Shown here: one piece after another, positions 1 through 64,000 of the stretch | Position numbering within the stretch: position 1 is the first letter of the stretch | How the letters are laid out: each line of letters opens with the position of its first letter | NCBI GenBank assembly: GCA_903830945.1 | Contig: CAIKVT010000069.1 | Coordinates: 1-64,000 of the forward strand | DNA: 64,000 bases | DNA from: an uncultured Elusimicrobia bacterium | GTDB taxonomy: Bacteria; Elusimicrobiota; Elusimicrobia; UBA1565; UBA9628 | Reading direction: 5' to 3' | Position numbers and translations under genes: made by a program | Notes under the pieces: model-generated | The model's input: the letters and a program-made list of their open reading frames with translations, nothing else | Told to the model about the DNA's origin: nothing | The model's database searches: none

Positions 1-1137
1 ATCGGTCACGTAGACCATGGCAAGACGACCTTGACCGCGGCCATCACGCTCTATCTGTCCAAGAAGGGACTGGCGCAGGCCAAGCGCTACGACGAGATCG
101 ACAACGCGCCGGAAGAGAAGGCACGAGGCGTGACGATCAATGTGCACCACGCGGAGTACGAGACGGAGAAGCGGCACTACGCGCATGTAGACTGCCCTGG
201 CCACGCGGACTACATTAAGAATATGATCACGGGAGCGGCGCAGATGGATGGCGCCATCCTTGTTGTCTCGGCGGCGGACGGGCCGATGCCGCAGACCCGG
301 GAACATGTGCTGCTGGCCCGGCAGGTGGGAGTCCCTCACATCATCGTGTATCTCAATAAGATCGATGTGGCGGACAAGGACCTCGTCGAGCTGGTGGAGA
401 TGGAGGTCCGGGAGCTGTTGACCAAGTACGAGTTCCCCGGGGACAAGATCTCGGTGATCCGGGGCTCGGCGACGAAGGCTTTAGAAGGAGAGGACACGGA
501 GATCGGGACGAAGTCGATTGAGAAGCTGATAGCGGCGCTGGACAACGATATTCCGGAGCCCAAGCGGGCGACGGACCAGCCTTTCTTGATGGCGGTGGAG
601 GACGTGTTCTCGATCACGGGTCGCGGGACTGTGTCGACTGGGCGCGTGGAGCGCGGGATGATCCACGTAGGCGATCCGGTGGAGATCGTGGGCCTCAAGG
701 AGACGCAGAAGTCGGTGGCCACGGGGCTGGAGATGTTCCGCAAGCTCCTCGATGACGCGCGGGCGGGCGACAACGTGGGCATCTTGCTGCGAGGCGTCGA
801 GAAGGACCAGATCGAGCGCGGGCAGGTGGTGTGCGCGCCTGGGTCGATCAAGCCGCACAAGAAGTTCAAGGCCAAGCTCTACGTGCTGAGCAAGGACGAG
901 GGCGGGCGGCACACGCCATTCTTCAAGGGCTACCGGCCGCAGTTCTACTTCCGGACCACGGACGTGACTGGAGCGGTGACGCTTCCTCCGGGCGTGGAGA
1001 TGATCATGCCGGGCGACAACATCGACATCGAGGCGGAGCTGATCGTGCCGATCGCGATGGAGAAGGGGCTGCGCTTCGCGGTGCGCGAGGGCGGTCACAC
1101 GGTCGGCGCCGGCGTCGTCAGCGATATCACGGACTAG
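1..1137 (+). CDS. tuf: Translation elongation factor Tu (5' end cut off by window)
   Basis: Reading frame 1 is open from the first base and begins inside the P-loop (GHVDHGKT), so about 17 N-terminal residues lie outside the window. EF-Tu is the cytoplasmic GTPase that brings aminoacyl-tRNA to the ribosome. Visible landmarks are the G1 loop, the effector region with RGVTIN, the G3 motif DCPGHADY, the G4 motif NKID (E. coli has NKCD) and the domain 2 stretch [14 protein letters not shown]. It ends with the usual domain 3 sequence [16 protein letters not shown]. rpmG follows after 3 nt, then tRNA-Trp, secE and nusG, the common bacterial tuf-secE-nusG neighbourhood. Identity is certain; only the start is missing. 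Confidence 0.98.
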
Positions 1138-1140
1138 CCC

Positions 1141-1296
1141 ATGGCCGACAAACGGGTCATGGTCACGTTGGGCTGCACCGTCTGCAAGAACAAGAATTAC
1201 CATTTTCAGCGAGGCAAGAAGAAGGACTTCAAGCTGGAGCTGAGCAAGTTCTGTAAAGCCTGCAGTAAACAGACCGTGCACAAGGAAGTGAAGTAG
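1141..1296 (+). CDS. rpmG: 50S ribosomal protein L33 (bL33)
   Basis: A 51-residue ORF starting with ATG 3 nt after the tuf stop. bL33 is a small protein of the large subunit near the E site. The sequence has two CxxC knuckles (C12/C15 and C38/C41), so this is the zinc-binding C+ form. The basic central segment and the length (family 49-55 aa) fit. It is probably cotranscribed with tuf and followed directly by tRNA-Trp. The ORF is short, but start, stop, length and zinc motifs agree. Confidence 0.93.
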   Translation: MADKRVMVTLGCTVCKNKNYHFQRGKKKDFKLELSKFCKACSKQTVHKEVK

Positions 1297-1316
1297 CCGT
1301 ATGCAGGCGGCCCATT

Positions 1317-1389
1317 GGGGGTGTCGTCCAATTGGCTAGGACGGCGGTCTCCAAAACCGCTGATCTAGGTTCAAGTCCTAGCACCCCCG
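1317..1389 (+). tRNA. trnW: tRNA-Trp (anticodon CCA)
   Basis: A 73-nt cloverleaf folds cleanly. The acceptor GGGGGUG pairs with CACCCCC, the D-stem is GUCC/GGAC, the anticodon stem GCGGU/ACCGC encloses loop CUCCAAA with anticodon CCA, and the T-stem CUAGG/CCUAG encloses UUCAAGU. The discriminator is G73. The 3' CCA is not encoded and must be added after transcription. Its place between rpmG and secE is a classic bacterial arrangement. Confidence 0.97.
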
Positions 1390-1417
1390 CAGGGGGCCAT
1401 ATTATATCGAGGCGTCC

Positions 1418-1606
1418 ATGAACACTGCCATACAATTCATCAAAGAATCGTATTACGAACTTAAAAAGTCCACCTGGCTCTCCCGTCAGGAAGCCGTGCA
1501 GTCCACCTATGCGGTCCTGCTCATCGTGATGCTCGTTGCCATCTATGTGGCCGGCATCGATTTCATCCTCACCAACTTCTTCATTGGGCCCATCCTAGGC
1601 AGGTAA
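1418..1606 (+). CDS. secE: Preprotein translocase subunit SecE
   Basis: A 62-residue protein of the short SecE type. An amphipathic N-terminal helix containing ESYYELKKSTWLSRQEA is followed by one transmembrane helix (about residues 30-52, VLLIVMLVAIYVAGIDFIL). SecE clamps SecY in the SecYEG channel of the inner membrane. The motif E-L-K-K-x-x-W ahead of the membrane helix is diagnostic. nusG starts 1 nt after the stop, the usual secE-nusG pairing. Confidence 0.96.
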   Translation: MNTAIQFIKESYYELKKSTWLSRQEAVQSTYAVLLIVMLVAIYVAGIDFILTNFFIGPILGR

Positions 1607-1607
1607 T

Positions 1608-2159
1608 ATGACCACCCCCACTTCGATCCAAGAACGCGGCTGGTACGTCGTGCATTGTCAGTCGGGCTGGGAGGACCGGGTCAAGAACGCCATCGAGACC
1701 AAAGTCGCCCTAGAAAGCCTTTCCGACAAGGTCTACTCCGTGCTCATCCCCACCGAGGATGTGATTGAAGTTAAAAAAAACCGCAAAAAAATCTCCAAGC
1801 GCAAGTTCTTCCCGGGCTATGTGCTCATCGACATGAAGGTCGATGAGATCACCTACTGGATGATCAAGGGCATCCCGGGAGTCAGCCACTTCCTGGGCGA
1901 GCCGCGGCCCACGCCTCTGCCCGAGGCCGAAATCCAGGGCATCATCGAGCTCTCCGCCTCAACGGCCGGCGGCAAACCTCGGCCCGCAGTCCAGTTCGAG
2001 AAGGGCGAGGGCATCCGCATCACCGAGGGGCCTTTCCGGCACTTCACGGGAGTCGTCGAAGACATCAACGAGGCCAAGGCCAAAATCAAGGCCATGGTCA
2101 CCATTTTCGGGCGCCCCACGCCGGTTGAACTCGATTTCCTGCAGGTCGAGAAGCTGTAG
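1608..2159 (+). CDS. nusG: Transcription termination/antitermination protein NusG
   Basis: A 183-residue protein with an N-terminal NGN domain (WYVVHCQSGWEDRVKNAIE, then RKFFPGYVLIDM) and a C-terminal KOW domain (GEGIRITEGPFRHFTGVVEDI). NusG binds the RNA polymerase clamp, suppresses pausing and links polymerase to Rho or to ribosomal S10. The length is normal. It is tightly coupled to secE upstream. Its TAG stop shares its last base with the GTG start of the next small ORF. Confidence 0.97.
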   Translation: MTTPTSIQERGWYVVHCQSGWEDRVKNAIETKVALESLSDKVYSVLIPTEDVIEVKKNRKKISKRKFFPGYVLIDMKVDEITYWMIKGIPGVSHFLGEPRPTPLPEAEIQGIIELSASTAGGKPRPAVQFEKGEGIRITEGPFRHFTGVVEDINEAKAKIKAMVTIFGRPTPVELDFLQVEKL

Positions 2160-2482
2160 TGGTCGAAGCGGAGATCATGCCTCCGGGACACGAGCCCCGG
2201 GTCCATATCGCGGGGGCCCGCGCGCCGGGCTGGTTCGGTGCCGCGCTAGCGCTGCTGACCGTGGCGGCGGCCTTCACCGTGGGCTTCATGGCACTCTTCG
2301 GCCGAACCTTAGTCGCGGCCCTCGTCGCCTCCTTGGCCTGGTCATGGCTGTTCAGCCCTGAGTTCACGGCCTGGGTGTTCGGGGCTCAGCGCGTCGTTTT
2401 CTGGAAGATCCTGGTCCTATTCCTCGCGGTGGACCTGATCGCGAGGCTGTTCCTAAGGAGAAACTTATGGCCAAGAAAGTAA
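2159..2482 (+). CDS. Small membrane protein of unknown function between nusG and rplK
   Basis: A 107-codon frame fills the gap between nusG and rplK. It starts with GTG sharing a base with the nusG stop; ATG at 2177 is an alternative start preceded by GGAG. It ends 16 nt inside rplK, so the rplK Shine-Dalgarno lies in its last codons. Two or three hydrophobic helices are visible (about residues 27-47, 52-66 and 79-99), the last followed by a basic tail [13 protein letters not shown] do not recognise a family. Tight overlap on both sides suggests a translated, coupled gene rather than chance. nusG and rplK are normally adjacent in bacteria, so this is an unusual insertion. Confidence 0.6.
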
Positions 2483-2895
2483 AGACTCAGATCAAGTTGC
2501 AGATCCCGGCGGGCGCCGCGAACCCCGCCCCGCCCGTGGGCCCGGCATTAGGCCAGCACGGCGTCAACATCATGGACTTCTGCAAGCAGTTCAATGACCG
2601 CTCCCGCAGCATGGAAGCGGGTATGACCATCCCCGTGGTCATCACGGTGTACGAAGACCGATCCTTCTCCTTCATCACCAAGATGCCGCCGGTGGCCTCA
2701 CTTCTCAAACGCGCGGCCGGCCTGGCCAAGGCCTCTGGGGAGCCCAACCGCAATAAGGTAGGGAAGATCACTCTCAAGCAGGCCGAAGAGATCGCGACGC
2801 AGAAGATGCCGGACCTCAACACCAAGGACCTCAAGGGTGCCCTGCAGATGGTCAAGGGCACGGCGCGGTCCATGGGCATCGAGATCGCGGAGTAG
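2467..2895 (+). CDS. rplK: 50S ribosomal protein L11 (uL11)
   Basis: A 142-residue protein of normal length. The N-terminal domain carries the proline-rich stretch [22 protein letters not shown] that contacts translation factors and thiostrepton-type antibiotics. The C-terminal domain ([15 protein letters not shown], then [10 protein letters not shown]) binds the GTPase-centre 23S rRNA. AAGGAG at 2455-2460 precedes the ATG with good spacing. rplA follows after 57 nt. Confidence 0.97.
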
Positions 2896-2952
2896 TACCA
2901 GACGCAAGACCGAGCTCCGCCCAGCGGAGCGCCAACAGGTCAAGGAGGCGGT

Positions 2953-3636
2953 ATGGGAAAGCGAATCATAAATATCACCAAGGACGTTGATTTCACGAAA
3001 CAGTACACTCTTGACGATGCCGTGGCGCTTGTAAAAAAGTGCGCCACCGCCAAATTCGACGAGACGGTGGAGCTGCACGTGCGCCTGGGCGTCGACCCTA
3101 AGCAGGCCGACCAGCAGGTGCGCGGCACTGTAGGCTTGCCCCATGGTTTAGGAAAATCAAAAAAGGTCGCAGTCGTCACCCAAGGGGAGAAACAGAAGGA
3201 TGCCACGGCAGCCGGCGCGGACATCGTGGGCGGCGCAGAGCTCGTAGACCAGATATCCAAGGGGTTCCTGGATTTTGAAATCCTGGTGGCCACCCCGGAC
3301 ATGATGAAGGACCTCTCCAAGCTGGGAAAGGTCCTGGGGCCCAAGGGCCTCATGCCAAACCCCAAAAGCGGCACCGTGACCATGGATGTGGGCAAAACCG
3401 TCAAGGAACTCAAGGCCGGTCGGGTTGAATATAAGGTAGACGACTACGGCATCATACACGTCCCGGTAGGCAAGGCATCGTTTGAGCCCACGCGGCTCTC
3501 AGGCAACATCCAGGCCGTGATGGAAGTTATCATCAAGGCCAAGCCCGCCTCTTCTAAGGGCATCTACCTCATGAGCGTGACCCTGTCCTCGAGCATGGGG
3601 CCTGGAGTCCGACTCGACACGTCGCAAAAGTTCTAG
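2953..3636 (+). CDS. rplA: 50S ribosomal protein L1 (uL1)
   Basis: A 227-residue L1 protein, which forms the L1 stalk near the E site and usually represses its own operon by binding an rRNA-like site in the mRNA. Diagnostic segments are GTVGLPHGLGKSKKVAV, LGPKGLMPNPKSGTVT and the C-terminal block with SVTLSSSMGPGVRLD. AAGGAGG sits 5-11 nt before the ATG. The operon ends here; rplJ and rplL, its usual followers, are absent and a long hairpin and a convergent gene follow. Confidence 0.97.
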   Translation: MGKRIINITKDVDFTKQYTLDDAVALVKKCATAKFDETVELHVRLGVDPKQADQQVRGTVGLPHGLGKSKKVAVVTQGEKQKDATAAGADIVGGAELVDQISKGFLDFEILVATPDMMKDLSKLGKVLGPKGLMPNPKSGTVTMDVGKTVKELKAGRVEYKVDDYGIIHVPVGKASFEPTRLSGNIQAVMEVIIKAKPASSKGIYLMSVTLSSSMGPGVRLDTSQKF

Positions 3637-3654
3637 CGCACCACAAGTCGGATC

Positions 3655-3700
3655 AAGGACTACGGCCCGGACAGGGAACCCTGTCTGGGCCGTAGTCCTT
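3655..3700. terminator. Long perfect hairpin after rplA, possible terminator
   Basis: Positions 3655-3674 and 3681-3700 form a 20-bp inverted repeat with a single G-U pair and a 6-nt loop (GGAACC). It lies 18 nt after the rplA stop, between convergent operons. There is no T-run on either side, so it is not a textbook intrinsic terminator. It may be a transcription barrier, an RNA-processing site or an mRNA 3'-end stabiliser. Confidence 0.5.
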
Positions 3701-3772
3701 CCATCTTCCAATAGACCCAGTCAGCATCACTCCCGGATAGGTCTTAAAACGTTCGGCGGGATCGGCCTATGC

Positions 3773-3799
3773 GGAAAATGCAAGTCCGCCCTGCGGACT
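3773..3799 (-). terminator. Intrinsic terminator of the secA-lnt-prfB operon
   Basis: On the minus strand AGTCCGC-AGG-GCGGACT (3799 to 3783) makes a 7-bp hairpin with a 3-nt loop, followed by a T-rich tail TGCATTTTCC. The stem begins at the prfB stop codon. The T-tract is interrupted, so termination strength is uncertain. Confidence 0.45.
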
Positions 3800-4940
3800 A
3801 TTCGTCCGATGCATCCCTGACGCGAGGCGGACAACCAGCGGCCTGCCAACCGAGGTAGGCCTGAATAAAGGGGTCTAAATCTCCGTCCATGACGGCCGGA
3901 ATCTGAGAACTCTGGTGGCCAGTGCGCAGGTCCTTGACCATCTGGTAGGGCATAAAGACGTAGGAGCGGATCTGGTGGCCCCAAGCGATGTCGCCCATGC
4001 CATCATAATGCCGTTCCATAGCCGAGCGCTTCTTGTCGAGCTCTATCTGGTAAAGCTTGGCCTTAAGCATCTTCATGGCATTGAGCCTGTTCTGCAGCTG
4101 GCTGCGCTCGATCTGACAGCCCACCACAAGGCCGGTAGGAATATGGGTGATGCGCACCGCGGTCTCCACCTTGTTGACGTTCTGTCCGCCATGGCCGCCG
4201 GCGCGGAAGGTGTCGAGCTTGATATCTGAGTCCGGGACCTGAATGTCGATGTCCTCCTCGATGTCAGGAAGCACGTCCATGGAGGCAAAGGATGTGTGGC
4301 GGCGCTTATTGGCGTCGAATGGCGAGATGCGCACCAGGCGATGCACTCCCATCTCGCTCTTGAGGTAACCGTAAGCGCAGTCGCCCCGAACGAAGGCGGT
4401 CACGGACTTGACCCCGGCGCTCTCGCCCTTAAGGATATCCGTGATGGCGAACTCAAAACCCCGGGCCTCGGCCCATCGGGTATACATGCGCAGGAGCATC
4501 TCGGCCCAGTCGCAGGCCTCGGTGCCGCCCGCGCCCGCGTGCAGGCTGATGATGGCATCATCGTGGTCGAACTCGCCGGAGAGTTTGAGGCGCGCGTCCA
4601 TATCCTGAACCAGGCGCTCGGCGGTATCCAGTCCCTTGGAAACCTCCTTGATCTCGCCCATGTCGCCGACCTCTTTGGCCAGATCCAAGTGCGCCTTGAG
4701 GTCGCCCAAGGCACGCTCGGCCTTTTCGTAATGGGCCAGAAGCTTCTTGAGGTCATTGAGCTCCTTGGACTTCTTCTTGGCGAGACTAGAGTCCTGCCAG
4801 AAGGCGGGAGCCCCCGCCTCGGCCTCACGCTCGACCACTCTCTTGCGCAACTTGGGAAGATCAAGCAATTTGGCGACCTGGCCCAGGCTGCCGGCAACAG
4901 CCGCAAGCTTCCTCGCCGTCTCCTCAAAAACAGGGTCCAT
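3798..4940 (-). CDS. prfB: Peptide chain release factor 2
   Basis: A 380-residue class I release factor. The tripeptide SPF (in [15 protein letters not shown]) identifies RF2, which reads UGA and UAA. The catalytic GGQ lies in [17 protein letters not shown] and triggers hydrolysis of peptidyl-tRNA. The N-terminal coiled domain includes the conserved FW ahead of the SLA-rich linker. The frame is continuous from ATG through the region where many bacteria (E. coli codon 26) carry the autoregulatory UGA frameshift, so that control is missing. It lies 9 nt downstream of lnt, at the end of the AHSA1-secA-lnt-prfB cluster. Confidence 0.96.
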
Positions 4941-4949
4941 GGGCTTATT

Positions 4950-6494
4950 CTACGAAATTCTCCCAACGCCTTGTCTCCGGCCGAAAACGATCAGGCCCGC
5001 CGCGACGAGAAGGCACAGGACTCCAAACCAATCCCCGTGCCGCGCGTAGAAGGACCTCTGGGGAAAGGGGTCAGCCAAGGGCACCTCGGCGTCAAGGCGA
5101 CCCCGCTCGTTCAAGTCCAACCGCGCGGTCACCACGCCCCACGGGTCAATGACGCCCGAGATGCCGGTATTGCCGCTACGCAGCACCGTCACCCGGTTTT
5201 CGATGGCGCGATACATGTTCACCCCGAAATGTTGATAGGGGCCCCAGGTGTCCTTGTACCAGCCGTCGTTGGTCACGTTCACCACGAGCCGGGCGCCACG
5301 CGCCGCATCCGCGCGCGCCAAGCGCGGGAACATGGCCTCATAGCAGATGCTTCCCGCGATCCGGCCCAAGGGCGTCTCGAATAAGGACTGCACCGAGGCC
5401 CCAACCGTAAGCCCGCCCAACTGGTTCAGTATACCAATGAACCGGCCCAGGAATGGAAACGGCTGAAACTCCCCGAAAGGCACGAGCTGGCGCTTGTGGT
5501 AGACGCCCTGTACCTCGCCGGATGGCGAGAGCAGAAAGGCCGAATTGCGCAGGGCCGCGCCCTCTTGGGAGACGGCGCCGATGATCTGGAAGGCCCCAAG
5601 CTTGCGGCTCCAAGCCGCCGCCTCTGCCAGACCTCGCCCGGCCTCCACTACGTAGGGCAGACAGGTCTCCGGCCAAATCACCAGGACTGGCAAAGCCGTC
5701 CTGGGGCGCAAGAGCAGCTCATCAAAGTTGTCAATGATGTCGCGCGCGTGCTGGGCATCGAACTTCTGGTATTGGTCTACAGCCGGCTGCAGCAACTCCA
5801 CCCGCGCTGACGGCCCGCGCGTCAAAGCGTCGCGCCGAGCCAGCTCGAAGACCCCATAACCCCAGGACCCTGCGAGCAAAGCCATGACCACGGCCAGATT
5901 TGATGCGGTCGCAGCCTGCCGCGGCTGCCCCCCGGACTCAGCCCAAGCCTTCTCCAAGACAACATTGGCGGCCACGATTAAAAATCCTAAAAAATGCGGC
6001 CCCAATAGGCTGCTCGCTTGCAGCAAGGAAAGATGGCCCCCCTGCGTGTAGCCCAGGATATCCGTGCACAGGCGCGGCGTCCAGCGCTCGCAGAAGAAGG
6101 TCACCGCGGTCCAAAGCGCAGCCCAGGCCCAAGGCCTCAAAATGGGCCGGCCCTCGGCGAAGCGCCGGCCCAAACCACCGATTACGGCCCAGCTCAAAGC
6201 CATAAACAAAACCAACGCCCCCCAAGCGAGGAGGCTAACGAACCTGGGCAGTCCCGCGAAGCGACAGGTGCTATAAATCCAATAGAGAACAGTCCCGTGA
6301 TATCCAAAACCCGCAGCTAATCCGATCAGCACGGCCTGCCGCCATCCCTCACAGCGCCGCCATATCCAGAACAGGGGCGCCAAAGAGAACCAGGCCAGAA
6401 GGCACACTCCGGGGCGGGGCAACGCTAGACCGGTGAGGGCGCCACAGAGCAGCGCCGCCAGGATTTTGGTCAGGAAGGCGCCGCTAAGCGCCAT
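4950..6494 (-). CDS. lnt: Apolipoprotein N-acyltransferase
   Basis: A 514-residue inner-membrane enzyme that adds the third acyl chain to the N-terminal cysteine of lipoproteins. The N-terminal half is a series of hydrophobic helices (from LTKILAALLCGALTGLALP onward). The C-terminal half is a periplasmic nitrilase-like domain with the triad E276 (in WPETCLP), K334 (in KRQLVPFGEF) and C384 (in SICYEAMFP). I chose ATG at 6494, which overlaps the secA end by 11 nt; a longer open frame upstream runs out of frame inside secA and is not expected to be coding. Codon positions match a second Lnt-like gene at 57 kb. Confidence 0.93.
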   Translation of the reverse strand: MALSGAFLTKILAALLCGALTGLALPRPGVCLLAWFSLAPLFWIWRRCEGWRQAVLIGLAAGFGYHGTVLYWIYSTCRFAGLPRFVSLLAWGALVLFMALSWAVIGGLGRRFAEGRPILRPWAWAALWTAVTFFCERWTPRLCTDILGYTQGGHLSLLQASSLLGPHFLGFLIVAANVVLEKAWAESGGQPRQAATASNLAVVMALLAGSWGYGVFELARRDALTRGPSARVELLQPAVDQYQKFDAQHARDIIDNFDELLLRPRTALPVLVIWPETCLPYVVEAGRGLAEAAAWSRKLGAFQIIGAVSQEGAALRNSAFLLSPSGEVQGVYHKRQLVPFGEFQPFPFLGRFIGILNQLGGLTVGASVQSLFETPLGRIAGSICYEAMFPRLARADAARGARLVVNVTNDGWYKDTWGPYQHFGVNMYRAIENRVTVLRSGNTGISGVIDPWGVVTARLDLNERGRLDAEVPLADPFPQRSFYARHGDWFGVLCLLVAAGLIVFGRRQGVGRIS

Positions 6495-9207
6495 GACACT
6501 TCTTATATTTCTTTCCGGACCCGCAGTAGCAGGGATCGTTGCGGCCGATCCTCTGGATGTCGCGTGGGCCGCCGACGTCCGGTTTCTGGAGAACGGACTG
6601 CTTGGCCTGGGACCCGGAGCGGCCACCAGCCACGGGCTGGGGTTCCCCTTCGCGAACCTCGCGCGCCGCCGGCGGAGACGGCGGCAAGCGTGGGGCCTGG
6701 ACCTTGAACACGTACTCCACGGCCTGCTCGCGGATCTTCCCGAGCATGACCTCGAACAAAGCGAAGGATTCTTTCTGATACTCGACCTTGGGGTCCTTTT
6801 GCCCATAGGCGCGCAGGCCGATGGACTTCTTCAGGTGATCGAGATCGTAGAGGTGCCCCTTCCACGCCTTATCGATCATCTGCAGGAGGATCATCTTCTC
6901 GACCTCGCGGAAGTTAAATCCCTCGAAGTCCTGATCGCGCCGGGAGTAGCGCTCCAGCACGGCTGCCTGCAGCTCTTCGCGCAGGATCACACGATCAAGC
7001 CCGGAAACCTTGGCCGGAATATCCCAAAGCATCCCGAACGCACGCTCCAGGTAGGTCTTGAGGTTAAGGAGGTCCCAGGCCTCGGGATAAGAGTCACCGG
7101 GCGCGATCTCCGCGAACTTGGCCTCCAAGTCCTCGGAGATCATCATCTTGACCTGGCCCGTGATGGAGTCATGGTCGAGCACCTGGTTGCGCAGCTTATA
7201 GATGACCTCGCGCTGCTTGTTCATCACGTCGTCGTAATCCTTAAGCTGCTTACGGATGTCGAAATTGTGGGTCTCCACGCGGCGCTGGGCGCCCTCGATC
7301 TGACGGGAGACCAGGCGCGACTCGATGACCTCGCCCTCCTTCATTCCCAGCTTCTCCATGACGCTGGAAAGCCGATCTGAACCGAACAGGCGCATGAGTT
7401 CGTCGTCCAAGGCCAGGTAGAAGCGCGAGGAGCCGGGGTCGCCCTGGCGACCGCAGCGGCCGCGCAGCTGGTTGTCGATGCGCCGCGCCTCGTGGCGCTC
7501 CGTGCCCAGAACGTGTAGTCCTCCGAGAGACTTCACTTCCTCGTACTCTGCCGAGTCCTGAGGGTTGCCCCCCAGGAGGATGTCCGTGCCTCGGCCGGCC
7601 ATGTTGGTGGCGATGGTGACCGCGCCCTTCTTGCCGGCCTGGGCGATGATCGGCGCCTCCATCTCATGGTACTTAGCGTTGAGGACCTGGTGCGGCACGC
7701 CGCGAGGCCGCAACATAGCCGAGACCTTCTCTGATTTTTCGATGGAACGAGTGCCCACGAGCACCGGCCGGCCCTTCTTCCAGAGTTCAACGATCTCATC
7801 AACGATGGCGGCGTACTTCTCTCGCTCGGTGCGATAGATGAAGTCCGCCTCATCCTTACGGACCATTGGATTATGAGTCGGGACCTCGCAGACCTTGACT
7901 TGATATATCTCGAAGAACTCGTCGGCCTCGGTCATGGCCGTGCCGGTCATGCCCCCCATCTTGCGGTAGAGCTTGAAGAAGTTCTGAAAAGTGATGGTGG
8001 CGAGAGTCTGATTCTCCTCCTTGGGCGGAAGCATCTCCTTGGCTTCGACGGCCTGGTGCAGGCCGTCGGACCAGCGCCGTCCCGGCATGAGGCGGCCGGT
8101 AAACTCGTCGACGATGATGACCTCGGGGCCGCCGTCCTCACCCGCCTTAACCACGTACTCGACGTCGCGCCTGTAAAGGTAATGGGCGCGCAGCGCCTGG
8201 GTGATATGATGCACCCACTCGCCCTCCAGGTCGTCGTAGAGATTGGGGATGTTGAGGAGCTTCTCGGCCTTCTTGATGCCGTCCTCGGTGAGGATGGCGG
8301 TGTGATTCTTCTCATCGACGATGGCGTCGAAACCCAACTGGAGGTCGGTGCCGTCGTACTTGGCCTTGATCTCCTCCTCTTCGGTGATCAAGCGGGTCTT
8401 AAAAAGGGAGATGATGCGATTGACGACGGCGTAGCGGTCCGTGGAACGCTCAGCCGCGCCAGAGATGATCAGCGGGGTGCGCGCCTCATCGACCAGGATG
8501 GAGTCGACCTCGTCGATGATGGCGTAGTTGACCGGCTGCATGACACGATCCCCGCGCCGGACCACCATATTATCGCGCAGGTAATCGAAGCCGACCTCAT
8601 TATTGGTAACGTAAGTCACATCACAGCGATAAGCGGCCTGACGATCCTCGTTATGCATGTCATGCTGGACGCGGCCCACGGTGAGCCCCAGGAACTTATA
8701 GACCGGCCCCATCCATTCAGAATCGCGCTTGGCCAGATAGTCATTGACCGTGACCAGGTGCACGCCGCGACCGGTCAGGGCGTTGAGGTAGACCGGGGCC
8801 GTGGCGACCAAGGTCTTGCCCTCGCCGGTCTTCATCTCCGCGATGGCGCCCTCATGCAGCACCATGCCGCCCAGGAGCTGCACGTCGTAGTGGCGCAGGC
8901 CGATGGTGCGACGGGAGGCTTCGCGCACCAAGGCAAAGGCCTCGGGCAAAAGTTCATCCAAGGCCGCCTGCTCGGCTGTCTTAAAGGCCTTGCGCTCTTC
9001 CTCGGTGACCCCATCCTTGACGTCGGAGAGGGCATCGGCCAGGCGCGCCTTAAGCTCCGCGGTCTTCTCCGGGAAGGCGGAATCCGGCAAAGTTTTGACC
9101 TGATCCTCGAAGGCGTTAGCGCGCTCCAAAACCGGCGTAAAACGCTTGAGCAGACGCTCGCTGGGAGTGCCGATGATGCGGTAAATAAGCCAGCTCCAAA
9201 AGTTCAT
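6484..9207 (-). CDS. secA: Protein translocase ATPase SecA
   Basis: A 907-residue motor ATPase that pushes preproteins through SecYEG. Visible are Walker A GEGKT (residues 128-132), the helicase motif II DEVDS (232-236), TNNEVGFDYLRDN, the arginine-finger region NMAGRGTDI, RGRCGRQGDPGSS, and a C-terminal SEC-C zinc site C893-x-C895 ... C904-H905 that binds SecB or ribosomes. Length and order are normal. The upstream gene ends 13 nt before the start, and lnt overlaps the end, so the genes look cotranscribed. Confidence 0.98.
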   Translation of the reverse strand: MNFWSWLIYRIIGTPSERLLKRFTPVLERANAFEDQVKTLPDSAFPEKTAELKARLADALSDVKDGVTEEERKAFKTAEQAALDELLPEAFALVREASRRTIGLRHYDVQLLGGMVLHEGAIAEMKTGEGKTLVATAPVYLNALTGRGVHLVTVNDYLAKRDSEWMGPVYKFLGLTVGRVQHDMHNEDRQAAYRCDVTYVTNNEVGFDYLRDNMVVRRGDRVMQPVNYAIIDEVDSILVDEARTPLIISGAAERSTDRYAVVNRIISLFKTRLITEEEEIKAKYDGTDLQLGFDAIVDEKNHTAILTEDGIKKAEKLLNIPNLYDDLEGEWVHHITQALRAHYLYRRDVEYVVKAGEDGGPEVIIVDEFTGRLMPGRRWSDGLHQAVEAKEMLPPKEENQTLATITFQNFFKLYRKMGGMTGTAMTEADEFFEIYQVKVCEVPTHNPMVRKDEADFIYRTEREKYAAIVDEIVELWKKGRPVLVGTRSIEKSEKVSAMLRPRGVPHQVLNAKYHEMEAPIIAQAGKKGAVTIATNMAGRGTDILLGGNPQDSAEYEEVKSLGGLHVLGTERHEARRIDNQLRGRCGRQGDPGSSRFYLALDDELMRLFGSDRLSSVMEKLGMKEGEVIESRLVSRQIEGAQRRVETHNFDIRKQLKDYDDVMNKQREVIYKLRNQVLDHDSITGQVKMMISEDLEAKFAEIAPGDSYPEAWDLLNLKTYLERAFGMLWDIPAKVSGLDRVILREELQAAVLERYSRRDQDFEGFNFREVEKMILLQMIDKAWKGHLYDLDHLKKSIGLRAYGQKDPKVEYQKESFALFEVMLGKIREQAVEYVFKVQAPRLPPSPPAAREVREGEPQPVAGGRSGSQAKQSVLQKPDVGGPRDIQRIGRNDPCYCGSGKKYKKCHGA

Positions 9208-9220
9208 GGGCTCGCGTTCC

Positions 9221-9691
9221 TCAATTCATGGAAAGGCCGCCCAAGAACTTCTCGGAGGTCTCCAAGAAGTTCTTGAGGTTATCGATGGCTTGGCGCCAGG
9301 CGTTGGCCTGCCAAAGACGCGCCTCCTCCCAGCGCGCGCCCTGCCCCCAGCCTGTGTGCACGAAGCGCAGCAGGGTGCTTGCACCCTGGCGCTCCAGGCG
9401 CACGAAGACCTTGGTGGCATCGCCCATGACGGAAGAATAGGGCTCAGGCCCCTTCCAGTTGAAGCTAAGCTCGGCGTTAAGCACGATGCTGGAGATGCGG
9501 CAGCCCTGCGTGCTGTTGATGCCCAAGTTCTCCGGGTCCCAGAAGAGCTCATAGGCTCCTCCAGCAGACGGCTCGACACGGGCTTTACGGGCCAGCCATT
9601 GCTCGAGGAGTTCAGGCTTGACCCAGGCCTCGAAGACCTTGCCGATGGGCCGGGCGATGAGTATCTGAATATCTATATCTCGAGAATGCAT
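9221..9691 (-). CDS. AHSA1/SRPBCC-domain protein
   Basis: A 156-residue protein with the features of the AHSA1 (activator of Hsp90 ATPase homologue) branch of the START/SRPBCC fold: an N-terminal strand with ARPIGKVFEAWVKPELLEQW, a central S-x-x-NAELSFNWKG and the terminal helix region RFVHTGWGQGARWEEAR. Such proteins have a hydrophobic ligand cavity; the substrate cannot be inferred. It is the first gene of the cluster with secA, lnt and prfB, 13 nt before secA. A -10 TACAAT lies 14 nt before the ATG and no Shine-Dalgarno is seen. Confidence 0.85.
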   Translation of the reverse strand: MHSRDIDIQILIARPIGKVFEAWVKPELLEQWLARKARVEPSAGGAYELFWDPENLGINSTQGCRISSIVLNAELSFNWKGPEPYSSVMGDATKVFVRLERQGASTLLRFVHTGWGQGARWEEARLWQANAWRQAIDNLKNFLETSEKFLGGLSMN

Positions 9692-9705
9692 AACGGCAAG
9701 ACCTC

Positions 9706-9733
9706 ATTGTAGCAATTTGAGCGGGCCCGACAA
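9706..9733 (-). promoter_or_regulatory. Promoter of AHSA1-secA-lnt-prfB
   Basis: On the minus strand TTGTCG (9733-9728), a 16-nt spacer and TACAAT (9711-9706) resemble a sigma70 promoter. The -35 begins just after the stop codon of the upstream gene. The predicted transcript start leaves only about 8 nt of leader. Confidence 0.5.
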
Positions 9734-9734
9734 T

Positions 9735-10568
9735 CTAGGAGTCGATTGTCTGGGCGCGGTAGGTGCGCAGGCGCTGCCGCCAGCCGGGCAGCCAACGGAC
9801 TTCGTGCCTTTCCGGTGGAGAATTCAGAACACGGCGGGTGAGAACGAGGTCGGCGGAGGCGGCAAACTCGTCCAGGGCGGCCTCTCCGGGAACGGAGCCG
9901 GTCATGCCCTGCAGGACCTGCAAAAGGCCCCAAGACTCTCCCCCGTAATGCTCCTGGGGTTTAAGGCCCTCTCCCTTAAAATTGACGTAATCCACCAAAG
10001 CGTAGACGCCGGCACTCTGGTCGGCCATGCGGTAGAATTGAAAACGCACCCGCGCCTGCTCTGTCACGGGCAGACCGGCCAGAATGCGAGGCAAAGCGGC
10101 TTCGAGGCGCGCGACGATGAAACGGGCCTGCAGGGGCATTGTCTGGGAAAGGATCCGACGCAGGTCGCGCATACGCTCGGAACGGAAGTCGGCCAGGAAC
10201 TCTTTCCGGCTCGCCCAAGGGCTGCCCACGGAGACGATGAGCCAATCAGGCAAGACCGCGCCGTGGCGCTCAAGGTATTCAAGGAGCGCCGGAAAGCTTT
10301 CCTGGAATGGCCCTTTGCGACCCTCAGGATACCAGATGAAGTGGCCGATCCCAAGCGAGGCGAATTCTTCGCCTTGATTCCAGGAAGTCAGTCCCGAGTA
10401 GGTGCCGCGACATTCGTTGTGCCAGATCTTGCGGCCAAGCATAAGGACCTGCCAGCGCGGGATGGTGATGGCAAGCTGGGTCGGAGGCAACACAGGCAGC
10501 ATGGCGACTTGGGCGGAAGCGGGCCGGCCGGCCCAAAAAAACATGATGCCAAGAATTACGGCCGTCAC
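9735..10568 (-). CDS. Secreted protein of unknown function with GIGHFIWY motif
   Basis: A 277-residue protein with an N-terminal hydrophobic segment ending in a typical cleavage site (ASAQ), so it is probably periplasmic. The most conserved-looking block is NECRGTYSGLTSWNQGEEF followed by ASLGIGHFIWYPEGRKGPF, rich in aromatic and acidic residues. I recall similar blocks in uncharacterised secreted proteins of other Gram-negatives but cannot name a family. Acid-Gly-His combinations of this type also occur in lysozyme-like folds; that is speculation. The start is GTG (10568) without a clear Shine-Dalgarno; ATG at codon 9 is an alternative. It is divergent from the next gene and upstream of the secA cluster. 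Confidence 0.7.
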   Translation of the reverse strand: MTAVILGIMFFWAGRPASAQVAMLPVLPPTQLAITIPRWQVLMLGRKIWHNECRGTYSGLTSWNQGEEFASLGIGHFIWYPEGRKGPFQESFPALLEYLERHGAVLPDWLIVSVGSPWASRKEFLADFRSERMRDLRRILSQTMPLQARFIVARLEAALPRILAGLPVTEQARVRFQFYRMADQSAGVYALVDYVNFKGEGLKPQEHYGGESWGLLQVLQGMTGSVPGEAALDEFAASADLVLTRRVLNSPPERHEVRWLPGWRQRLRTYRAQTIDS

Positions 10569-10666
10569 GGAGGGAATCCCTCCTCGGCTTAGCGTTCCTC
10601 GGCGCGGATTAGATTATTGCAGGACTACCGAGGTTTGTCAAGAGAAAATTTTATATCCTTATCTTT

Positions 10667-11671
10667 GTGGCGATTACACGAAAGCTCTGGCCCCTGGCCC
10701 TGACGCTCTGCTGCGGCGCCTGTGTAACAGTCGGCGAGCCCGTCCTGGTGCCGCAGTCCATCGCCAAGGGACAGCGCACCATCCTGCTGGTTTACCCTGC
10801 TCCGGCTCCATGGGTGATCACGGACAGCGAATCAAAAGCCGAGGCCGCGGCCAAAATGCTGCCGGTCTTGGGCTACGCGGTATCATCCTTCCAGAACGAC
10901 CGCTACAAAGCCGCCGCCGACACCCTCAACAAATACATCCCCCGCTGGCCGTCCCGCGACCTACTCGAAGCCGCGCTGCTCAAGGAGTTGCCCAAGACCG
11001 ACTTCCCCGGACGATTCATCCCGGTGACGGAGGCGGACCCGGACACCACGACGCTGCACGGCTGGAATCGCTCCACCGACGTACTGGATTGGCAGAACAG
11101 GTACCTCCACGCGGATCCCAACACGCCTCACCCGCGCGACTACTCCAGCGTCCTTCCATGGGACGATGCCCTGGCACTAGAAGTCAACCTGCTTCCCTTA
11201 TTGGCCGCGGACGACGACGGCAATATGATCCCCACGCTGACCGCCACCAGCAGACTCTTCCGCTGCCAGACCATGCACCCGCTCTGGAAGCACGAAGACT
11301 CGGTCGAGGACAAAAGCAACGCCCGCAGTCTCTACGAGTTCGAAACCCTGCCTCAGCAGCTCCTGGACCGCTGGAAGGGACTCGTGCCCGCTTTGGCGTT
11401 GAAGATCTCCAGCAGCCTCTACGGCGGACTCCATCCCGGCCTCACCGCACCCAGCGCGCCGGCCCCGAGCCGCCCGGGGCCCACAATCTCAAGCCCGACG
11501 ATCGCGTCCCCGATTTTGCCCACGCTGTCCAGCGGCACGGTCCCCAGCCAAGCGCCGACGGTCTCCACCACCACGGTCGCTGTCCCGATCGGAGATGCCC
11601 CACCCGCCCCGCAGCCACCGCCTTCTGCGATTCCGGCAGGGCCCTCGATGCCGCCGGAGCCAAAGCCGTAA
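10667..11671 (+). CDS. Putative lipoprotein with proline-rich tail
   Basis: A 334-residue protein starting at GTG. The N-terminus MAITRKLWPLALTLCCGAC looks like a lipoprotein signal with an acceptor Cys near residue 19, although the residue at -3 is Cys rather than the usual Leu/Val. The middle (about 25-250) is globular with no motif I recognise. The last 80 residues are a Pro/Ser/Thr-rich low-complexity tail that would be flexible in the periplasm. It runs divergently from the secreted gene at 9.7-10.6 kb and ends before the gnd promoter. Function unknown. Confidence 0.7.
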   Translation: MAITRKLWPLALTLCCGACVTVGEPVLVPQSIAKGQRTILLVYPAPAPWVITDSESKAEAAAKMLPVLGYAVSSFQNDRYKAAADTLNKYIPRWPSRDLLEAALLKELPKTDFPGRFIPVTEADPDTTTLHGWNRSTDVLDWQNRYLHADPNTPHPRDYSSVLPWDDALALEVNLLPLLAADDDGNMIPTLTATSRLFRCQTMHPLWKHEDSVEDKSNARSLYEFETLPQQLLDRWKGLVPALALKISSSLYGGLHPGLTAPSAPAPSRPGPTISSPTIASPILPTLSSGTVPSQAPTVSTTTVAVPIGDAPPAPQPPPSAIPAGPSMPPEPKP

Positions 11672-11693
11672 GTCGCTTTTTCAAAACGTCTCA

Positions 11694-11722
11694 TTGCCGT
11701 CACCGTTGGGGCTATATATAAT
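11694..11722 (+). promoter_or_regulatory. Sigma70-type promoter of gnd-zwf-pgl
   Basis: TTGCCG (11694-11699), a 17-nt spacer and a perfect TATAAT (11717-11722) precede gnd by 21 nt. A Shine-Dalgarno CGGAGGT lies between the expected start of transcription and the ATG, so this mRNA has a short but ordinary leader. Confidence 0.75.
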
Positions 11723-11743
11723 GGCAGGACTCCGGAGGTATCT

Positions 11744-12643
11744 ATGCGTCTGGCAATGATCGGATTGGGCCGCATGGGGCTCAATATGTCGGTACGCCTC
11801 ATCAGAGGCGGACATCAGGTGTTCGGCTTCGACCCGTCGCCGGCGGCGCGCTCCCGGGCCACGCGCTCAGGCGTGCGCAAATCTTCATCCTTGGCAGACG
11901 CGGTGCGCCAGCTCCAGGCCCCACGCGTGGTCTGGCTCATGATCCCAGCGGGCAAGCCAGTCTGGAATGCGGTGAACGCCTTGACTGAACTTCTCTCGCC
12001 CGGCGATCTCGTGGTCGACGGCGGCAACTCCCGCTACAAGGACGCTCCCCGCCACAGCCAAGCCTTGAACCGGCACGGCATCGCCTTCATGGATGTAGGC
12101 GTCAGCGGCGGCATCTGGGGCCTTAAGGAAGGCTTCTGCCTCATGGCCGGCGGCTCGGCCAAGGACTTCCGCCGGCTCGCTCCCGCCTTGAAGACCCTCG
12201 CGCCAAAAGGCGGTTATGCGCTGGTAGGCCCGGCCGGAGCCGGACATTTCACCAAAATGGTTCACAACGGCGTGGAATACGCTTTAATGCAAGGCTACGC
12301 CGAAGGTCTGGCTCTGCTGCGCGGCTCGCCATTTCGGCTGGACCTGCACGACGTCTGCCGGCTCTGGAACCGGGGCAGCGTGGTGCGCTCCTGGCTTCTG
12401 GAACTGACTGAAGCCGCTTTGCGCAAGGACCCAGAGCTTAAGAGTTTGCGCGGCTGGGTGGCAGACTCGGGCGAAGGACGCTGGACCGTACTCGACGCGG
12501 TCGAACTCGGGGTGCCCGTGCCCACCATTACGCTGTCTCTCTACGAACGATTCCGCTCCCGGATGCGCGACTCATTCCAGGATAAGGTCCTAGCCGCACT
12601 GCGCCAAGAGTTCGGCGGACACGCAGTGCGGAGGACCAAGTGA
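11744..12643 (+). CDS. gnd: 6-phosphogluconate dehydrogenase (decarboxylating), short type
   Basis: A 299-residue protein of the short 6PGDH class (about 300 rather than 470 aa). It oxidises and decarboxylates 6-phosphogluconate to ribulose 5-phosphate. The N-terminal Rossmann motif is GLGRMGLNM (residues 7-15), the substrate site includes DGGNSRYKD and GVSGGIWGL, and the catalytic helix has TKMVHNGVEYALMQGYAE. Short forms are often NAD-linked, which cannot be decided here. It is first in an operon with zwf (overlapping GTGA) and pgl, giving the complete oxidative pentose phosphate branch. Confidence 0.95.
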   Translation: MRLAMIGLGRMGLNMSVRLIRGGHQVFGFDPSPAARSRATRSGVRKSSSLADAVRQLQAPRVVWLMIPAGKPVWNAVNALTELLSPGDLVVDGGNSRYKDAPRHSQALNRHGIAFMDVGVSGGIWGLKEGFCLMAGGSAKDFRRLAPALKTLAPKGGYALVGPAGAGHFTKMVHNGVEYALMQGYAEGLALLRGSPFRLDLHDVCRLWNRGSVVRSWLLELTEAALRKDPELKSLRGWVADSGEGRWTVLDAVELGVPVPTITLSLYERFRSRMRDSFQDKVLAALRQEFGGHAVRRTK

Positions 12644-14097
12644 GCCCAGAGGAACTGCGCCACGGCCCGGGCCTCAAGTTCAGCATCCGGGAGGGCCTCT
12701 GCATCGAGCGCAAGCCCGCACCCTGCGGCTTGGTCCTCTTCGGCGCCTCGGGAGACTTGGCCGCGCGCAAGATCCTACCTTCCCTGCAAGGCCTCAGCTC
12801 CCAAGGCCTCCTGCCCGCGGACTTCTTCGTCCTGGGGCTGGGCCGCAAGCCAGTCGACGAGGCTGAGCTTCGTTCCCGAACACCGGGCATCAAGAACCTT
12901 CATTACCTGCATGGCGACTATGACGCGGCCGAAACCTACCAAGCCCTGGGCCGCAAGCTTAAGGAGCTCTCCGGCAAGTACGACACCCGGGGCAACACCA
13001 TCTTCTATCTGGCCCTGCCGCCCGCCCTCTTCCATGCTGTGACCCACAAGCTCGGCGAGGCGGGACTTCTCGACGAGTCCTTCGGCGGCTGGTCGCGGGT
13101 GGTCTTCGAGAAGCCTTTCGGCCGGGACCTGACCAGCGCGCGCGCTTTGGCCGCGGAGATCCGCGACCATCTGCGGGAGCCCCAGGTCTACCGGATGGAC
13201 CATTACTTGGGAAAGGACACGGTCCAGAACGTGCTCATGTTCCGCTTTGCCAACTCCATCTTCGAGCCGGTCTGGAAGCGCACCTACATCGACCACGTGC
13301 AGATCTCGGTGCTGGAAGCCGAAGGGGTCGGACACCGCGCAGGCTACTACGACTCCTCCGGCGTACTGCGCGACATGTTCCAGAACCACATGCTCCAGCT
13401 CCTAGCCCTGGTGGCCATGGAGCCGCCGGCTAACTTTGCGGCGGACAGCGTGCGCGACGAGAAGATCAAGATCTTCCAAGCCCTCAAGCCTCTAACACCG
13501 ACCGCCTCCAGCCAGAGCATCGTGCTCGGCCAGTACGCGGGCTACCGGAGCGAGCCGAGGGTCTCCTCCGGTTCAACCACCCCAACCTACGCGGCCATGC
13601 GCGTGGAGATCGAGAACTGGCGCTGGCAAGGCGTCCCATTCTACCTGCGCTCAGGCAAAGCCCTTCTCAAACGCAGCGCGGAGATCGCGGTGGTGTTCAA
13701 ACACGTGCCGCACTCCATGTTCCGGCCGCTGAACCCCTCGAACCTTGAGGCCAATGCACTGATCTTCCGTATCCAGCCCGAGGAAGGGGTCTCGCTGACT
13801 ATCGAAGCCAAGAAGCCCGGGCCCAAGACCTGCATCGGGGCGCTGACCATGGACTTCGACTACGCCGAGGCCTTCGGTGAGCATCCCCCGGAATCCTACG
13901 AGCGCCTGCTCCTCGACGTCATGCTGGGAGACCAGACCCTCTTCCCGCGCGAAGACGCGCTGGAGGAGACTTGGCGCTTCATCCAGCCGCTGCTCGACGC
14001 CGAGCTCCCGCTGCGCTCCTACGACCCCGGGAACTGGGGCCCGGCGGAAGCCGAACGCCTGCTCGGAGACCAGGGGCGGTCTTGGAGGCAGCCGTAA
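12640..14097 (+). CDS. zwf: Glucose-6-phosphate 1-dehydrogenase
   Basis: A 485-residue enzyme catalysing glucose 6-phosphate to 6-phosphogluconolactone with NAD(P) reduction. The coenzyme motif is GASGDLAARK near residue 35 and the active-site signature is RMDHYLGKDTVQN with the catalytic lysine and histidine pair. Length is normal. The GTG start overlaps the gnd TGA (GTGA), so translation is coupled. pgl begins inside its last codons. Confidence 0.97.
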   Translation: MSPEELRHGPGLKFSIREGLCIERKPAPCGLVLFGASGDLAARKILPSLQGLSSQGLLPADFFVLGLGRKPVDEAELRSRTPGIKNLHYLHGDYDAAETYQALGRKLKELSGKYDTRGNTIFYLALPPALFHAVTHKLGEAGLLDESFGGWSRVVFEKPFGRDLTSARALAAEIRDHLREPQVYRMDHYLGKDTVQNVLMFRFANSIFEPVWKRTYIDHVQISVLEAEGVGHRAGYYDSSGVLRDMFQNHMLQLLALVAMEPPANFAADSVRDEKIKIFQALKPLTPTASSQSIVLGQYAGYRSEPRVSSGSTTPTYAAMRVEIENWRWQGVPFYLRSGKALLKRSAEIAVVFKHVPHSMFRPLNPSNLEANALIFRIQPEEGVSLTIEAKKPGPKTCIGALTMDFDYAEAFGEHPPESYERLLLDVMLGDQTLFPREDALEETWRFIQPLLDAELPLRSYDPGNWGPAEAERLLGDQGRSWRQP

Positions 14098-14816
14098 AGA
14101 TCCATCGAAAAGAGAACGCCGCGGCCGTAGCGGCTGCCGCGGCGCGACTTTGGGTTAACGCGGCCCAGGCAGCCCAAAAGATCCGCGGCGTGTTCCGTGT
14201 CGCCCTGTCCGGAGGACAGACGCCGGCGCTGCTTTTTAGGCTGCTGGCCAAAGGACGCTTCCAGCGCCTGCCATGGGAGACGACCGAGGTCTTCTGGGTG
14301 GACGAACGTTACATCCCGCACGACCACGCTAAAAGCAACTACCGCCTGACGCGCGAGCTGCTCCTGGACCATGTCCCTGTTCCCAAAGAAAATGTCCATC
14401 CCATACCCACGGACTCAGGAGACCCGGCCTGCGATGCAGCCGCTTACGAGGCTCTCCTCAGACAGGTCTTCCCAGACCAAGATCGGCCGCGCTTCGATCT
14501 GGTCCTCCTGGGCCTAGGCGACGACGGCCATACGGCCTCATTGTTCCCGGACGACGGCGCGGTGTCGGAACAAAAACGCTGGGTCCGCGCCGCCCGCGCG
14601 CCCAAGGGCATCCGCGACCGCATCACCTTGACCGTGCCGACCTTGAACCGCTCCCCTCTGAAGATGTTCCTGGTCTGCGGGGAGGGCAAGGCCGCCATCC
14701 TCAAAAAAGTGCTCTACGCGCCGGACCTCCGACCGCCGCTGCCGGCCCAACTCATCGAAGATCCCGTCTTCCTCGCCGACCGAGCCGCCACGTCCTGGTT
14801 CAACGCCCGCGATTAA
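14082..14816 (+). CDS. pgl: 6-phosphogluconolactonase (DevB type)
   Basis: A lactonase of about 244 residues that hydrolyses 6-phosphogluconolactone, the step between zwf and gnd. Family blocks are ALSGGQTPALLFRLL, the VDERYIPHDHAKSNYRL segment and LGLGDDGHTASLFP. The frame is open well upstream inside zwf, so the start is uncertain. TTG at 14082 gives the expected length and the N-terminus LEAAVKIHRKEN, and lies 16 nt before the end of zwf. No ATG or GTG suits better. Its stop directly abuts the stop of the convergent gene, with no intergenic base. Confidence 0.92.
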   Translation: MEAAVKIHRKENAAAVAAAAARLWVNAAQAAQKIRGVFRVALSGGQTPALLFRLLAKGRFQRLPWETTEVFWVDERYIPHDHAKSNYRLTRELLLDHVPVPKENVHPIPTDSGDPACDAAAYEALLRQVFPDQDRPRFDLVLLGLGDDGHTASLFPDDGAVSEQKRWVRAARAPKGIRDRITLTVPTLNRSPLKMFLVCGEGKAAILKKVLYAPDLRPPLPAQLIEDPVFLADRAATSWFNARD

Positions 14817-15605
14817 CTATCGTGCCGGCTGAGCCGGACCCGACATCGACGTCTTCCCGTATTCCTTAAGCCCCTCGGTGAAGGACTGCGGCAGCCCCAG
14901 CGCCTGACCGGTGTCGGAAAGCAGTGCCCGCAACACTCCATCTTCAACGAGGAGGTCCGCAGACGCGGCCAGCAGCTCGCGCGGAGTCTCCTTGAGCGCC
15001 TCCTTAAAAAAAGCCTGCACCGCCGGATCGCGAGCATACTTGGCAGTCAACTCCGGAAAGCTCCTAGCCCCGGCAAGGCCGCGCAGAAATCTGACAGGGT
15101 CGCGGTCGACCATGTAGTCATCGTTGAGCTTCTTAAGGTCGGGCTTACTCATCCAGTCCTGACCGTACTGGTGGATGGCCGGATAGCGCTCGGTGTACTC
15201 GATAGCCAAAGCTTGGGCCTTGGCCTCGCTCCGGCGCACCGCCTCCGTAAAAACGGAGACGGCGGGCTGCGGATTGCCCGGGCGCGCTGCCTGAGGCGCA
15301 GCCCCAGATACGGGACGGGGATTCTCCCCTCCCGTTAGGGATGTCGCGCTCGGGACCGGCGCCTGGAGCGCGGCTCCGGCATGGATCATGTCGAGACTGG
15401 ATCGCGGGTCGGCCGAAGGGGACGGCGCGGGCTGAGGGCTCTGCCGGAGCGCTAGCGAGTCAAGGCCAAAATTCACGGTCACGGGCTTCTCCTTCTGGGA
15501 GAGCTGCCAGAGCATCACCCCAACAGCCGATCCGGCCACGGCCAAAGCGGCCAAAAGCGCCGCAGCCGCGGCCGTGCGTCTCGGGGGTCGCTGTCCTTCG
15601 TCCAT
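14817..15605 (-). CDS. Membrane-anchored protein of unknown function, partner of the giant gene
   Basis: A 262-residue protein with a short basic N-terminus, one membrane helix (about residues 12-34) and a Pro/Ala/Ser-rich linker to about residue 115. A predicted helical domain follows (EAVRRSEAKAQALAIEYTER to the end). The topology is probably N-in with the domain in the periplasm. It starts 8 nt after the giant gene, so the two are very likely cotranscribed and may act together. I do not recognise a family. The convergent pgl gene ends on the adjacent base. Confidence 0.75.
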   Translation of the reverse strand: MDEGQRPPRRTAAAAALLAALAVAGSAVGVMLWQLSQKEKPVTVNFGLDSLALRQSPQPAPSPSADPRSSLDMIHAGAALQAPVPSATSLTGGENPRPVSGAAPQAARPGNPQPAVSVFTEAVRRSEAKAQALAIEYTERYPAIHQYGQDWMSKPDLKKLNDDYMVDRDPVRFLRGLAGARSFPELTAKYARDPAVQAFFKEALKETPRELLAASADLLVEDGVLRALLSDTGQALGLPQSFTEGLKEYGKTSMSGPAQPAR

Positions 15606-15613
15606 AAAGCCCC

Positions 15614-18600
15614 TCAGTATACCGGAGGGATGATCTGCATGACCGCGTTGAGCTCCCCGTCCGGCAGCCGTGCGCCCCGTCCGTTGAGCTCGGCCAGCTT
15701 GGCGACGACCTCGGCGATGTCCTCGCTGCGCGAGGCGTCGATGCGCACGTAATGCTGACGTGAACCGTCTAGGGCCTTGACCTGTTCAGCCGCCGGGCCG
15801 ATACCAATGAAGGTGACGTCGATGCCGGCCTCGGCGCATTGAGCCAGGACTTGCGCCATCTCCGGGGTCGACGTCCACTGGCCGCCCGGGCCCTTGACGA
15901 TGGACTTCCCGTCGGCGCCGTCAGTGACGAGCAGCAGGCTCTTGACCTTGGCGCCGCGGGCTTGACGCGAGCCCATGAAATCCGAAAGCTTGGCGTTGAG
16001 CGCTCTGACGATGTCGGTTCCGCCTTCCCCGGCGGCATTAGCCATGTTCACGAGGCGATCAGCGTTCTCCTTCCGGCTTAAGCGCGCGTCCATGGCGACA
16101 TAAGTGTGCGGCGCGTCAGAGAAAGAGGCAAGGTCGTAGAAGAAGTGCTCAGGAGCGGCCTCGCGCAACTTCCAGAAGTTCTCCCCCACGGCGCCGATGG
16201 TATAGGCCAACTGCTGCTTGATGTCCCCCATGCTGCCGCTGAAGTCGAGCAAGACGGAGATGGCGGTCGTGCTCATCTTCTCCTGTTTCCTACGCTTGAC
16301 GAAAGGCTTAGGCTTGCGCTGGATCAAGGCCTGCGGGTCGATCTCCAAGCCTGAGCGCACCGGAATTTTCTCGATGCGCACGGCGTCGCGCAAGGCGCGC
16401 AGCATGCGGTCGAAGACGAACTGCGTGTCTCCTTTTCCACTAGAAAAAAGCGGCGCCAGCTCGTCGTTGAGCCGGGCATCTTGAACAAGCTCCTGGTCGA
16501 TCCCGTCGACAGCTGCCTGGATGCGCTGCGAGTCCTCGGCCGCACCGCCGCCGGAGTCAGAGCCGGCGCTGGCTTGGCCGCGGCTGGAGTGGGGAGGCTT
16601 GAGTCCCTGCTGCTTCATGGCCTGGCGCGTCCTTTCGGCCATACGCTGCTCGTTCTCTCTATAGGTCTTGGGGGACGGCAAGCCGTCATCGTAGCGCGGG
16701 ACGTGCGCATCATTAGCCAGAGGCAAGAGGTCCATGTTCATCGGGTCACCCCCGCCGCCCAGGTCCACGCGCATCCAGCCAAGGTTCGGCACGAGCACCT
16801 CCGCCCAGGCGTGGATCTCGGATTCGACGTAACGCGCCGGGATGCCGAGGCCCAGGGCCGTGCGCGCGAAAGCGAAGGCTCGATGGCGGCAGACGCCGCA
16901 CTTCGAAAGCATGATGTCGAGATAGCGCGAACCCCCATGCCCGACAATGCCGTCCTTTTTGAGCGAAAAATCTCGGAAGTATGCGGCGAGCGCATGCAGG
17001 ACGACACGATAATCGGTCTCGTCGTCCTTGAGCCCGATCTGGCCCAGGGCTTGCCGGACTTCCGCCGGGATCTGCGCCGGATAATGGAACGGCAGTCCCG
17101 CGGGCAAAGGACTCCCGAAAGAAACGGCCGGGACAGCGACGCGGTAGCGCAGCTCAACGCTAGCGGTCTGCCGTGCCCGAACGTAAAAGTTGTCCGCTGA
17201 GTCGCGCGCCAGCTCAAGGCCGGGATCGGTCGGCCGGCCGGCGGCGTCGAAAGCCGCCAGATCTATAAAGCGCATGCCCGGCCCCGTTGCGGGCAAGCCT
17301 TGCCACTGGGCGCCGACGCTCATCGCCACGCGCCCTGCGAAGAGGTCGTGCGTGGCCTTAAGCTCGCGCGCCAGAGCGTCCGCCTGGCCGGGAGACAGAC
17401 GCGGGACATCCTCGGCCGTCAGATTACCGAGGCGCGTCCATTCCTCGGAGGCCTCGTCGTAGACGTCGTAGGCGGAAAGCCGCGTGTACGGAAAAAGCTC
17501 GGGGATGAAGATGCCGCGCGCGGCCATGGCATCACCGCGCGGGCCATGGGGGGAAGAGTTCTCGTCGAAGGTCTCTTGCCCGTCTCTCATGAGGTCATCG
17601 GTGCCCTTGCGGCCTTCGGGCGCATGACCGGCCAACGCCGGCGCCGGCGTTACGACGGAGACCGCGCCTGCCGCGGCGGCGGGCTGCTCCCAGACGCCAT
17701 AGAACGAGGCCACGACCTTTTCGATCTCCTGAGACGAGGCCAGTCCCACCCACGCGGTGATGGCATGGTCCAGCAGACGCGGGTCGATAGTCTGACGCCC
17801 CGAGTAGCGCGTCGGGTTGAAAGTCATGACGATCTGCACGCCCTCGCCGACCATGAACGCCGGCTCCTCGGGAAAGATCGGGTGGACCCAGCGCTCCCCG
17901 CGCAGCAGCGGCTCGAGTGTCCAGAGAACCCAGGGCGCCAAATTGGCCTCGTCGATGTCCATGATGACCCGGCCTTCACGCAGCAGGCGATAAAAATCCT
18001 TGACGCGCTTACGGAAGGCCCCTGAGGCTTCTTGCTCGAAGTCGATCGTGAGGTCGCTGGCCTCGCTGCCGCCGTGGACCTGATATTTATAGAACCGCCG
18101 GCCAGTCAGCCGGGCCCAGAGCGCGCAGATGCTCGTCTTGACTGCCCCGGTCTCGCCAGCGAAAACCGTAGCCATCCCCAAGTTGTCGGCGCGCGCCAGT
18201 ATGCCCAGCGCGCGCTCGATTTGAGGACTCAGGAAGACCCGGCTGTCGCGCGCGGCCGGCCGCAGTCCTTCGGCTTGCATGCTCTCCCGCACGGGCACCC
18301 CGCCGGCGGCCACAAGCCGACCGTCGAGGGTGCCATCGTCAGTGGCCAGCGCAACAGGCGCATCCGCGACGCGGAATCCGAGCACAGCCGCCAACGCCTG
18401 CTCAAAGCGCTGCGCATCGGGGATCTCGCCGTCGGACGCGTCCCCGGGCAACCTTGCCGCGACCAAGCGCCGGGCCTCTCTCGCGAAGGTCTCGGTAGCC
18501 AAGCTCCGGTAGTCTTCGACGAGAGAGCGATGGGCTTTTGGCTCCGCCCAAGGATCTCGGCGCGGGTCATAGCCTTCCGCCGCCACGCGGTCGAACAACG

Positions 18601-21600
18601 CGGCCCAGCGCGGGTCTTCATTGCGCGCCTGCACGACGGCCTGCGCCAAGGCGAAGAAGATGCCCGCATGATATTGGTACGCGCCGCGATTGACCCAGCG
18701 ACGTTCGGCATCGAAACGGGACAAAGCCGCGCGCAGTTCGGCCGTCCAGTGGGCATCAAGAGTGTCGAGGGCGTAGCGCGAACGCAGCACGCGTTCGAAC
18801 TCCGAGGGTTGGCCCGCGACCTCGGGCAGGACCAGGTCCCGCGGGATTCCGATCTTGACCCAGCGGCTAAAGAACGCAGCGGAGAAATCGCGCGTGGAAT
18901 CGGCCGGCATCTCGGCGAGCAGGTGCAGATGGGGCGGCCGGTAGAGCCTCGTGGCTCGCCCGTCGATATCCTCAAGATCGATGAAGCCGTCCTCCAAAAG
19001 CCCGTTGAGGGCCGTGCGGATCTCCTCCTTCCACTGGTCCACGTTGCGCAACCACAGCACGACCGGTTCGGACATTTTTCCGTCGCGGCCTAGCTGCTCG
19101 AGCTCGGCGCGAGTCAGCAAGTAGCGCGTCAGCTTCCCGCGGACCTGCCGCGAGCGCGCAGCACCCGCCGGACGCTCGCCCAGATGAGGCAGCCAGCCGC
19201 CCAGGAGCTCCAGCTCGCCTTGCTCGGGCGCGGCATCGACAGGCTCCAAGCGTGCGCCCATGGCCTCCGCCGCCGCCCGCGCCATATCCGAGGTCCGCGC
19301 CCCGGCCTCGGCGATATAGAGTACGGGCTCGCCTTGACTCAACAGGTCCTGCGTCAAGCCTGCCGCCCACGCTTCGCGCTCCGTGGCGGCCCGCGGAAAA
19401 CGCGCGGCCAGTTCCTCGCGCAAGCCATCCGCGCCGATGGGCCGCCCAAGGACCTTTTCAATCCGCTCTCGCACGTAGGCGCGCTCCTGCAAATGTGAGA
19501 ACATCGCTTCATAAACCGCGCGCAACGCGCGCTCGAAAGCTTTGTCCGCATCGCCGCGGGGATCCTCGCGCAATGCGCGCCGCAGATGAGCAGCCACGCG
19601 GCGCACTTCCCGCTTAGAGAGATAGTAGCGCTCTTTATTGTCCCTGCCGATCTGTCTGCCGATGGCGGGCTTCAACAGATGATGCAGAGCGGCCGTGGCC
19701 TTGCCCCAGCGCTCCACGTCCCGCGGATCGGCCGGAGCGCGCTGGCCCAGAAAATGCTTAAAGAGCCGCTCGAGCGTGGCAGGCTCGTCGTCCTCCGGCA
19801 CTTCGATCGTATGGACGTTGGCGGTGACCTCGCTCTTTGGCTGCAGACGCCCAGGCGTGTCCTCGGGCCTGTTGTTGGTGACCACGAGGCCGAAGTCCTT
19901 ATGTACCGGCAGACGCAGCGCGGATCCTGGGAACTCCTGAAGGACGATCTCACGGTCGCCGTTGGCCAATCCCGAGAACCAACTCAACAGTTCGCGGCCG
20001 CGCTCACCGATGGCGCCCTCGTCCAGCACGAAGATTCCGCCGTTGACGATCATGTCGAGCAACGGCAGCTTAAAACGCTGCCGGCCCTGGGCATCTCGGA
20101 CCGGGCGCGCCGTCAGCACGAGCCGGCCGTCGGGGTCCTCGCGGAAAGCGCCCAGCAGATCCGAAAGCTCGCGCTCGCCGTTCATCTGAAACACGAAGCG
20201 TGGCAGGCCCAGCAGCAGGCCCAGCTCGCGCGCGATCACGGTCTTCCCGGCTCCGGGGCTGCCGATGAAGTTCACGGCGCGGCCGCGGGACCAATCCTCA
20301 AGAGCCAAGCCTTCCAAGCGCTCCAAGGTTTCGCCCTCCATCAGGAAATCGTCCTCAGAGAGCGGCCGCAGGGCTTCGGCATAGGGGTCCTTGAGGTCGG
20401 CAAGCAACAGCTCGGCGAGGTCCCGGCGCCGCCCGGAGACGCTGGCCAGCTCCCGCGGCCGTTGGCCGAGCTGTTCCAGAGGCCGCACAAGTTCGTGACG
20501 GGTCGCCAGCCAACGGCCCTTAAAATTGAGCCAGACGCGGCCGTCTTCGTCCGCCGCGAAGTAGAAAGGCTTGCCTCCGTAGCGCGGCTTAAACGAAAAA
20601 GAAGCCGACTCCATGACGGCGTGTACGGCCTCGGACTCGGCTACGACAGCAACACGACCTGCCAGCTGACTGCGAGACACGACACGGCCATCCATGAGCA
20701 CTACTGCGGCGTCGTCCTGGACGATGAACTTTTGAAGAGAATAAGCTTGCAGACCGCGAACGCCGCCGACCAGCAGCATCCGGCCGTCGGGTGTGAACGC
20801 CACGGACCGGATAAACCCACCATGCGCAATCGCGGAACCGGCCTGGACGTACTGCTTCTGGCGAGGGTCGAAGGAGAAAACACGGGCCGCTTCCTTGTTG
20901 CCCGTGGCCAGGGTGAGGCCGTCGGACGTGAGGTCCACAGACTCGACCAGAGCGTCATGCTTGATCGCGGAGCCGACATGAATGTACTTGTTTTGACTGG
21001 AGTCCGAACGGAAGACTAAAACGGCGTGATAGCTGCCCAGAGCGAAAGTCTGACCGTCAGGCGTGATTGCCGAGGAATGGGCCGAGGCGTCGCAATCAAG
21101 CGCGGGGCCGACCTGAACGTATCTATCTTGTTCCAAGCGGACGACGCGGACTGTCGGGGAATTTCTGCCCATCAGCAAGGTCCGTCCATCAGGCGTGATC
21201 GCCAAGGAACCGCCGTCGAGAGCGGGGCCGACCTGGACATATTGATTTTGTTCCAAGCGATAGACGCGAGTTTTATTATCTTCACTGCTGATGGCGATGG
21301 TGCGACCGTCGGGCGTTACTGCCACATCGACATAACCATTGTTGGCGAACGCGGGACCGGCCTGGATGAACTGGCCTTGGCCCAAGTGAAAGATGCGGAT
21401 ATTTTTATCGTCGCTGTTCGTGACAAAGGTCTGCCCGTCGGATGTGATCCTTAAGAACAGAACCCTGCCCGGATGATCGAACGCGGAGCTGATCTGGATG
21501 TACCTATTTTGGCCTGGGCCCAGACGGAAAATGAGGATTTTATCATCAAGAGTTGAGATGATGATGGTGCGACCGTCGGGCGTGATCGCAGTGAGGCGGA

Positions 21601-24600
21601 CCTGAGACACAGGGAAATCCTGAGGCAGCAGGGCCAATGCCTGGCCGACGTCGAACTGACGCAATTCAGCGGCGGGCTTCTCTTGCCAGGGCAGGCGCGC
21701 GGCCTGGGTCTCGAGCACATGGCGCAGCGCGTCCAGGGCCTTAGCGCGGTCAGCGGGCGTCACGGCGATGGCAAAGTCGGCCTGAGCCTGCGACATAGCT
21801 TGGGCCCCAGGCCGATCGGGCTCGGTCAAGGAAACGATGGGGCCTGCCAGTTGGCTGCGCGGCATAGCGCGGCCATCCATGAGCACAGCAGTGGCGTCGT
21901 CCTGGATGATGAACTCTTTTAGCGCATAGATTTGCAGGCCACGATCGCCGCCGACCAGCAGCATCCTGCCGTCGGACGCGAGCGCCAGGGAAGTGATCGC
22001 ATCGCCGTATTCGAACGCGGCCCCGGCCTGAACGTACTTGTTTTGGCTGGAGTCCAAGTGGAATAGGCGGACTTTTTTATCAGGACTGCCTGTGGCCAAA
22101 GTGTGGCCGTCGGGCGCAATCGCCACGAAAGCGACCACGCCGCCGTCGAACGCGGGGCCGACCTGGATCGATTGATTCTGCTCTATGCGGAAGACACGGA
22201 CTTGATAATCATCGCTGAGCGTAACGAGTGTGTGGCCGTCGGGTGTGATCGCCAGGGACCTGACCGCAGCACCAAGATCGAGCCCCGGGCCGACCTGGAT
22301 CGCCTGGTTTTGCTCTATACGGAAGACGCGGAATTTCCCATCTTTGCTGCCCGTGACGAGAGTGTGGCCGTCAGCGGTGAGCGCCTCGGAAATGACCCAG
22401 CGGTCATGATCCAGCGCGGGGCCCACCTGGACGTACTGGGTGGGCTCCAAGCGGAAGACACGGGCTTTATTATCCTCGCTGCCCGTGACGAAGGTTTGAC
22501 CATCAGGCGCAATCGCCATTGACCTGACCACACCGTCATGATCGAGCGGAGGTCCGAACTGGACGTACTGGTTTTTCTCCAAACGGAAGACGCGGGCTTT
22601 CTTATCATAGCTTCCCACGATGAGGGTGCGGCCGTCGGCTGTAAGCGCCATGGCAATGACTAGGAATTCGTGGTCGAGTGCTGGGCCGACCTGCACATAC
22701 TGGTCTTGGCTAAGGGCCAAGTGGAAGACGCGGACTTTCCGATCAGAGCTGCCAATAATGAGGGTTTGACCGTCAGGCGTGATCGCCGCGCAGATGACAC
22801 CAGCTGCCGGGAAGTCCTGGGGCAGCAGGGCCAAAGCCCGGCCGATGTCGAGCGGCCGGAGATCGGCGGCAGACTTCTCTTGCCAGGGCAAGCGCGCGGC
22901 CTGGGCCTCGAGAACGTGGCGCAGCGCATCCAAAGCCTTGGCGCGGTCAGCGGGCGTCGCGACGATGGCGAAGTCAGCCCGGGCCTGTTCAAGGGCGGGC
23001 AACTCTCCCGCCTCAACGCCGGCGGGCCGGCGCCGGCCCAACCGCAAGGAGCCGTAGCCTCGGGTCACCAGTTCGAGCCCCTGGGACAGCGCCAAGGCTT
23101 GCCGGCGCTGCGGCGAAGCCCAGGAGGCGAGGTTGCCCAGGGCCGCCGTCTCCAGCCGGCGGACGAGCTCTGGGACGCCCAGGCCGGCATCGACGGCCGC
23201 GAGCGTGGCCACGGTTGCGGCCCGGAGAAACCAGAGGAAAGAGGACTGCGACAGCAGCCCCGCGGGCGCGTTGGGCTCGGCCTGGCGCAGGCGCGGATAG
23301 AGGCCGGCGGCCCAACGGCCTAGGAATCCGGCCAACTGCTCGGGTAAGGCCGACAAGGCTTGGCCCAGCTCTTGGGCCACAGAGCGCTCGGCCCAGACAT
23401 CGTCTTCGCCCTCAGCCAGTTCCACAAAGCGCGAGCGCTCCGCGGGCGACCAGGAGAGCGTCGAGTCCTGCCGGCTGACGAAAAGGACGCGGGCGTTGGT
23501 GGGCATGGACAACGGCTGCCGGGCGCCCTTGGGGTAGAGCAGTCCATCCTGCAGGAACTCATTGATGGCCACGATCTGCTCGGGCTTGATATTGTGGGCG
23601 TTATCGAAGACATAGACGATGGTCTTGTCCGGAACGGCGTTGGCGCGCTCGATCATCCGGGCAAAGATGCCCGGCCCGAAGGTCAAGCCCGTCCCACTCT
23701 CCGCCGGCACGAGGCCGCCTTCCATCTGGAAACGGTCGGTCTCCTCGGTAGCTTGGATCAACGACAATTCGATCGCGGGGTCTTGCGCGAGACGGCGCAG
23801 CGCCTCGCGCGCGTCGGCCTGCGCCGGCAGGCGCAGGTGAGCGGGACGAGCCTTGACCAGCAGCTGGTCAGCCAAAGCCGCCTGGGCCTGCAGCGGCGGC
23901 CATGACCCGAGCGCCGCGGCCAACGCTTGGCGCAGCGCCTCTATCTGCTTGGGCTGCGTCAGCCAGCCGCCCAAGTGCACGCCAGCCGCCTCTCCCAGGG
24001 CCGCCTCCTCGCTGCGGCCCGCGGCCAGGCCCGCCAGGACGTCTTCCGACATGCGCCGCAGTTCGCGCATCGACAAAACCCGGCCGCCGAGGTCTTTCCA
24101 GGACTGCGTCAGCGCCGCCGCCTCCCAGTAAGCCTCGGCCAATCGGCGCGCCAACCGCTGCCGCAAGCCCTGATCCAAGAGGCCCCGGCCCAGCACGCGT
24201 CCGCCGGAGGTCCAGTCGTGCTTGAGGAACATCTCCGCGTCGCGCCGCAGCGTGTCGATCTCTCTGCGCTTGAGCGCGGCGCTGGCATCCGCCGTGACTA
24301 ATGGCTCAACGCTCAAGATCGGGACTCGCTCCTTAAGGACATCCGACAGGGCCCCGCGCGCCGCGTAGTCACCTTCGGGGTTGGTGTCCACGACGATCAG
24401 CGTCTTGGGATGTACGCGGATCGTAGGCACGGGAAGCCCTTCGGGAGTGGGGACCTCGGTCAGCCGGATCGTGCGGTAGCCCTGGGCGTCGGGCGCGGCC
24501 TCGACGATCTGCTGCAGCCACCAGCCCAGAGACGCTTTCTCGTTATGGTCGAGCAATGTATTGAGCTCACTGAGTGCCGCCACGCCGCCCTGCTCGAGCC

Positions 24601-26878
24601 GCTGCTTCAACGGCGTATCGCCGCGGAAATGGTAGCGACCCGCTTCGTCCTGCTCGAATCCCCCGATCCAATCGGACAGCTGCGTGTCCATGCTGACCGG
24701 GTTGGAGAAGAATGGTCGCCCGAGCAGGCGCGCATAACCGCGCGCCGCGAACGTCTTGCCAAGACCCGTCGGCCCTTCCAGGCGCAGCAACGGCCCCGCG
24801 CGCGCCTGGACCTGAGCCATCATGGACAGCATGCGCACGGTCTGAAAATCGAGAATGAGCCCAGTCTTCAAGTAGATCTCGTCATGGAGGGTCTGCGGTG
24901 TGACCCCGAAGAACTCATCGGACAATGAGATCTCGGCGCCGGGCAGAGATAGGACAGGCCGGCCGCGATCTTGACGCAGGCGGACCGAATCTAGATAATT
25001 TCCAGCGTCCACGCCGCGCGGCCATTGCAAGCCGGGCGGCGCCTGGTAAGAAGGATCGCTCGGCAGCTCACGGACCGCGACACGGTCATAAAACGAATCA
25101 TCCTCCAGGCCGACGCCCTTGCGGATCGTGAAGAAGAACTGCAGGTTATCCGGAAGAAAGATAAGGCCCAGGTCCGGGTGCGTGATCTCACGGTCTTGCA
25201 GCGCCGACTGCAGAAGAGTGCGCACGCCGGGCTCAAGGGCTTCGACGTTCTTGATCACGAGCAGCGATCGACGCGCGGGGCGGCCGCTGAGCCGAGCCTC
25301 CTCGCTCTCGGCTTGCGCCGCGCGGATTTGACGCGTAAGCTCGCCCAAGCCGAAGACGAGCCGGCCGTCTTCAAGGGGAACCTCGTGGCCCAGCAGTTGC
25401 CGGTCCTCGATGAAAGGATGGCTGTAGATGACATCCAGAGAAGCGCCGGAAGCACGCGCCTGACGGCGCAGGACAGCCATAAACTCGACATCGCTGCCGG
25501 GCGCCTCCTGGAACAGGGCTGGATCATTGGTCAGCAGGGCTCGCGCCACGCGCCGCTCCATCGCCGATTCGCCGACCGGAATGCCGAGCAAGCGCGACTC
25601 GAGGGGTTCGCTTTGCAGTTGCCTCCACACGGGCTCGCCGATGAACTCGGCGAATCGGCTCATGAGGCGGCTCGCCTCGTTAGGTTTACCCTTCTCGAAT
25701 AGGTTCCAACCGGAGCCGGACGCCAAGACGTCGCCGTAGAAGCTTTGCGCCGCCAGGGCCAACGCCTCGGCCAGCGGGGCCGCGCTGCCCTGGGCGCGCC
25801 GCCGCGCCGTCAGGCTCAAAACGGCTTTTGAGAAACGCTCCTGGTCCCGCTGGGAAAAGAAAGCCTGAGCCAGCTCTGGGTGAGCAGCCAGCAGATCGCG
25901 CTTGAAGGCGGTCTGGGCTTGCACGAGGCGATTGAATTGGGCCAGGGTGAGACCTAATATCTGGAGCGACTGGCGGGTCTCGGGAGGCAGCGACGCGTCC
26001 GTCTCGGCCAGCACAGCCGCCCGCGCGGAGGACGACCATCGGCCATGAAGCCATCTTCCGATGAGATCAGTCAGCAGCGCTTTGATGTCCGCTACGGCTT
26101 GAGCGATGATCCCAACCGCTCTTGATACGGCGGCTCCCGCGGGAGCGTCCTGCGACAGGAGCCGAGGGGCCGGGATTCCCGACATCCCGCTGCCGCTAGG
26201 CTCAGACGCGGCCGGAACTGCCGGCGCTTTTTGCAGCCGCCACCGGAAAGGGCCGGCGGAGCTTCCCACGCCGCCCGCCGGCTGGACGGCCAGATCATCG
26301 TTTTTATCGCTCCATGCGGCCCTGGCCCGTTCGATAGGCTCAGCCAGGATGGCCTGGACCGCGGACGCAACGGCATCGCGGCTGCGCTCAAGATCTTGCC
26401 GACGACCTGGAACCAGGGCCACGAGAACAGGGAAGTCCCTGAATTCCTCTTGCGTTTGCGAAAGCGACTGGCGCGCCGTCGCGGCAGGCATGGACGAAAA
26501 AGCAGCCGTTCGGGCGACAAGGCTCGCGGCGTAGCTCTCAGCCGAGTCTTGAATCAGCGCGGCTTGCCGCTGGACCGACCAACCCGGAACTGCCACGGCC
26601 TGCGGATCCAAGCCCGTGCGCCCCATGACGCGGACGAAACCTTCCATCTGCTCCGGCGTGCTGAGGCCGAAAGGCTCCAGGAACTGGATCGTCGCCGGCG
26701 ACGGAAAGGTTGCGAAAAAAGTACGCCAGGCTTGCACCCTACTGGAAGCGCCTTGGCCGGGCAGACTGGCGGCATAAACAATGGGGCCGGAAGTCCCGGG
26801 GGCAGCGGCCACCAGACTCAGCGCCAAAGACAGCGCGAGCAACTTCTTAAGCTGAAAGAGAACGGCCCGCATGGTCAT
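15614..26878 (-). CDS. Giant secreted midasin-like protein: six AAA modules, two WD propellers, transglutaminase and VWA
   Basis: A protein of about 3754 residues. The start ATG (26878) is chosen because it begins a signal peptide (residues 1 to about 36, ending VYA-AS); the frame is open further upstream but overlaps the next gene. Order: helical region 40-450; AAA-0 without P-loop (about 450-630, Walker B-like LLVIKNVEAL near 542); AAA-1 with Walker A GPTGLGKT 702-709; AAA-2 without P-loop (YVFDNAHN, D1092); two seven-bladed WD-like propellers (about 1360-1650 and 1759-2053); AAA-3 with GSPGAGKT 2206-2213 and LDE 2285-2287; AAA-4 without P-loop (about 2500-2690); AAA-5 with altered Walker A GETGAVKT 2908-2915 and intact D2976-E2977. 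Then a transglutaminase-like domain with C3330, H3356 and D3372, and a C-terminal VWA domain with MIDAS D3545-x-S-x-S, T3621 and D3653. The modules look like AAA_5 (dynein/midasin/MoxR) domains. Bacterial MoxR ATPases normally pair with separate VWA and transglutaminase proteins. Function unknown. Confidence 0.93.
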   Translation of the reverse strand: MTMRAVLFQLKKLLALSLALSLVAAAPGTSGPIVYAASLPGQGASSRVQAWRTFFATFPSPATIQFLEPFGLSTPEQMEGFVRVMGRTGLDPQAVAVPGWSVQRQAALIQDSAESYAASLVARTAAFSSMPAATARQSLSQTQEEFRDFPVLVALVPGRRQDLERSRDAVASAVQAILAEPIERARAAWSDKNDDLAVQPAGGVGSSAGPFRWRLQKAPAVPAASEPSGSGMSGIPAPRLLSQDAPAGAAVSRAVGIIAQAVADIKALLTDLIGRWLHGRWSSSARAAVLAETDASLPPETRQSLQILGLTLAQFNRLVQAQTAFKRDLLAAHPELAQAFFSQRDQERFSKAVLSLTARRRAQGSAAPLAEALALAAQSFYGDVLASGSGWNLFEKGKPNEASRLMSRFAEFIGEPVWRQLQSEPLESRLLGIPVGESAMERRVARALLTNDPALFQEAPGSDVEFMAVLRRQARASGASLDVIYSHPFIEDRQLLGHEVPLEDGRLVFGLGELTRQIRAAQAESEEARLSGRPARRSLLVIKNVEALEPGVRTLLQSALQDREITHPDLGLIFLPDNLQFFFTIRKGVGLEDDSFYDRVAVRELPSDPSYQAPPGLQWPRGVDAGNYLDSVRLRQDRGRPVLSLPGAEISLSDEFFGVTPQTLHDEIYLKTGLILDFQTVRMLSMMAQVQARAGPLLRLEGPTGLGKTFAARGYARLLGRPFFSNPVSMDTQLSDWIGGFEQDEAGRYHFRGDTPLKQRLEQGGVAALSELNTLLDHNEKASLGWWLQQIVEAAPDAQGYRTIRLTEVPTPEGLPVPTIRVHPKTLIVVDTNPEGDYAARGALSDVLKERVPILSVEPLVTADASAALKRREIDTLRRDAEMFLKHDWTSGGRVLGRGLLDQGLRQRLARRLAEAYWEAAALTQSWKDLGGRVLSMRELRRMSEDVLAGLAAGRSEEAALGEAAGVHLGGWLTQPKQIEALRQALAAALGSWPPLQAQAALADQLLVKARPAHLRLPAQADAREALRRLAQDPAIELSLIQATEETDRFQMEGGLVPAESGTGLTFGPGIFARMIERANAVPDKTIVYVFDNAHNIKPEQIVAINEFLQDGLLYPKGARQPLSMPTNARVLFVSRQDSTLSWSPAERSRFVELAEGEDDVWAERSVAQELGQALSALPEQLAGFLGRWAAGLYPRLRQAEPNAPAGLLSQSSFLWFLRAATVATLAAVDAGLGVPELVRRLETAALGNLASWASPQRRQALALSQGLELVTRGYGSLRLGRRRPAGVEAGELPALEQARADFAIVATPADRAKALDALRHVLEAQAARLPWQEKSAADLRPLDIGRALALLPQDFPAAGVICAAITPDGQTLIIGSSDRKVRVFHLALSQDQYVQVGPALDHEFLVIAMALTADGRTLIVGSYDKKARVFRLEKNQYVQFGPPLDHDGVVRSMAIAPDGQTFVTGSEDNKARVFRLEPTQYVQVGPALDHDRWVISEALTADGHTLVTGSKDGKFRVFRIEQNQAIQVGPGLDLGAAVRSLAITPDGHTLVTLSDDYQVRVFRIEQNQSIQVGPAFDGGVVAFVAIAPDGHTLATGSPDKKVRLFHLDSSQNKYVQAGAAFEYGDAITSLALASDGRMLLVGGDRGLQIYALKEFIIQDDATAVLMDGRAMPRSQLAGPIVSLTEPDRPGAQAMSQAQADFAIAVTPADRAKALDALRHVLETQAARLPWQEKPAAELRQFDVGQALALLPQDFPVSQVRLTAITPDGRTIIISTLDDKILIFRLGPGQNRYIQISSAFDHPGRVLFLRITSDGQTFVTNSDDKNIRIFHLGQGQFIQAGPAFANNGYVDVAVTPDGRTIAISSEDNKTRVYRLEQNQYVQVGPALDGGSLAITPDGRTLLMGRNSPTVRVVRLEQDRYVQVGPALDCDASAHSSAITPDGQTFALGSYHAVLVFRSDSSQNKYIHVGSAIKHDALVESVDLTSDGLTLATGNKEAARVFSFDPRQKQYVQAGSAIAHGGFIRSVAFTPDGRMLLVGGVRGLQAYSLQKFIVQDDAAVVLMDGRVVSRSQLAGRVAVVAESEAVHAVMESASFSFKPRYGGKPFYFAADEDGRVWLNFKGRWLATRHELVRPLEQLGQRPRELASVSGRRRDLAELLLADLKDPYAEALRPLSEDDFLMEGETLERLEGLALEDWSRGRAVNFIGSPGAGKTVIARELGLLLGLPRFVFQMNGERELSDLLGAFREDPDGRLVLTARPVRDAQGRQRFKLPLLDMIVNGGIFVLDEGAIGERGRELLSWFSGLANGDREIVLQEFPGSALRLPVHKDFGLVVTNNRPEDTPGRLQPKSEVTANVHTIEVPEDDEPATLERLFKHFLGQRAPADPRDVERWGKATAALHHLLKPAIGRQIGRDNKERYYLSKREVRRVAAHLRRALREDPRGDADKAFERALRAVYEAMFSHLQERAYVRERIEKVLGRPIGADGLREELAARFPRAATEREAWAAGLTQDLLSQGEPVLYIAEAGARTSDMARAAAEAMGARLEPVDAAPEQGELELLGGWLPHLGERPAGAARSRQVRGKLTRYLLTRAELEQLGRDGKMSEPVVLWLRNVDQWKEEIRTALNGLLEDGFIDLEDIDGRATRLYRPPHLHLLAEMPADSTRDFSAAFFSRWVKIGIPRDLVLPEVAGQPSEFERVLRSRYALDTLDAHWTAELRAALSRFDAERRWVNRGAYQYHAGIFFALAQAVVQARNEDPRWAALFDRVAAEGYDPRRDPWAEPKAHRSLVEDYRSLATETFAREARRLVAARLPGDASDGEIPDAQRFEQALAAVLGFRVADAPVALATDDGTLDGRLVAAGGVPVRESMQAEGLRPAARDSRVFLSPQIERALGILARADNLGMATVFAGETGAVKTSICALWARLTGRRFYKYQVHGGSEASDLTIDFEQEASGAFRKRVKDFYRLLREGRVIMDIDEANLAPWVLWTLEPLLRGERWVHPIFPEEPAFMVGEGVQIVMTFNPTRYSGRQTIDPRLLDHAITAWVGLASSQEIEKVVASFYGVWEQPAAAAGAVSVVTPAPALAGHAPEGRKGTDDLMRDGQETFDENSSPHGPRGDAMAARGIFIPELFPYTRLSAYDVYDEASEEWTRLGNLTAEDVPRLSPGQADALARELKATHDLFAGRVAMSVGAQWQGLPATGPGMRFIDLAAFDAAGRPTDPGLELARDSADNFYVRARQTASVELRYRVAVPAVSFGSPLPAGLPFHYPAQIPAEVRQALGQIGLKDDETDYRVVLHALAAYFRDFSLKKDGIVGHGGSRYLDIMLSKCGVCRHRAFAFARTALGLGIPARYVESEIHAWAEVLVPNLGWMRVDLGGGGDPMNMDLLPLANDAHVPRYDDGLPSPKTYRENEQRMAERTRQAMKQQGLKPPHSSRGQASAGSDSGGGAAEDSQRIQAAVDGIDQELVQDARLNDELAPLFSSGKGDTQFVFDRMLRALRDAVRIEKIPVRSGLEIDPQALIQRKPKPFVKRRKQEKMSTTAISVLLDFSGSMGDIKQQLAYTIGAVGENFWKLREAAPEHFFYDLASFSDAPHTYVAMDARLSRKENADRLVNMANAAGEGGTDIVRALNAKLSDFMGSRQARGAKVKSLLLVTDGADGKSIVKGPGGQWTSTPEMAQVLAQCAEAGIDVTFIGIGPAAEQVKALDGSRQHYVRIDASRSEDIAEVVAKLAELNGRGARLPDGELNAVMQIIPPVY
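20630..21790 (-). repeat. Second copy of duplicated helix-propeller unit in the giant gene
   Basis: Copy 2 starts at QAQADFAIAVTPADRAKALD (residue 1697) and runs through seven propeller blades of the form xxxTPDGRTxxxGSxDxKxRVFRL to a closing IVQDDAAVVLMDGR block. It aligns end to end with copy 1 at an offset of 1197 nt (399 codons). The retained blade-by-blade similarity indicates an in-frame tandem duplication. Confidence 0.85.
21791..22987 (-). repeat. First copy of duplicated helix-propeller unit in the giant gene
   Basis: Copy 1 starts at QARADFAIVATPADRAKALD (residue 1298), has about 60 residues of helix ending ALLPQDFP, then seven blades, then a closing IIQDDATAVLMDGR block. The helical cap and closing block are nearly identical to those of copy 2, so the whole 399-residue unit was duplicated, not just blades. 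Confidence 0.85.
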
Positions 26879-26935
26879 TAGAAGCTCTGATGTTGTCCAA
26901 ACAGCGCGAATAGTCGGAGTGTAACAGGGAATCCT

Positions 26936-26965
26936 ATAATGTGCAACAGTAAATCGTGTTGTAAA
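26936..26965 (-). promoter_or_regulatory. Candidate promoter of the giant gene
   Basis: On the minus strand TTTACA (26965-26960), an 18-nt spacer and CATTAT (26941-26936) lie about 58 nt before the start codon, in an AT-rich patch between the giant gene and the pseudouridine synthase gene. The -10 departs from consensus at its first position. Confidence 0.4.
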
Positions 26966-26987
26966 TTTTCGAGAATTATGAGCTTGT

Positions 26988-27545
26988 CTAGAGCCAGGGA
27001 AGCAGACGCGCGCTTTCCGCGTCGCTGAGAAAACGCCACTGCCCTGACGGAACATCCAAGACCAGGTCGCCGATCGCGGTACGCTTGAGCTCGAGCACCT
27101 TGAGCGGCGTGCCGAATTTTGGATCTTTGAGCGCACCAAAAATTCGCCGAATGTGGCGGTTCTTGCCCTCGTCGAGCACGACCCGGACCTTGGTCTTGGG
27201 ACCGACCCGGCCGACCACCTCCACGCCCCGCGCTCGACAGAAGCCTTCGGACGTCTCCATGCCGGAGAGCGCCTGGCAGACGTGCTCCGGCGTCACCAGG
27301 CCGCGGACCCAGACCTCGTAGGTCTTAAGCGTGCCGCCGGGCCGCGTGAGTCCGTCGAGGACCTTGCCCTCCCGGGCGAAGAGCAGAAGTCCCCGGGATG
27401 CGAGGTCTAGCCGGCCCGCCGGCATCCAGCCATCGACACGCGCCCAATCCGGCAAGAGGTCATAGACGGTCTTACGGCCCTTCTCGTCCAAGCGGGTAAC
27501 CACGTAGCCCTTGGGCTTGTGCAACATCAGGAGCCGGGAGACCAT
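26988..27545 (-). CDS. Pseudouridine synthase, RsuA/RluB/RluE family
   Basis: A 185-residue enzyme that isomerises a specific uridine in rRNA. It starts with the conserved LMLHKPKGYVVTR strand. The catalytic aspartate is D47 in AGRLDLASRGLLLF, and the C-terminal motif LDEGKNRHIRRIFGAL is typical. It lacks the N-terminal S4 domain of RsuA and RluB and matches the short RluE-like form in size, but the target cannot be named from sequence alone. An extended -10 (TGC-TATAAA) ends 7 nt before the ATG with no Shine-Dalgarno, so the mRNA may be leaderless. Confidence 0.9.
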   Translation of the reverse strand: MVSRLLMLHKPKGYVVTRLDEKGRKTVYDLLPDWARVDGWMPAGRLDLASRGLLLFAREGKVLDGLTRPGGTLKTYEVWVRGLVTPEHVCQALSGMETSEGFCRARGVEVVGRVGPKTKVRVVLDEGKNRHIRRIFGALKDPKFGTPLKVLELKRTAIGDLVLDVPSGQWRFLSDAESARLLPWL

Positions 27546-27552
27546 AAATATG

Positions 27553-27561
27553 TTTATAGCA
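27553..27561 (-). promoter_or_regulatory. Extended -10 promoter of the pseudouridine synthase gene
   Basis: TGC followed by TATAAA (27558-27553) on the minus strand, 7 nt before the ATG at 27545. No good -35 is seen, as expected for an extended -10 promoter. Transcription would start at or next to the start codon. Confidence 0.45.
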
Positions 27562-27644
27562 AGTTGTTATGCATAGAAGCGGATCAGACCTTCTCCGAAC
27601 TCACGTCTTGCCCAGTTCGTAAATTTTGTGAGGGCCTGACCCCA

Positions 27645-27673
27645 TTGACTTCTCACTGGAAGGGTTCTATCAT
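27645..27673 (+). promoter_or_regulatory. Promoter of rmuC
   Basis: TTGACT (27645-27650), 17-nt spacer, TATCAT (27668-27673). The ATG of rmuC is at 27683, so the expected leader is 0-3 nt and no Shine-Dalgarno is present. Confidence 0.65.
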
Positions 27674-27682
27674 CCTCTAGCC

Positions 27683-28816
27683 ATGCTCTATGCCCTCGCC
27701 ATCGGCAACGTCGCGATCCTGGCCCTAGTGCTCTGGCTGATACTCACCATGGCCAAGCTCGATGAGCGCACCCGTGCGGCTGAAAACCTGCCCAAGTATC
27801 TCGAGCAGACAAAAGACGAGACCTTGCGCCAGCTGCGCGCGGAACTCCAATCCACCAAAGCCGATTTTCAGAACAAGACCGACTCGACCGTATCCTCCAT
27901 CCAGTCGAGCACCTCCCAGTTCATGGAGGGCCTCAAAGCCGTCACGGGGCAGATCGACGAGCGTCTCAAGGCAGCCGGGGCCACCTTGGACAGCCTACAG
28001 AACTCCACGGGACAACTCATCACCGGCCTCAAGACCGTCTCGGAGCTGCGTGACGTGTTCCTGGTGCCGCAACGACGCGGACCACAGTCCGAGGTCCACC
28101 TGCAGTCCCTCCTAGAGAATATTTTCCCGCGCGAGACCTTGAAATTCGGCTTTCACCCGGACCCCGGCGCCTCCGAGCATGTAGAGGCCGCAGTCCGCAT
28201 CGCCGAGCGCTGGCTGCCCATCGACTCCAAGGCCCACGTGGACAAATTCCTGGAGTTTAAAAAGACCGGCGGCCGCAAGGAACGGACCGCCTTCCTCAAC
28301 GCCATCAAGGGCTCCATAGAGGACATCTCTGCCAAGTACATCCGACCCGAGCGCGGCACACACGACTTCGCCTTCCTCTTCGTGCCGGCCGAGAGCCTCT
28401 GGCTAGAGATCACGGAGTTCAAGACCGGTGAAGATGCGGGCCCGGACCTCTTCAGCTACGCGCGCGCCAAAAAGGTCATCCTGGTCTCGCCCCAGACCCT
28501 CTACCCCTACCTGCGCTTGGTCATCGTGGCAATGGCCGGTAAACAACTGCAAGAAAAGGCGCAAGAGCTGCAGTTGAGCCTCCAGGGGCTCTTGACGCGC
28601 TTTCAGGAAGTGCGCGAAGCCGTGGAGAAGTCCTCCAGGCAGATGGGCAACGCCAAAACCAACCTCGACGAGGCGCGCCAGAGCCTCCTGGATTTCGAGA
28701 CCAGCCTGATCCGTGGCGTCTCATTGGCCGCGCCCTCATCCTCCGGGCTCATCGACTCCAGCCAGGGCGGCGTCGCATCCGCGACGCCGCAGCACCAGCA
28801 CACTACCGTGCGCTAG
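27683..28816 (+). CDS. rmuC: DNA recombination protein RmuC family
   Basis: A 377-residue protein with an N-terminal membrane helix (residues 3-24), a coiled-coil (about 30-125) and the RmuC nuclease-like core. Core blocks are RGPQSEVHLQSLLENIF, LPIDSKAHVDKFLEF and DFAFLFVPAESLWLE; a second coiled region and a low-complexity tail follow. RmuC proteins limit inversions at short inverted repeats and have a predicted restriction-endonuclease-like fold. The next gene, also nuclease-like, follows after 3 nt. Confidence 0.9.
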   Translation: MLYALAIGNVAILALVLWLILTMAKLDERTRAAENLPKYLEQTKDETLRQLRAELQSTKADFQNKTDSTVSSIQSSTSQFMEGLKAVTGQIDERLKAAGATLDSLQNSTGQLITGLKTVSELRDVFLVPQRRGPQSEVHLQSLLENIFPRETLKFGFHPDPGASEHVEAAVRIAERWLPIDSKAHVDKFLEFKKTGGRKERTAFLNAIKGSIEDISAKYIRPERGTHDFAFLFVPAESLWLEITEFKTGEDAGPDLFSYARAKKVILVSPQTLYPYLRLVIVAMAGKQLQEKAQELQLSLQGLLTRFQEVREAVEKSSRQMGNAKTNLDEARQSLLDFETSLIRGVSLAAPSSSGLIDSSQGGVASATPQHQHTTVR

Positions 28817-28819
28817 ACC

Positions 28820-30292
28820 ATGCGCCTGTCCAAGACCCGATACCTGCGCGGTCTGCAGTGCCTTAAATCACTCTGGCTGCACCAGTTCCGGCCGGACCTG
28901 TGCGCGCCGGTCTCGCCCGGGCTGGCGCATATCTTCGATCAGGGCCGCCAGGTCGGCGAGCTCGCGCGCCGGCGCTTCCCTGGAGGGACCATCATCGCGG
29001 CAAGCCACGACGCAATCCCCGAGGCTCTCCAGCAGACTGCGGCCGCCCTAAAAAAAGGTGCCGGAGCCCTCTTCGAAGCCGCCTTCGTCTACGACGACGT
29101 GCTCATCCGTCCCGACATCCTGGTCAAGGCCGAAGCGGGCTGGGACCTCATCGAGGTCAAGGGCTCCACCGAACTCAAGGACGTCTATCTGCCGGATGTG
29201 GCGCTCCAGCGCTTCACGCTCCAGGGCGCGGGACTGCCCATCCGGAAAGCCTGCCTCATGCACGTCAACAATAAATACGTGCGCCAAGGAGCCCTCGACC
29301 TCTCGCGATTCTTCCGCATCGAGGACGTCACCGAGATGTCCATGCCGCATCTGCGGATGGTCCCCTCCAAGCTTGCGGCCATGCAGGCAGCGCTGACTGG
29401 CCGGGACATGCCGAACATCGACATCGGCGCCCACTGCAGCACCCCTTTTGACTGCGATTTGCGAGATTTCTGTTGGAAGCACGTGCCGGACTACTCCGTC
29501 TACGACCTCAAGCGCGCCGACTTCGGCGTCATCAATGAGCTCCGGAATCTGGGCGTGATGCGCCTGGAGGACATCCCAGCGGGCTTCGGCCTGACCGACA
29601 CCCAGGAGATCCAGGTCCGGGTCGCCAAGACCGGCGAGCCGCACATCGACGGGCCGGCGATCAAGGGCTGCCTGAAACATCTTGTCTACCCTATCTATTT
29701 CCTAGACTTCGAGACCGTGAACCTAGTCGTACCGCCCTACGATGGGATGCGGCCTTTTCAGACCCTGCCTTTCCAGGCCTCCCTCCATGTCCAAGAGCAG
29801 CCTGACGCCCAGGCCACGCATTTCGAGTACTTAGGCGACCCGAAGTCGGACCCTCGGCCGGGCTTGGCCGAGTTCCTGGCCGAGCGCATCGCCCCCAAAG
29901 GCTCGGTGGTGGTCTACAACGCGAACTTCGAGGGCGGCCGCCTTGCGGAGCTGGCTCAGACCTTTCCAAAACATGCCAAAGCCTTGGCCGGGATCAAGAA
30001 ACGGCTCTGGGACCTCATCGTGCCTTTCCGCAGCAGCCTCTTCATGCATCCGGATATGCACGGCAGCGCCTCCATGAAGGCGGTCCTGCCCGCTTTAATG
30101 CCCGGCATGAGCTACGAGAATCTCGACATCAGCAACGGTGAGATGGCTTTTTTGGCCTACGAATCCCTGATGGCAGGCAAGGTCAACGCGGCTCAGTCCA
30201 AGAAGACCCTCGCCGCCCTGCGCGAGTACTGCGGCCAGGACACTTTAGGCATGGTAGAAATCCTAAAAGTCCTCGGACAGTACGCGGCCTGA
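28820..30292 (+). CDS. DUF2779 protein: Cas4-like Fe-S nuclease fused to an exonuclease-like domain
   Basis: A 490-residue protein. The N-terminal half looks like a PD-(D/E)XK nuclease of the Cas4/AddB kind: active-site D99 (IRPDILV), E112 and K114 (IEVKG). Four cysteines suit a 4Fe-4S cluster: C14 at the start and C206, C212 and C218 after the nuclease core. The C-terminal half begins with YFLDFETVN (D296, E298), the first motif of RNase H-fold DEDD exonucleases, and matches what I know as DUF2779. It probably processes DNA ends, in repair or defence. It sits 3 nt after rmuC and 1 nt before a secreted protein gene. The biological substrate is unknown. Confidence 0.85.
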   Translation: MRLSKTRYLRGLQCLKSLWLHQFRPDLCAPVSPGLAHIFDQGRQVGELARRRFPGGTIIAASHDAIPEALQQTAAALKKGAGALFEAAFVYDDVLIRPDILVKAEAGWDLIEVKGSTELKDVYLPDVALQRFTLQGAGLPIRKACLMHVNNKYVRQGALDLSRFFRIEDVTEMSMPHLRMVPSKLAAMQAALTGRDMPNIDIGAHCSTPFDCDLRDFCWKHVPDYSVYDLKRADFGVINELRNLGVMRLEDIPAGFGLTDTQEIQVRVAKTGEPHIDGPAIKGCLKHLVYPIYFLDFETVNLVVPPYDGMRPFQTLPFQASLHVQEQPDAQATHFEYLGDPKSDPRPGLAEFLAERIAPKGSVVVYNANFEGGRLAELAQTFPKHAKALAGIKKRLWDLIVPFRSSLFMHPDMHGSASMKAVLPALMPGMSYENLDISNGEMAFLAYESLMAGKVNAAQSKKTLAALREYCGQDTLGMVEILKVLGQYAA

Positions 30293-30293
30293 C

Positions 30294-30869
30294 ATGCGCG
30301 CTTGTCTGCTCGCTACCCTTCTCCTGCCCGCAACCGCACATGCTGGTCCGCCAGCCGTGGACTGGGAACGGATTCTCTCCGGCTGGACCGCGCAAAGCGG
30401 CCTACCCGCGCCGGATATCAGAGACCTGCCCCAGCCCGGCTCGGTCTCTGGCCAAGCCGCAATCCCTCTGCAGGGTCTGCTTTCCGTTTGGAGCCAGGAC
30501 TGCGCCCCGGACTGCGGCCTGCCCTCCGCTATTGTCAAGAACAATCCGGTGGAACTGGCGCTGCCGCTGCCGGATAAGCCAGGAGAATTCCGCGTGGCCC
30601 GCATCAAGCGCGAATATCAGGTCTCCGGCGCGACGCTGAATGTCCAAATGGACTTCTACGCCCTTTGTCCTCCGCAAAAGACTGGTGCGGAGTCGGCCTG
30701 CCCGTCACGGTACTTCAGCGTCCAGGTGGAGCTCTCCGGCGCGGCCGCAGCACTTTGCACGGCTTCGCTCAACGCGGCGGATTTCTCCCCCTTCCCGGTG
30801 CTGGCCTGCGGCGCGCCGCGCAACGGCAAGCGCCTGGGTGTCACCTTGCATCGCGCGCCCCAACCATAA
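30294..30869 (+). CDS. Secreted cysteine-containing protein of unknown function
   Basis: A 191-residue protein with a clear signal peptide (MRACLLATLLLPATAHA, cleavage after residue 17). The mature part has six cysteines, an even number that could form three disulfides in the periplasm. No family is recognised. The ATG is 1 nt after the DUF2779 stop, so it may be coupled, although its cellular location differs from that of the upstream nucleases. Confidence 0.7.
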   Translation: MRACLLATLLLPATAHAGPPAVDWERILSGWTAQSGLPAPDIRDLPQPGSVSGQAAIPLQGLLSVWSQDCAPDCGLPSAIVKNNPVELALPLPDKPGEFRVARIKREYQVSGATLNVQMDFYALCPPQKTGAESACPSRYFSVQVELSGAAAALCTASLNAADFSPFPVLACGAPRNGKRLGVTLHRAPQP

Positions 30870-30875
30870 GTCGGC

Positions 30876-31940
30876 TTAAGGCTGGGGTGTGGAAAACATG
30901 TAAACCGCGAAGGTGGCCAGCCAATGCTCGCCTTCGTAGCGGCCGCTGGCCACGTTGGCCAGAGCGTCCGCCGCGTGACGCGCCGCGGCCGCGGCCAGGA
31001 CCTTGCGGCTGGGGTCCTTGGCCGGCAGAGCCGCGGCGATGTCGCGCATAGCCCAGGCGCGGCTCAAGTTAAGGCCGTCCAAATGCACGAGCCTGGGGTC
31101 CGAACGGTCCGTGACCAAGGCCGGAGTCATGATATTCTGGGGAAGCTTAGGCATGAACTTATGAAACCAGCCAGGGAATTCCTTGGTCTTCAAGGCGCGG
31201 CGCATGAGATCCGCCTCCATCAAGGCCGGCGAGAAGAAGTCCTCACCACTGGGCTCCCAGGCTGCCGGGTAATCGCGATCCTTGAGAAAGTAGTCCTGAC
31301 TGCGCTGGACCAAGAGAACGGCAAAGCGGAGGTCGCCGACTTCGAGGGCATAATCCAAGGCGAAAGCGAGGCCGAAGGCCGTATTGGGATGCATGCCGGT
31401 GCGGATAGGATAGGTCTGCTTAGGCAGGAAGTCCGCGCATTTGACGCTGATGGCATCAGCAAGCGGCTTGAGATTGGCGAACCAGCGCTGGCAGTCAGGG
31501 TCGCCCGATGCGTGGAGTTCCGTAGCGAGCTTCAGTAACCATGCCCAGCCATAGGTGCGCTCGAAGCTCTTGCGCTCGGGCCCTTCCAGATAGGCGAGTT
31601 CACCCTTGATGTTCTCCTGAGAAAGATTTTCATCGAGCGCTGCTCGGATGTCATGCGCCTCGGGCAGGTCAGGGAACTCCTTCAAGAGGTGGACGAGCAG
31701 CCAGTGGCCATGAACGCAGGAGTGCCAGTCGTAGCAGCCGTAGAAAGCGGGGTGCTGGGCCTTGGGGCCGCGCACGTCCGCGGCGTCCTGCATAACGTGA
31801 TCGGGCTTGTTGGGATATTCCTTGCGCACACAAGTGAGAGCCAGCTTAGCAAAACGCGAGGCGTCGACCTGGGTGAGCTTGAGCTCCGCGGCGCTAGCTG
31901 GCGAGATCAACGCGGCAAGAAATATGGCGAGCTTGAACAT
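30876..31940 (-). CDS. DUF2891 family secreted protein
   Basis: A 354-residue protein with a signal peptide (cleavage near PASAAE, residue 18). The segment HPAFYGCYDWHSCVHGHW and later GWAWLLKLATEL, TGMHPNTAFGLAFALDYA and the C-terminal GEHWLATFAVY are the blocks I associate with DUF2891, predicted to be an alpha/alpha-barrel with an aromatic pocket. The enzymatic activity is unknown. A -10-like TAAAAT (31952-31947) is 6 nt before the ATG but has no convincing -35. The gene is convergent with the preceding one and divergent from comEC. Confidence 0.85.
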   Translation of the reverse strand: MFKLAIFLAALISPASAAELKLTQVDASRFAKLALTCVRKEYPNKPDHVMQDAADVRGPKAQHPAFYGCYDWHSCVHGHWLLVHLLKEFPDLPEAHDIRAALDENLSQENIKGELAYLEGPERKSFERTYGWAWLLKLATELHASGDPDCQRWFANLKPLADAISVKCADFLPKQTYPIRTGMHPNTAFGLAFALDYALEVGDLRFAVLLVQRSQDYFLKDRDYPAAWEPSGEDFFSPALMEADLMRRALKTKEFPGWFHKFMPKLPQNIMTPALVTDRSDPRLVHLDGLNLSRAWAMRDIAAALPAKDPSRKVLAAAAARHAADALANVASGRYEGEHWLATFAVYMFSTPQP

Positions 31941-32009
31941 TATTCAATTTTAGCATGATGGCAATGCCCAATTGGGTGAAGGCGCAGGGCGGAGGTGGAT
32001 CCCCATCTG

Positions 32010-32055
32010 GGCGCTCCGATTGAAAGCGCCAAAATTGTGATTACTTCGTAATCGC
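32010..32055. other. Two adjacent hairpins in the DUF2891-comEC intergenic region
   Basis: GGCGCT/AGCGCC (32010-32015 with 32025-32030) is followed by GTGATTAC-TTC-GTAATCGC (32037-32044 with 32048-32055), an 8-bp stem with a 3-nt loop. The two stems are 6 nt apart in a 220-nt divergent spacer that is AT-richer than its surroundings. They may be a leader structure for comEC or protein-binding dyads. Confidence 0.4.
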
Positions 32056-32161
32056 TATTGTAATATCAAAGTTCAAAATGGAACAAAAGAGCCCGCTCGA
32101 TCGTATATATAGCATGGGCACCAAAATGGAGTTCCCTGACGTAGACCATCACATATAGCCT

Positions 32162-34060
32162 ATGCCCCTTTCTTATCTGCGCCGGCCCCTGTTCCTGTTT
32201 CTGATCGCCTACGTCGCCACCCTTGCCTTCCTTCACAATCGAGGATTCTTCCATATCTCCCCCCCCGAACTGCTGGCACGCTACCACCGCCTAAAATATG
32301 CCCAGATCCACGGCCGGGTCGTCTCCCCACTGAAAGAGGACTTCCGCGGACAAAAGGTCTTCATTACAGCCGACTCACTCGAAAGCCGTCCCTTCCCCCA
32401 CAAGCTTCTGGCCTACCTGCCCAAGGAAACAGACTGGGCCTCCCTCCGGCCCGGCATGCCGGTAGAGCTGACCGGTCGCCTGCGCCTGCCCCGCATACCA
32501 CTCAACCCAGGGGAGTTCAATGAAAAATCGTTTCTGGAAGACCGCGGGGCCTCTTGCATCATGAACGCCGAGACCCTCAAAATCCTGGGCCCTCCCCCCT
32601 GGAACTGGCTTCCCAAAGCCTGGGCCGAAGGCTCCCGTCAATCTTTAGAAGGCTTCTTCAATAATACCCTCTCGGAAGACGAGGCGCGCATCTTCTCTGG
32701 CCTGACTTTGGGCTTCAAAGGCCCATTGCGCAGGGACTGGAACCGCACGATCCAAGACGCAGGAGCAACTCATCTCATCGTCCCATCCGGTGCCAAAGTC
32801 GCCTTCGTCATGCTTGGAGTGGCCTTTTTGGCCACACTCATCCACCTGCCGCCATCACCACGCCTGGCTCTAGCAATCATCGTCGGTGGATTCTATACCT
32901 TGATGGTGGGGGCCGAGGCTCCGTATACCCGCGCTTTTTGGGGAAGTACCGCCATGGGGGTATGCCTCATTTCAGGCCGCGACTCTGGGGGCTTTCAGGC
33001 CACAGTCCTAGCCGCATTCCTCACTCTCCTTTGGAACCCACGGGAGCTCTTCAATACCGGATTTCAAATGACTTACGCCGCCGTACTAGGCCTGGTAACC
33101 GCCATGCCTGGACTACAGACCGTTACCAAGAAGCTGCCCCACTGGCTGAGCCGCCTGGTCTGCGTAGCAGCCATCAGCATCATAGTCCAACTCATGCTCT
33201 GGCCGCAGTTCGCCAACACCTTCGGCCGAGGATCCTTAATCGGGGTACTGGCCAACCTCATCCTGGTCCCAGCCTCCGGCCTACTCATGGCTGCCGCCTT
33301 CGGCGCTTGGCTGGCTGGCTCTTTAAGCGCGGCGTTCCGGCCGCTGCTGAACCCGGCCCTAGGATTACTGGTATATCTCTTCATGGCCACCTGCCGAGCC
33401 TTCTCCTCCTTGCCTTACGCCGCCATCGACTTATCCTCTATGAGCACCCCTGCGATCGTCATTTATTATCTACTGGCAGCAGCGGCGCTCCTCATCCCGC
33501 GCTGGAAGGCCTCCCTAGCGACCGCATCTGCCGGCATCCTCCTTTGGGCTGGGACTGCCGCGGCCAGATGGTTCGCCGCGCCGGCCCTGAGCGTGCTGCT
33601 CCTGCGCCAGCCCTCCTCCCACCCCTCGCTGATCAGCTTCGCGGACGGCCGCCATTGGCTGGTAGATCCCGGGACCAAGGTCTCTGCGGTCATAAAAACC
33701 CTGCGCAGCCAAGGCGTAGCCAAGCTCGACCGCCTGATCCTGACCGGAGACTGGCCACCGCGGGCTGAAAAACGCCTGCGACGCAGCCTGTCCTGGCGCG
33801 AGGAGATCCGGGTCCCCGCGCCCTGGCGGCTTTGTGAAAAAGAAATCTGCTTCGAATTCGGCGGCATGAACGGGCCCCGCGTCCTAGGGGGGGATGTCCA
33901 ATATAGTATAATCCTCGAACGATTCAAGTCCGGCGCCGTCGAGGTCGCCACCGACGGGCGCCATGCAGAGGTCCGATCGCCATGCCTGCCCGAACGACCC
34001 AGCTCATCCGCTCCGTGGTCGCTTTCCACAACGAGACCAAACCCGAAGCCAGGCGCATGA
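32162..34060 (+). CDS. comEC: ComEC/Rec2-type DNA-uptake channel protein
   Basis: A 632-residue multi-pass membrane protein. The first part has an N-terminal membrane helix and an OB-like DUF4131 domain (GRVVSPLKEDFRGQKVFI, GRLRLPRIPLNPGEFNE). The central Competence domain has about ten hydrophobic helices, with SGLTLGFKGPLRRDWN and GATHLIVPSGAKVAF. The C-terminal beta-lactamase-like domain is short and lacks the HxHxDH metal motif; the expected position reads LILTGDWPPRAEKR. ComEC imports single-stranded DNA during transformation. The last 79 nt overlap nadK in another frame, so the tail may be an extension. Type IV pilus ATPases at 41-43 kb fit a DNA-uptake role. Confidence 0.9.
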   Translation: MPLSYLRRPLFLFLIAYVATLAFLHNRGFFHISPPELLARYHRLKYAQIHGRVVSPLKEDFRGQKVFITADSLESRPFPHKLLAYLPKETDWASLRPGMPVELTGRLRLPRIPLNPGEFNEKSFLEDRGASCIMNAETLKILGPPPWNWLPKAWAEGSRQSLEGFFNNTLSEDEARIFSGLTLGFKGPLRRDWNRTIQDAGATHLIVPSGAKVAFVMLGVAFLATLIHLPPSPRLALAIIVGGFYTLMVGAEAPYTRAFWGSTAMGVCLISGRDSGGFQATVLAAFLTLLWNPRELFNTGFQMTYAAVLGLVTAMPGLQTVTKKLPHWLSRLVCVAAISIIVQLMLWPQFANTFGRGSLIGVLANLILVPASGLLMAAAFGAWLAGSLSAAFRPLLNPALGLLVYLFMATCRAFSSLPYAAIDLSSMSTPAIVIYYLLAAAALLIPRWKASLATASAGILLWAGTAAARWFAAPALSVLLLRQPSSHPSLISFADGRHWLVDPGTKVSAVIKTLRSQGVAKLDRLILTGDWPPRAEKRLRRSLSWREEIRVPAPWRLCEKEICFEFGGMNGPRVLGGDVQYSIILERFKSGAVEVATDGRHAEVRSPCLPERPSSSAPWSLSTTRPNPKPGA

Positions 34061-34845
34061 TGCGGGAAGTCATCTCCCTCCTGCGCCACCATAGCGTGAA
34101 GGTCGGTCTTTGCCAGGGCCAGGCCAACGACCCGAACCTAATGGCCGCCGACCTGGCCGTGGCCGTGGGCGGTGACGGCACCATGCTCGCAGCGGCCCGC
34201 GTCCTGGCGCCATTTTCCATACCGCTCTTGGGCATAAATTCCGGCCATCTGGGATTCCTCACCGGCACCGACCTGGCCGGCTTCCGCCGCCACTGGCGCG
34301 ACATCCTGTGCGGCCGATTCCTCATCGAGGAGCGCTGGATGATCTCGGTGGATGTCGCGCGCGGAAAACGCCGCGTCTTCGGCCCGAACCTGGCCCTCAA
34401 CGACTGCGTCATCCGCTGCGGCGAGCAGGCGCGGGCCATCCTCCTCAAGGCGCGCTCCGGAGCGCGCTTTGTGGCCGACTATTTCGGCGACGGGCTCATC
34501 GTCTCCACCCCCACCGGCTCGACCGCCTATGCTCTGGCCGCCTCCGGCCCCATCGTTGACCCCGCCCTCGACGTACTCCTGGTCGCGCCGATCTGCCCAC
34601 ACACCTTGACCCAGCGCCCGCTCATCGTCTCTGCGGGGAGCCCTTTCGTGGTCCAGCTCTCCTCCCGCCATCCCGGCGAGGCGCCCCAGGTGCTGGTCTC
34701 CTTAGACGGCCAGGTCGGCTGCGCCCTGCGCATCGGCGACGAAGTGCGCGTGCGCCGTTACGACAAGCCCTTCCGCCTGGTCCTCGATCCCGGGCACTCC
34801 TATTTCGAAGTCCTGCGCCGCAAGCTGCGCTGGGGCCAAACCTAA
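33982..34845 (+). CDS. nadK: NAD kinase
   Basis: A 287-residue kinase that phosphorylates NAD to NADP. The motif GGDGT is at residues 63-67, followed by GINSGHLGFLTG; the second motif ALNDCVI has Asp where Glu is usual. STPTGSTAYALAASGPI is the adenine-side loop. The N-terminus aligns well from RSVVAFHNETKPEA, supporting this start even though it lies 79 nt inside comEC. recN follows after 7 nt; nadK-recN adjacency is common in bacteria. Confidence 0.94.
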   Translation: MPARTTQLIRSVVAFHNETKPEARRMMREVISLLRHHSVKVGLCQGQANDPNLMAADLAVAVGGDGTMLAAARVLAPFSIPLLGINSGHLGFLTGTDLAGFRRHWRDILCGRFLIEERWMISVDVARGKRRVFGPNLALNDCVIRCGEQARAILLKARSGARFVADYFGDGLIVSTPTGSTAYALAASGPIVDPALDVLLVAPICPHTLTQRPLIVSAGSPFVVQLSSRHPGEAPQVLVSLDGQVGCALRIGDEVRVRRYDKPFRLVLDPGHSYFEVLRRKLRWGQT

Positions 34846-34852
34846 GCCCGGC

Positions 34853-36520
34853 ATGTTGAGGAACCTGCGCGTCCGCGATTTCGCCATCATCTCGGAATTG
34901 ATCTTAGAGCCCGGCCGGGGCTTGAACGTGTTCACGGGCGAAACCGGCGCGGGGAAGTCCATCCTCATCGAAGCCTTGGGTTTCCTGCTGGGCGCGCGGG
35001 CCACGACCGCCTGGCTGCGCGCCGGAGCCTCCCGCCTCTCGGTCGAGGGCGTCTTCGACCCGGACGATTTCGCGCCCGGGCTGCGCGAGCAGTTCCAGGT
35101 GGGCTCTACCCCCGTGGCCATCCGGCGCGAGCTCGACGCCTCCGGCAAGAGCCGGGCCAGCCTCAACGGCCGGCCGGCCGGACTCGCGGTCCTGGCCGCC
35201 TTCGGCGAGGGCCTGGTGGATTTCCACGGCCAGCACGAGCACCAGACCCTGCTCAAGCCCGCGGTCCAGCTCGACGCCTTGGACGCCTTCGCGGGGCTGG
35301 GCCGCAGGCGCGAGGAACTGGCGGGCCTGCATCGCGCCTGGGTCAAGGCCTCGGCCGAACTCGACTCCGCGCGCATGTCGGACTCGGAGCGACGCCGGCG
35401 CATCGAGTTCGACCGCTTCCAGGTCCAGGAGATCGACGCGGCCAAGCTGCGGCCGGGAGAGGAAGAAGAGCTCGAGGCCGACCTGCCGCTGCTCAAGAAC
35501 GCCGACCGCATCCGCAACCTCGCGGACGCCGCCTACGGCTTGCTCTACGCCGGTGAGAGCTCGGCCCTGCAGGCCCTGCAGAAGTCGGTGCGCACCGTAG
35601 AAGAACTCTGCCGCTTCGACGAGTCTCTACGCCAAGGCCGCGACGAGCTCGAGACCGCCAGCATCGCGGTCGACGAAGTCGCCCGCCGCCTGGGCGAACT
35701 GCGCCGGCGCGTGGGCGCCGACCCCGCCCGGCTCGACGCTCTGCTCGGCCGCCAGGACGCCCTGGCGCGCCTCAAGAAGAAGTACGGCGCCACCGTGACC
35801 GAGGTGCTGGCCAAGCGCGAGGAACTCGCTGCCGAGCTCGACCTCCTGGAGAACTCCCAGAAAATGATCGCGGACCTCGAGGCCGGCCAGACCGAGACCC
35901 GCCGCGGCCTGGCCGCCGCCTGCGGACGCATGCACAAGCTGCGCGCGACTGCGGCCAAGAAGCTGGAGACGTCCCTGGCCAAGGAGATCAAGGTGCTGGG
36001 CATGCCCCACGCGCGGATCTGCGTCAGCGTGGAGGCCGTGGAGGAGCGCTTCGCCGCCAGCGGCGGCGACGAAGTGGAATTCCTGCTCGCCCCCAACCCG
36101 GGAGAGCCCATCAAGCCGCTACGCTCCATCGCCTCGGGCGGCGAGCTCTCGCGCGTGATGCTGGCCCTCAAGACCGTGTTCGCCGGAGAGGCCGGAGGCG
36201 CCTCAGTCCCAGTCCTGGTCTTCGACGAGATCGACGCCGGCATCGGCGGGACCGTGGCCCGCTGCGTGGGAGAGCGTCTCGCGGCCCTGGGCCGCTGCCG
36301 GCAGATCCTCTGCGTCACGCACTTGGCCCAAGTGGCCTGCTTCGCCCCGACCCATTTCCACGTGTCCAAGGAAACCGCCGGCGGCCGCACCTCGGTGCGC
36401 GTGGAGCGCCTGAACGGCGGCCGGCGCCTGGAAGCCGTAGCCCAACTCCTCGGTGGCCGCGCCGCCACCGAGGCCAGCCGCAAACATGCCCAGGAACTAT
36501 TGGAGAGCTCAACGCCATGA
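34853..36520 (+). CDS. recN: DNA repair protein RecN
   Basis: A 555-residue SMC-like ATPase for double-strand break repair. Walker A is GETGAGKS (residues 29-36). The long central coiled coil (about 150-360) separates it from the signature ASGGELSRVMLALK and Walker B VLVFDEIDAGIGG. The C-terminal VTHLAQVA is the H-loop region. Length is normal. The gltX ATG overlaps the recN stop (ATGA). Confidence 0.96.
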   Translation: MLRNLRVRDFAIISELILEPGRGLNVFTGETGAGKSILIEALGFLLGARATTAWLRAGASRLSVEGVFDPDDFAPGLREQFQVGSTPVAIRRELDASGKSRASLNGRPAGLAVLAAFGEGLVDFHGQHEHQTLLKPAVQLDALDAFAGLGRRREELAGLHRAWVKASAELDSARMSDSERRRRIEFDRFQVQEIDAAKLRPGEEEELEADLPLLKNADRIRNLADAAYGLLYAGESSALQALQKSVRTVEELCRFDESLRQGRDELETASIAVDEVARRLGELRRRVGADPARLDALLGRQDALARLKKKYGATVTEVLAKREELAAELDLLENSQKMIADLEAGQTETRRGLAAACGRMHKLRATAAKKLETSLAKEIKVLGMPHARICVSVEAVEERFAASGGDEVEFLLAPNPGEPIKPLRSIASGGELSRVMLALKTVFAGEAGGASVPVLVFDEIDAGIGGTVARCVGERLAALGRCRQILCVTHLAQVACFAPTHFHVSKETAGGRTSVRVERLNGGRRLEAVAQLLGGRAATEASRKHAQELLESSTP

Positions 36521-37977
36521 ACCCGACCGAAGAGATCCGCACCCGCTTCGCTCCATCCCCGACCGGCTACCTGCACATCGGCGGAGCCCGCACCACCCTC
36601 TACAACTGGCTTTTCGCCCGCCACTACGGCGGAACCTTCGTCCTGCGCATCGAGGACACCGACGAAGTGCGCTCCACCGTAGATTCCGTGACCGCCATCC
36701 TGGACTCCATCAGCTGGCTAGGCCTGGACTGGGACGAGGGCCCGCTCGACCTAGAGCGCGAGCAAGGACCCTACGGCTCATACTTCCAGATGAAGCGCCT
36801 GCCCTCCTACCAGGAACAAATCCGCAAGCTCCTAGCCGAAGGCAAGGCCTATCCCTGCTACTGCACCAAGGAGGAGACGGCCGCCGTGCGCCAAGAGACC
36901 CAAGCGAAGGGCCAGCCCATGCCCGAGGACCCCTGCCGCAGGCTCTCCGACGCCAAGCGCCGAGAGCATGAAACAGCGGGGCGTCTCCCAGCCGTACGCT
37001 TCATCATGCCCGACGAGGGAGAGACCGTGGTCGAGGACCTCATCCGCGGCCAGGTCCATTTCGAGAGCCGCCTGCAGCCGGACCTGGTCATCCAGAAGAC
37101 CACCGGCGGTCCGACCTACAACTTCGCCTGCGTCTGCGATGACCACGCCATGCGCATCAGCCACGTCATCCGCGGCGATGAACATCTCTCCAACACGCCG
37201 GCGCAGATCCGCATCTACGAAGCCCTGGGCTGGCAGCCGCCCAAGTTCGCCCACCTCTCCATGATCCTGGGCCCGGACGGCACCAAGCTTTCCAAGCGCC
37301 ACGGCGCCACCTCGACGCTGGAATACCGCGACCAGGGTTTTTTGCCCGAGGCCCTGCGCAACTACCTGGCCCTGCTGGGCTGGTCGACCTCGGACTCCAA
37401 GCAACTCTTCACACCGGAGGAACTGTTCGCGGCCTTCGATCTGCCGGGCTGCCAGAAGAGTCCCGCCACCTTCGACCCGGTCAAGCTGAACTGGATGAAC
37501 GGCGAATACATGCGCGCGCTAGCTCCCGCTGATATCGTCAAACGCGCCGAGCCGTTCCTTAAGAATGCGGGGCTCCTTCCCGTACCGGCCGGCCCGCCCC
37601 TGATAGATGTCGTGGCCCTGGAACGCGAGAAATTCAAACTTCTGCCCGACGTGCCGGGCCGCGTCGATTTCTTCTATCGCGAGACCGCGCTCACGGACAA
37701 GGCCCGCAAGGTCCTCTCCGCTCCGGAGGCCAAGGGGGTCCTCTCCGGCCTGGCAGAGCTGCTGGGGGGATTCGCTCCCTTCATGGAAAAGCCTCTCGAG
37801 GAAGCCATCCGAGGATTCTGCTCGGCAAAGACCCTCAAACCCGGCCAGGTCTTCCATCCCCTGCGCGCCGCGGTCTCCGGCCGCACCGACGGCCCGACCT
37901 TGTTCTCCATGCTCGAGCTTCTTGGACGCGAGACCGTCGTGGCGCGCCTGCGCAAAACGGCGGCTAGCCTTGGCTAG
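36517..37977 (+). CDS. gltX: Glutamyl-tRNA synthetase
   Basis: A 486-residue class I synthetase that charges tRNA-Glu and, in organisms lacking GlnRS, also tRNA-Gln. The HIGH motif is HIGG (20-23) in FAPSPTGYLHIGGARTTLYN, and the KMSKS motif is KLSKRHGA. CYCTKEE (near residue 110) resembles part of the zinc-binding insert. The C-terminal helical anticodon-binding domain is complete. It is coupled to recN by a 4-nt overlap. Confidence 0.96.
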   Translation: MNPTEEIRTRFAPSPTGYLHIGGARTTLYNWLFARHYGGTFVLRIEDTDEVRSTVDSVTAILDSISWLGLDWDEGPLDLEREQGPYGSYFQMKRLPSYQEQIRKLLAEGKAYPCYCTKEETAAVRQETQAKGQPMPEDPCRRLSDAKRREHETAGRLPAVRFIMPDEGETVVEDLIRGQVHFESRLQPDLVIQKTTGGPTYNFACVCDDHAMRISHVIRGDEHLSNTPAQIRIYEALGWQPPKFAHLSMILGPDGTKLSKRHGATSTLEYRDQGFLPEALRNYLALLGWSTSDSKQLFTPEELFAAFDLPGCQKSPATFDPVKLNWMNGEYMRALAPADIVKRAEPFLKNAGLLPVPAGPPLIDVVALEREKFKLLPDVPGRVDFFYRETALTDKARKVLSAPEAKGVLSGLAELLGGFAPFMEKPLEEAIRGFCSAKTLKPGQVFHPLRAAVSGRTDGPTLFSMLELLGRETVVARLRKTAASLG

Positions 37978-38055
37978 CCGCCCTCGTAAGGCTGGCGTTC
38001 TCCTTACACGCAACCATTCCCGAAGGGGACGGCGAGCTTGGGCCTAAATTAGGTC

Positions 38056-38083
38056 TTGCGCCTGGAACTTCAAACGATATACT
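38056..38083 (+). promoter_or_regulatory. Promoter of the DksA-type gene
   Basis: TTGCGC (38056-38061), 16-nt spacer, TATACT (38078-38083). AAGGAG follows at 38106-38111, so this transcript has an ordinary leader of about 30 nt. Confidence 0.6.
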
Positions 38084-38120
38084 ATGTCCGGCGCTCTCGA
38101 GATTTAAGGAGTCAATGACT

Positions 38121-38585
38121 ATGAAAAAAAAGACGGCAAAACTGGCGGCGCGCAAACCCGCCGCCGGGAAGACGGCAACCGCCGGGCCGGGGAAGCTCAC
38201 AGGCATCAAGCGCAAGCTGCTTGAAATGCGCGACGACCTCATCCGGACCGTACGCACGCAGCAGCTCGAAGAAAGCGCCGAACAGGATACCGGCGACGAC
38301 GCGGACAAAGCCAGTCAGTCCATCGAAAAAGAACTGCTCTTTGAACTCTCCGACAACGAGCGCATGACCTTGGACCACATCGAGGCCGCCCTGCGCAAGA
38401 TCGACAAAGGCACCTATGGCACCTGCGAATCCTGCCGCAAGCCCATCCCTAATCCGCGCCTAGAAGCCCTGCCATTCGCCCGCTACTGCATCGGATGCCA
38501 GAGCTCAGTCGAAAGCGCGCCTGAACTGGCCGAGCCGGCGGCGGATTTCCGCAGCATCGGAGAAGAATCCGGTCGGGAAGTCTAA
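38121..38585 (+). CDS. DksA/TraR-type C4 zinc-finger protein
   Basis: A protein of about 154 residues. ATG at 38121 is preferred over the ATG 6 nt earlier because AAGGAG is 9 nt away from it. The basic Lys/Ala-rich N-terminus (about 1-25) is followed by a coiled-coil with the DDADKASQSIEKE acidic tip and a zinc finger C102-x2-C105 ... C123-x2-C126. These proteins insert into the RNA polymerase secondary channel and modulate initiation, often with ppGpp. Whether this one is true DksA or a general DksA/YocK/DnaK-suppressor homologue is not resolved. Confidence 0.88.
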   Translation: MKKKTAKLAARKPAAGKTATAGPGKLTGIKRKLLEMRDDLIRTVRTQQLEESAEQDTGDDADKASQSIEKELLFELSDNERMTLDHIEAALRKIDKGTYGTCESCRKPIPNPRLEALPFARYCIGCQSSVESAPELAEPAADFRSIGEESGREV

Positions 38586-38656
38586 CCGGGCCTTTTGTCG
38601 TCTTCGGTGAAGAAGAGCGGCCACCATCCGCCAACAGCGGGCGCCTGCCTGCCGTA

Positions 38657-38686
38657 TTGAAAATGTAACAGCCCCCGGGTTATCAT
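38657..38686 (+). promoter_or_regulatory. Candidate promoter of the GYF-domain gene
   Basis: TTGAAA (38657-38662), 18-nt spacer, TATCAT (38681-38686). The best start codon is at 38703, giving a leader of about 10 nt that would exclude most of the GGAGAGG at 38687-38693. Confidence 0.4.
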
Positions 38687-38702
38687 GGAGAGGCCTCCAT
38701 CT

Positions 38703-40760
38703 ATGAGATACTGGGTCTACAAGGATTCCCAAATACTAGGTCCGCTGGCCAAGGAAGATTTCGGCCTGGCCGGCGGCGTACGTCCCGAGACCTTGGTCTG
38801 TGCCGAGGGCAACTCCGGCCGAATGGAAGCCGACTGGCGCTGCGCCGAGGAAATCGGAGAGCTCTCCATCCTCTGCACGACCGCCCCGGCACCCGCAGGC
38901 GTGGACATTATCTCGGGGTCGGATTTCGGCCTGCTGGAGCGACTGCAATGCGGAACCCGGACGCTGCCAGGCGAAGGAGATGGTACGGGTTGGCTCACGA
39001 GCCTCGCCCTCCCCGCTTCACGCATCCCAGAGACGTACCTGCCCCGTCCTAAGGAATCGACACGCCAGGAACTAAAAGACTCTCAGACCCGGGCCAAAGA
39101 GATCGCGGCCCAGATCGAATGGATCAACCGCCGCCTGACTGAGTTAGAGACCGTGCCGCGCCAGGCGCCGGCCCCTCTAAAGAAGGCCGCCGCCCCGCCG
39201 CACGCATCCGCGCCGCCCCCGCAGGTGCAGAATATCCCAATCACAGAGAATTCCCCCTACCATTGGGATAACCAACCGGCGCCTGGCGGCGGACTGCCGC
39301 AAGCCGGCTCCCCCCCGCTTTCGACCCAAGAACCCCCGGCCCATACCGCGACGTCCATGACGGCTGACGCACTTCCCGACAGCCATCCCATGCATGCCAC
39401 CGCAATCCCTGACAGCACGCAAGGCCCCCCCGTGTCCAAGGGGCGGCCTCGCCGAGTAGTCAAGATCTCGGCCCCGCAGTCGCTGCGCAAAGTGGAAAAG
39501 AGCGGCCCCACCTCTTTGCCTGTTACGGATCAGGCCCCAATAACGTTCCCACCCCCGCCAGCGACGGATCCCGGCCTGAAGCCGGAGCAATCCACTTACC
39601 GATGGGGTCCCCAGCCGGATCCCAGCACCACCGTCCCCGCACCTCTCGAACTCAGCGCTCCCCCCACGACAATCATTCCAGAATCCGGCATGCCGCAACT
39701 AACATCTCCACCCCAGCCGGTCTTACCCCCGCCTCCCACGTTCGCGCCGACCACCCAAACCATAGAGGCTCCCCCCGTCCCAACATTGACACCGAGCACG
39801 CCGACTCCGGCCGCCCTGCCTCCAATGACCATGGCCTTCTCTGGGACGGCTGTCATGCCTCCGCCAGCCTTCGGGCCGTCCACCCAGGAAGTCCTGGCCA
39901 AGCTCGCCAAGCCGTCACCTGCTCAGACCGAGCCGCCCAAGACGCCCAAGAGCAGCTCGAAGACCTTCCTCCTCCTCATCGGGGCAGCCAGCGCGGTGGT
40001 CGTCGCCGCGGCCTGGTTCTTCCTGTTTCGCGATTCAAAGGGCCTCAAGACCGCTCTTCAGATGGATTCCGGACGGCCCCCGGTAGGAACCGAGGTGTCC
40101 GACGAATCAACAGGAGCGGCCAAGCCCCAGTCCACCGCGCCAGAGCCACAGACCGCACAGACCTCGCCGCAAGCGTCGGCCCAGCCCGTGTCGACCGACA
40201 CTCCGCCTTCTGCGCCAGGCCGCCAGGCTGGCGGCTCTACCGCGCCGCCGCAGACACCCGCGGCGCAGACTGAAACCGCCCACGACGAGCGCCCCACGGC
40301 TATTGCGCTGGTCAAGGAATTCCCTTTAGACGGCGACCGCGGCACCATCAGCCAGTGGCTACAGTACTCCTTCGCGGCGACACCCGGAGCTCAGATCGAG
40401 GAGAAATGGGACGCGGGCGCCTACGAAGAGAGCACCTACGCGGTCAAGTACACGGTGCAGCCCGCGGGCAAGGACGCTATCACCTACCTTTTCGAAGCCG
40501 ATGTGACGCGCAAGACGGTCAAAGGCATGAACGCGACCGCTAGAAAACTCTTGGCCGGCCGCTCCCCGGCGCAAGGCAAGTCCACGACTAAAGCCCGACC
40601 GGCCAAGCCAAAAAAACGCACACCGCCCCGACGCGGCGCGATATCGGCGCCCAAGCACAAAGCCGTCCCGCTTTTGCCCCTCCCATCTGATGTCGAACTG
40701 ACTCCTCCCGCCGAGGATGAGTCTGCATTCCGATCCGATACGGTGCAACCGAACCTCTGA
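38703..40760 (+). CDS. GYF-like domain protein with proline-rich linker and one membrane helix
   Basis: A protein of about 685 residues. ATG at 38703 is preferred because the N-terminus then begins RYWVYKDSQILGPL, the start of a GYF_2-like domain (residues 1-55) that usually binds Pro-rich peptides, and GGAGAGG lies 9 nt upstream. A short coiled coil (about 120-145) is followed by a very Pro/Ser/Thr-rich linker (about 155-405), a membrane helix (about 421-442), a second low-complexity linker and a small C-terminal domain (about 520-620). It lies just upstream of pilB and could be a pilus-associated or signalling scaffold. The function is inferred only from domain layout. Confidence 0.8.
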   Translation: MRYWVYKDSQILGPLAKEDFGLAGGVRPETLVCAEGNSGRMEADWRCAEEIGELSILCTTAPAPAGVDIISGSDFGLLERLQCGTRTLPGEGDGTGWLTSLALPASRIPETYLPRPKESTRQELKDSQTRAKEIAAQIEWINRRLTELETVPRQAPAPLKKAAAPPHASAPPPQVQNIPITENSPYHWDNQPAPGGGLPQAGSPPLSTQEPPAHTATSMTADALPDSHPMHATAIPDSTQGPPVSKGRPRRVVKISAPQSLRKVEKSGPTSLPVTDQAPITFPPPPATDPGLKPEQSTYRWGPQPDPSTTVPAPLELSAPPTTIIPESGMPQLTSPPQPVLPPPPTFAPTTQTIEAPPVPTLTPSTPTPAALPPMTMAFSGTAVMPPPAFGPSTQEVLAKLAKPSPAQTEPPKTPKSSSKTFLLLIGAASAVVVAAAWFFLFRDSKGLKTALQMDSGRPPVGTEVSDESTGAAKPQSTAPEPQTAQTSPQASAQPVSTDTPPSAPGRQAGGSTAPPQTPAAQTETAHDERPTAIALVKEFPLDGDRGTISQWLQYSFAATPGAQIEEKWDAGAYEESTYAVKYTVQPAGKDAITYLFEADVTRKTVKGMNATARKLLAGRSPAQGKSTTKARPAKPKKRTPPRRGAISAPKHKAVPLLPLPSDVELTPPAEDESAFRSDTVQPNL

Positions 40761-40798
40761 GCCCTTGATTGTTTAATGTCGAGTTTATGCTCTTAACC

Positions 40799-40827
40799 TT
40801 GACAAGCTCCGGCCAGGCGGCTAATCT
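40799..40827 (+). promoter_or_regulatory. Promoter of pilB-pilT
   Basis: Perfect TTGACA (40799-40804), 17-nt spacer, TAATCT (40822-40827). The ATG at 40836 is 8 nt further, so transcription should begin at or within 2 nt of the start codon. Confidence 0.7.
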
Positions 40828-40835
40828 ATAAGCCC

Positions 40836-42611
40836 ATGTCCAACGGCGAACACGTGATTTCCCTGAACCTTTCGCGGCGGCTAGCCGAGCTGCTGGTGGA
40901 GGAGCGGATCATCACCTCGACGCAGCTGCAGGAATCGCTGGACTCCCAACGCGAAAGAAATGAAAAGCTGGGCACCATCCTCATCGGCAAGGGCTTCGTC
41001 AGCGAGGAGCGCATCCTGCAGTTCCTCAGCGCCCAGTGTGACATCAGCTACATCACACTCTCCGGCATGGCCGAAATCGCGCCCGAAGTCATCGCCCTGG
41101 TTCCCGAGGCCATCGCCCGCCAGCATACCCTCATCCCCTTCAACAAGGCCAACAACTCGATCGCCGTCGCAATGGCCGACCCCCTGAACGTCCTGATCCT
41201 CGACGACCTTAGAATGATGACCGGATGCGACGTCAAGGCGGCGCTGGCCTCGGAGAGCGAGATTCTGACGGCCCTGGACAAATACTACAAGCCGGCCAGC
41301 TCCCAGGATGATCTCGACGACATCCTCGAGCAGAGCCAGGCCTCTGAAGATTCGGCCGACGCGGTGGAGCACATAGAGGAGAAAAAGGACGAGGAAAGCT
41401 CCCTCTCAGTGGAAAGGTCCGCCGAGGACGCCCCGGTCATCAAGATGGTCAACCTTATCCTGGCCAACGCAATCAAAGCCAAAGCCTCGGACATCCACAT
41501 CGAGCCCTACCAGAAAGACCTGCGCATCCGCTACCGCATCGACGGAGTGCTCCACGAGCAGCCCGCTCCGCCAAAAAAATTCCATGCCGCCATCTGCGCG
41601 CGCCTCAAGATCATGTCCAACCTAGACATCTCGGAGCGGCGCCTTCCCCAGGACGGCCGGCTCAAGGTGCGCATCAGCGACAGAGAGGTGGACATGCGCG
41701 TCTCGGTGCTGCCCTGCGCCCCAGGCGAGAAGATCGTCATGCGCATCGCTGACACCGCGGGCCTCGGCGTCCAAATGAGCAAGCTGGGTTTCGAACCCGA
41801 GGCCCTGGCGGTATTCAACCGCAGCATGAAGGCGCCTTACGGCATCAACCTCATCACCGGCCCCACTGGCTCGGGCAAATCCACCACCCTCTACTCGGCC
41901 CTCTCGCAACTCAACACGCCCGAACACAACATCATGACCGTGGAAGACCCAGTGGAGGTTCAAATCCATGGCATCAACCAGGTCCAGGTCCACGCCGCCA
42001 TCGGCCTGACCTTCGCCGCCGGGCTACGCTCGTTCTTGCGCCAGGACCCGGACATCATCATGGTCGGTGAGATCCGAGATCTTGAGACGGCCCAGATCGC
42101 CATCAACGCGGCCCTAACCGGCCACCTAGTCTTCTCCACCCTGCACACCAACGACGCGCCGGGCTCGATCACGCGCCTCAACATGATGGGCGTCGAACCC
42201 TTTCTGTCGAGCTCGTCGATCCTGATGGTTGTGGCCCAACGCCTGGTGCGCGGCATCTGTCCCGGGTGCAAGGAGCGCTACGAAGTGGAACAGGACTGGC
42301 TCATCAAGCTGGGAGTGCCGCCCAACCAGTTGCAGACGCGCGACGGCAAGGTCGCCTTACATAAAGGCAAAGGCTGCGACAACTGCGCGGGCACTGGCTA
42401 CCGCGGCCGGCAGGGCCTCTATGAGGTTTTAGAAGTGACGGACACCATCCGCCAGATGATCCTGGACAGGGCCAGCTCGCGGGAGATCAAGGAGCAGGGA
42501 TGCAAACAGGGCATGCTAAGCCTGCGCGCGTGTTCCATCCGGAAACTCCTCAGTGGCGTCACAACGGTGGAAGAGATGATCCGAGTCACAGCCTCGGACA
42601 TCGAGGGCTGA
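40836..42611 (+). CDS. pilB: Type IV pilus assembly ATPase PilB (GspE family)
   Basis: A 591-residue hexameric ATPase powering pilus extension. The N-terminal MshEN domain (about 10-150) often binds c-di-GMP. A linker with acidic coil precedes the ATPase core: DIHIEPYQKDLRIRYRIDGVL, Walker A GPTGSGKS (342-349), the Asp box, Walker B-like IIMVGEIRD and the His box STLHTND. A zinc knuckle of paired cysteines (CPGC ... GCDNC) follows, typical of GspE/PilB. No Shine-Dalgarno is seen. pilT lies 18 nt downstream. Confidence 0.95.
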   Translation: MSNGEHVISLNLSRRLAELLVEERIITSTQLQESLDSQRERNEKLGTILIGKGFVSEERILQFLSAQCDISYITLSGMAEIAPEVIALVPEAIARQHTLIPFNKANNSIAVAMADPLNVLILDDLRMMTGCDVKAALASESEILTALDKYYKPASSQDDLDDILEQSQASEDSADAVEHIEEKKDEESSLSVERSAEDAPVIKMVNLILANAIKAKASDIHIEPYQKDLRIRYRIDGVLHEQPAPPKKFHAAICARLKIMSNLDISERRLPQDGRLKVRISDREVDMRVSVLPCAPGEKIVMRIADTAGLGVQMSKLGFEPEALAVFNRSMKAPYGINLITGPTGSGKSTTLYSALSQLNTPEHNIMTVEDPVEVQIHGINQVQVHAAIGLTFAAGLRSFLRQDPDIIMVGEIRDLETAQIAINAALTGHLVFSTLHTNDAPGSITRLNMMGVEPFLSSSSILMVVAQRLVRGICPGCKERYEVEQDWLIKLGVPPNQLQTRDGKVALHKGKGCDNCAGTGYRGRQGLYEVLEVTDTIRQMILDRASSREIKEQGCKQGMLSLRACSIRKLLSGVTTVEEMIRVTASDIEG

Positions 42612-42629
42612 ACACCAAAGGGGATCCCC

Positions 42630-43721
42630 ATGATATCGATGAGCGAGCTATTCTTGCTGATGCACGAGCGGGGAGCGTCAGACCTGCACATGACGGTCGG
42701 CGCGCCTCCGACCCTGCGCATCGACGGACAGCTCGTGCCTACGCCTTTCGAGAAACTGACCCACGAGACCAGCCAGACACTTATCTTCTCCCTGTTGACC
42801 GAGAACCAGCGCCAACGCTTCGAGGCCACCAACGAGCTCGACCTGGCCTTCAGCCTCAAAGGCATCGGCCGCCTACGCATGAACGTCTATCGCCAGCGCG
42901 GCGCCATCGGCGCGGCCATCCGCGCCATCCCCTCGTCATTTAAGACCTTCGCTGAGATCGGCCTACCCAACGTGATCTATGAAGTGATGAAGGTCCCCAA
43001 GGGCCTCGTTCTGGTGACCGGTCCGACAGGCTCAGGGAAGTCCACCACGATCGCCAGCATGATCGACTTTGTCAACGAGAACCGCAGCGCGCATGTAGTG
43101 ACAGTCGAAGATCCCATCGAGTACGTGCACAGCCACAAGAAATGCATCATCAACCAGCGCGAGGTCGGCCAGGACACGGAATCCTTCACCGCGTCCTTGA
43201 AGCACGTCCTGCGCCAGGACCCCAACGTCATCCTCATCGGCGAGTTGCGCGACCTCGACACCATCTCCGCAGCCCTGACCATCGCCGAGACCGGCCACCT
43301 GGTATTCGCCACCCTGCACACCACGGATTGCGCCCAGACCATCAACCGCATCATCGACGTGTTCCCACAGCATCAGCTCGACCAAGTGCGCATCCAGCTC
43401 TCCTTCGTCCTGCAGGCTGTCATCTGCCAGCAACTGCTCGCCCACTCCTCGGGCGCGGGCCGAGTCCTGGCCGCCGAGATACTCATCGTCACCGCCGCCA
43501 TCCGCAACCTTATCCGCGAGCAGAAGGTCGAGCAAATCCAGCTCGCCATCCAGACCGGCGGCAAAATGGGGATGCAGACCATGAACCAATCCCTGGCTGA
43601 GCTCTACCGCCAGAACCGGATCACCTTCCAGGAGGCCATGACGCGCTCGCTGGATCCGGAGGATCTGCGCCGCCTCATGCAGCGCATGGGCGGCGGCACC
43701 CAGCAGCCGACCGCGCACTAG
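42630..43721 (+). CDS. pilT: Twitching motility ATPase PilT
   Basis: A 363-residue retraction ATPase that depolymerises type IV pili. Walker A is GPTGSGKS (131-138), followed by EDPIEYVHSHKKCIINQREVG, LIGELRDLDTISAALTIAETGHLVFATLHT and the C-terminal AIRNLIREQKVEQI, close to the AIRNLIREgK signature of PilT. ATG at 42630 gives the usual N-terminus; ATG at 42639 is possible. Directly downstream of pilB, it provides extension and retraction in one unit. Confidence 0.95.
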   Translation: MISMSELFLLMHERGASDLHMTVGAPPTLRIDGQLVPTPFEKLTHETSQTLIFSLLTENQRQRFEATNELDLAFSLKGIGRLRMNVYRQRGAIGAAIRAIPSSFKTFAEIGLPNVIYEVMKVPKGLVLVTGPTGSGKSTTIASMIDFVNENRSAHVVTVEDPIEYVHSHKKCIINQREVGQDTESFTASLKHVLRQDPNVILIGELRDLDTISAALTIAETGHLVFATLHTTDCAQTINRIIDVFPQHQLDQVRIQLSFVLQAVICQQLLAHSSGAGRVLAAEILIVTAAIRNLIREQKVEQIQLAIQTGGKMGMQTMNQSLAELYRQNRITFQEAMTRSLDPEDLRRLMQRMGGGTQQPTAH

Positions 43722-43757
43722 CGCGCGTCCCAGCGATCTCTGCAACAGCAACTTCTA

Positions 43758-43782
43758 TAGCAGGCCTGTATTCTGCTAGAAT
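43758..43782 (+). promoter_or_regulatory. mutS -10 element with overlapping dyad
   Basis: TAGAAT (43777-43782) ends 6 nt before the mutS ATG. TAGCAG (43758-43763) and CTGCTA (43773-43778) form an inverted repeat with a 9-nt spacer that overlaps the -10. The -35 region is poor (TCTATA), which would suit a regulated promoter. No regulator can be named. Confidence 0.4.
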
Positions 43783-43788
43783 GACCGC

Positions 43789-46395
43789 ATGTCGACGACG
43801 GAGACCCTGCCCGACACGCCGGTGATGCGCCAGTACCAGGAGCTCAAGAGCCGCCATCCCGAGGCGCTCCTGTTCTTCCGCCTGGGCGACTTCTACGAGC
43901 TCTTCGGCCCTGACGCGCAGACCGCGGCACCACTCCTGGGCCTAGTGCTGACCGCCCGCCAAGGCGTGGCCATGTGCGGCGTGCCCTTCCATAGTTCCAA
44001 GACCTATCTGGCCAAGCTCCTCAAGGCCGGCCACAAGGTCGCCGTGGCCGAACAGATGGAGGACCCCTCCAAGACCAAGAAGCTGGTCAGGCGCGATATC
44101 ATCCGCCTCATCACGCCAGGAACCATCATCGAAGACGAACTCCTCGAGGCCACCGCCACCAATTTCCTGGTCGCGGTCGAGTTTGACATCGTGGGCTGGG
44201 GCGCGGCCTGCATCGACGTTTCGACCGGGGAATTCTGGGCCACCCAAGCCCTGAACGACCGCGGCAACCGCCGGCTCTTCGACCTGCTGGCGCGCGTGCG
44301 GCCGGCCGAGATGCTTTGCTCTCCAGAGGCCGCGGCGCAACTGCGGCCGGCCCTGCCCGCTGCGACCTGCGTGACCCTGGAAGCAACTCCACCCGAGTCC
44401 GCGCTGCCTCCGGCTTGGGCCCGGCAGTCCGTCTGGGTCAACCACCGGTTGGCCCTGCGCGCGGCCCTGCGCTGCCGCGGTTACGTAGCCCGCACCCAAT
44501 TCCACCTTCAGGAGCTCATCGCCCCGATCTACCGCGAGTCAGCCAACGAAATGCAGCTCGACGAAACGGCGCTGCGCACCCTGGAACTGGTGGACTCCTC
44601 ATCAGGAGACCGACGCCACAGCCTTTGGGGGCTTCTCAACTGCTGCCGCACGGCCATGGGCAGCCGCAAGCTACGACACTGGATCCTGCATCCCTCCACC
44701 GACCTCGCGGAGATCGAGCTGCGGCAAAACTGCGTGGAGGACCTTTTCGACAAGCCCGGAGCCCGCGAGGCCTTGGGAGAAATCCTGCGCGAGGTCTCGG
44801 ATCTGCCCCGCGTGGTGAGCCGCCTGAGCACCCGACAAGCCACGCCCCGGGACATGGCCGCCCTGCGCCGGTCCCTAACTCAACTGCCCCCCCTTGAGCT
44901 CTGGTTCAAGGCCAACGAGCTCTGTCCGGGCCTTACCACCCTGGCCCTGCAGCTGCAGGAGACCGCCGCAGGACTCTCGGCCTGCGCCGACTACCTCTCC
45001 CGCGCCCTAGTCGACGACCCTCCGGCCCGGCTCTCGGACGGACGGTTCATCCGCGAGGGCTTCCACGCCGAGCTCGACGAACTCAGGCTCCTGCGCTCGG
45101 ACAGCCAGACCTTCCTCTCCCGGCTGGAGGCCGAAGAGCGGCAGGCCTCAGGCATCGGCTCGCTCAAGGCCGGCTACAACTCGGTCTTCGGCTATTATTT
45201 CGAGATCACCAACGCGCATAAGGCGAAAGTCCCGGCCCGCTACACGCGCAAGCAGACCCTGACCAACGCGGAGCGTTACATCACCCCCGAGCTCAAGGAG
45301 CTCGAGAACAAGATCCTGGGCGCGGAGGAGAAGATCCTACGCCTGGAGGCCCGGCTTTTCGAGGAAGTCCGCGGCGAGGTCCTCAACCGCCACGACTCGA
45401 TCCAGCGCCTAGGGGCACTTCTGGCTGAACTCGACGTGTTCAACGCCCTGGCCGACAGCGCCGCGCTCTATGAATTCATCAAGCCTCAGGTGGACCTCAG
45501 CCACGACCTGGATATCGTAGACGGACGCCACCCGGTCCTGGCCGCAGTCCTGCCGGCCGGAACCTTTGTTCCCAATTCCCTGAACTTGAACGCCCGCGCC
45601 CCGCAGATCATCGTCCTGACCGGACCCAATATGTCTGGCAAGTCCACCTATCTGCGCCAGAACGCGCTCATCGCGGTGCTGGCCCAGATGGGCTCCTTCG
45701 TACCCGCCAAGTCCGCGCGGATCGGCATCGTAGACAAGATCCTCACCCGCATCGGCGCCCAGGACGCCCTGGCCCAAGGCGCCTCCACATTCATGGTGGA
45801 AATGAACGAGACCTCCCAGATCCTCAAGTCAGCCACCCCACGCAGCCTGGTCATCCTCGACGAGGTAGGCCGCGGCACCTCCACTTTCGACGGCATCTCC
45901 ATCGCCTGGGCGGTTCTGGAACACCTGCAGGGCGCCTACGCCACTCCCGGAGAACCGGAAGGACCTCGAGGACCGCGCACGCTCTTCGCCACGCACTATT
46001 TCGAGCTCACCGAACTGGCCCACCGCCTGGAAGGCGTAGCCAACGCCAACGTCGAGGCCCGGGAGTGGACCAACGCGGAAGGCCGCACCGAGGTAGTGTT
46101 CCTGCACAAGATCTCAGAGGGGCCGGCCGACCGCTCCTACGGTATCCACGTCGCGGCCCTGGCGGGCCTCCCTCCCGCCGTCCTGGCCCGCGCCAGAGAA
46201 ATCCTCTCCACTTTAGAGAATGAGTCCGCCTCTGGGCGGCTGGCCAACTCACCAGCCCAACCCACGGGCGGAGACCCCGAACTGCCCCTCTTCGACGACA
46301 ACCCGATCCTGCACGCCCTGCGGCTCCTGGATCCCGAGTCCATGACGCCGCTTGAGGCACTCGAAGCCATCACAGCCCTAAAAAAGAAGCTCTAG
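43789..46395 (+). CDS. mutS: DNA mismatch repair protein MutS
   Basis: An 868-residue mismatch sensor. The mismatch-binding F-x-E is F35-Y-E37 in LGDFYELFG. Domains II-IV follow in normal order, then the ABC-type ATPase: Walker A GPNMSGKS (612-619), signature STFMVEMNET, Walker B LVILDEVGRGTSTFDG. Length matches family MutS1. mutL starts 3 nt downstream, so mismatch repair is a two-gene operon. There is no Shine-Dalgarno before the ATG. Confidence 0.97.
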   Translation: MSTTETLPDTPVMRQYQELKSRHPEALLFFRLGDFYELFGPDAQTAAPLLGLVLTARQGVAMCGVPFHSSKTYLAKLLKAGHKVAVAEQMEDPSKTKKLVRRDIIRLITPGTIIEDELLEATATNFLVAVEFDIVGWGAACIDVSTGEFWATQALNDRGNRRLFDLLARVRPAEMLCSPEAAAQLRPALPAATCVTLEATPPESALPPAWARQSVWVNHRLALRAALRCRGYVARTQFHLQELIAPIYRESANEMQLDETALRTLELVDSSSGDRRHSLWGLLNCCRTAMGSRKLRHWILHPSTDLAEIELRQNCVEDLFDKPGAREALGEILREVSDLPRVVSRLSTRQATPRDMAALRRSLTQLPPLELWFKANELCPGLTTLALQLQETAAGLSACADYLSRALVDDPPARLSDGRFIREGFHAELDELRLLRSDSQTFLSRLEAEERQASGIGSLKAGYNSVFGYYFEITNAHKAKVPARYTRKQTLTNAERYITPELKELENKILGAEEKILRLEARLFEEVRGEVLNRHDSIQRLGALLAELDVFNALADSAALYEFIKPQVDLSHDLDIVDGRHPVLAAVLPAGTFVPNSLNLNARAPQIIVLTGPNMSGKSTYLRQNALIAVLAQMGSFVPAKSARIGIVDKILTRIGAQDALAQGASTFMVEMNETSQILKSATPRSLVILDEVGRGTSTFDGISIAWAVLEHLQGAYATPGEPEGPRGPRTLFATHYFELTELAHRLEGVANANVEAREWTNAEGRTEVVFLHKISEGPADRSYGIHVAALAGLPPAVLARAREILSTLENESASGRLANSPAQPTGGDPELPLFDDNPILHALRLLDPESMTPLEALEAITALKKKL

Positions 46396-46398
46396 TAC

Positions 46399-48228
46399 AT
46401 GACCGCTAACGCCTTTCCCAAGGACGGTCCCACACATTCCAACGCGTTCCCTGATGGCACGCAAGCCATCCACAAACTTACTCCGGAGGTCGCCAGCCGC
46501 ATCGCCGCGGGCGAGGTCATCGAGCGTCCCGCCTCGGCCCTCAAAGAACTCCTAGAAAACGCGCTCGATGCCGGCGCCCGGCGTATCACGGTTGAATGCG
46601 CGGGGGCGGGCCGGGCCTCTTTACGTGTGGTCGACGACGGATGTGGCATGTCGCCCGAGGACTGCGCGCTGGCCCTGGAGCGCCACGCCACGAGCAAAAT
46701 CATGGACCTCGACGATCTCGAGACGCTGACGACCTTCGGATTCCGCGGCGAGGCGCTCTACGCCGCGGCCGCGGTCTCGCGCCTAAGCATCACCAGCACC
46801 CCGCGCGGGGCCGAATCGGGCTGGAAGGTCACGGCCGAGGGCGGCAAGATCGTCTCCTCGAGCCCGGCCCCGGCGGTCCCCGGCACGACCGTGGAACTGC
46901 GCGACCTGTTCTACAACACGCCGGCGCGGCGCAAGTTCCTCAAGTCAGACGCCTACGAGCGGGGCCGCCTGGCCGCGGTCGTCGAAGAAGCGGCCTTAGC
47001 CGACCCAGGGCTCTCCCTGACCTACAAGTCTGAAAACCGAACCGTGCTGCGCTTTGCGGCCGAGCCCGGCCGGGACCTGGCCGACGGCCTGGCCCGCCGT
47101 TCCGTGCGGGTCCTGGGAGAAGCCGCCGCCGCGGGACTCATCCCCATCGTGGTGGAACGGCCGGAGATGACACTGCGCCTCTTCGTCTCGCGCTTCGACG
47201 CGCTAGCGGCGACGCGCGAGTTCCAGTATTGGTTCGTCAACCGCCGGCCAGTCTCGGCACGCATCCTGCAGCAGGCACTCTACCGAGCCTTCCAGGGCCG
47301 ACCCTCGAACCGGCACCCGGTCTGCCTAGGGCATCTAGAGCTTCCCGGTAACGCTTTCGACGTAAACGTGCATCCCGGCAAACGCGAGATCCGCTTTAAG
47401 TCCGACCGCGACGTCTTCGAGCTGGTCTCCGGGCTGGTGGCATCCGCCCTGCTCAAGTCCAAGCCCGCCGCCGCCATCATCCCTCTCGCCCGCAACTCCC
47501 CCCCCGGAGGGGGCGCGCCAGGGCGCGCCACCGCATCTCTGATACACGAAGCGCCCGCCGGCTATCAGGCCTCGCTGGCTCTAGAAAGCGCTCCAGCCGA
47601 GGCACTCGCGGCCGAGGAGGGCGCGCCGCGCTGGTTCACCCCGCCCTTCCGCTACCTAGGACAGATCGAGCGGGCCTACCTGGTCTTCGAAGCTGCGGGA
47701 GGACTTTTCGTCCTGGATCAGCACGCAGCGGCGGAGCGCGTTCTCTTTGAGAAGTATCTCTCCGAGATCGCGCACGGGCGGGCCCGTTCGCAAAAACTCA
47801 TATTGCCCATGACCGTTGACCTCCCCGCCTCGGCAACACAGAAGGTGCTCTCCCAGCAAGACCGCTTAGAGCGGCTGGGGTTCGTCTTCGCGCCGTTCGG
47901 CAAGCGCGGTCTCAACTGCCTGGCCGTGCCGGCCCTCTTCCACAAGGAAGCGGACCTCAAGGACCTGGTACATCGTCTCCTGGATTCTCTGCACGACCCA
48001 GTCGCGGTAGCCGAGGCCGTCAAGCACGACGCGGTGGCGACCATCGCATGCAAGGCCGCGGTCAAAGCCCACGACGCGCTCTCCGATGCTGAGGCGCTGC
48101 GCCTCATCGAGGATCTCAAGGACTGCCGCGACGGGTCCTGCTGCCCGCACGGACGGCGCACCATGCTGGCTCTCTCTCGCGAAGAGCTCGCGCGGCGCTT
48201 CCAACGGTCCGGAGCTCCTCCCCTTTAG
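46399..48228 (+). CDS. mutL: DNA mismatch repair protein MutL (endonuclease type)
   Basis: A 609-residue GHKL ATPase that links MutS to strand cleavage. N-terminal motifs are LKELLENALDAGA, DDGCGM and RHATSKI plus FGFRGEAL. The C-terminal domain carries the metal-binding endonuclease motif DQHA-x2-E-x4-E (D440 to E451) and the later C582-P-H-G585, so it should nick DNA itself; accordingly no MutH is needed. The linker (about 340-410) is variable as usual. Confidence 0.96.
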   Translation: MTANAFPKDGPTHSNAFPDGTQAIHKLTPEVASRIAAGEVIERPASALKELLENALDAGARRITVECAGAGRASLRVVDDGCGMSPEDCALALERHATSKIMDLDDLETLTTFGFRGEALYAAAAVSRLSITSTPRGAESGWKVTAEGGKIVSSSPAPAVPGTTVELRDLFYNTPARRKFLKSDAYERGRLAAVVEEAALADPGLSLTYKSENRTVLRFAAEPGRDLADGLARRSVRVLGEAAAAGLIPIVVERPEMTLRLFVSRFDALAATREFQYWFVNRRPVSARILQQALYRAFQGRPSNRHPVCLGHLELPGNAFDVNVHPGKREIRFKSDRDVFELVSGLVASALLKSKPAAAIIPLARNSPPGGGAPGRATASLIHEAPAGYQASLALESAPAEALAAEEGAPRWFTPPFRYLGQIERAYLVFEAAGGLFVLDQHAAAERVLFEKYLSEIAHGRARSQKLILPMTVDLPASATQKVLSQQDRLERLGFVFAPFGKRGLNCLAVPALFHKEADLKDLVHRLLDSLHDPVAVAEAVKHDAVATIACKAAVKAHDALSDAEALRLIEDLKDCRDGSCCPHGRRTMLALSREELARRFQRSGAPPL

Positions 48229-48347
48229 CCTACTTCAGGGATGCAGCCTGCGCCAGTCGATCCCGGAGTCATGCGCTCGATGCGAGAAGCATATGGATAG
48301 TCCTCTTATCGACGAGCAGTACGATAAATTTTTACCGATTTTGGGTC

Positions 48348-48375
48348 TTGACAAAATTTCTTCTCCTGCTATACT
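48348..48375 (+). promoter_or_regulatory. Strong promoter of a small RNA gene
   Basis: Perfect TTGACA (48348-48353), 16-nt spacer, TATACT (48370-48375). It lies in the 220-nt gap between the convergent mutL and SDR genes and points at a short hairpin-terminated unit, not at any ORF. Confidence 0.7.
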
Positions 48376-48381
48376 CATAGG

Positions 48382-48438
48382 GCAGGGGCGCTAAAGCGGT
48401 CGATAGAACGACGCCAGCTTGAGCGCCCCTCGCTTTTT
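48382..48438 (+). ncRNA. Candidate small RNA (about 57 nt) ending in an intrinsic terminator
   Basis: Transcription from the promoter at 48348-48375 should begin near 48382. Arms AGGGGCGCT (48384-48392) and AGCGCCCCT (48422-48430) pair perfectly over 9 bp. Inside, AAGC/GCTT and GTCG/CGAC continue the fold, giving one long interrupted hairpin. CGCTTTTTC follows directly, so RNA polymerase should stop near 48438. There is no ORF in the transcript and no gene downstream on this strand. I recognise no known RNA family. Confidence 0.6.
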
Positions 48439-48448
48439 CACGATTCGC

Positions 48449-49900
48449 TCATTCCCCCGGCGATTGGAGTGCGGCCAGGTAACGCCCGAAAGCACGCATG
48501 GCGCGCAGGTGGATGACCGCCTGGGTCAGACTGTAGAGCGGCCAGGGCAGGGCCGGCCGATAGTCGTGGATGCCGACCAAGAGGATCCGGCCGCCTAGGA
48601 CCTGCCGGAACTCCAGGCGCGGCCGGCCCGTGACACGCTGAACTCGGCGCACCAGGGCCCCTCCCGTGATGTAGAAGACTTGACGCGAGTCGCTCTGACT
48701 GCGGTCCTGGGCGAAGGTAAGCTCCACCAGGCACAGGCGCGAACCGACTAGGCGAAAACGCACATTGCGACCGGAATCCACGTCCGCGCGCAGCACCCAC
48801 CGGAAGCGCCGGCCCAGGAAGGCCCCGTACTGCTCCGCAGCCCAACGCGCGGTACGCCCGGAAGGCAGGTCCAGACGCTGGATCGAGCGTACGTCGTAAC
48901 GGTAAAGTTCGCGCCAGGGAGCGTGGCGCAACGGGTGCGGATCGCGGCCCATGCGGGTCAAAGCCTGGCCCCGGGCCGTTGCGGCCCGAACAGCGACGTC
49001 GAAAGGGATGCCCGGCACACTCGCTGCCTCCTGCAGACGCCGGTCTCGGCAGACCATGGAATGCCGAACGCTCTCAATAAGGGGCGCGACCAAGGCCTGC
49101 GACGCGCCGGTCACCAGGCCCAGCCAGGACCGGCACCAGAAAGTCCCAGGGACCGCAACGCTGAAGAAGCGGCGCTTGAGCCCCAAAAGGACCGCCGTAC
49201 GCTCCAAAAGCTGGCGGTAGGTCATGACGTCCGCGGAGCCAATGTCCCAGCTGCGACTCTGGGAGGCGGGATGCTCCAAGCAGTAGATGAGCAGGGCCAG
49301 CACATCATCAAGCGCGATAGGCTGGGTGAGGTTGCGCGACCAGGGCGGGCAGGGAATGACGGGCGCGCGCGCGACCAACGCACGGAACATACGATAAGAG
49401 GATCCGCCAGGCCCGACGATGATGCTGGCGCGCAGGGCCGTGACCGGCACATCGCCGCTGGCCAAGGTCTTCTCGACCTCCAGGCGACTGCGCAGATGAA
49501 CGGAGAGGGCCTGGTCGTCCGGAATAAGACCGCCCAGGTACACGATCTGCCGGACCCCCGCCTGAGCCGCGGCCCGGGCGAAATTGTCCGCGCAGATGAG
49601 GTCGAAATCCTGGAAGAAGCCCTGGGTCAGGTGCGCCGATGGCAGCATGGAGTGGACGAGGTAGACGGCCTGCTCCGCGCCCTGCAGAGCAGCTTCGCAC
49701 TGCAAAAGGGAGAACAGGTCGCAGCGCCGCCACTCCACAGGAAGGTCCGGCGCCGGATGGGGCGGATGGCGCGCTAAACCGATGACACGCCTCCGGCCGG
49801 CCAAGGCCGCGGTCAGCGCCCGGCCCACGAAGCCGGTCGCGCCCGCGATAGCGACAGTTCCCCTGGCCCCCACTTTAAGCCGTGCGCCCCGTCGCCTCAC
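48449..49900 (-). CDS. SDR-family NAD(P)-binding protein with DUF2867 domain
   Basis: A protein of about 483 residues. The N-terminal part is an atypical short-chain dehydrogenase of the NmrA kind: GATGFVGRAL nucleotide motif, YLGGLIPDD, then RASIIVGPGGSSYRM. The C-terminal part (about 340-480) matches what I know as DUF2867 (RFRWVLRADVDSGRNVRFRLVG). The substrate is unknown. The start is ambiguous: GTG at 49900 has GGAGG 5 nt upstream, ATG at 49921 gives a longer form and GTG at 49873 would begin 1 nt after the kinase stop. All overlap or abut the upstream kinase gene, so coupling is likely. Confidence 0.85.
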   Translation of the reverse strand: MRRRGARLKVGARGTVAIAGATGFVGRALTAALAGRRRVIGLARHPPHPAPDLPVEWRRCDLFSLLQCEAALQGAEQAVYLVHSMLPSAHLTQGFFQDFDLICADNFARAAAQAGVRQIVYLGGLIPDDQALSVHLRSRLEVEKTLASGDVPVTALRASIIVGPGGSSYRMFRALVARAPVIPCPPWSRNLTQPIALDDVLALLIYCLEHPASQSRSWDIGSADVMTYRQLLERTAVLLGLKRRFFSVAVPGTFWCRSWLGLVTGASQALVAPLIESVRHSMVCRDRRLQEAASVPGIPFDVAVRAATARGQALTRMGRDPHPLRHAPWRELYRYDVRSIQRLDLPSGRTARWAAEQYGAFLGRRFRWVLRADVDSGRNVRFRLVGSRLCLVELTFAQDRSQSDSRQVFYITGGALVRRVQRVTGRPRLEFRQVLGGRILLVGIHDYRPALPWPLYSLTQAVIHLRAMRAFGRYLAALQSPGE

Positions 49901-51890
49901 CCCCCGCCTCCAGAAATTCATCGAAGAACGCGGCGGCGGTACGCGGCCGCTTCTCCGGGTCGGCCTGTAAGGCCCGAATAAAGAAATCGTCGAAGGCTGG
50001 GGGCAGTCCCGGCGCCTTGCGGCTGGGTGGAATGAAAACCATGTTCATCTTGCTGAACAGCATCCCCGCGCTGGTCCCATCGAAAGGCCGCGCGCCGGTG
50101 AGCATCTCATAAAGACAGACGGCCAAGGAATAAAGGTCCGACTCGGCGCGCACCCGGCCGGCCTCGGCCTCTGGAGCCATGTAAGGCGGGGTGCCGGCCA
50201 CGGTGGCCGAGATGGAGAGCCGGCTCAAAGCGTCGTAAGCCTGCCGAGCCACGCCAAAGTCCATGACCTTGACGCGGTTGTCGCGGGTGATCATGATGTT
50301 GGTCGGCTTAAGGTCGCGATGGATGACCGCGCGGGAGTGGGCATAGGTCAGCGCCGAGCAGACCTGGATCAGCATACCCTTGATCTCCGGGATGCTGAGC
50401 CGGCCATTCTCGTAGACCACCAGATCTAGGGTCTTTCCGTCAAGATACTCGAATATCAAGAAGACCTCGCCCTCATGCTCGAAGATGCCGTGAATATTCA
50501 CGATATTGGGATGGTGCAGTTTGGCCACGGTGCGCGCCTCCGTCAGGAAACGCTCCCGCTCGCGTGGGTCGTTGCGGATCTCGTCGCGCATGCGCTTAAC
50601 CGCCACCCTGCGCTGTAAGGAAAGGTCCTCGGCCTCATAGACCGCACCCATACCGCCCATGCCGATCTGGCGCAAGACGCGGTAACCCGCAGGCAGGCCA
50701 GGCAAAGAAATCCCCGTCCCGGTCAGCGGCGACACGCTGGAGATGGGCTTTGACGGCATGGGCTTGCGCAGAAAAAAGAACAGCACCAAAAGCGCCACAC
50801 CGGCCGCTAGCCAAGCCGACGCCATCAACAGGCGACGCCGGGTCGCAGCCCCTGGATGGACCATCAAAAATGGAGCCGCATCGAGCCCGGGGTCCGCCGT
50901 GAAGAGCGCGAGTAGCTCCTGGACGTCCGCAGCGGTCAAGGCCCGGTGCCGGCGCAGGGCGAAACCCGTCGCATCGAGCCGGGCCGCCTGCTCCAGCGAG
51001 CGCAGGCTGCCGGTGCGGTCACCCGCGCCGGCCTGGGCGTAGGCGAGCTGGTACCAGGCCCATGCCCGATCCGGCCGGATTTCAAAAGAAGCGTCGGCCG
51101 AATGCTGGGCTTCTTGATATTTCCCCGCGCGGTTCAGGATGAAGGCGTAGACACTATGCAGGCCGGAAGCCTGAGGCTTGATGCGCAGGGCCGTGCGCAC
51201 CTCGCTCAAGGCTTCATCGTGCCGTCCCAGCATGGAAAGAGCCGCGGCCTTGAGCACGCCGGCCAGGAGTTCCCCCTCCGGCGCGAACCCCGCAGCGGCG
51301 TGGGCCGCGGTCAAGGCCGCGGCCCAGTCGCGGCGGCGCAAGCCTTCCTGGGCCCGCAACAGCTCTATTTTATAGGAGGCTGGCGGCACAGCGGATAAAA
51401 TCAACGTCGCGGCGACCGGGGCCGCAGTCGTGGATCCCGGTGCCGGAGCGTAGCCAGCGCGCTTAAGGGGCTCGCCCAAGACGTTCAGAAGCTGGGCACG
51501 GGTCTGGGCCGTCATAGCCGCCAGCGCCTCATCGGCACGTAGGCTTAACCGGCGGCGTCTTTCCTCGCGCGCGACGAGACCTAGTCCCTCGGGGTCCTCC
51601 TGGAGTTCCCGCAACTGCAACAGGCGCCGGCCCAGAAGCACGAAGTCGGCCTCGGCCCGACCGCGGTCGGATGAGTCGGCAATGAAGCGCTGGATCGATT
51701 CACGCTCCAGCGGCCCCAGCGCGCCCCAGGCTTCCGCCTTGTGCCGAGGCGAGACCTCGGACGAGAGCAAGGCGCTCATGCCGGAAAGCGATGTCGGGGA
51801 CTCGTCGCGCCTCTCCTGCGCCGCCGCACCGGCGCCCAAGAGGGCGGCCGCCAGGAGCAGGATTTTGGTCCACACGCGCGCGCGTTCCAT
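49875..51890 (-). CDS. Membrane Ser/Thr protein kinase with extracytoplasmic TPR domain
   Basis: A 671-residue protein. A signal sequence (1-25) is followed by a helical domain with TPR-like repeats (about 170-315), one membrane helix (about 353-374) and a Hanks-type kinase at the C-terminus. Kinase landmarks: glycine loop GMGGMGAVYEAED, K432 in VAVKRM, D526 in HRDLKPTN, D544 in DFG, and the APE-like MAPEAE. The TPR part would face the periplasm and the kinase the cytoplasm, the reverse order of PknB-type kinases, where the kinase comes first. It could sense an envelope ligand or protein. The SDR gene overlaps its end. Confidence 0.92.
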   Translation of the reverse strand: MERARVWTKILLLAAALLGAGAAAQERRDESPTSLSGMSALLSSEVSPRHKAEAWGALGPLERESIQRFIADSSDRGRAEADFVLLGRRLLQLRELQEDPEGLGLVAREERRRRLSLRADEALAAMTAQTRAQLLNVLGEPLKRAGYAPAPGSTTAAPVAATLILSAVPPASYKIELLRAQEGLRRRDWAAALTAAHAAAGFAPEGELLAGVLKAAALSMLGRHDEALSEVRTALRIKPQASGLHSVYAFILNRAGKYQEAQHSADASFEIRPDRAWAWYQLAYAQAGAGDRTGSLRSLEQAARLDATGFALRRHRALTAADVQELLALFTADPGLDAAPFLMVHPGAATRRRLLMASAWLAAGVALLVLFFFLRKPMPSKPISSVSPLTGTGISLPGLPAGYRVLRQIGMGGMGAVYEAEDLSLQRRVAVKRMRDEIRNDPRERERFLTEARTVAKLHHPNIVNIHGIFEHEGEVFLIFEYLDGKTLDLVVYENGRLSIPEIKGMLIQVCSALTYAHSRAVIHRDLKPTNIMITRDNRVKVMDFGVARQAYDALSRLSISATVAGTPPYMAPEAEAGRVRAESDLYSLAVCLYEMLTGARPFDGTSAGMLFSKMNMVFIPPSRKAPGLPPAFDDFFIRALQADPEKRPRTAAAFFDEFLEAGGEATGRTA

Positions 51891-51898
51891 AGGATTTT

Positions 51899-51927
51899 AG
51901 TGTAAAGGCCCGGGTCTGGCTTATCAA
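51899..51927 (-). promoter_or_regulatory. Promoter of the Ser/Thr kinase gene
   Basis: On the minus strand TTGATA (51927-51922), 17-nt spacer, TACACT (51904-51899). The ATG at 51890 is 8 nt downstream and no Shine-Dalgarno is present, so the mRNA is probably leaderless. Confidence 0.6.
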
Positions 51928-51959
51928 CGGCCTTTGGATTTTTACGAAAACGAAAAGTG

Positions 51960-52046
51960 CGGAGAGGAAGGGATTCGAACCCCTGAGGCGGTTGCCCGCC
52001 TAGCGGTTTTCAAGACCGCCGCCTTCGAGTCCTCACTCTGTCCTCC
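51960..52046 (-). pseudogene. tRNA-Ser(UGA)-like sequence with aberrant 5' part
   Basis: The 3' two-thirds are a normal tRNA-Ser: anticodon stem GCGGU/ACCGC, loop CUUGAAA (anticodon UGA), long variable arm GGCGG/CCGCC, T-arm and acceptor strand CCUCUCC with discriminator G. The 5' part is wrong: acceptor GGAGGAC mispairs at positions 6-7, U8 is A, and the D-stem cannot form normally, although GAGT-GAGG-ACTC makes a different small hairpin. Total length (87 nt) is typical. It may be a decayed gene, a recombination remnant or an assembly error. Confidence 0.6.
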
Positions 52047-52479
52047 GTTTGCATCTAAAAGCTCTTACATTTTAATCAAAATCACAGCATCCGTGCTTGC
52101 CAAATCCCTCCCCTGGAATAAAATTAGCAGGGGATTGTTTGTCCGCTTTGGAGCCACTTTGGAGTTCAGTGAAGGTATAGCGTGCTTGGATTGTGGAGCG
52201 CCAAGCGGTCGAGGGCATCGCTGATCTTCCCTGCAACGCCCTCAAGCCCTTGAGGTGCCGCCGTTGGGGTCCTGCTGCGTTGTTTCTTACAGAAAATAGA
52301 CTCCGCGGGGTCATGGTTGTTGGCTTCGTCCGCCCCAATTCTAAATTAAAGATGGCAGCTGCCCCATATCGCGACGGGGGTACCGGGACGAATACCTCTT
52401 TTAAATGACCTTTCTCGCTGCGGCGTGGAAGGATAAAACTGGTCTGAATAGTATCGGACTGGGTTCCATAGGACATTCT
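52047..52479. other. 433-nt stretch without a supported gene
   Basis: The only sizeable frame (minus, 52072-52476) has no good start, no recognisable motif and odd composition. I looked for integrase motifs next to the tRNA-like sequence and saw none. It may contain decayed coding sequence or the 3' region of the outer-membrane protein transcript. Confidence 0.4.
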
Positions 52480-53493
52480 TCAAAACCTAACAGTGAGCCG
52501 CGCGAGGGGTCCATAATACGTATCCGTCATTTCCAAATGCGACGTGCCATAATAATGTTGGCCTTGGTCGGTTCCCACTTCCGGTTTCGACCCCACGGTG
52601 GTATATACCACCTTCCCCTTAAATCCGACGAACGCGCTCGCCCAGCTTTTCTTGTACTCAACACCGCACTCCCCTTCGCCGCCAGCGGAAAATCCCCCTT
52701 TATTATTCATGTCTGCATTCTTTGCTGCGGTCACTCCGAAGAAACCTTTCAGATCAGAAATGCCCCAGGTCCAGCCATCCTGCTTGGTATCAGGGAATTC
52801 CCGGGCACCTAGAACCAGATAATTGGTTAAAAACCTTGTGTCTTCAAAAGCGATCTTCATCAATCCCCGGTCATCGTAAACCTCTACCAAGGCTGGAAGA
52901 TGGTAACTATCCACTCTGTATCCCAGCTCAAACCCATCAGGGCACTTGAACCCGCCGCCACCACAGTTCAAGGAAGTTTTAAACAGCGCATCCACTTCGC
53001 CTTCTGTCAAAGATGTATCAACACTTAAATTCCGTCTCGTAGTCCCAACGCCGCGTGTCCACTCATCGCCCCAGGCAGTACCGCTAAAATTACCCGACAG
53101 CACGCTGCTCTCCAAGTACCACGAACCTCCCATCCAAAACAAGATTCCCCCAACCAGTTCTCGCCATCTCCGCACATCACCACTGGTTGAGGAAGCACTT
53201 CCTGGTGCCAGCCGGGAGTCGAGGTAATTTACAAAAATGCTGCTTTTCCCATAAAACCCGGACACCGAAAGGCCGCTTAGCACTTTCGGCGCAATGCTAT
53301 AGCCAGAATTAAAAAGACCACAGTCATTTGAAACGCAATTGTCGCTGAAACTTGGATTCCATTTGGCATACCACCATTCGGGGGCAATCTCGATGCCGAA
53401 CTGCTTCTTTTCCGGCTGTTGTTCTGAGGCATTAGCTATTCCGCTGAGTAGTAGCAATGCGAATGCCCCAACAAGCCAGATGTAATTCCTCAT
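52480..53493 (-). CDS. Putative outer-membrane beta-barrel protein
   Basis: A 337-residue protein. The start is placed at ATG 53493, which begins a signal peptide (MRNYIWLVGAFALLLLSGIANA-SE, cleavage near residue 23); a longer frame upstream adds an unlikely basic leader. The mature sequence alternates polar and aromatic residues, is rich in Gly/Tyr/Trp, and ends LARLTVRF with a terminal Phe, the classical outer-membrane insertion signal. No specific family is recognised. It is the last gene of the minus-strand group in the candidate tRNA-bounded island. Confidence 0.75.
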   Translation of the reverse strand: MRNYIWLVGAFALLLLSGIANASEQQPEKKQFGIEIAPEWWYAKWNPSFSDNCVSNDCGLFNSGYSIAPKVLSGLSVSGFYGKSSIFVNYLDSRLAPGSASSTSGDVRRWRELVGGILFWMGGSWYLESSVLSGNFSGTAWGDEWTRGVGTTRRNLSVDTSLTEGEVDALFKTSLNCGGGGFKCPDGFELGYRVDSYHLPALVEVYDDRGLMKIAFEDTRFLTNYLVLGAREFPDTKQDGWTWGISDLKGFFGVTAAKNADMNNKGGFSAGGEGECGVEYKKSWASAFVGFKGKVVYTTVGSKPEVGTDQGQHYYGTSHLEMTDTYYGPLARLTVRF

Positions 53494-53581
53494 GCTGAGG
53501 CAGAAGACATCCCTGTTTCGCTGCGAGATTGGCCGCGGGGTGGGGGCATATAAATATATTCGGCTTGATCCCAGGGTTGCC

Positions 53582-54355
53582 TTATGAGTACGCGTCGTTG
53601 AGGTAGTGTTTCTTCTTGTCATTAGCAGATGCTGCGGCAGAGGACTCGGCAGCCGCCGCTGAGGCCTGAGCGGCTTTTGCAGTGGCAGCTGCGGAAGCTG
53701 CTATCGAGGCAAGCATCCGCAATTCGGCATCCCGCTCTTGATGGTGCTGAGATTCCTCACTGACTTGTGTCCGCCCTGATTTCGATCGAGTTCCTTGGCG
53801 AGTGCGGGAGGCAATAGCATTTTCAGCTGATTGGTTGCCTCTCCCTAATGAGTCCTCTAGGGATTTCCTGAATTTTGCGGCCTCTTCGCCGATGCGGGTT
53901 TCAATGGCCTGCCGTGCCTCCTCGTAGCAAAAAACCGGCTGTTTATGGATGGTCCAACCCAAAGCCTTGGCCTGCTCGAGAGCGCGTTGCGCTACGACCT
54001 CGATCTGCTCAATGGTCTTGAACCAGTCATCCATGCTCTCTTCTGTCATGGCGAGCGTTTTCTGACATTGCGTAAGGAGGTCATCGCGCATGGCGCTCGG
54101 CGCGGTTCCGATGGAGGAGGCACTCTTGCCCATATTTCGGAATGCCGTCTGCAGCCGCTCAACTTTGTCTGCTTGCTGCTTCGACAGTATGGACAGTATT
54201 CGGAGTCTCTGCAGGTTGAGCATCGTAATTTGCAGGTCGAAAAGGCATTTCTTTATCCTGCCGTCTTCGATTCCCGGGCTAGCAGAGCAAACTGTGCGCA
54301 GAAAAGTGTCAATCCTTTCGGGATTTATCACTTCAAATGGGCTACGGCTTTCCAT
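53582..54355 (-). CDS. Hypothetical helical protein with Ala-rich C-terminus
   Basis: A 257-residue protein. ATG at 54355 is preferred because AGAGG lies 9 nt upstream; a TTG 33 nt earlier is the alternative. It is largely helical with coiled-coil-like stretches (about 50-190) and a Ser/Ala-rich tail ending with a basic KKKHYLNDAYS. No signal peptide or membrane helix is seen. It overlaps the upstream gene by 14 nt, so the two are probably translated together. Function unknown. Confidence 0.65.
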   Translation of the reverse strand: MESRSPFEVINPERIDTFLRTVCSASPGIEDGRIKKCLFDLQITMLNLQRLRILSILSKQQADKVERLQTAFRNMGKSASSIGTAPSAMRDDLLTQCQKTLAMTEESMDDWFKTIEQIEVVAQRALEQAKALGWTIHKQPVFCYEEARQAIETRIGEEAAKFRKSLEDSLGRGNQSAENAIASRTRQGTRSKSGRTQVSEESQHHQERDAELRMLASIAASAAATAKAAQASAAAAESSAAASANDKKKHYLNDAYS

Positions 54356-54821
54356 GGTGAATCGCCTCTGTTGCTTTGATGCCTCCAAGCTCTTTAAGAA
54401 TGGAGGCCAGTTCTTCCAACTTGGGGGATACTCCCTCTCTCATGTTTTGGGCCCACTGCGAATACGATAATGGGTGTTCCACCTCATTGTCAGTCACCTT
54501 TTTGGAAAAGGTCGCTTCAAATTGCGTCAGCTCGTCGTGGAGAGCTTGGAGGCGCATGCATCGTTCGGAGTAAATCCTTCGTGCTGCACCAAATGGCCAT
54601 ATGGGTTTACGGGCCTGTCCCGTCAACTCATCATGGGCCACTTGGATTAGGACGTCCCACTGCACAAGCTTTTTGAAATTGCACCACCACAGCCATTGCA
54701 CCGGAGCGTGGTAGTTTTTCTGGAAAACATCTCTAGTGGCAAGCACTTTGCCGATAAGTGCGCATAGCTCTAGGCTGTTGGGTGGGACATCCCCCAGGGC
54801 ACTCGTTTGTTTTGGAGTCAT
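54342..54821 (-). CDS. Hypothetical protein, coupled to downstream gene
   Basis: A 159-residue, probably cytoplasmic helical protein with a Trp-rich segment (HAPVQWLWWCNFKKLVQW, about residues 38-55) and an amphipathic C-terminal half. The ATG is at 54821. The 3' end overlaps the next gene by 14 nt. No family is recognised. Codon use resembles the other genes between the two tRNA-Ser sequences rather than the flanking genes. Confidence 0.6.
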   Translation of the reverse strand: MTPKQTSALGDVPPNSLELCALIGKVLATRDVFQKNYHAPVQWLWWCNFKKLVQWDVLIQVAHDELTGQARKPIWPFGAARRIYSERCMRLQALHDELTQFEATFSKKVTDNEVEHPLSYSQWAQNMREGVSPKLEELASILKELGGIKATEAIHHGKP

Positions 54822-54864
54822 ATCGATTTGCCCATCCCGGGATGCTAGCGTCCGATACCCTTTG

Positions 54865-55227
54865 CTAGATGTCTCGACCGCAGTACCTGCAAACCTTGGC
54901 CGCCGACTTGATTATTTCTGCACAATGGGGGCACTTCTTCATGCCGTCATGAAGCTTTCTCTTATCGAGCTCTTTCTGGTCTGGCGTCAGCATAGCGGTG
55001 ACAATTAATTCAATGACATACGTTCCCGCCGCAGCCGTAAGGGCTCCAGGAATAGCTTCGGGTGCTCCTATGAATGCCCCAAGAATCCCCGCGACCAAGA
55101 TGCACCCGGCGCTTGCACCCCACCAAACTCCGAAGGACCGCCCCTTCTTACGGGCGATTGCCGCGGGCAGGAGTGTGGCAAGGCCCACTACCGTGCTAAT
55201 AAAGGTCAGAAAGATGATGTGATTCAT
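54865..55227 (-). CDS. Small membrane protein with C-terminal zinc ribbon
   Basis: A 120-residue protein. ATG at 55227 is chosen because a strong GGAGGAACAA Shine-Dalgarno precedes it. Two hydrophobic helices (about 3-22 and 33-75 in two parts) lead to a cytoplasmic tail with paired cysteines, KKCPHCAEIIKSAAKVCRYCG, a zinc-ribbon pattern. Such membrane-anchored zinc ribbons are common in bacteria and their roles are mostly unknown. First gene of the minus-strand group in the candidate island. Confidence 0.75.
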   Translation of the reverse strand: MNHIIFLTFISTVVGLATLLPAAIARKKGRSFGVWWGASAGCILVAGILGAFIGAPEAIPGALTAAAGTYVIELIVTAMLTPDQKELDKRKLHDGMKKCPHCAEIIKSAAKVCRYCGRDI

Positions 55228-55772
55228 TTGTTCCTCCACGTGATCTGGAGCGGATTCAGACGGAAGATTTTGACCATCATCCTCCGGCACCAATTAAACG
55301 CATTTCCCGCTTCTGAACCATTCTACGATCAGTAACCTATTTTGGGTTATACCATATTCGGATAATACCACTCCCGCAGCCAATCCCCTGCCAAGCGTCG
55401 CACAATTAGTTGCTGCTACTCCGACGAAGTGAGTTCATTGACCTATAGCAGTTCTCGGCCGACCAAAATCCCAAGGGAAGTAGATCGTCTCTCTATTGGC
55501 CTCAAAATTGCATATGGAGAAAGCCATGACTTTTTCTCGGCGAGCTGGAATTGGGAGGGACTTGGCCGCACTTAAACTTCGGGTCCACCAAACTCTAGAT
55601 TTCAGGGTCGAGATTGGGGTGTCGCTCTTGGAGTACCTTAAGGCGGCCCTTCCGCTTGAGCCAATTACAGTGTGCCTCAGCCAGCAGCCTGATTATGCCG
55701 GCACGCCTCTACTTGTCCGTCACTGGAGGCGTCGATGGCTTCGCTACCATTCTTCTGTCCGTTAAAAAAACT
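55228..55772. other. 545-nt stretch without a supported gene
   Basis: It holds the upstream region of the zinc-ribbon gene, with AT-rich patches (for example around 55345-55370), then sequence without good start or motif. A plus-strand frame at 55496-55765 begins with TTG, has no Shine-Dalgarno and no family features, and I do not accept it. Confidence 0.4.
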
Positions 55773-55859
55773 CGGAGAGGGTGAGATTCGAACTCACGAG
55801 GGGCTTTCACCCCTGGCGCTTTTCAAGAGCGCTGCCTTAAACCACTCGGCCACCTCTCC
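55773..55859 (-). tRNA. tRNA-Ser (anticodon UGA)
   Basis: A canonical 87-nt class II tRNA. Acceptor GGAGAGG/CCUCUCC, normal U8 and D-arm (GGCCGAGUGG), anticodon stem GCGCU/AGCGC with loop CUUGAAA, variable arm GGGG/CCCC and T-stem GUGAG/CUCAC. CCA is not encoded. It contrasts with the damaged copy 3.8 kb away, from which it also differs in variable arm and anticodon stem. Confidence 0.96.
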
Positions 55860-55893
55860 AAGGTTAAATTATAGCTTGATATCGTTATGGGTT

Positions 55894-56601
55894 TCAGTGG
55901 CGGGACTCTCCGCCGGACATATCCCGGGCGATGAAGCCCATCAGCGACGCGGCAAGGTCTTGGCGCGCGCGACCGAGCCTCTGGATGTCGCGACGGTCCA
56001 GGTCCTCATGCCAAGGCTTATCCGGAACGCTGTTCGTAATATAGAGAAGGGCAAGCGCCCTTTTGCCGATCTTCTGCGAAGCAGAGAACACCGCGGAGCA
56101 TTCCATGTCCAGACAGTCCACTCCCAGAGCGCGAAAGCGTGGGAGATGCGCCGCCTCCAGAGCCAACGAGCCCACTGTGGCGCATGTCCCTTCGGGTAGG
56201 CCGGAGTACAAGGAGAACTGCCCCGCCAGTTCCGCGTCCGGGCCATAGCAGACGGTCTCCTCCTTGCCCGCGAGCATGCCGCTGAAGCTCTCGAAGTCAA
56301 AGGCCTTTCTCACCGAATACGCCGCGCCGATCCCACCGCCGACCCCGCCGCAGCAGTTGAAAAGGTAGATGTTCCTGCAGGGGGAATCGGCAAGGCTCAG
56401 GACGCAATCGCCTGCCAGCAAGCTATAGCGCGTGCCAATGAGGGTGGCGTATCGGGAATCCGCGATCCGAAAGTAATCGCCACGCGCACATTTTCCCATC
56501 CCATGCCGAGAGAAGAGATCGACTTCATTGAGAGGAGAAAGTATGCAATCCGGCTTGATGCAGGACTTCTCGATCCCAAACAGCTTTTTGAATGTGTCCA
56601 T
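55894..56601 (-). CDS. Nucleoside phosphorylase/nucleosidase-like protein
   Basis: A protein of about 235 residues. ATG at 56601 has AAGGTGG 8 nt upstream; a TTG start at 56655 would add 18 residues. The fold signature is in the C-terminal half: GVDCLDMECSAVFSASQKIGKRALALLYITNSV, the MEC/MEA block of the PNP/UDP phosphorylase and MTA/SAH nucleosidase superfamily. A Gly-rich GGVGGGIGAAY lies where the phosphate-binding loop is expected. The usual final Asp after the strand reads N (TNSV), so substrate and activity are open. Confidence 0.75.
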   Translation of the reverse strand: MDTFKKLFGIEKSCIKPDCILSPLNEVDLFSRHGMGKCARGDYFRIADSRYATLIGTRYSLLAGDCVLSLADSPCRNIYLFNCCGGVGGGIGAAYSVRKAFDFESFSGMLAGKEETVCYGPDAELAGQFSLYSGLPEGTCATVGSLALEAAHLPRFRALGVDCLDMECSAVFSASQKIGKRALALLYITNSVPDKPWHEDLDRRDIQRLGRARQDLAASLMGFIARDMSGGESRH

Positions 56602-56648
56602 GAATACCGCCACCTTATTATACTCACGATAGCGCGCAGGAAGCTCTA

Positions 56649-56678
56649 TTGACAAACGATGGCTTTAGTCAGTATAAG
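56649..56678 (+). promoter_or_regulatory. Promoter of the 56.7-kb lipoprotein gene
   Basis: Perfect TTGACA (56649-56654), 18-nt spacer, TATAAG (56673-56678). The first ATG (56684) is only 5 nt further and should coincide with the start of transcription. Confidence 0.65.
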
Positions 56679-56683
56679 ACATC

Positions 56684-57184
56684 ATGCGTCATGGGACTGC
56701 TGGGATGGCCTTGGCCGCGGTGCTCGTCCTGACCGGGTGCGGCGGACGCAAGTCGCAGGTCATGCCCGAAGAGGCTGTGAACTTCGCGAGCTACCGTCGC
56801 ATCGGCATCTTGGCCTTCGCCGACAAGAACGGCAAGGGTCAGACCGTCGCCGACGCGATAGACTCCGTCTTGCAACAAGAGATGTATGAGCCGGTCGACC
56901 AGAAGGCGCTCGCGCAGGTCCTCACGAAGTTCAAGCCTGACCGCGACATAGGCTACAGCATCGAAGCCCTGGAGGCGATCCGTGCGCAGTCCGGAGCCGA
57001 CTCACTGATCCTAGGCCGCATGGCGCCTGACTGGAGCGCGGCCTCGGTCACTATGGCGGAGACGACCACCGGCGCACCGATCCTACGCGCGATCTTGCGA
57101 CCGCACGGACGAAAGAAAAAAACCTTCGCAACTCCCGCGGAGGTCGCCCAAGAGTTCGCTCGCATCTTCGCGAAACTGCGCTGA
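56684..57184 (+). CDS. Small lipoprotein of unknown function
   Basis: A 166-residue protein with lipobox LTGC (Cys near residue 19). The mature part (YRRIGILAFADKNGKGQTVADAIDSVLQQEM) resembles the beginning of CsgG-like or similar penicillin-binding-activator lipoprotein domains that bind at the outer membrane, with a GADSLILGRMAP segment in the right place. This similarity is by eye and weak. The ATG at 56705 would be an alternative start and lacks a Shine-Dalgarno. Confidence 0.75.
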   Translation: MRHGTAGMALAAVLVLTGCGGRKSQVMPEEAVNFASYRRIGILAFADKNGKGQTVADAIDSVLQQEMYEPVDQKALAQVLTKFKPDRDIGYSIEALEAIRAQSGADSLILGRMAPDWSAASVTMAETTTGAPILRAILRPHGRKKKTFATPAEVAQEFARIFAKLR

Positions 57185-57195
57185 GGCATACCCGC

Positions 57196-57264
57196 ATGGG
57201 CAAGCACGAAAAACGTCGCGGGAGCATCAACACCTGCCTGCCAGGACTCACGAGCACGGCGTGA
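57196..57264 (+). CDS. Possible 22-residue leader ORF before the second lnt-like gene
   Basis: ATG at 57196 opens a 22-codon frame (MGKHEKRRGSINTCLPGL...) whose TGA overlaps the GTG start of the next gene (GTGA). The overlap and the lack of another Shine-Dalgarno for that gene would suit translational coupling. No conservation evidence is available, and short frames occur by chance. Confidence 0.25.
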   Translation: MGKHEKRRGSINTCLPGLTSTA

Positions 57265-58703
57265 CACCGCGTCAAGCGTCTTGGGCCGCGCTTTCCGGGC
57301 TGCTCCTCGCCTTGGCCTTCCCCCCTTTCGCTCTGTGGCCCTTAGCTTGGGTGGCGCTCATCCCTCTGCTGCATGCCGCGCTCGAGGCTCCAGACGCGAA
57401 GGCTGCCGCGAACATCGCTGCCGTGGCAGGCCTGGTCTTCTATGGGACGTCCCTGCATTGGCTGCTTAAAGTCTTCGGGAAGACGACGCCGGCGTTCTGG
57501 TGCATCTACTGCCTCTGGCTGTGCCTGGCCGTGGTTCTGGTCTGGCAACTCTGGCATAAGCCGCCCGCGATCCTCCCATTACGCTGGCGCGCGTGGGCCT
57601 GGGTGGTGATGTCCGCCGCGGTATGGGTAGGCTGCGAATTTTTCCGCTGCGAGGTGTGGTGGCTCAACAACGCCTGGCTGGCCTTGGGCTTCAGCCAGAC
57701 GGTGAACCTGCCGATTTTACAGTCCGCGAGTCTATGGGGCGTCTATGGACTGAGCGGATTCATCGCGGCTTTCAACTGCGCGGGTTGGCTGGCTTGGCGC
57801 GGCGAACGCAAGCCGCTGGCCGTGCTGGCGACAGTCCTAGCGACGCTCTGGCTCTGGGGCCGATACCATATGACGCACCATGCACTCGGTTTAGGCGAGC
57901 CTATCCCAGTAGCTCTGGTACAGGACGAAACCGGAAACCTCGATAAAGTTTTCCATCTGAGCCTGGATGGCGCGGCGCGTAATGCCCGGATATTGGTCTG
58001 GCCAGAGGAGTCCTTCACGGTCCCCGCCGGACAGGAAGACCAGTTCCGAGGCTCACTCAATGCCAGGCTCCGGGGAACAAAGGCCGTGGCCGTGCTTCCG
58101 GGCGCGGAATATCCTGCAGCCTCGGGGAATGGAACGGTACAAAACTTCACCTGGGTTTTGGCTCCTGACGGAAACTTATTGGGCCGCTACGACAAGCATC
58201 ATCCGATCCCGTTCGTTGAGGACGGCTTGCTGGCCGGGCCGACGCCGCGGGCGATCGATTCGCCGGTGGGCAAGCTGGGGATACAGATCTGCTACGACTT
58301 AGACTTCGAGGATGGGACGCGACACTTGGCGCACGACGGAGCGCAGTTGCTGGTGGTGCCGGACCAGGATCCTTTGGAATGGACGGATTGGCAGCACCAG
58401 CAGCATTCGGCCATGGCGCCAATGCGGGCGGTGGAATCGGGGCTTTGGATCGCGCGGGCTGCGTCGTCAGGGCAGTCGCAAATCATCGATCCAGTCGGCC
58501 GGATACGGGCGCAGATGGGAACTGGACTTTCCGGCACGCTTTTGGGAACAGTGAGGTTGGCGCGATCGGGGACAGTCTACTCGCAGATGGGCTGGCTCCT
58601 GGCACCGCTGTGCCTGGGATTCAGCGTCATTTTGACGGGATTCTACCTTGGCGCAGCGCTGATGGGTTGGCGGACGAGCAAGCGGGCTATTGCGGCACGA
58701 TAG
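57261..58703 (+). CDS. Second apolipoprotein N-acyltransferase-like protein
   Basis: A 480-residue membrane protein starting at GTG. The N-terminal half has several hydrophobic helices (from ALSGLLLALAFPPFALWPLAW). The C-terminal nitrilase-like domain has a full triad: E249 in WPEESF, K312 in YDKHHPIPFVE and C344 in QICYDLDF. It ends with another membrane helix, as in Lnt. It is clearly diverged from the lnt at 5 kb. It may acylate a different set of proteins or another amine. Next to a lipoprotein gene, it may form a small module. Confidence 0.88.
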   Translation: MTPRQASWAALSGLLLALAFPPFALWPLAWVALIPLLHAALEAPDAKAAANIAAVAGLVFYGTSLHWLLKVFGKTTPAFWCIYCLWLCLAVVLVWQLWHKPPAILPLRWRAWAWVVMSAAVWVGCEFFRCEVWWLNNAWLALGFSQTVNLPILQSASLWGVYGLSGFIAAFNCAGWLAWRGERKPLAVLATVLATLWLWGRYHMTHHALGLGEPIPVALVQDETGNLDKVFHLSLDGAARNARILVWPEESFTVPAGQEDQFRGSLNARLRGTKAVAVLPGAEYPAASGNGTVQNFTWVLAPDGNLLGRYDKHHPIPFVEDGLLAGPTPRAIDSPVGKLGIQICYDLDFEDGTRHLAHDGAQLLVVPDQDPLEWTDWQHQQHSAMAPMRAVESGLWIARAASSGQSQIIDPVGRIRAQMGTGLSGTLLGTVRLARSGTVYSQMGWLLAPLCLGFSVILTGFYLGAALMGWRTSKRAIAAR

Positions 58704-58842
58704 AGACATCACCGGGCCATCCCATCAAGTCATCGACGGCATCCTAATAACGTTCTACACGTGGGCCCATCGGCCCTTCCGACTTGGGCCGATTGCTAAA
58801 GTCCGCTTGGGCCGTGCGGCCTAGGCCAGATTTCCCAGGCGT

Positions 58843-58851
58843 TGTTATAAT
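58843..58851 (+). promoter_or_regulatory. Extended -10 promoter of the YiiX-like gene
   Basis: TGT-TATAAT with perfect -10 at 58846-58851, 8 nt before the TTG start at 58860. There is no clear -35. Confidence 0.5.
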
Positions 58852-58859
58852 AAAATGGC

Positions 58860-61292
58860 TTGCTTAAGAAAATCATTCTCGCCGCGCTGTTGTTGCCCGG
58901 CACGGCACGATGCGCCAACCTGATCGCGCCCAGGCAGGCTAGCGCCCCCACGACCCCGATTCTTAACATCCGAGTTCCGAGTGTGCCACGGCCGAGCCAG
59001 AAAACAAGCTTATCCGCCGACGTGCGCCTCAACGGTTTTTCTTTGACGCCCGCAGCGCTGATACCGGCGATAAAATTGTCGGCGCCTGAGGCCGCGGCCT
59101 TGGCCGCTCGGGCTGCCTCCATAATCCTGCCGTCGGAGCTGCCCCAAACAGCGATCCCTGCCCCAATCAATCCAACGGCGCTTATGTCCGTGCCAGTGCC
59201 CACAGCCTGGGCCGCCCGGGCTGTCTCCATTAACCAACCATCGGCGATCTCTGCTACGGCCTTGCAGACCGTGGCGCGGCTGCGTCAAGCCGATGCCGAG
59301 CAGCGTCTGAACGATGTCCTACCGCGCTTATACGACCAAGCCTCTGGCGCGACGGAGACGCTTCCCGTCGCCGCCGCCGTGCGCGAGGACTATGCCCAAT
59401 TCCTGACCAGCCTGGGCTTTCGCGACTATCCTGCGGCCATCGCGGCCAATCTAAGACAGGGCGGGCAGAACGGCCTGCAAATGAAAGTCCTAGAATTCAA
59501 CGCCAAGCGTTACCGCGTCATCAATGCGGGCCGAGAATTAGCCGCCGAGGTGATGTCCGGCCTGGCTGAGCAGGGTTACAGTCAGGAAGCCATGTACACA
59601 GGCACCGAGTTGGCCGCACGGCTCCTGAGCCTGCAGCCTCTCGATCCGCCATCCAGCCTGCCTCCAGAGGTAGCGCGCCTGGACAAGACCGGGATCCGCC
59701 GATGGCTCATCGAGGTGACGGTGCAGAAGATCTCGGCTCAGCTCGCCCAGGTCGTCTCGGACGTCGCCAAGACCGCCGTTCCCACCCCTATTCTGCAGTC
59801 CGGTTTGGACGCTCTCGGCCGCGGCGAGAAGGATACGCCGGAAGCTCGTGAATTGCTCGGCCGCATTCAGCGCATCAAGGAGCCCGCGGAGCGCGTCCTC
59901 ATCACCGCTTATACGGACGCTGAAGCCGGGCAGACCCGCTACGCAGGCCGGGCTTTGGCCGCGTCCTTGGTCCGGTTCGCTCGCAAGGCTGGCCGTCCCG
60001 AGGTCGAGGAGAGCCTAAAAAAAGAACTCGCGCTGCGCGGGCTCTGGCTGGAAAATTTCGTTGGCGACACCTTGGTCCTGCCGGACCAGTACGCGGCCGG
60101 TGGAATAACGCGCTTGAAGCTCAACACCGGTGACTTCATCGGCGAGCGCAGCGGCGGCCGGGAAGCGGCTGGGATCACCTTCTTCGTGCAGCCCGCGCGA
60201 TCTGGCTGGTTCCCGGCTTTTCGGCAAAAACTGCACGGCCACCTGCTGGGCCTATGGGCCAACCCCAAGGTGGGACTGAAACTCGTCGCCGGCCAGCCTC
60301 TGCGCAACCGGCTTAAACAGCTTATTTGGGACTTCAAGAAGTGGCTGGCTGGACGAAACTTCCTAGAGAAAGGCTACTCTCATGTGGGCATGGCGTCCTT
60401 GGAAGAGTCGGATGGCGTAGTCATGACCTGGGCCCTGGACAACTACCCGAATTCCGGGGAAGGGGGTATTCGAAAAATCGGCGTTGCCGAAGAATTCGCC
60501 CAGCAAGGAGCATTCTTAAAATTTGGCGCGGCACATTTCGACGCGGACCGAGTGTGGGACGCCTTCCATGCGCAGGCCGCGGCGACTGGCTATCAGGACC
60601 ATGTCTATTTCTCCGGCAAGACAGGCTGGCCTTCCCTCATCAGCCGCGAGGACTACTCGGCGCTGCTCGCCATCCCGCGCGGCGAGTCAAGCCGGCTTTT
60701 GACCGAGCTCGCACACCGCGCCGCCGGAGCGATCGAAGAGATGTTGACAAGCCTCGGCGTAGGTTTCTCCACCAAGTTCATCAACGAACTTTGGAGCGCC
60801 TATTGCAGCTCCACCATGGTGCTCGCGTATCGGATGGGCGGGCAGTTCGAGATCCAATCCGCGTTCGACCACTGGCATCCCCTGGTCCGAATCATGAAAT
60901 GGCTCGGCCTTCCGGTGGTCAAGGACCTGAACACGAACGATCGCATCATCTGGCCCGGCAGCCTGTTCATCGACCCCAAGATCGCACGGCACCGGACCGT
61001 AGTTTACCCGCCTTATCGCGCAGCGGGCAGACTGAGCAGCCCCTATTACATCCCCGCCTACGAAGAGATGGACCGTCAGTTGACCCTGGACCTGCAATCC
61101 CTGAGTCGGATTTCGGATGAAGGATCGATCAACCCAGAACCGGATATCATCGCCGGGGCGATCCATCAATACCTGGACACCCGCGCGCAGAAGTCGCGCA
61201 TCAAAGACGGGCCTTACAGAGCAGGGATACCTCGGTCCCGGGGCTATTCCGCGGGTTTGGATCAGCTCCTGCGCGACACCGACACGAATTGA
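58860..61292 (+). CDS. Secreted protein with C-terminal permuted papain-like (YiiX/C92-type) domain
   Basis: An 810-residue protein that starts with TTG and carries a signal peptide (LKKIILAALLLPGTARCA). An Ala/Pro-rich segment (20-150) and a helical middle region (150-400) precede a domain with the circularly permuted papain pattern. That pattern has D425 in TGDFIGE, the catalytic-type histidine first (H508 in YSHVGMA) and the cysteine later (C649 in AYCSSTMVLAY), then PGSLFIDP. Such YiiX/YaeF-like enzymes cleave amide or acyl bonds in cell wall or lipids. The substrate is unknown. The product should be periplasmic or exported. Confidence 0.8.
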   Translation: MLKKIILAALLLPGTARCANLIAPRQASAPTTPILNIRVPSVPRPSQKTSLSADVRLNGFSLTPAALIPAIKLSAPEAAALAARAASIILPSELPQTAIPAPINPTALMSVPVPTAWAARAVSINQPSAISATALQTVARLRQADAEQRLNDVLPRLYDQASGATETLPVAAAVREDYAQFLTSLGFRDYPAAIAANLRQGGQNGLQMKVLEFNAKRYRVINAGRELAAEVMSGLAEQGYSQEAMYTGTELAARLLSLQPLDPPSSLPPEVARLDKTGIRRWLIEVTVQKISAQLAQVVSDVAKTAVPTPILQSGLDALGRGEKDTPEARELLGRIQRIKEPAERVLITAYTDAEAGQTRYAGRALAASLVRFARKAGRPEVEESLKKELALRGLWLENFVGDTLVLPDQYAAGGITRLKLNTGDFIGERSGGREAAGITFFVQPARSGWFPAFRQKLHGHLLGLWANPKVGLKLVAGQPLRNRLKQLIWDFKKWLAGRNFLEKGYSHVGMASLEESDGVVMTWALDNYPNSGEGGIRKIGVAEEFAQQGAFLKFGAAHFDADRVWDAFHAQAAATGYQDHVYFSGKTGWPSLISREDYSALLAIPRGESSRLLTELAHRAAGAIEEMLTSLGVGFSTKFINELWSAYCSSTMVLAYRMGGQFEIQSAFDHWHPLVRIMKWLGLPVVKDLNTNDRIIWPGSLFIDPKIARHRTVVYPPYRAAGRLSSPYYIPAYEEMDRQLTLDLQSLSRISDEGSINPEPDIIAGAIHQYLDTRAQKSRIKDGPYRAGIPRSRGYSAGLDQLLRDTDTN

Positions 61293-61389
61293 CGACTTTG
61301 GGATCACTCCCTATACCGATCTGACGGCTTTTTACGATGGCGCTGACGAGCGAGCGCAAGGCGAAGATGTCCCTGCCCTATAGCAAGCC

Positions 61390-62664
61390 CTATTCGAACT
61401 GAAGCAGGCAGGTCTCTTTACGGCCCTTGCGCAAGAGAAGCCAGCGCCCGAAGAGGAGTCCCTCAGCGGTGATTGTCTGCTCAAGGCCGGCCTTGCGGTT
61501 ATTGAGGTAGACCCCGCCCTGCTCCACCAAACGGCGGGCTTCATTGCGGCTCTTGGCCAGGCCCGCCTTGACCAAAGCGTCGACCGGTGCCAGGCCCGCG
61601 GCCAAATCGGCGGCAGGAAAAATCGAGGTATGCGCGTCCGCGAAGACCTCGCGAAAGATGTCCTCCGGGATGTCACGGACGGCCTCGCTGAACACGACCT
61701 CCGAGGCCCGGGCCACGGAGTCGGCGGCCACGGTGCCGTGCACTAATGCCGTGACCTCGCGCGCGAGCCTCTTCTGGGCCTGGCGCTGTTCGGGCGCCTT
61801 GACGGTCGCACTTTCCAGGGCCGCGATCTCCTCACGGCAGAGGAATGTGAAGAGCTTGAGGTCGGCGACCACGTCCTTGTCGTCGACGTTGATGAAGTAC
61901 TGATAGAAGCGGTAGGGCGTGGTGAGCTTCGCATCGAGCCAGACATTGGTGCCCTTCTCGGTCTTGCCAAACTTCTCGCCCGAGGCCGTGGTCAAAAGCG
62001 GAAAGGTCAAGCCGAAGGCTTCTTTCCCGCGCAGCTTGCGGATAAGGTCGATGCCCATGGTGATGTTGCCCCACTGGTCGTCGCCCCCTGCCTGCAACCG
62101 GCAGCCCAGCTCGTCGAATAGATGCAAAAAATCGTAGGCCTGCAGGATTATGTAGGAGAACTCGGTGTAGGAAAGTGACTGCTCGCGCTCCAGCCTGCGC
62201 TTGGCCGAGTCCTTCTCCAGCATGTCCTTGACCGTGATGTGCTTGCCCGCTTCGCGCAAGAAATCGAGATACGAGAACTCGGCGATCCAATCCGCGTTGT
62301 TGACCATGACCGCGGCGTTGTCGCCCTCGAAGGCGAAGAATTTCTGCAACTGCCGGCGCACCCCATCCATGTGCTCGCGGATTGTCTCTAGGTTCTGCAG
62401 CTTTCGCTCCTCGGATTTGCCCGACGGGTCGCCGATCATGCCCGTAGCCCCGCCCATGAGGATGATGGGGGTGTGCCCGGCTTTCTGCAGGTGGGAAAGC
62501 CCCATGATGGGAACCAATGAGCCGATGTGCAGGCTGGCCGCCGTAGGATCGAAGCCCACATAGACCTTGAGGCGTTCTTTGGACAGCAGGCCTTCCAACT
62601 CGAGGCTGGTCTTCTGCTTGACAAAACCCCGCCACTCAAGCTCCTGGTAGACCGAGGTTTTCAT
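61390..62664 (-). CDS. tyrS: Tyrosyl-tRNA synthetase
   Basis: A 424-residue class I synthetase charging tRNA-Tyr. The HIGH-like motif is in TAASLHIGSLVPI, the KMSKS equivalent is KFGKTEKG, and an S4 RNA-binding domain closes the protein (LVKAGLAKSRNEARRLVEQGG). Length is normal for the bacterial TyrRS with S4 domain. A perfect TATAAT lies 8 nt before the ATG and there is no Shine-Dalgarno. Confidence 0.97.
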   Translation of the reverse strand: MKTSVYQELEWRGFVKQKTSLELEGLLSKERLKVYVGFDPTAASLHIGSLVPIMGLSHLQKAGHTPIILMGGATGMIGDPSGKSEERKLQNLETIREHMDGVRRQLQKFFAFEGDNAAVMVNNADWIAEFSYLDFLREAGKHITVKDMLEKDSAKRRLEREQSLSYTEFSYIILQAYDFLHLFDELGCRLQAGGDDQWGNITMGIDLIRKLRGKEAFGLTFPLLTTASGEKFGKTEKGTNVWLDAKLTTPYRFYQYFINVDDKDVVADLKLFTFLCREEIAALESATVKAPEQRQAQKRLAREVTALVHGTVAADSVARASEVVFSEAVRDIPEDIFREVFADAHTSIFPAADLAAGLAPVDALVKAGLAKSRNEARRLVEQGGVYLNNRKAGLEQTITAEGLLFGRWLLLRKGRKETCLLQFE

Positions 62665-62672
62665 CGCTGATG

Positions 62673-62678
62673 ATTATA
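62673..62678 (-). promoter_or_regulatory. -10 element of tyrS
   Basis: Perfect TATAAT on the minus strand (62678-62673), 8 nt before the tyrS ATG at 62664. No good -35 is seen at 16-18 nt. No T-box leader can be present, because there is no room for one. Confidence 0.5.
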
Positions 62679-62761
62679 CACAATGCCGCCATGAAGTTCC
62701 GCAACGACCGATCCTCTTCATCCCCGCCGATTCCTTAGGGCTGCCGACACAGGGAGCCTGG

Positions 62762-62790
62762 TTGAACGCCTCTATCGGGTTTCATACAAT
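62762..62790 (+). promoter_or_regulatory. Promoter of the OmpA-like lipoprotein gene
   Basis: TTGAAC (62762-62767), 17-nt spacer, TACAAT (62785-62790). The ATG at 62800 is 9 nt downstream, so the expected leader is 0-3 nt. Confidence 0.65.
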
Positions 62791-62799
62791 GGGCTTAAT

Positions 62800-63801
62800 A
62801 TGAATAGAATCATTTATCTTGCCGTCTGCGTCCTGCTGGCCGGCTGCGCTTCGGGAAAGATCAAGCAGCTCCAGGCGAAGTCCGATCGCTGTGAACTCAA
62901 CTCCGGTGAGTTGCGTAAGAAAATTCATGATGGGGCAGACCAGACCACGGCACTGCAATCCCAGATCAAGGACTTCGAAGGCCAAGTCGCGGACCTCGAC
63001 GGAAAGCTCACGGCGCAGCAGGAGCGCATCACCTCTCTGAGCAAGTCCAACCAGGACCTTCGCTCGGCCATCGCGGCCCACACCGGAGAGCTCTCCGGCA
63101 AAGTCGCTGAAGTCGTCAAAGAAAAAGACGACATCGCCCGCAGCCTGGACACGATTAAAAAGGAGAAGATCGCCGCGGACCGAGCCAAGGCCAACCTGAA
63201 ATCGATGCGTGATCGGCTCGCCGCCGAGTTGTCAACCGCGCAGGCCCGGCTCGATGAGTTGACCGCGGCCGCCTCAGCCGAAAAGGCCGACCATGAAAAA
63301 ATCCTAGCCGCCCGCAACCTGCGTCAGGCCAAGGCGCATGAGGACATGGGCAGCCTGGCCGACGCGGTCTTAAAAGAGATACAAGACGAGCAAGCCAAGA
63401 TAGAGCAGGACGGAGAATCCATCGCGCTGACACTGCGGGAGCCTCTTCTCTTCAAACCCCAGCAAGCCAAGCTGACCGAGGGCGGAGTGGCTCTTTTAGA
63501 TCGCCTGGGCCGGGCCCTGCAGGCCTTGAGCCCGCGCGCGGTCCGCGTCGAGGGCCATTCCGACAACTCAACCATCAAATGGGAGCTCTTCGGAAGCTTC
63601 ACTAGCCATTGGGACCTCTCCGCGGCCCGGGCAACGACCGTCGCCCGCTATCTGCACGAGCACGCCGGCCTCGACCCGCGCCACCTGACGGCCTCGGGAT
63701 TCGGAGAGTTCCACCCCATTAAGGGCAACGACACCCCGGAGGGCCGCTCAGCCAACCAGCGCGTGGTTCTGGTCGTGGCCCCCGCTGGGACCACTCCCTA
63801 A
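62800..63801 (+). CDS. OmpA-family lipoprotein with long coiled coil
   Basis: A 333-residue protein with a lipobox LAGC (Cys at residue 16). A long coiled coil (about 20-190) spans the periplasm, followed by an OmpA-like peptidoglycan-binding domain (about 205-330: VRVEGHSDN, LSAARATTVARYL, GLDPRHLTASGFGE, TPEGRSANQRVVLVV). The architecture, Pal/YiaD-like with an extended stalk, suits an anchor between outer membrane and cell wall. It is followed by a hairpin and the convergent FKBP gene. Confidence 0.9.
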   Translation: MNRIIYLAVCVLLAGCASGKIKQLQAKSDRCELNSGELRKKIHDGADQTTALQSQIKDFEGQVADLDGKLTAQQERITSLSKSNQDLRSAIAAHTGELSGKVAEVVKEKDDIARSLDTIKKEKIAADRAKANLKSMRDRLAAELSTAQARLDELTAAASAEKADHEKILAARNLRQAKAHEDMGSLADAVLKEIQDEQAKIEQDGESIALTLREPLLFKPQQAKLTEGGVALLDRLGRALQALSPRAVRVEGHSDNSTIKWELFGSFTSHWDLSAARATTVARYLHEHAGLDPRHLTASGFGEFHPIKGNDTPEGRSANQRVVLVVAPAGTTP

Positions 63802-63818
63802 GAGCGTTCGGTGTTTTA

Positions 63819-63839
63819 AGCCGCCCGGGGGGGGCGGTT
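63819..63839. terminator. GC-rich hairpin between convergent genes
   Basis: CCGCCC (63821-63826) pairs with GGGCGG (63832-63837) around a G-loop, extended by A-U and G-U pairs. There is no T-run on either strand, so its role as terminator is uncertain. Confidence 0.3.
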
Positions 63840-63856
63840 GAGGCTCCCCCCAACGG

Positions 63857-64000
63857 CTACTTCTTGACGATATCGAGCAGTTCGACCTCAAAAATAAGCG
63901 TGGATCCGCCCGGAATTCCCGGCCGTCCCTGCTCGCCGTAGGCGATGGACGCAGGGCAGACCAGCTTGGCCTTACCCCCCACCTTTATCTTTGGGATGCC
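63857..64000 (-). CDS. FKBP-type peptidyl-prolyl isomerase, C-terminal part (cut by window)
   Basis: The last 47 residues are inside the window: KVGGKAKLVCPASIAYGEQG, then GIPGGSTLIFEVELLDIV and the stop. This is the conserved end of FKBP domains (cis-trans isomerisation of Xaa-Pro bonds). Whether the protein has a signal peptide or a Mip-like dimerisation domain cannot be seen. Confidence 0.93.
   Translation of the reverse strand, partial: GIPKIKVGGKAKLVCPASIAYGEQGRPGIPGGSTLIFEVELLDIVKK

What the first reader, a model, noticed from the sequence alone, without database searches (positions are those of the whole stretch)
15614..26878. Giant midasin-like protein: six AAA modules, transglutaminase and VWA in one chain
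Seen: six segments with the AAA_5 layout (P-loop region, L-x-G-x lid, Walker B-like strand, sensor-1 strand), then a transglutaminase-like C3330-H3356-D3372 and a VWA with full MIDAS (D3545-x-S-x-S, T3621, D3653). Known: eukaryotic midasin (Rea1) has six AAA modules in one chain and a C-terminal MIDAS. Bacterial MoxR ATPases are separate proteins encoded beside VWA and TgpA-like transglutaminase proteins. Inference: this is a single-chain bacterial counterpart in which ring ATPase, metal-dependent adhesion domain and transglutaminase-like enzyme were fused. I know of no described system with this composition.
Basis: partly seen in the sequence, partly recalled or inferred. Interest (0 to 1): 0.95.

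Follow-up and report, generated by a model that had tools for sequence, protein, structure and literature searches.

The report
Bacterial one-chain six-module AAA ring
One giant gene in an uncultured Elusimicrobiota bacterium encodes six ring-motor (AAA) modules plus a substrate-gripping VWA domain in a single protein, as in eukaryotic midasin, but the six modules are three copies of an 'arginine-finger half + ATP-binding half' pair, so bacteria appear to have built such a one-piece motor by their own route.

Summary
Window 15614-26878 is one intact ORF on the MINUS strand (3754 aa, ATG 26878). All six AAA modules are real: Pfam sees only M1, M3 and M5, but AlphaFold models of both half-chains (pLDDT 82 and 80.5) match dynein motors across the modules. 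The TG triad and VWA MIDAS are exactly where stated. Intact single-ORF homologues (4552, 5723, 6163 aa) rule out assembly fusion. The conserved core is six AAA + C-terminal VWA; propellers and TG vary. The family is rare: 7 of 341 Elusimicrobiota genomes.

New: modules form two classes, {M0,M2,M4} (no P-loop, arginine finger) and {M1,M3,M5} (P-loop, no arginine finger), by profiles and tree. The chain is three tandem copies of an inactive-active pair. G074a lost M3's Walker motifs together with M4's arginine. M0's invariant arginine has no P-loop module before it, predicting M5-M0 ring closure. Among solved structures the AAA modules are closest to midasin in sequence, but not collinear with it: probably an independently built relative, not an orthologue. 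Function is inferred: a VWA-guided remodelling motor.

The parts
15614..26878 (-). the giant gene, 3754 aa, ATG start at 26878, stop codon at 15614-15616
   Evidence: homologues
26768..26878 (-). signal-peptide-like N-terminus, residues 1-37 (seen in all four complete N-termini)
   Evidence: hydropathy and n/h/c layout; no dedicated predictor available
25562..26767 (-). N-terminal helical region, residues 38-439; 300-400 is the conserved part and may act as a lid for M5 (weak)
   Evidence: alignment; hhalign prob 17 to M1 lid
25061..25543 (-). AAA module M0 (residues 446-606), no P-loop, arginine finger
   Evidence: AF2 model, Foldseek, profile class
25082..25084 (-). R599, putative arginine finger of M0, present in 8 of 8 homologues
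24299..24862 (-). AAA module M1 (residues 673-860), ATP-binding class
   Evidence: Pfam AAA_5
24752..24775 (-). M1 Walker A GPTGLGKT (702-709), 8 of 8
23408..23878 (-). AAA module M2 (residues 1001-1157), no P-loop, arginine finger R1150
21914..22810 (-). WD40 propeller 1 (residues 1357-1655), 7 blades
   Evidence: Pfam; blade motifs
20744..21613 (-). WD40 propeller 2 (residues 1756-2045), 7 blades; linker+propeller unit 53% identical to unit 1
19787..20350 (-). AAA module M3 (residues 2177-2364), ATP-binding class, Walker A 2206-2213 GSPGAGKT, Walker B DE
18836..19372 (-). AAA module M4 (residues 2503-2681), no P-loop, arginine finger R2672
17735..18244 (-). AAA module M5 (residues 2879-3048), P-loop variant GETGAVKT, Walker B DIDEAN; no lid follows
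   Evidence: Pfam AAA_5
16763..16993 (-). transglutaminase-like core (residues 3296-3372; C3330-H3356-D3372)
   Evidence: Pfam; conservation
15770..16261 (-). VWA domain with MIDAS (residues 3540-3703; D3545, S3547, S3549, T3621, D3653)
   Evidence: Pfam

Best explanation
It is a single-chain AAA machine. Six AAA modules of the midasin/dynein type close into one ring. The ring is made of three tandem copies of a two-module unit: a module without a P-loop that supplies an arginine finger, and a module that binds ATP. Each of the three ATP sites sits where an ATP-binding module meets the next arginine-finger module (M1-M2, M3-M4, and M5-M0 across the ring closure). ATP turnover drives shape changes; the C-terminal VWA domain holds the client through its MIDAS metal site and presents it to the ring. 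In this protein a transglutaminase-like cysteine enzyme just before the VWA, and two WD40 propellers between M2 and M3, add client cutting or modification and docking. Shown: domain content, fold of all modules, two-class alternation, conservation of motifs. Inferred: ring closure, three working sites, VWA-ring docking, remodelling as the job, role of TG and propellers.
For: Single intact ORF here and in G020, G072, G325 with conserved order. AF2 of M0-M2 pLDDT 82/pTM 0.76 and M3-M5 80.5/0.81; Foldseek best 50 all dynein motors, best E 4e-21 and 1e-30, TM 0.5-0.6 of the whole three-module query, i.e. modules placed roughly as in a ring arc. Profile vs PDB: midasin E 2.7e-67, dynein/NorQ about 1e-6. 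Two classes by hhalign: within-class prob 98-99, E 6e-14 to 2e-21; between-class prob 0.4-86, E no better than 5e-6. Tree: {M1,M3,M5} UFboot 97, {M0,M2,M4} split 99, both 97 with Walker and arginine-finger columns deleted; M1, M3, M4 and M5 each a clade across both subfamilies. Arginine finger 8/8 in M0, 8/8 in M2, 6/8 in M4, absent at that place in M3 and M5; G074a lost M3 Walker A and B and M4's arginine together. In Rea1 the arginine of module i+1 serves site i (PMC6286127). VWA docking on the ring is described for Rea1 and NorQD (PMC13036017).
Against: Only half-rings were modelled, without access to coordinates; closure is deduced from motif logic. The P-loop of M5 lacks the usual third glycine and M1's Walker B lacks its aspartate, so perhaps only M3 hydrolyses normally. 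The window protein starts with a signal-like peptide and has no later TM segment, which would put an ATPase outside the cytosol. The TG Asp is lost in G325a, and TG and propellers are missing in relatives. No expression or client data; gene neighbours are unrelated housekeeping genes.
Confidence: 0.64

Rival explanations
1. The chain shares a six-module ancestor with eukaryotic midasin (vertical descent or gene transfer), so it is a true midasin orthologue that later degenerated in alternate modules.
For: Midasin is the best solved relative by a wide margin; same core composition; M5, like Rea1 AAA6, seems to lack its lid. Rea1 too has an even/odd pattern (helical H2 inserts in AAA2, AAA4, AAA6).
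Against: Modules are related as three copies of a pair, and the best module-to-module matches (M5 to Rea1 AAA3, M3 to AAA5) are not collinear. VWA profile is CoxE/CobT-like and does not find midasin. No long helical linker or D/E-rich region.
Confidence: 0.13
2. It is a one-protein version of the vWA-MoxR ternary conflict (immunity) systems: the ring and VWA sense or thread an invader signal, and the TG-like cysteine enzyme is the effector. (Rival on function; compatible with the ring architecture.)
For: Those systems combine a MoxR-clade AAA, a VWA, beta-propellers and sometimes a transglutaminase-like peptidase, and some have an odd P-loop GXXXTAKS similar to M5's GETGAVKT (PMC7159879). Patchy occurrence (7 of 341 genomes).
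Against: No PADLOC match, no defence neighbours, no VMAP/iSTAND/FtsH partner seen; an orphan gene among housekeeping genes.
Confidence: 0.22
3. It is an exported giant surface protein, like other giants of Elusimicrobiota/Omnitrophota, in which the AAA modules are a structural scaffold without ATP turnover and VWA/WD40 act as adhesins.
For: Signal-like N-terminus in all four complete homologues, TM segments in several; giants in this phylum have been read as surface or predation proteins (PMC12057145).
Against: P-loops, Walker B, sensor-1 Asn and arginine fingers are conserved in step, hard to explain without nucleotide use.
Confidence: 0.15
4. It is an artefact: separate genes joined by assembly, or a readthrough pseudogene.
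For: MAG-derived sequence.
Against: Same order in independent genomes with single ORFs of 4552, 5723 and 6163 aa; motif conservation.
Confidence: 0.01

Closest known systems
Midasin / Rea1 / Mdn1 (eukaryotic pre-60S remodelling ATPase)
   Same: Six AAA modules with H2 inserts in one chain, C-terminal MIDAS VWA; best solved relative of both module classes
   Different: Alternating pair-triplicate architecture, three instead of four complete ATP sites, no ~1700-aa linker or D/E-rich tail, extra WD40 and TG domains, CoxE/CobT-like VWA, bacterial
Dynein heavy chain motor (also RNF213)
   Same: Single-chain AAA ring; Foldseek best match of both half-chains
   Different: No stalk, buttress or linker seen; carries VWA and TG; sequence closer to midasin
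VWA8 (mitochondrial)
   Same: Several AAA_5 domains and a C-terminal MIDAS VWA in one chain (PMC8517341)
   Different: Half the size, three predicted AAA_5; could not be compared by sequence here
Bacterial MoxR-clade AAA + VWA pairs (NorQ-NorD, CbbQ-CbbO, RavA-ViaA, CoxD-CoxE)
   Same: AAA with H2 insert working with a MIDAS VWA partner; NorQ is the closest bacterial solved structure
   Different: Homohexamers with the VWA on a separate protein; here all six subunits and the VWA are one chain, with two unlike subunit types
vWA-MoxR ternary conflict systems (Kaur et al. 2020, PMC7159879)
   Same: AAA + VWA + propeller + occasional TG-like peptidase; P-loop variant lacking the last Gly
   Different: Multi-gene systems; their third components are absent here
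Alternating hetero-hexamers such as Pex1/Pex6 (general knowledge, not checked here)
   Same: Three pairs of unlike AAA subunits around a ring
   Different: Separate chains; here covalently joined in tandem

Membership tests
Midasin | six tandem AAA modules in one chain | tested here: met
Midasin | C-terminal VWA with MIDAS | tested here: met
Midasin | AAA modules closest in sequence to midasin | tested here: met
   (among solved structures only; the control, an own-genome MoxR, prefers MoxR 2r44)
Midasin | module-by-module orthology to AAA1-AAA6 | tested here: not met
   non-collinear matches and pair-triplication
Midasin | ~1700-aa helical linker and D/E-rich segment between ring and MIDAS | tested here: not met
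   only ~490 aa between M5 and VWA, occupied largely by the TG domain
Midasin | last AAA lacks its small domain, replaced by the N-terminal domain | tested here: inconclusive
   no lid after M5; NTD lid-likeness weak
Midasin | acts on pre-60S assembly factors | not testable with these tools
   eukaryotic clients
MoxR proper (AAA_3 / RavA) | Pfam AAA_3 and match to MoxR 2r44 or RavA | tested here: not met
   AAA_5 in 9 of 9, AAA_3 in 1 of 9 members; 2r44 and RavA absent at E<0.01
vWA-MoxR ternary conflict systems | VMAP, iSTAND, FtsH or propeller third component encoded nearby | tested here: not met
   neighbours; PADLOC
Transglutaminase-like superfamily | Cys-His-Asp triad in a Transglut_core domain | tested here: met
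   (triad in 4 of 5; Asp lost in G325a)
Dynein | stalk/buttress and linker on the AAA ring | tested here: not met
   no such insert in the models' secondary structure

The most novel reading that the evidence does not exclude
Bacteria evolved, independently of eukaryotes, a one-polypeptide AAA ring by triplicating an inactive-active pair, giving a covalent trimer of dimers with three composite ATP sites and a fused MIDAS tail: a second origin of midasin/dynein-type single-chain motors, later armed with propellers and a cysteine enzyme.
Probability: 0.58. Interest if true: 0.88.

Novelty: new variant of a known kind. Interest (0 to 1): 0.8.

Why it matters
Single-chain six-module AAA rings are known from eukaryotes (dynein, midasin, RNF213); a 2023 paper discussing VWA8 states that in archaea and bacteria the AAA and VWA parts sit on different proteins (PMC10743472). 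A bacterial family with the midasin composition and a clear internal duplication history gives a natural comparison for how one-piece ring motors arise, and a built-in test of how many ATP sites such a motor needs. It also gives an identity to one class of the giant proteins for which Elusimicrobiota are noted (PMC11573180).

Tried and rejected
Pfam on slices gives nothing for M0, M2, M4: insufficient, replaced by models and module profiles. NTD as the missing M5 lid: only prob 17 by hhalign, though the true lid pair M2-M3 scores about the same, so left open. Operon partner: the 262-aa gene directly downstream (14817-15605) has no homologue in the other carriers. Collinear homology with Rea1: rejected. 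Odd/even mapping of Rea1 modules onto the two classes: no signal. Defence family: no PADLOC hit. Viral origin: a viral-contig scan found none. The genome-contig scan found only the G020 genome, but it used two exact peptides and so reaches close relatives only; absence outside Elusimicrobiota is not shown. Weak search hits in ORFs of about 800 and 415 aa in relatives are probably Lon/Clp-type general P-loop similarity (judged from length, not scanned).

Full report
WHAT IS THERE. A promoter-like site lies at 26965-26936, though the number of such sites is not above chance. GC content is even through the gene and like its neighbours. The order along the chain is: signal-like segment (1-37); helical N-terminal region (38-439); AAA M0 (446-606), M1 (673-860), M2 (1001-1157); two helical-linker-plus-WD40 units (about 1295-1690 and 1695-2079, 53% identical, seven blades each); AAA M3 (2177-2364), M4 (2503-2681), M5 (2879-3048); TG-like domain (core 3296-3372); Gly/Ser-rich linker; VWA (3540-3703). 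The propellers were overlooked.

IS IT ONE GENE. A homologue in another genus of the same family (G020; contig JAHFCE010000005.1, 'Elusimicrobia bacterium') is one ORF of 4552 aa with four propeller units, 45-62% identical. Further members are single ORFs of 5723 aa (G072), 6163 aa (G325a) and at least 5111 aa (G325b); G075, G073 and G074 give partial ones. Assembly fusion is therefore excluded. The family is patchy: by full-length similarity only 2 of 44 genomes in the family and 7 of 341 in the phylum. In G074 the M2 and M3 modules follow each other directly, and G075 and G325b have neither propellers nor a detectable TG domain, while six AAA modules and a VWA remain. The conserved core is thus six AAA + VWA; WD40 and TG are additions. 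Gene neighbours are housekeeping genes (pentose-phosphate genes by eye, a pseudouridine synthase and RmuC by Pfam), and the gene directly downstream is not shared by the other carriers.

ARE ALL SIX MODULES AAA. Pfam detects AAA_5 in M1, M3 and M5 only. AF2 models of M0-M2 and M3-M5 from 8 and 9 homologues have pLDDT 82 and 80.5, pTM 0.76 and 0.81, with the AAA strand-helix alternation and an H2 beta-hairpin in each module. Foldseek's best 50 PDB matches for both are dynein motors, with TM about 0.5-0.6 over the whole three-module query, so neighbouring modules are placed roughly as in a ring. A joint profile of M0, M2, M4 finds midasin (summed E 2.3e-23, best single stretch 0.003) and then dynein.

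THE TWO CLASSES. All-against-all hhalign of module profiles gives E 6e-14 to 9e-18 within {M0,M2,M4}, 1e-19 to 2e-21 within {M1,M3,M5}, and no better than 5e-6 between. A tree of 47 module sequences with two MoxR proteins of the same genome recovers {M1,M3,M5} (UFboot 97) and the split of {M0,M2,M4} (99); [quoted passage not shown] So shared loss of motifs does not drive the grouping. M1, M3, M4 and M5 are each a clade spanning both subfamilies, so the six-module chain predates their split. The simplest history is a two-module unit copied to three.

ATP SITES. Arginine-finger position: M0 8/8, M2 8/8, M4 6/8; not conserved in M1, absent in M3 and M5. Walker A: M1 8/8, M3 6/7, M5 a G..G..K[ST] variant in 8/9, with Walker B DEAN or DETN throughout. 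M1 lacks the Walker B Asp but keeps Glu-x-Asn. In Rea1 the next module's arginine completes each site (PMC6286127); by this rule M1 is served by R1150, M3 by R2672, and M5 can only be served by R599 of M0 if the ring closes. G074a lost M3's Walker A and B and M4's arginine together, as expected if they form one site (a single case).

RELATION TO KNOWN FAMILIES. The M3-M5 profile finds midasin at 2.7e-67 (best single module 3e-15), dynein and NorQ near 1e-6, and does not reach MoxR 2r44 or RavA. The control, an ordinary MoxR from the same genome, prefers 2r44 (358 bits) over midasin (48 bits). So the modules belong with the midasin/dynein/NorQ side of the MoxR clade (for the clade see PMC7159879). 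Module matches are not collinear with Rea1, and the VWA resembles CoxE/CobT rather than midasin. I conclude: relative in kind, not shown to be an orthologue. The comparison is limited to solved structures; VWA8 could not be compared.

HOW IT PROBABLY WORKS. Known AAA-VWA machines dock the VWA on the ring and use it to hold the client (Rea1, NorQD: PMC13036017). By analogy this chain remodels a client held at the MIDAS, using up to three ATP sites, and may cleave or cross-link it with the TG-like domain (nearest solved relative peptide N-glycanase, E 0.006). This is inference. The conflict-system reading is the main functional rival (PMC7159879). The conserved signal-like N-terminus is unexplained: several relatives have extra TM segments that could return the ring to the cytosol, the window protein has none.

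Noticed in passing
window 26768-26878 (-) and N-termini of G020, G072, G325a: A signal-peptide-like segment precedes an ATP-dependent ring protein in every complete family member; topology unexplained.
   Followed up: partly
L008 (G005 contig C11, about 21889-22053): A 2419-aa ORF in another species of the same genus carries diverged copies of the same helical-linker + propeller cassette; no AAA module was seen in the part read, suggesting a cassette that moves between giants.
   Followed up: partly
L053 (G325 contig C12, downstream of the 6163-aa gene): A second giant ORF (at least 2454 aa, several TM segments) runs convergently next to the G325 homologue; G325 also has a second family member (5111 aa, C27).
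   Followed up: no
L059 (G074 contig C251): A family member without propellers carries ankyrin repeats after the TG domain.
   Followed up: no
window 14817-15605 (-): 262-aa gene with an N-terminal membrane-like segment directly downstream of the giant (8-base gap); three further paralogous places in the same genome, no convincing match in other carriers.
   Followed up: yes
L084 1357-3265: The same genome also has an ordinary MoxR followed by a DUF58-like gene, so the giant is additional to the standard system.
   Followed up: yes

What the first reader, a model, noticed from the sequence alone, without database searches (positions are those of the whole stretch)
26770..26878. Export signal on an ATPase
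The best start gives a classical signal peptide (basic MTMRAVLFQLKK, hydrophobic LLALSLALSLVAAA, cleavage near VYA-AS). AAA proteins need ATP, which is scarce outside the cytoplasm. Either the protein stays membrane-tethered with the AAA part inside, nucleotide use is lost (two of three P-loop modules are altered), or an unusual energy source is used.
Basis: partly seen in the sequence, partly recalled or inferred. Interest (0 to 1): 0.75.

Follow-up and report, generated by a model that had tools for sequence, protein, structure and literature searches.

The report
Exported single-chain AAA ring protein
A giant bacterial protein built like the eukaryotic motors midasin and dynein, six ATPase modules in one chain, carries a real export signal, so an ATP-driven ring appears to be sent out of the cytoplasm, where ATP should be scarce.

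Summary
The signal peptide is real. Gene 15614-26878 (-), 3754 aa, Elusimicrobia relatives, starts with a Sec-type signal (residues 1-36, 26771-26878). The three other complete ring genes found (4552-6140 aa) also start with one. A signal-blind profile of the domain behind the signal found 11 further proteins; 10 have a signal directly upstream. The AAA core is almost free of cysteine (1 in 1727 aa; 10 per 1000 in soluble proteins of the same genome), which supports export independently. The 'AAA ATPase' has six AAA modules, not three. Modules 1,3,5 are homologous and lack a P-loop; modules 2,4,6 are homologous and keep ATP-site motifs in 4 of 4 relatives. PDB sequence search gives midasin first, fold search dynein motors. 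Two WD40-type propellers sit mid-chain; a transglutaminase-like domain and a MIDAS VWA domain follow. So this is a midasin/dynein-like single-chain ring, apparently exported, with conserved ATP sites. 'Nucleotide use lost' and 'AAA held inside by a tether' are disfavoured here; the energy source is open. The same signal-plus-domain heads proteins with intact deformylase, Fic and PPDK-type motifs, which suggests action inside another cell (not shown). No localisation or activity was tested.

The parts
15614..26878 (-). giant gene, 3754 aa, P0001
   Evidence: homologous open frames in G020, G044, G324
26771..26878 (-). Sec-type signal peptide, residues 1-36 (cleavage after VYA inferred)
   Evidence: conserved in kind
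26129..26746 (-). N-domain, residues about 45-250, shared with other signal-bearing proteins of the phylum
24929..25606 (-). AAA module 1 (no P-loop), residues about 425-650
   Evidence: profile match to modules 3 and 5
24179..24916 (-). AAA module 2 (GPTGLGKT; SELN; DTNP), residues about 655-900
   Evidence: Pfam AAA_5
23234..23821 (-). AAA module 3 (no P-loop), residues about 1020-1215
20639..22846 (-). two WD40-type beta-propellers inserted between AAA modules 3 and 4, residues about 1345-2080
19799..20431 (-). AAA module 4 (GSPGAGKT; VLDEG; TNN), residues about 2150-2360
18809..19471 (-). AAA module 5 (no P-loop), residues about 2470-2690
17609..18241 (-). AAA module 6 (GETGAVKT; DIDEAN; FNP), residues about 2880-3090; strongest midasin match
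16763..16993 (-). transglutaminase-like core with Cys-His-Asp, residues 3296-3372
15770..16261 (-). VWA domain with intact MIDAS (DFSGS, T, D), residues 3540-3703

Best explanation
The gene encodes a Sec-exported, single-chain AAA+ ring of the dynein-midasin/MoxR kind. The signal directs the chain out of the cytoplasm and is probably cleaved after residue 36. The rest holds three repeats of an [inactive AAA - ATP-binding AAA] pair, which most likely close into one six-module ring with three composite ATP sites, even modules holding nucleotide and odd modules acting as partners. Two propellers project from the middle of the chain; a transglutaminase-like domain and a MIDAS VWA domain form a C-terminal arm that, as in midasin, probably grips a client while the ring pulls or remodels it. 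Shown by computation: the signal and its conservation, six modules in two alternating classes, conserved motifs, cysteine depletion of the ring, relation to midasin/dynein. Inferred: export and cleavage in the cell, ring closure, ATP turnover, client gripping, site of action.
For: Signal; 3 of 3 other complete ring genes and 10 of 11 proteins from a signal-free profile also have one. Signal peptidase I family in the genome (2 matches). No other transmembrane candidate in the window protein. Cysteine in the AAA core: 1/1727 here, 1/1717 G020, 0/1780 G044, 9/1788 G324, against 10.0, 9.7, 11.3 and 15.7 per 1000 in soluble ORFs sampled from the same genomes and 36/3675 in eight AAA_5-matching proteins of the own genome. 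Six modules: profile comparison gives 89.6-95.7% (1-3, 1-5) and 96.0-98.0% (2-4, 2-6, 4-6), all odd-even pairs at most 5.3%; the odd pair 3-5 is only 14.4%. PDB by sequence: midasin first, 1.2e-11 and 5e-21. PDB by fold: dynein motors first, 5.3e-12 and 5.2e-19; modules 4-5 superpose on dynein at Z 21.4, 4.3 A over 437 residues. Motifs conserved in 4 of 4; VWA/MIDAS and transglutaminase.
Against: ATP is scarce outside the cytoplasm (general knowledge), and I know of no exported bacterial AAA+ ring. G044 and G324 have hydrophobic clusters between signal and core; a crude topology score slightly favours the core inside for G044 and outside for G324. G324 is less cysteine-poor. Models are low-confidence (mean pLDDT 59.0 and 54.7, pTM 0.38 and 0.37), from 4 and 3 sequences, and the two halves were folded apart, so ring closure is not shown. 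Shuffled N-termini often pass my signal rule (2722 of 20000). In G324 the catalytic region of the transglutaminase is changed. No SignalP or DeepTMHMM was available.
Confidence: 0.6

Rival explanations
1. The protein is exported but the AAA ring no longer turns over ATP; it is a structural scaffold, or binds nucleotide once, for the transglutaminase and VWA domains.
For: Module 2 lacks the Walker B Asp (SE), module 6 lacks the P-loop Gly before Lys, three modules have no P-loop; ATP is scarce outside (general knowledge).
Against: Module 4 is canonical and all three P-loop Lys-Thr pairs, the catalytic Glu of each even module and the Asn of sensor 1 are kept in 4 of 4 relatives over long divergence.
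Confidence: 0.17
2. The protein is membrane-tethered with the AAA ring in the cytoplasm: the N-terminal segment or further segments orient the core inward.
For: G044 and G324 carry hydrophobic clusters between signal and core and after the VWA domain; for G044 the best toy topology with the N-domain outside puts the core inside, 7.5 against 5.3.
Against: No transmembrane candidate besides the signal in this protein or before the ring in G020; basic residues precede the hydrophobic stretch, which sets N-in/C-out; the core is cysteine-depleted in all four, G044 most of all.
Confidence: 0.12
3. The start is misassigned and the real protein starts downstream, in the cytoplasm.
Against: In G020 an in-frame stop lies two codons before the start and, apart from a TTG inside the hydrophobic stretch, the next start codon is a GTG at frame codon 80, inside the conserved N-domain; 10 of 11 proteins found without using the signal have one upstream.
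Confidence: 0.04
4. The ring works inside another cell (prey, host or competitor) after delivery, with the target's ATP; the N-domain marks a family of delivered enzymes. (A sharper form of the best explanation, so its probability overlaps with that one.)
For: The same signal-plus-N-domain heads proteins with a peptide deformylase (intact GxGxAAPQ, EGC, HEIDH), a Fic domain (HPFINGNGRTAR), PPDK ATP-binding and PEP-mobile domains, and GGDEF.
Against: No secretion system, target or lifestyle was tested; most N-domain proteins have no recognised enzyme domain.
Confidence: 0.25

Closest known systems
Midasin (Mdn1/Rea1)
   Same: six AAA modules in one chain and a C-terminal MIDAS VWA domain; best PDB sequence match for both halves of the ring
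   Different: bacterial; signal peptide; propellers between modules 3 and 4; transglutaminase instead of the very long linker; strict alternation of P-loop and P-loop-less modules
Dynein heavy chain motor domain
   Same: six-module single chain; best fold matches
   Different: about 110 residues between modules 4 and 5, so no room for a stalk; VWA and transglutaminase instead; exported
MoxR/NorQ/RavA ATPases with VWA partners (NorD, ViaA, CoxE)
   Same: AAA_5 type AAA with VWA partner; NorQ among sequence and fold matches
   Different: those are rings of separate subunits with a separate VWA protein (recalled; MoxR-VWA pairing also in passages of PMC7159879); here all in one chain
MoxR-DUF58-TgpA gene clusters (recalled)
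   Same: AAA, VWA and transglutaminase-like domain together
   Different: there separate genes, with only the transglutaminase part periplasmic (recalled); here one exported chain
Torsins (recalled)
   Same: AAA+ proteins placed outside the cytosol by a signal sequence
   Different: eukaryotic, in the ER lumen where ATP is imported; separate subunits

Membership tests
Sec signal peptide (type I) | basic n-region, hydrophobic h-region, small residues at -3/-1 | tested here: met
   rule of my own, no SignalP
Sec signal peptide (type I) | signal present in homologues | tested here: met
   3 of 3 other complete ring genes; 10 of 11 N-domain proteins outside the alignment
Sec signal peptide (type I) | cleavage in the cell | not testable with these tools
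   needs proteomics
Midasin | six AAA modules in one chain | tested here: met
Midasin | AAA sequence relation to midasin | tested here: met
   (PDB sequences only)
Midasin | C-terminal VWA with MIDAS | tested here: met
Midasin | very long linker with D/E-rich part between ring and VWA (recalled) | tested here: not met
   only about 450 residues lie between module 6 and the VWA core, with the transglutaminase in them
Midasin | role in large ribosomal subunit maturation (recalled) | not testable with these tools
   function not testable; export argues against it
Dynein heavy chain | six-module single-chain AAA fold | tested here: met
Dynein heavy chain | stalk with microtubule-binding domain between modules 4 and 5 (recalled) | tested here: not met
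   about 110 residues between modules 4 and 5
MoxR AAA with VWA partner | AAA_5 match and VWA partner | tested here: met
MoxR AAA with VWA partner | ring assembled from separate single-AAA subunits (recalled) | tested here: not met
   six modules in one ORF

The most novel reading that the evidence does not exclude
A family of exported proteins in Elusimicrobia, headed by a signal and a shared N-domain, carries enzymes that normally need the cytoplasm (a midasin-like AAA ring, PPDK-type domains, Fic, peptide deformylase, GGDEF) out of the producer and into another cell, where the ring runs on the target's ATP; it would be an exported, single-chain AAA mechanoenzyme.
Probability: 0.25. Interest if true: 0.93.

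Novelty: new variant of a known kind. Interest (0 to 1): 0.8.

Why it matters
Six AAA modules in one chain are known to me only from eukaryotic giants (dynein, midasin, RNF213; recalled). A bacterial chain built as three tandem repeats of an inactive-active pair gives a comparison point for how such rings arose. That it carries a conserved export signal and a cysteine-poor ring while its ATP sites are kept asks a directly testable question: where does an exported AAA ring get ATP? The shared N-domain gives a handle for finding the whole exported set.

Tried and rejected
Start misassignment: rejected. Assembly chimera: rejected, the gene lies inside a 222-kb contig and homologous full-length frames exist in three other genomes. 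AAA ring as pseudoenzyme: disfavoured.

Co-transcribed partner: the ORF directly downstream (14817-15605, 262 aa, N-terminal anchor) looked like a partner, but its family occurs in 30 of 38 relatives and is missing in G020, which has the ring, so I leave it out. Midasin-lid family PF17867: 1 of 340 genomes, in a different multi-membrane giant of G005; that giant gave no blastp match to this protein at 1e-3, so no support. Pfam for flanking regions of G044/G324: no match. PDB sequence search with module 3 alone and the VWA domain alone: nothing. Viral contigs: 78 stretches, none related. Plasmids: none. Phages: 8 Gordonia records, 26% identity over 55%, a single AAA protein. Toy topology for G044/G324: inconclusive. 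N-terminal query in 340 genomes: 65 with matches, most of them short P-loop matches in frames near 800 aa; the C-terminal query gives 8, of which G160 (80-aa frame with a stop) I dropped, leaving 7 including the own genome, three of them with the gene broken at contig ends. Cysteine background of G020 from the few ORFs beside its ring gene was low (2.2 per 1000); the larger sample gave 9.7. Background ORFs were picked by script, not curated; ORFs without a signal but with a strongly hydrophobic stretch were left out of both groups.

Papers: passages seen of PMC7159879, PMC10066038, PMC11573180; PMC7203096 came up for 'midasin' with Elusimicrobia but its held 300,000 characters contain no such word; all others seen as search listing only (one search listed none). 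None of these searches showed a bacterial midasin-like or an exported AAA ring; the library lacks most subscription papers.
Full report
What was checked. The finding points to the first 36 residues of a 3754-residue ORF on the minus strand (15614-26878). The sequence is as described: basic MTMRAVLFQLKK, hydrophobic LLALSLALSLVAAA, and VYA|AS after residue 36 (26771). Upstream in-frame starts lie only inside the preceding pseudouridine-synthase gene. A simple rule for n-, h- and c-regions is met here; it is met at 1 of 356 internal methionines of four giant relatives and in 8 of 34 window ORFs, but also in 2722 of 20000 shuffles of residues 2-70, since this end is rich in Ala and Leu. Single-sequence statistics are therefore weak, and the weight rests on relatives.

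Relatives. The genome search over 340 genomes of the phylum found the C-terminal part (895 residues) in 8 at E <= 0.001; without one spurious hit, 7 including the own genome. Three other genes can be read from start to stop: G020 (4552 aa), G044 (5690 aa) and G324 (6140 aa). A scan of a collection of 84,980 named genomes gave three loci, all Elusimicrobia MAGs: JAHFCE010000005.1, MGUU01000006.1 and JACPSV010000205.1. All three other complete genes begin with a signal. In G020 an in-frame stop lies two codons before the start, and the next start codons are a TTG inside the hydrophobic stretch and a GTG at frame codon 80, so the start is nearly forced.

A sharper test. Residues about 45-250 form an N-domain that also occurs in other proteins. 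To avoid circularity I built a profile without the signal and searched 340 genomes: 17 matches in 10 genomes. Six of the 17 are the sequences in the alignment. Of the other 11, 10 have a start codon with a signal meeting the rule directly upstream; the eleventh is the weakest (E 4.5e-4) and looks like an unrelated protein. With starts chosen by eye, 9 of 12 N-domain proteins pass the same rule; the three misses have a start or hydrophobic stretch just outside its limits.

Independent evidence for export. Exported proteins tend to avoid cysteine (general knowledge). The AAA core has 1 Cys in 1727 residues here, 1 in 1717 in G020, 0 in 1780 in G044 and 9 in 1788 in G324; soluble ORFs without a signal from 20-kb samples of the same genomes have 10.0, 9.7, 11.3 and 15.7 per 1000 (one-sided Fisher p 3.9e-6, 5.5e-6, 2.3e-8, 1.6e-4). 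Eight proteins of the own genome that match AAA_5 have 36 in 3675. Of 12 N-domain proteins, 10 have at most 1.7 per 1000 behind residue 35, two have 7.6 and 8.1. Window ORFs without a signal have 91 in 8704.

What the ATPase is. Pfam finds AAA_5 three times, WD40-type propellers, a transglutaminase core and a VWA domain. Profile comparison of six stretches shows two classes: modules 1, 3, 5 (95.7% for 1-3, 89.6% for 1-5, 14.4% for 3-5) and modules 2, 4, 6 (98.0, 96.0, 96.9%), with every odd-even pair at or below 5.3% and every pair with one of four control stretches at or below 2.1%. The chain is thus three repeats of a P-loop-less and a P-loop module. Against solved structures by sequence, midasin is first for both halves (1.2e-11; 5e-21 with four matched stretches). 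Models of residues 295-1330 and 2100-3080 are weak (pLDDT 59.0 and 54.7), yet the 50 listed Foldseek hits of each are dynein motors or dynein-bearing assemblies, and VIA-align superposes modules 4-5 on dynein at Z 21.4, 4.3 A, 437 residues, with S. pombe Mdn1 at Z 17.1 (8.0 A, 456 residues).

Are the sites alive? In 4 of 4 relatives module 2 keeps GxTG[LV]GKT, SE[LF]N and NP; module 4 keeps GxxG[AG]GKT, DEG and TNN; module 6 keeps GxxGx[VAL]KT, IDEAN and NP with a following Arg; odd modules keep their own signatures (KN[VI]E, N.HN..PE, RN[VI]DQW) and Arg residues suited as trans partners (inferred). The transglutaminase Cys-His-Asp is present in W, G020 and G044; in G324 Cys and His remain but the Asp position differs. 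The MIDAS motif is in all four. So loss of nucleotide use is not the simple reading.

Which side? In this protein, and before the ring in G020, no transmembrane candidate exists besides the signal, so export of the N-terminus exports the ring. G044 and G324 have hydrophobic clusters before the core and after the VWA domain; a crude score prefers the core inside for G044 (7.5 against 5.3) and outside for G324 (13.6 against 10.1), with the N-domain outside. This is unresolved; the cysteine counts favour outside.

A wider pattern. The signal-plus-N-domain also heads a peptide deformylase (G218), PPDK ATP-binding and PEP-mobile domains with HEAT repeats (G207), a Fic domain (G020), GGDEF (G013) and WD40 repeats (G005, G230); the deformylase and Fic motifs and the PEP-mobile His are intact (motifs recalled). 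An exported deformylase or Fic enzyme makes most sense in another cell's cytoplasm, which would also solve the ATP problem. That is an inference with no test here; passages of PMC11573180 say that Elusimicrobiota are rich in huge proteins without assigned function, and of PMC10066038 that giant ORFs of Omnitrophota have been linked to predation.

Verdict. Family membership in midasin or dynein is not claimed, since defining features fail; working like them is the best reading.

Noticed in passing
window 20639-22846; L055; L066: The number of propeller units between AAA modules 3 and 4 varies: two here, about four in G020 and five in G044, each opened by a similar 'ALxQAQxDY' linker (read by eye).
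   Followed up: no
L061, L063, L081, L098: Signal-bearing N-domain proteins carry a peptide deformylase, PPDK-type domains, Fic and GGDEF domains; deformylase and Fic motifs are intact.
   Followed up: partly
L058 (G324:C27): A second, divergent giant in G324 matches modules 1 to 6 of this ring at 20-33% identity and carries a midasin AAA lid match; its N-terminus is cut by the contig end.
   Followed up: partly
window 14817-15605: 262-aa protein with an N-terminal anchor, 8 bases downstream of the ring gene; member of a family found in 30 of 38 relatives, up to four matches per genome.
   Followed up: partly
L090 (G005:C3): A 4934-aa frame with many hydrophobic segments, a signal-like start and a midasin-lid match, without blastp similarity to this protein at 1e-3.
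   Followed up: partly
L066, L057 C-terminal parts: Behind the VWA domain G044 and G324 have membrane segments with an E-E..R / F..H pattern like CPBP membrane proteases (recalled); Pfam gives no match.
   Followed up: partly
window 19586-21019 (+): A 477-aa open frame runs antisense to the ring gene; probably a by-product of GC-rich codon use.
   Followed up: no
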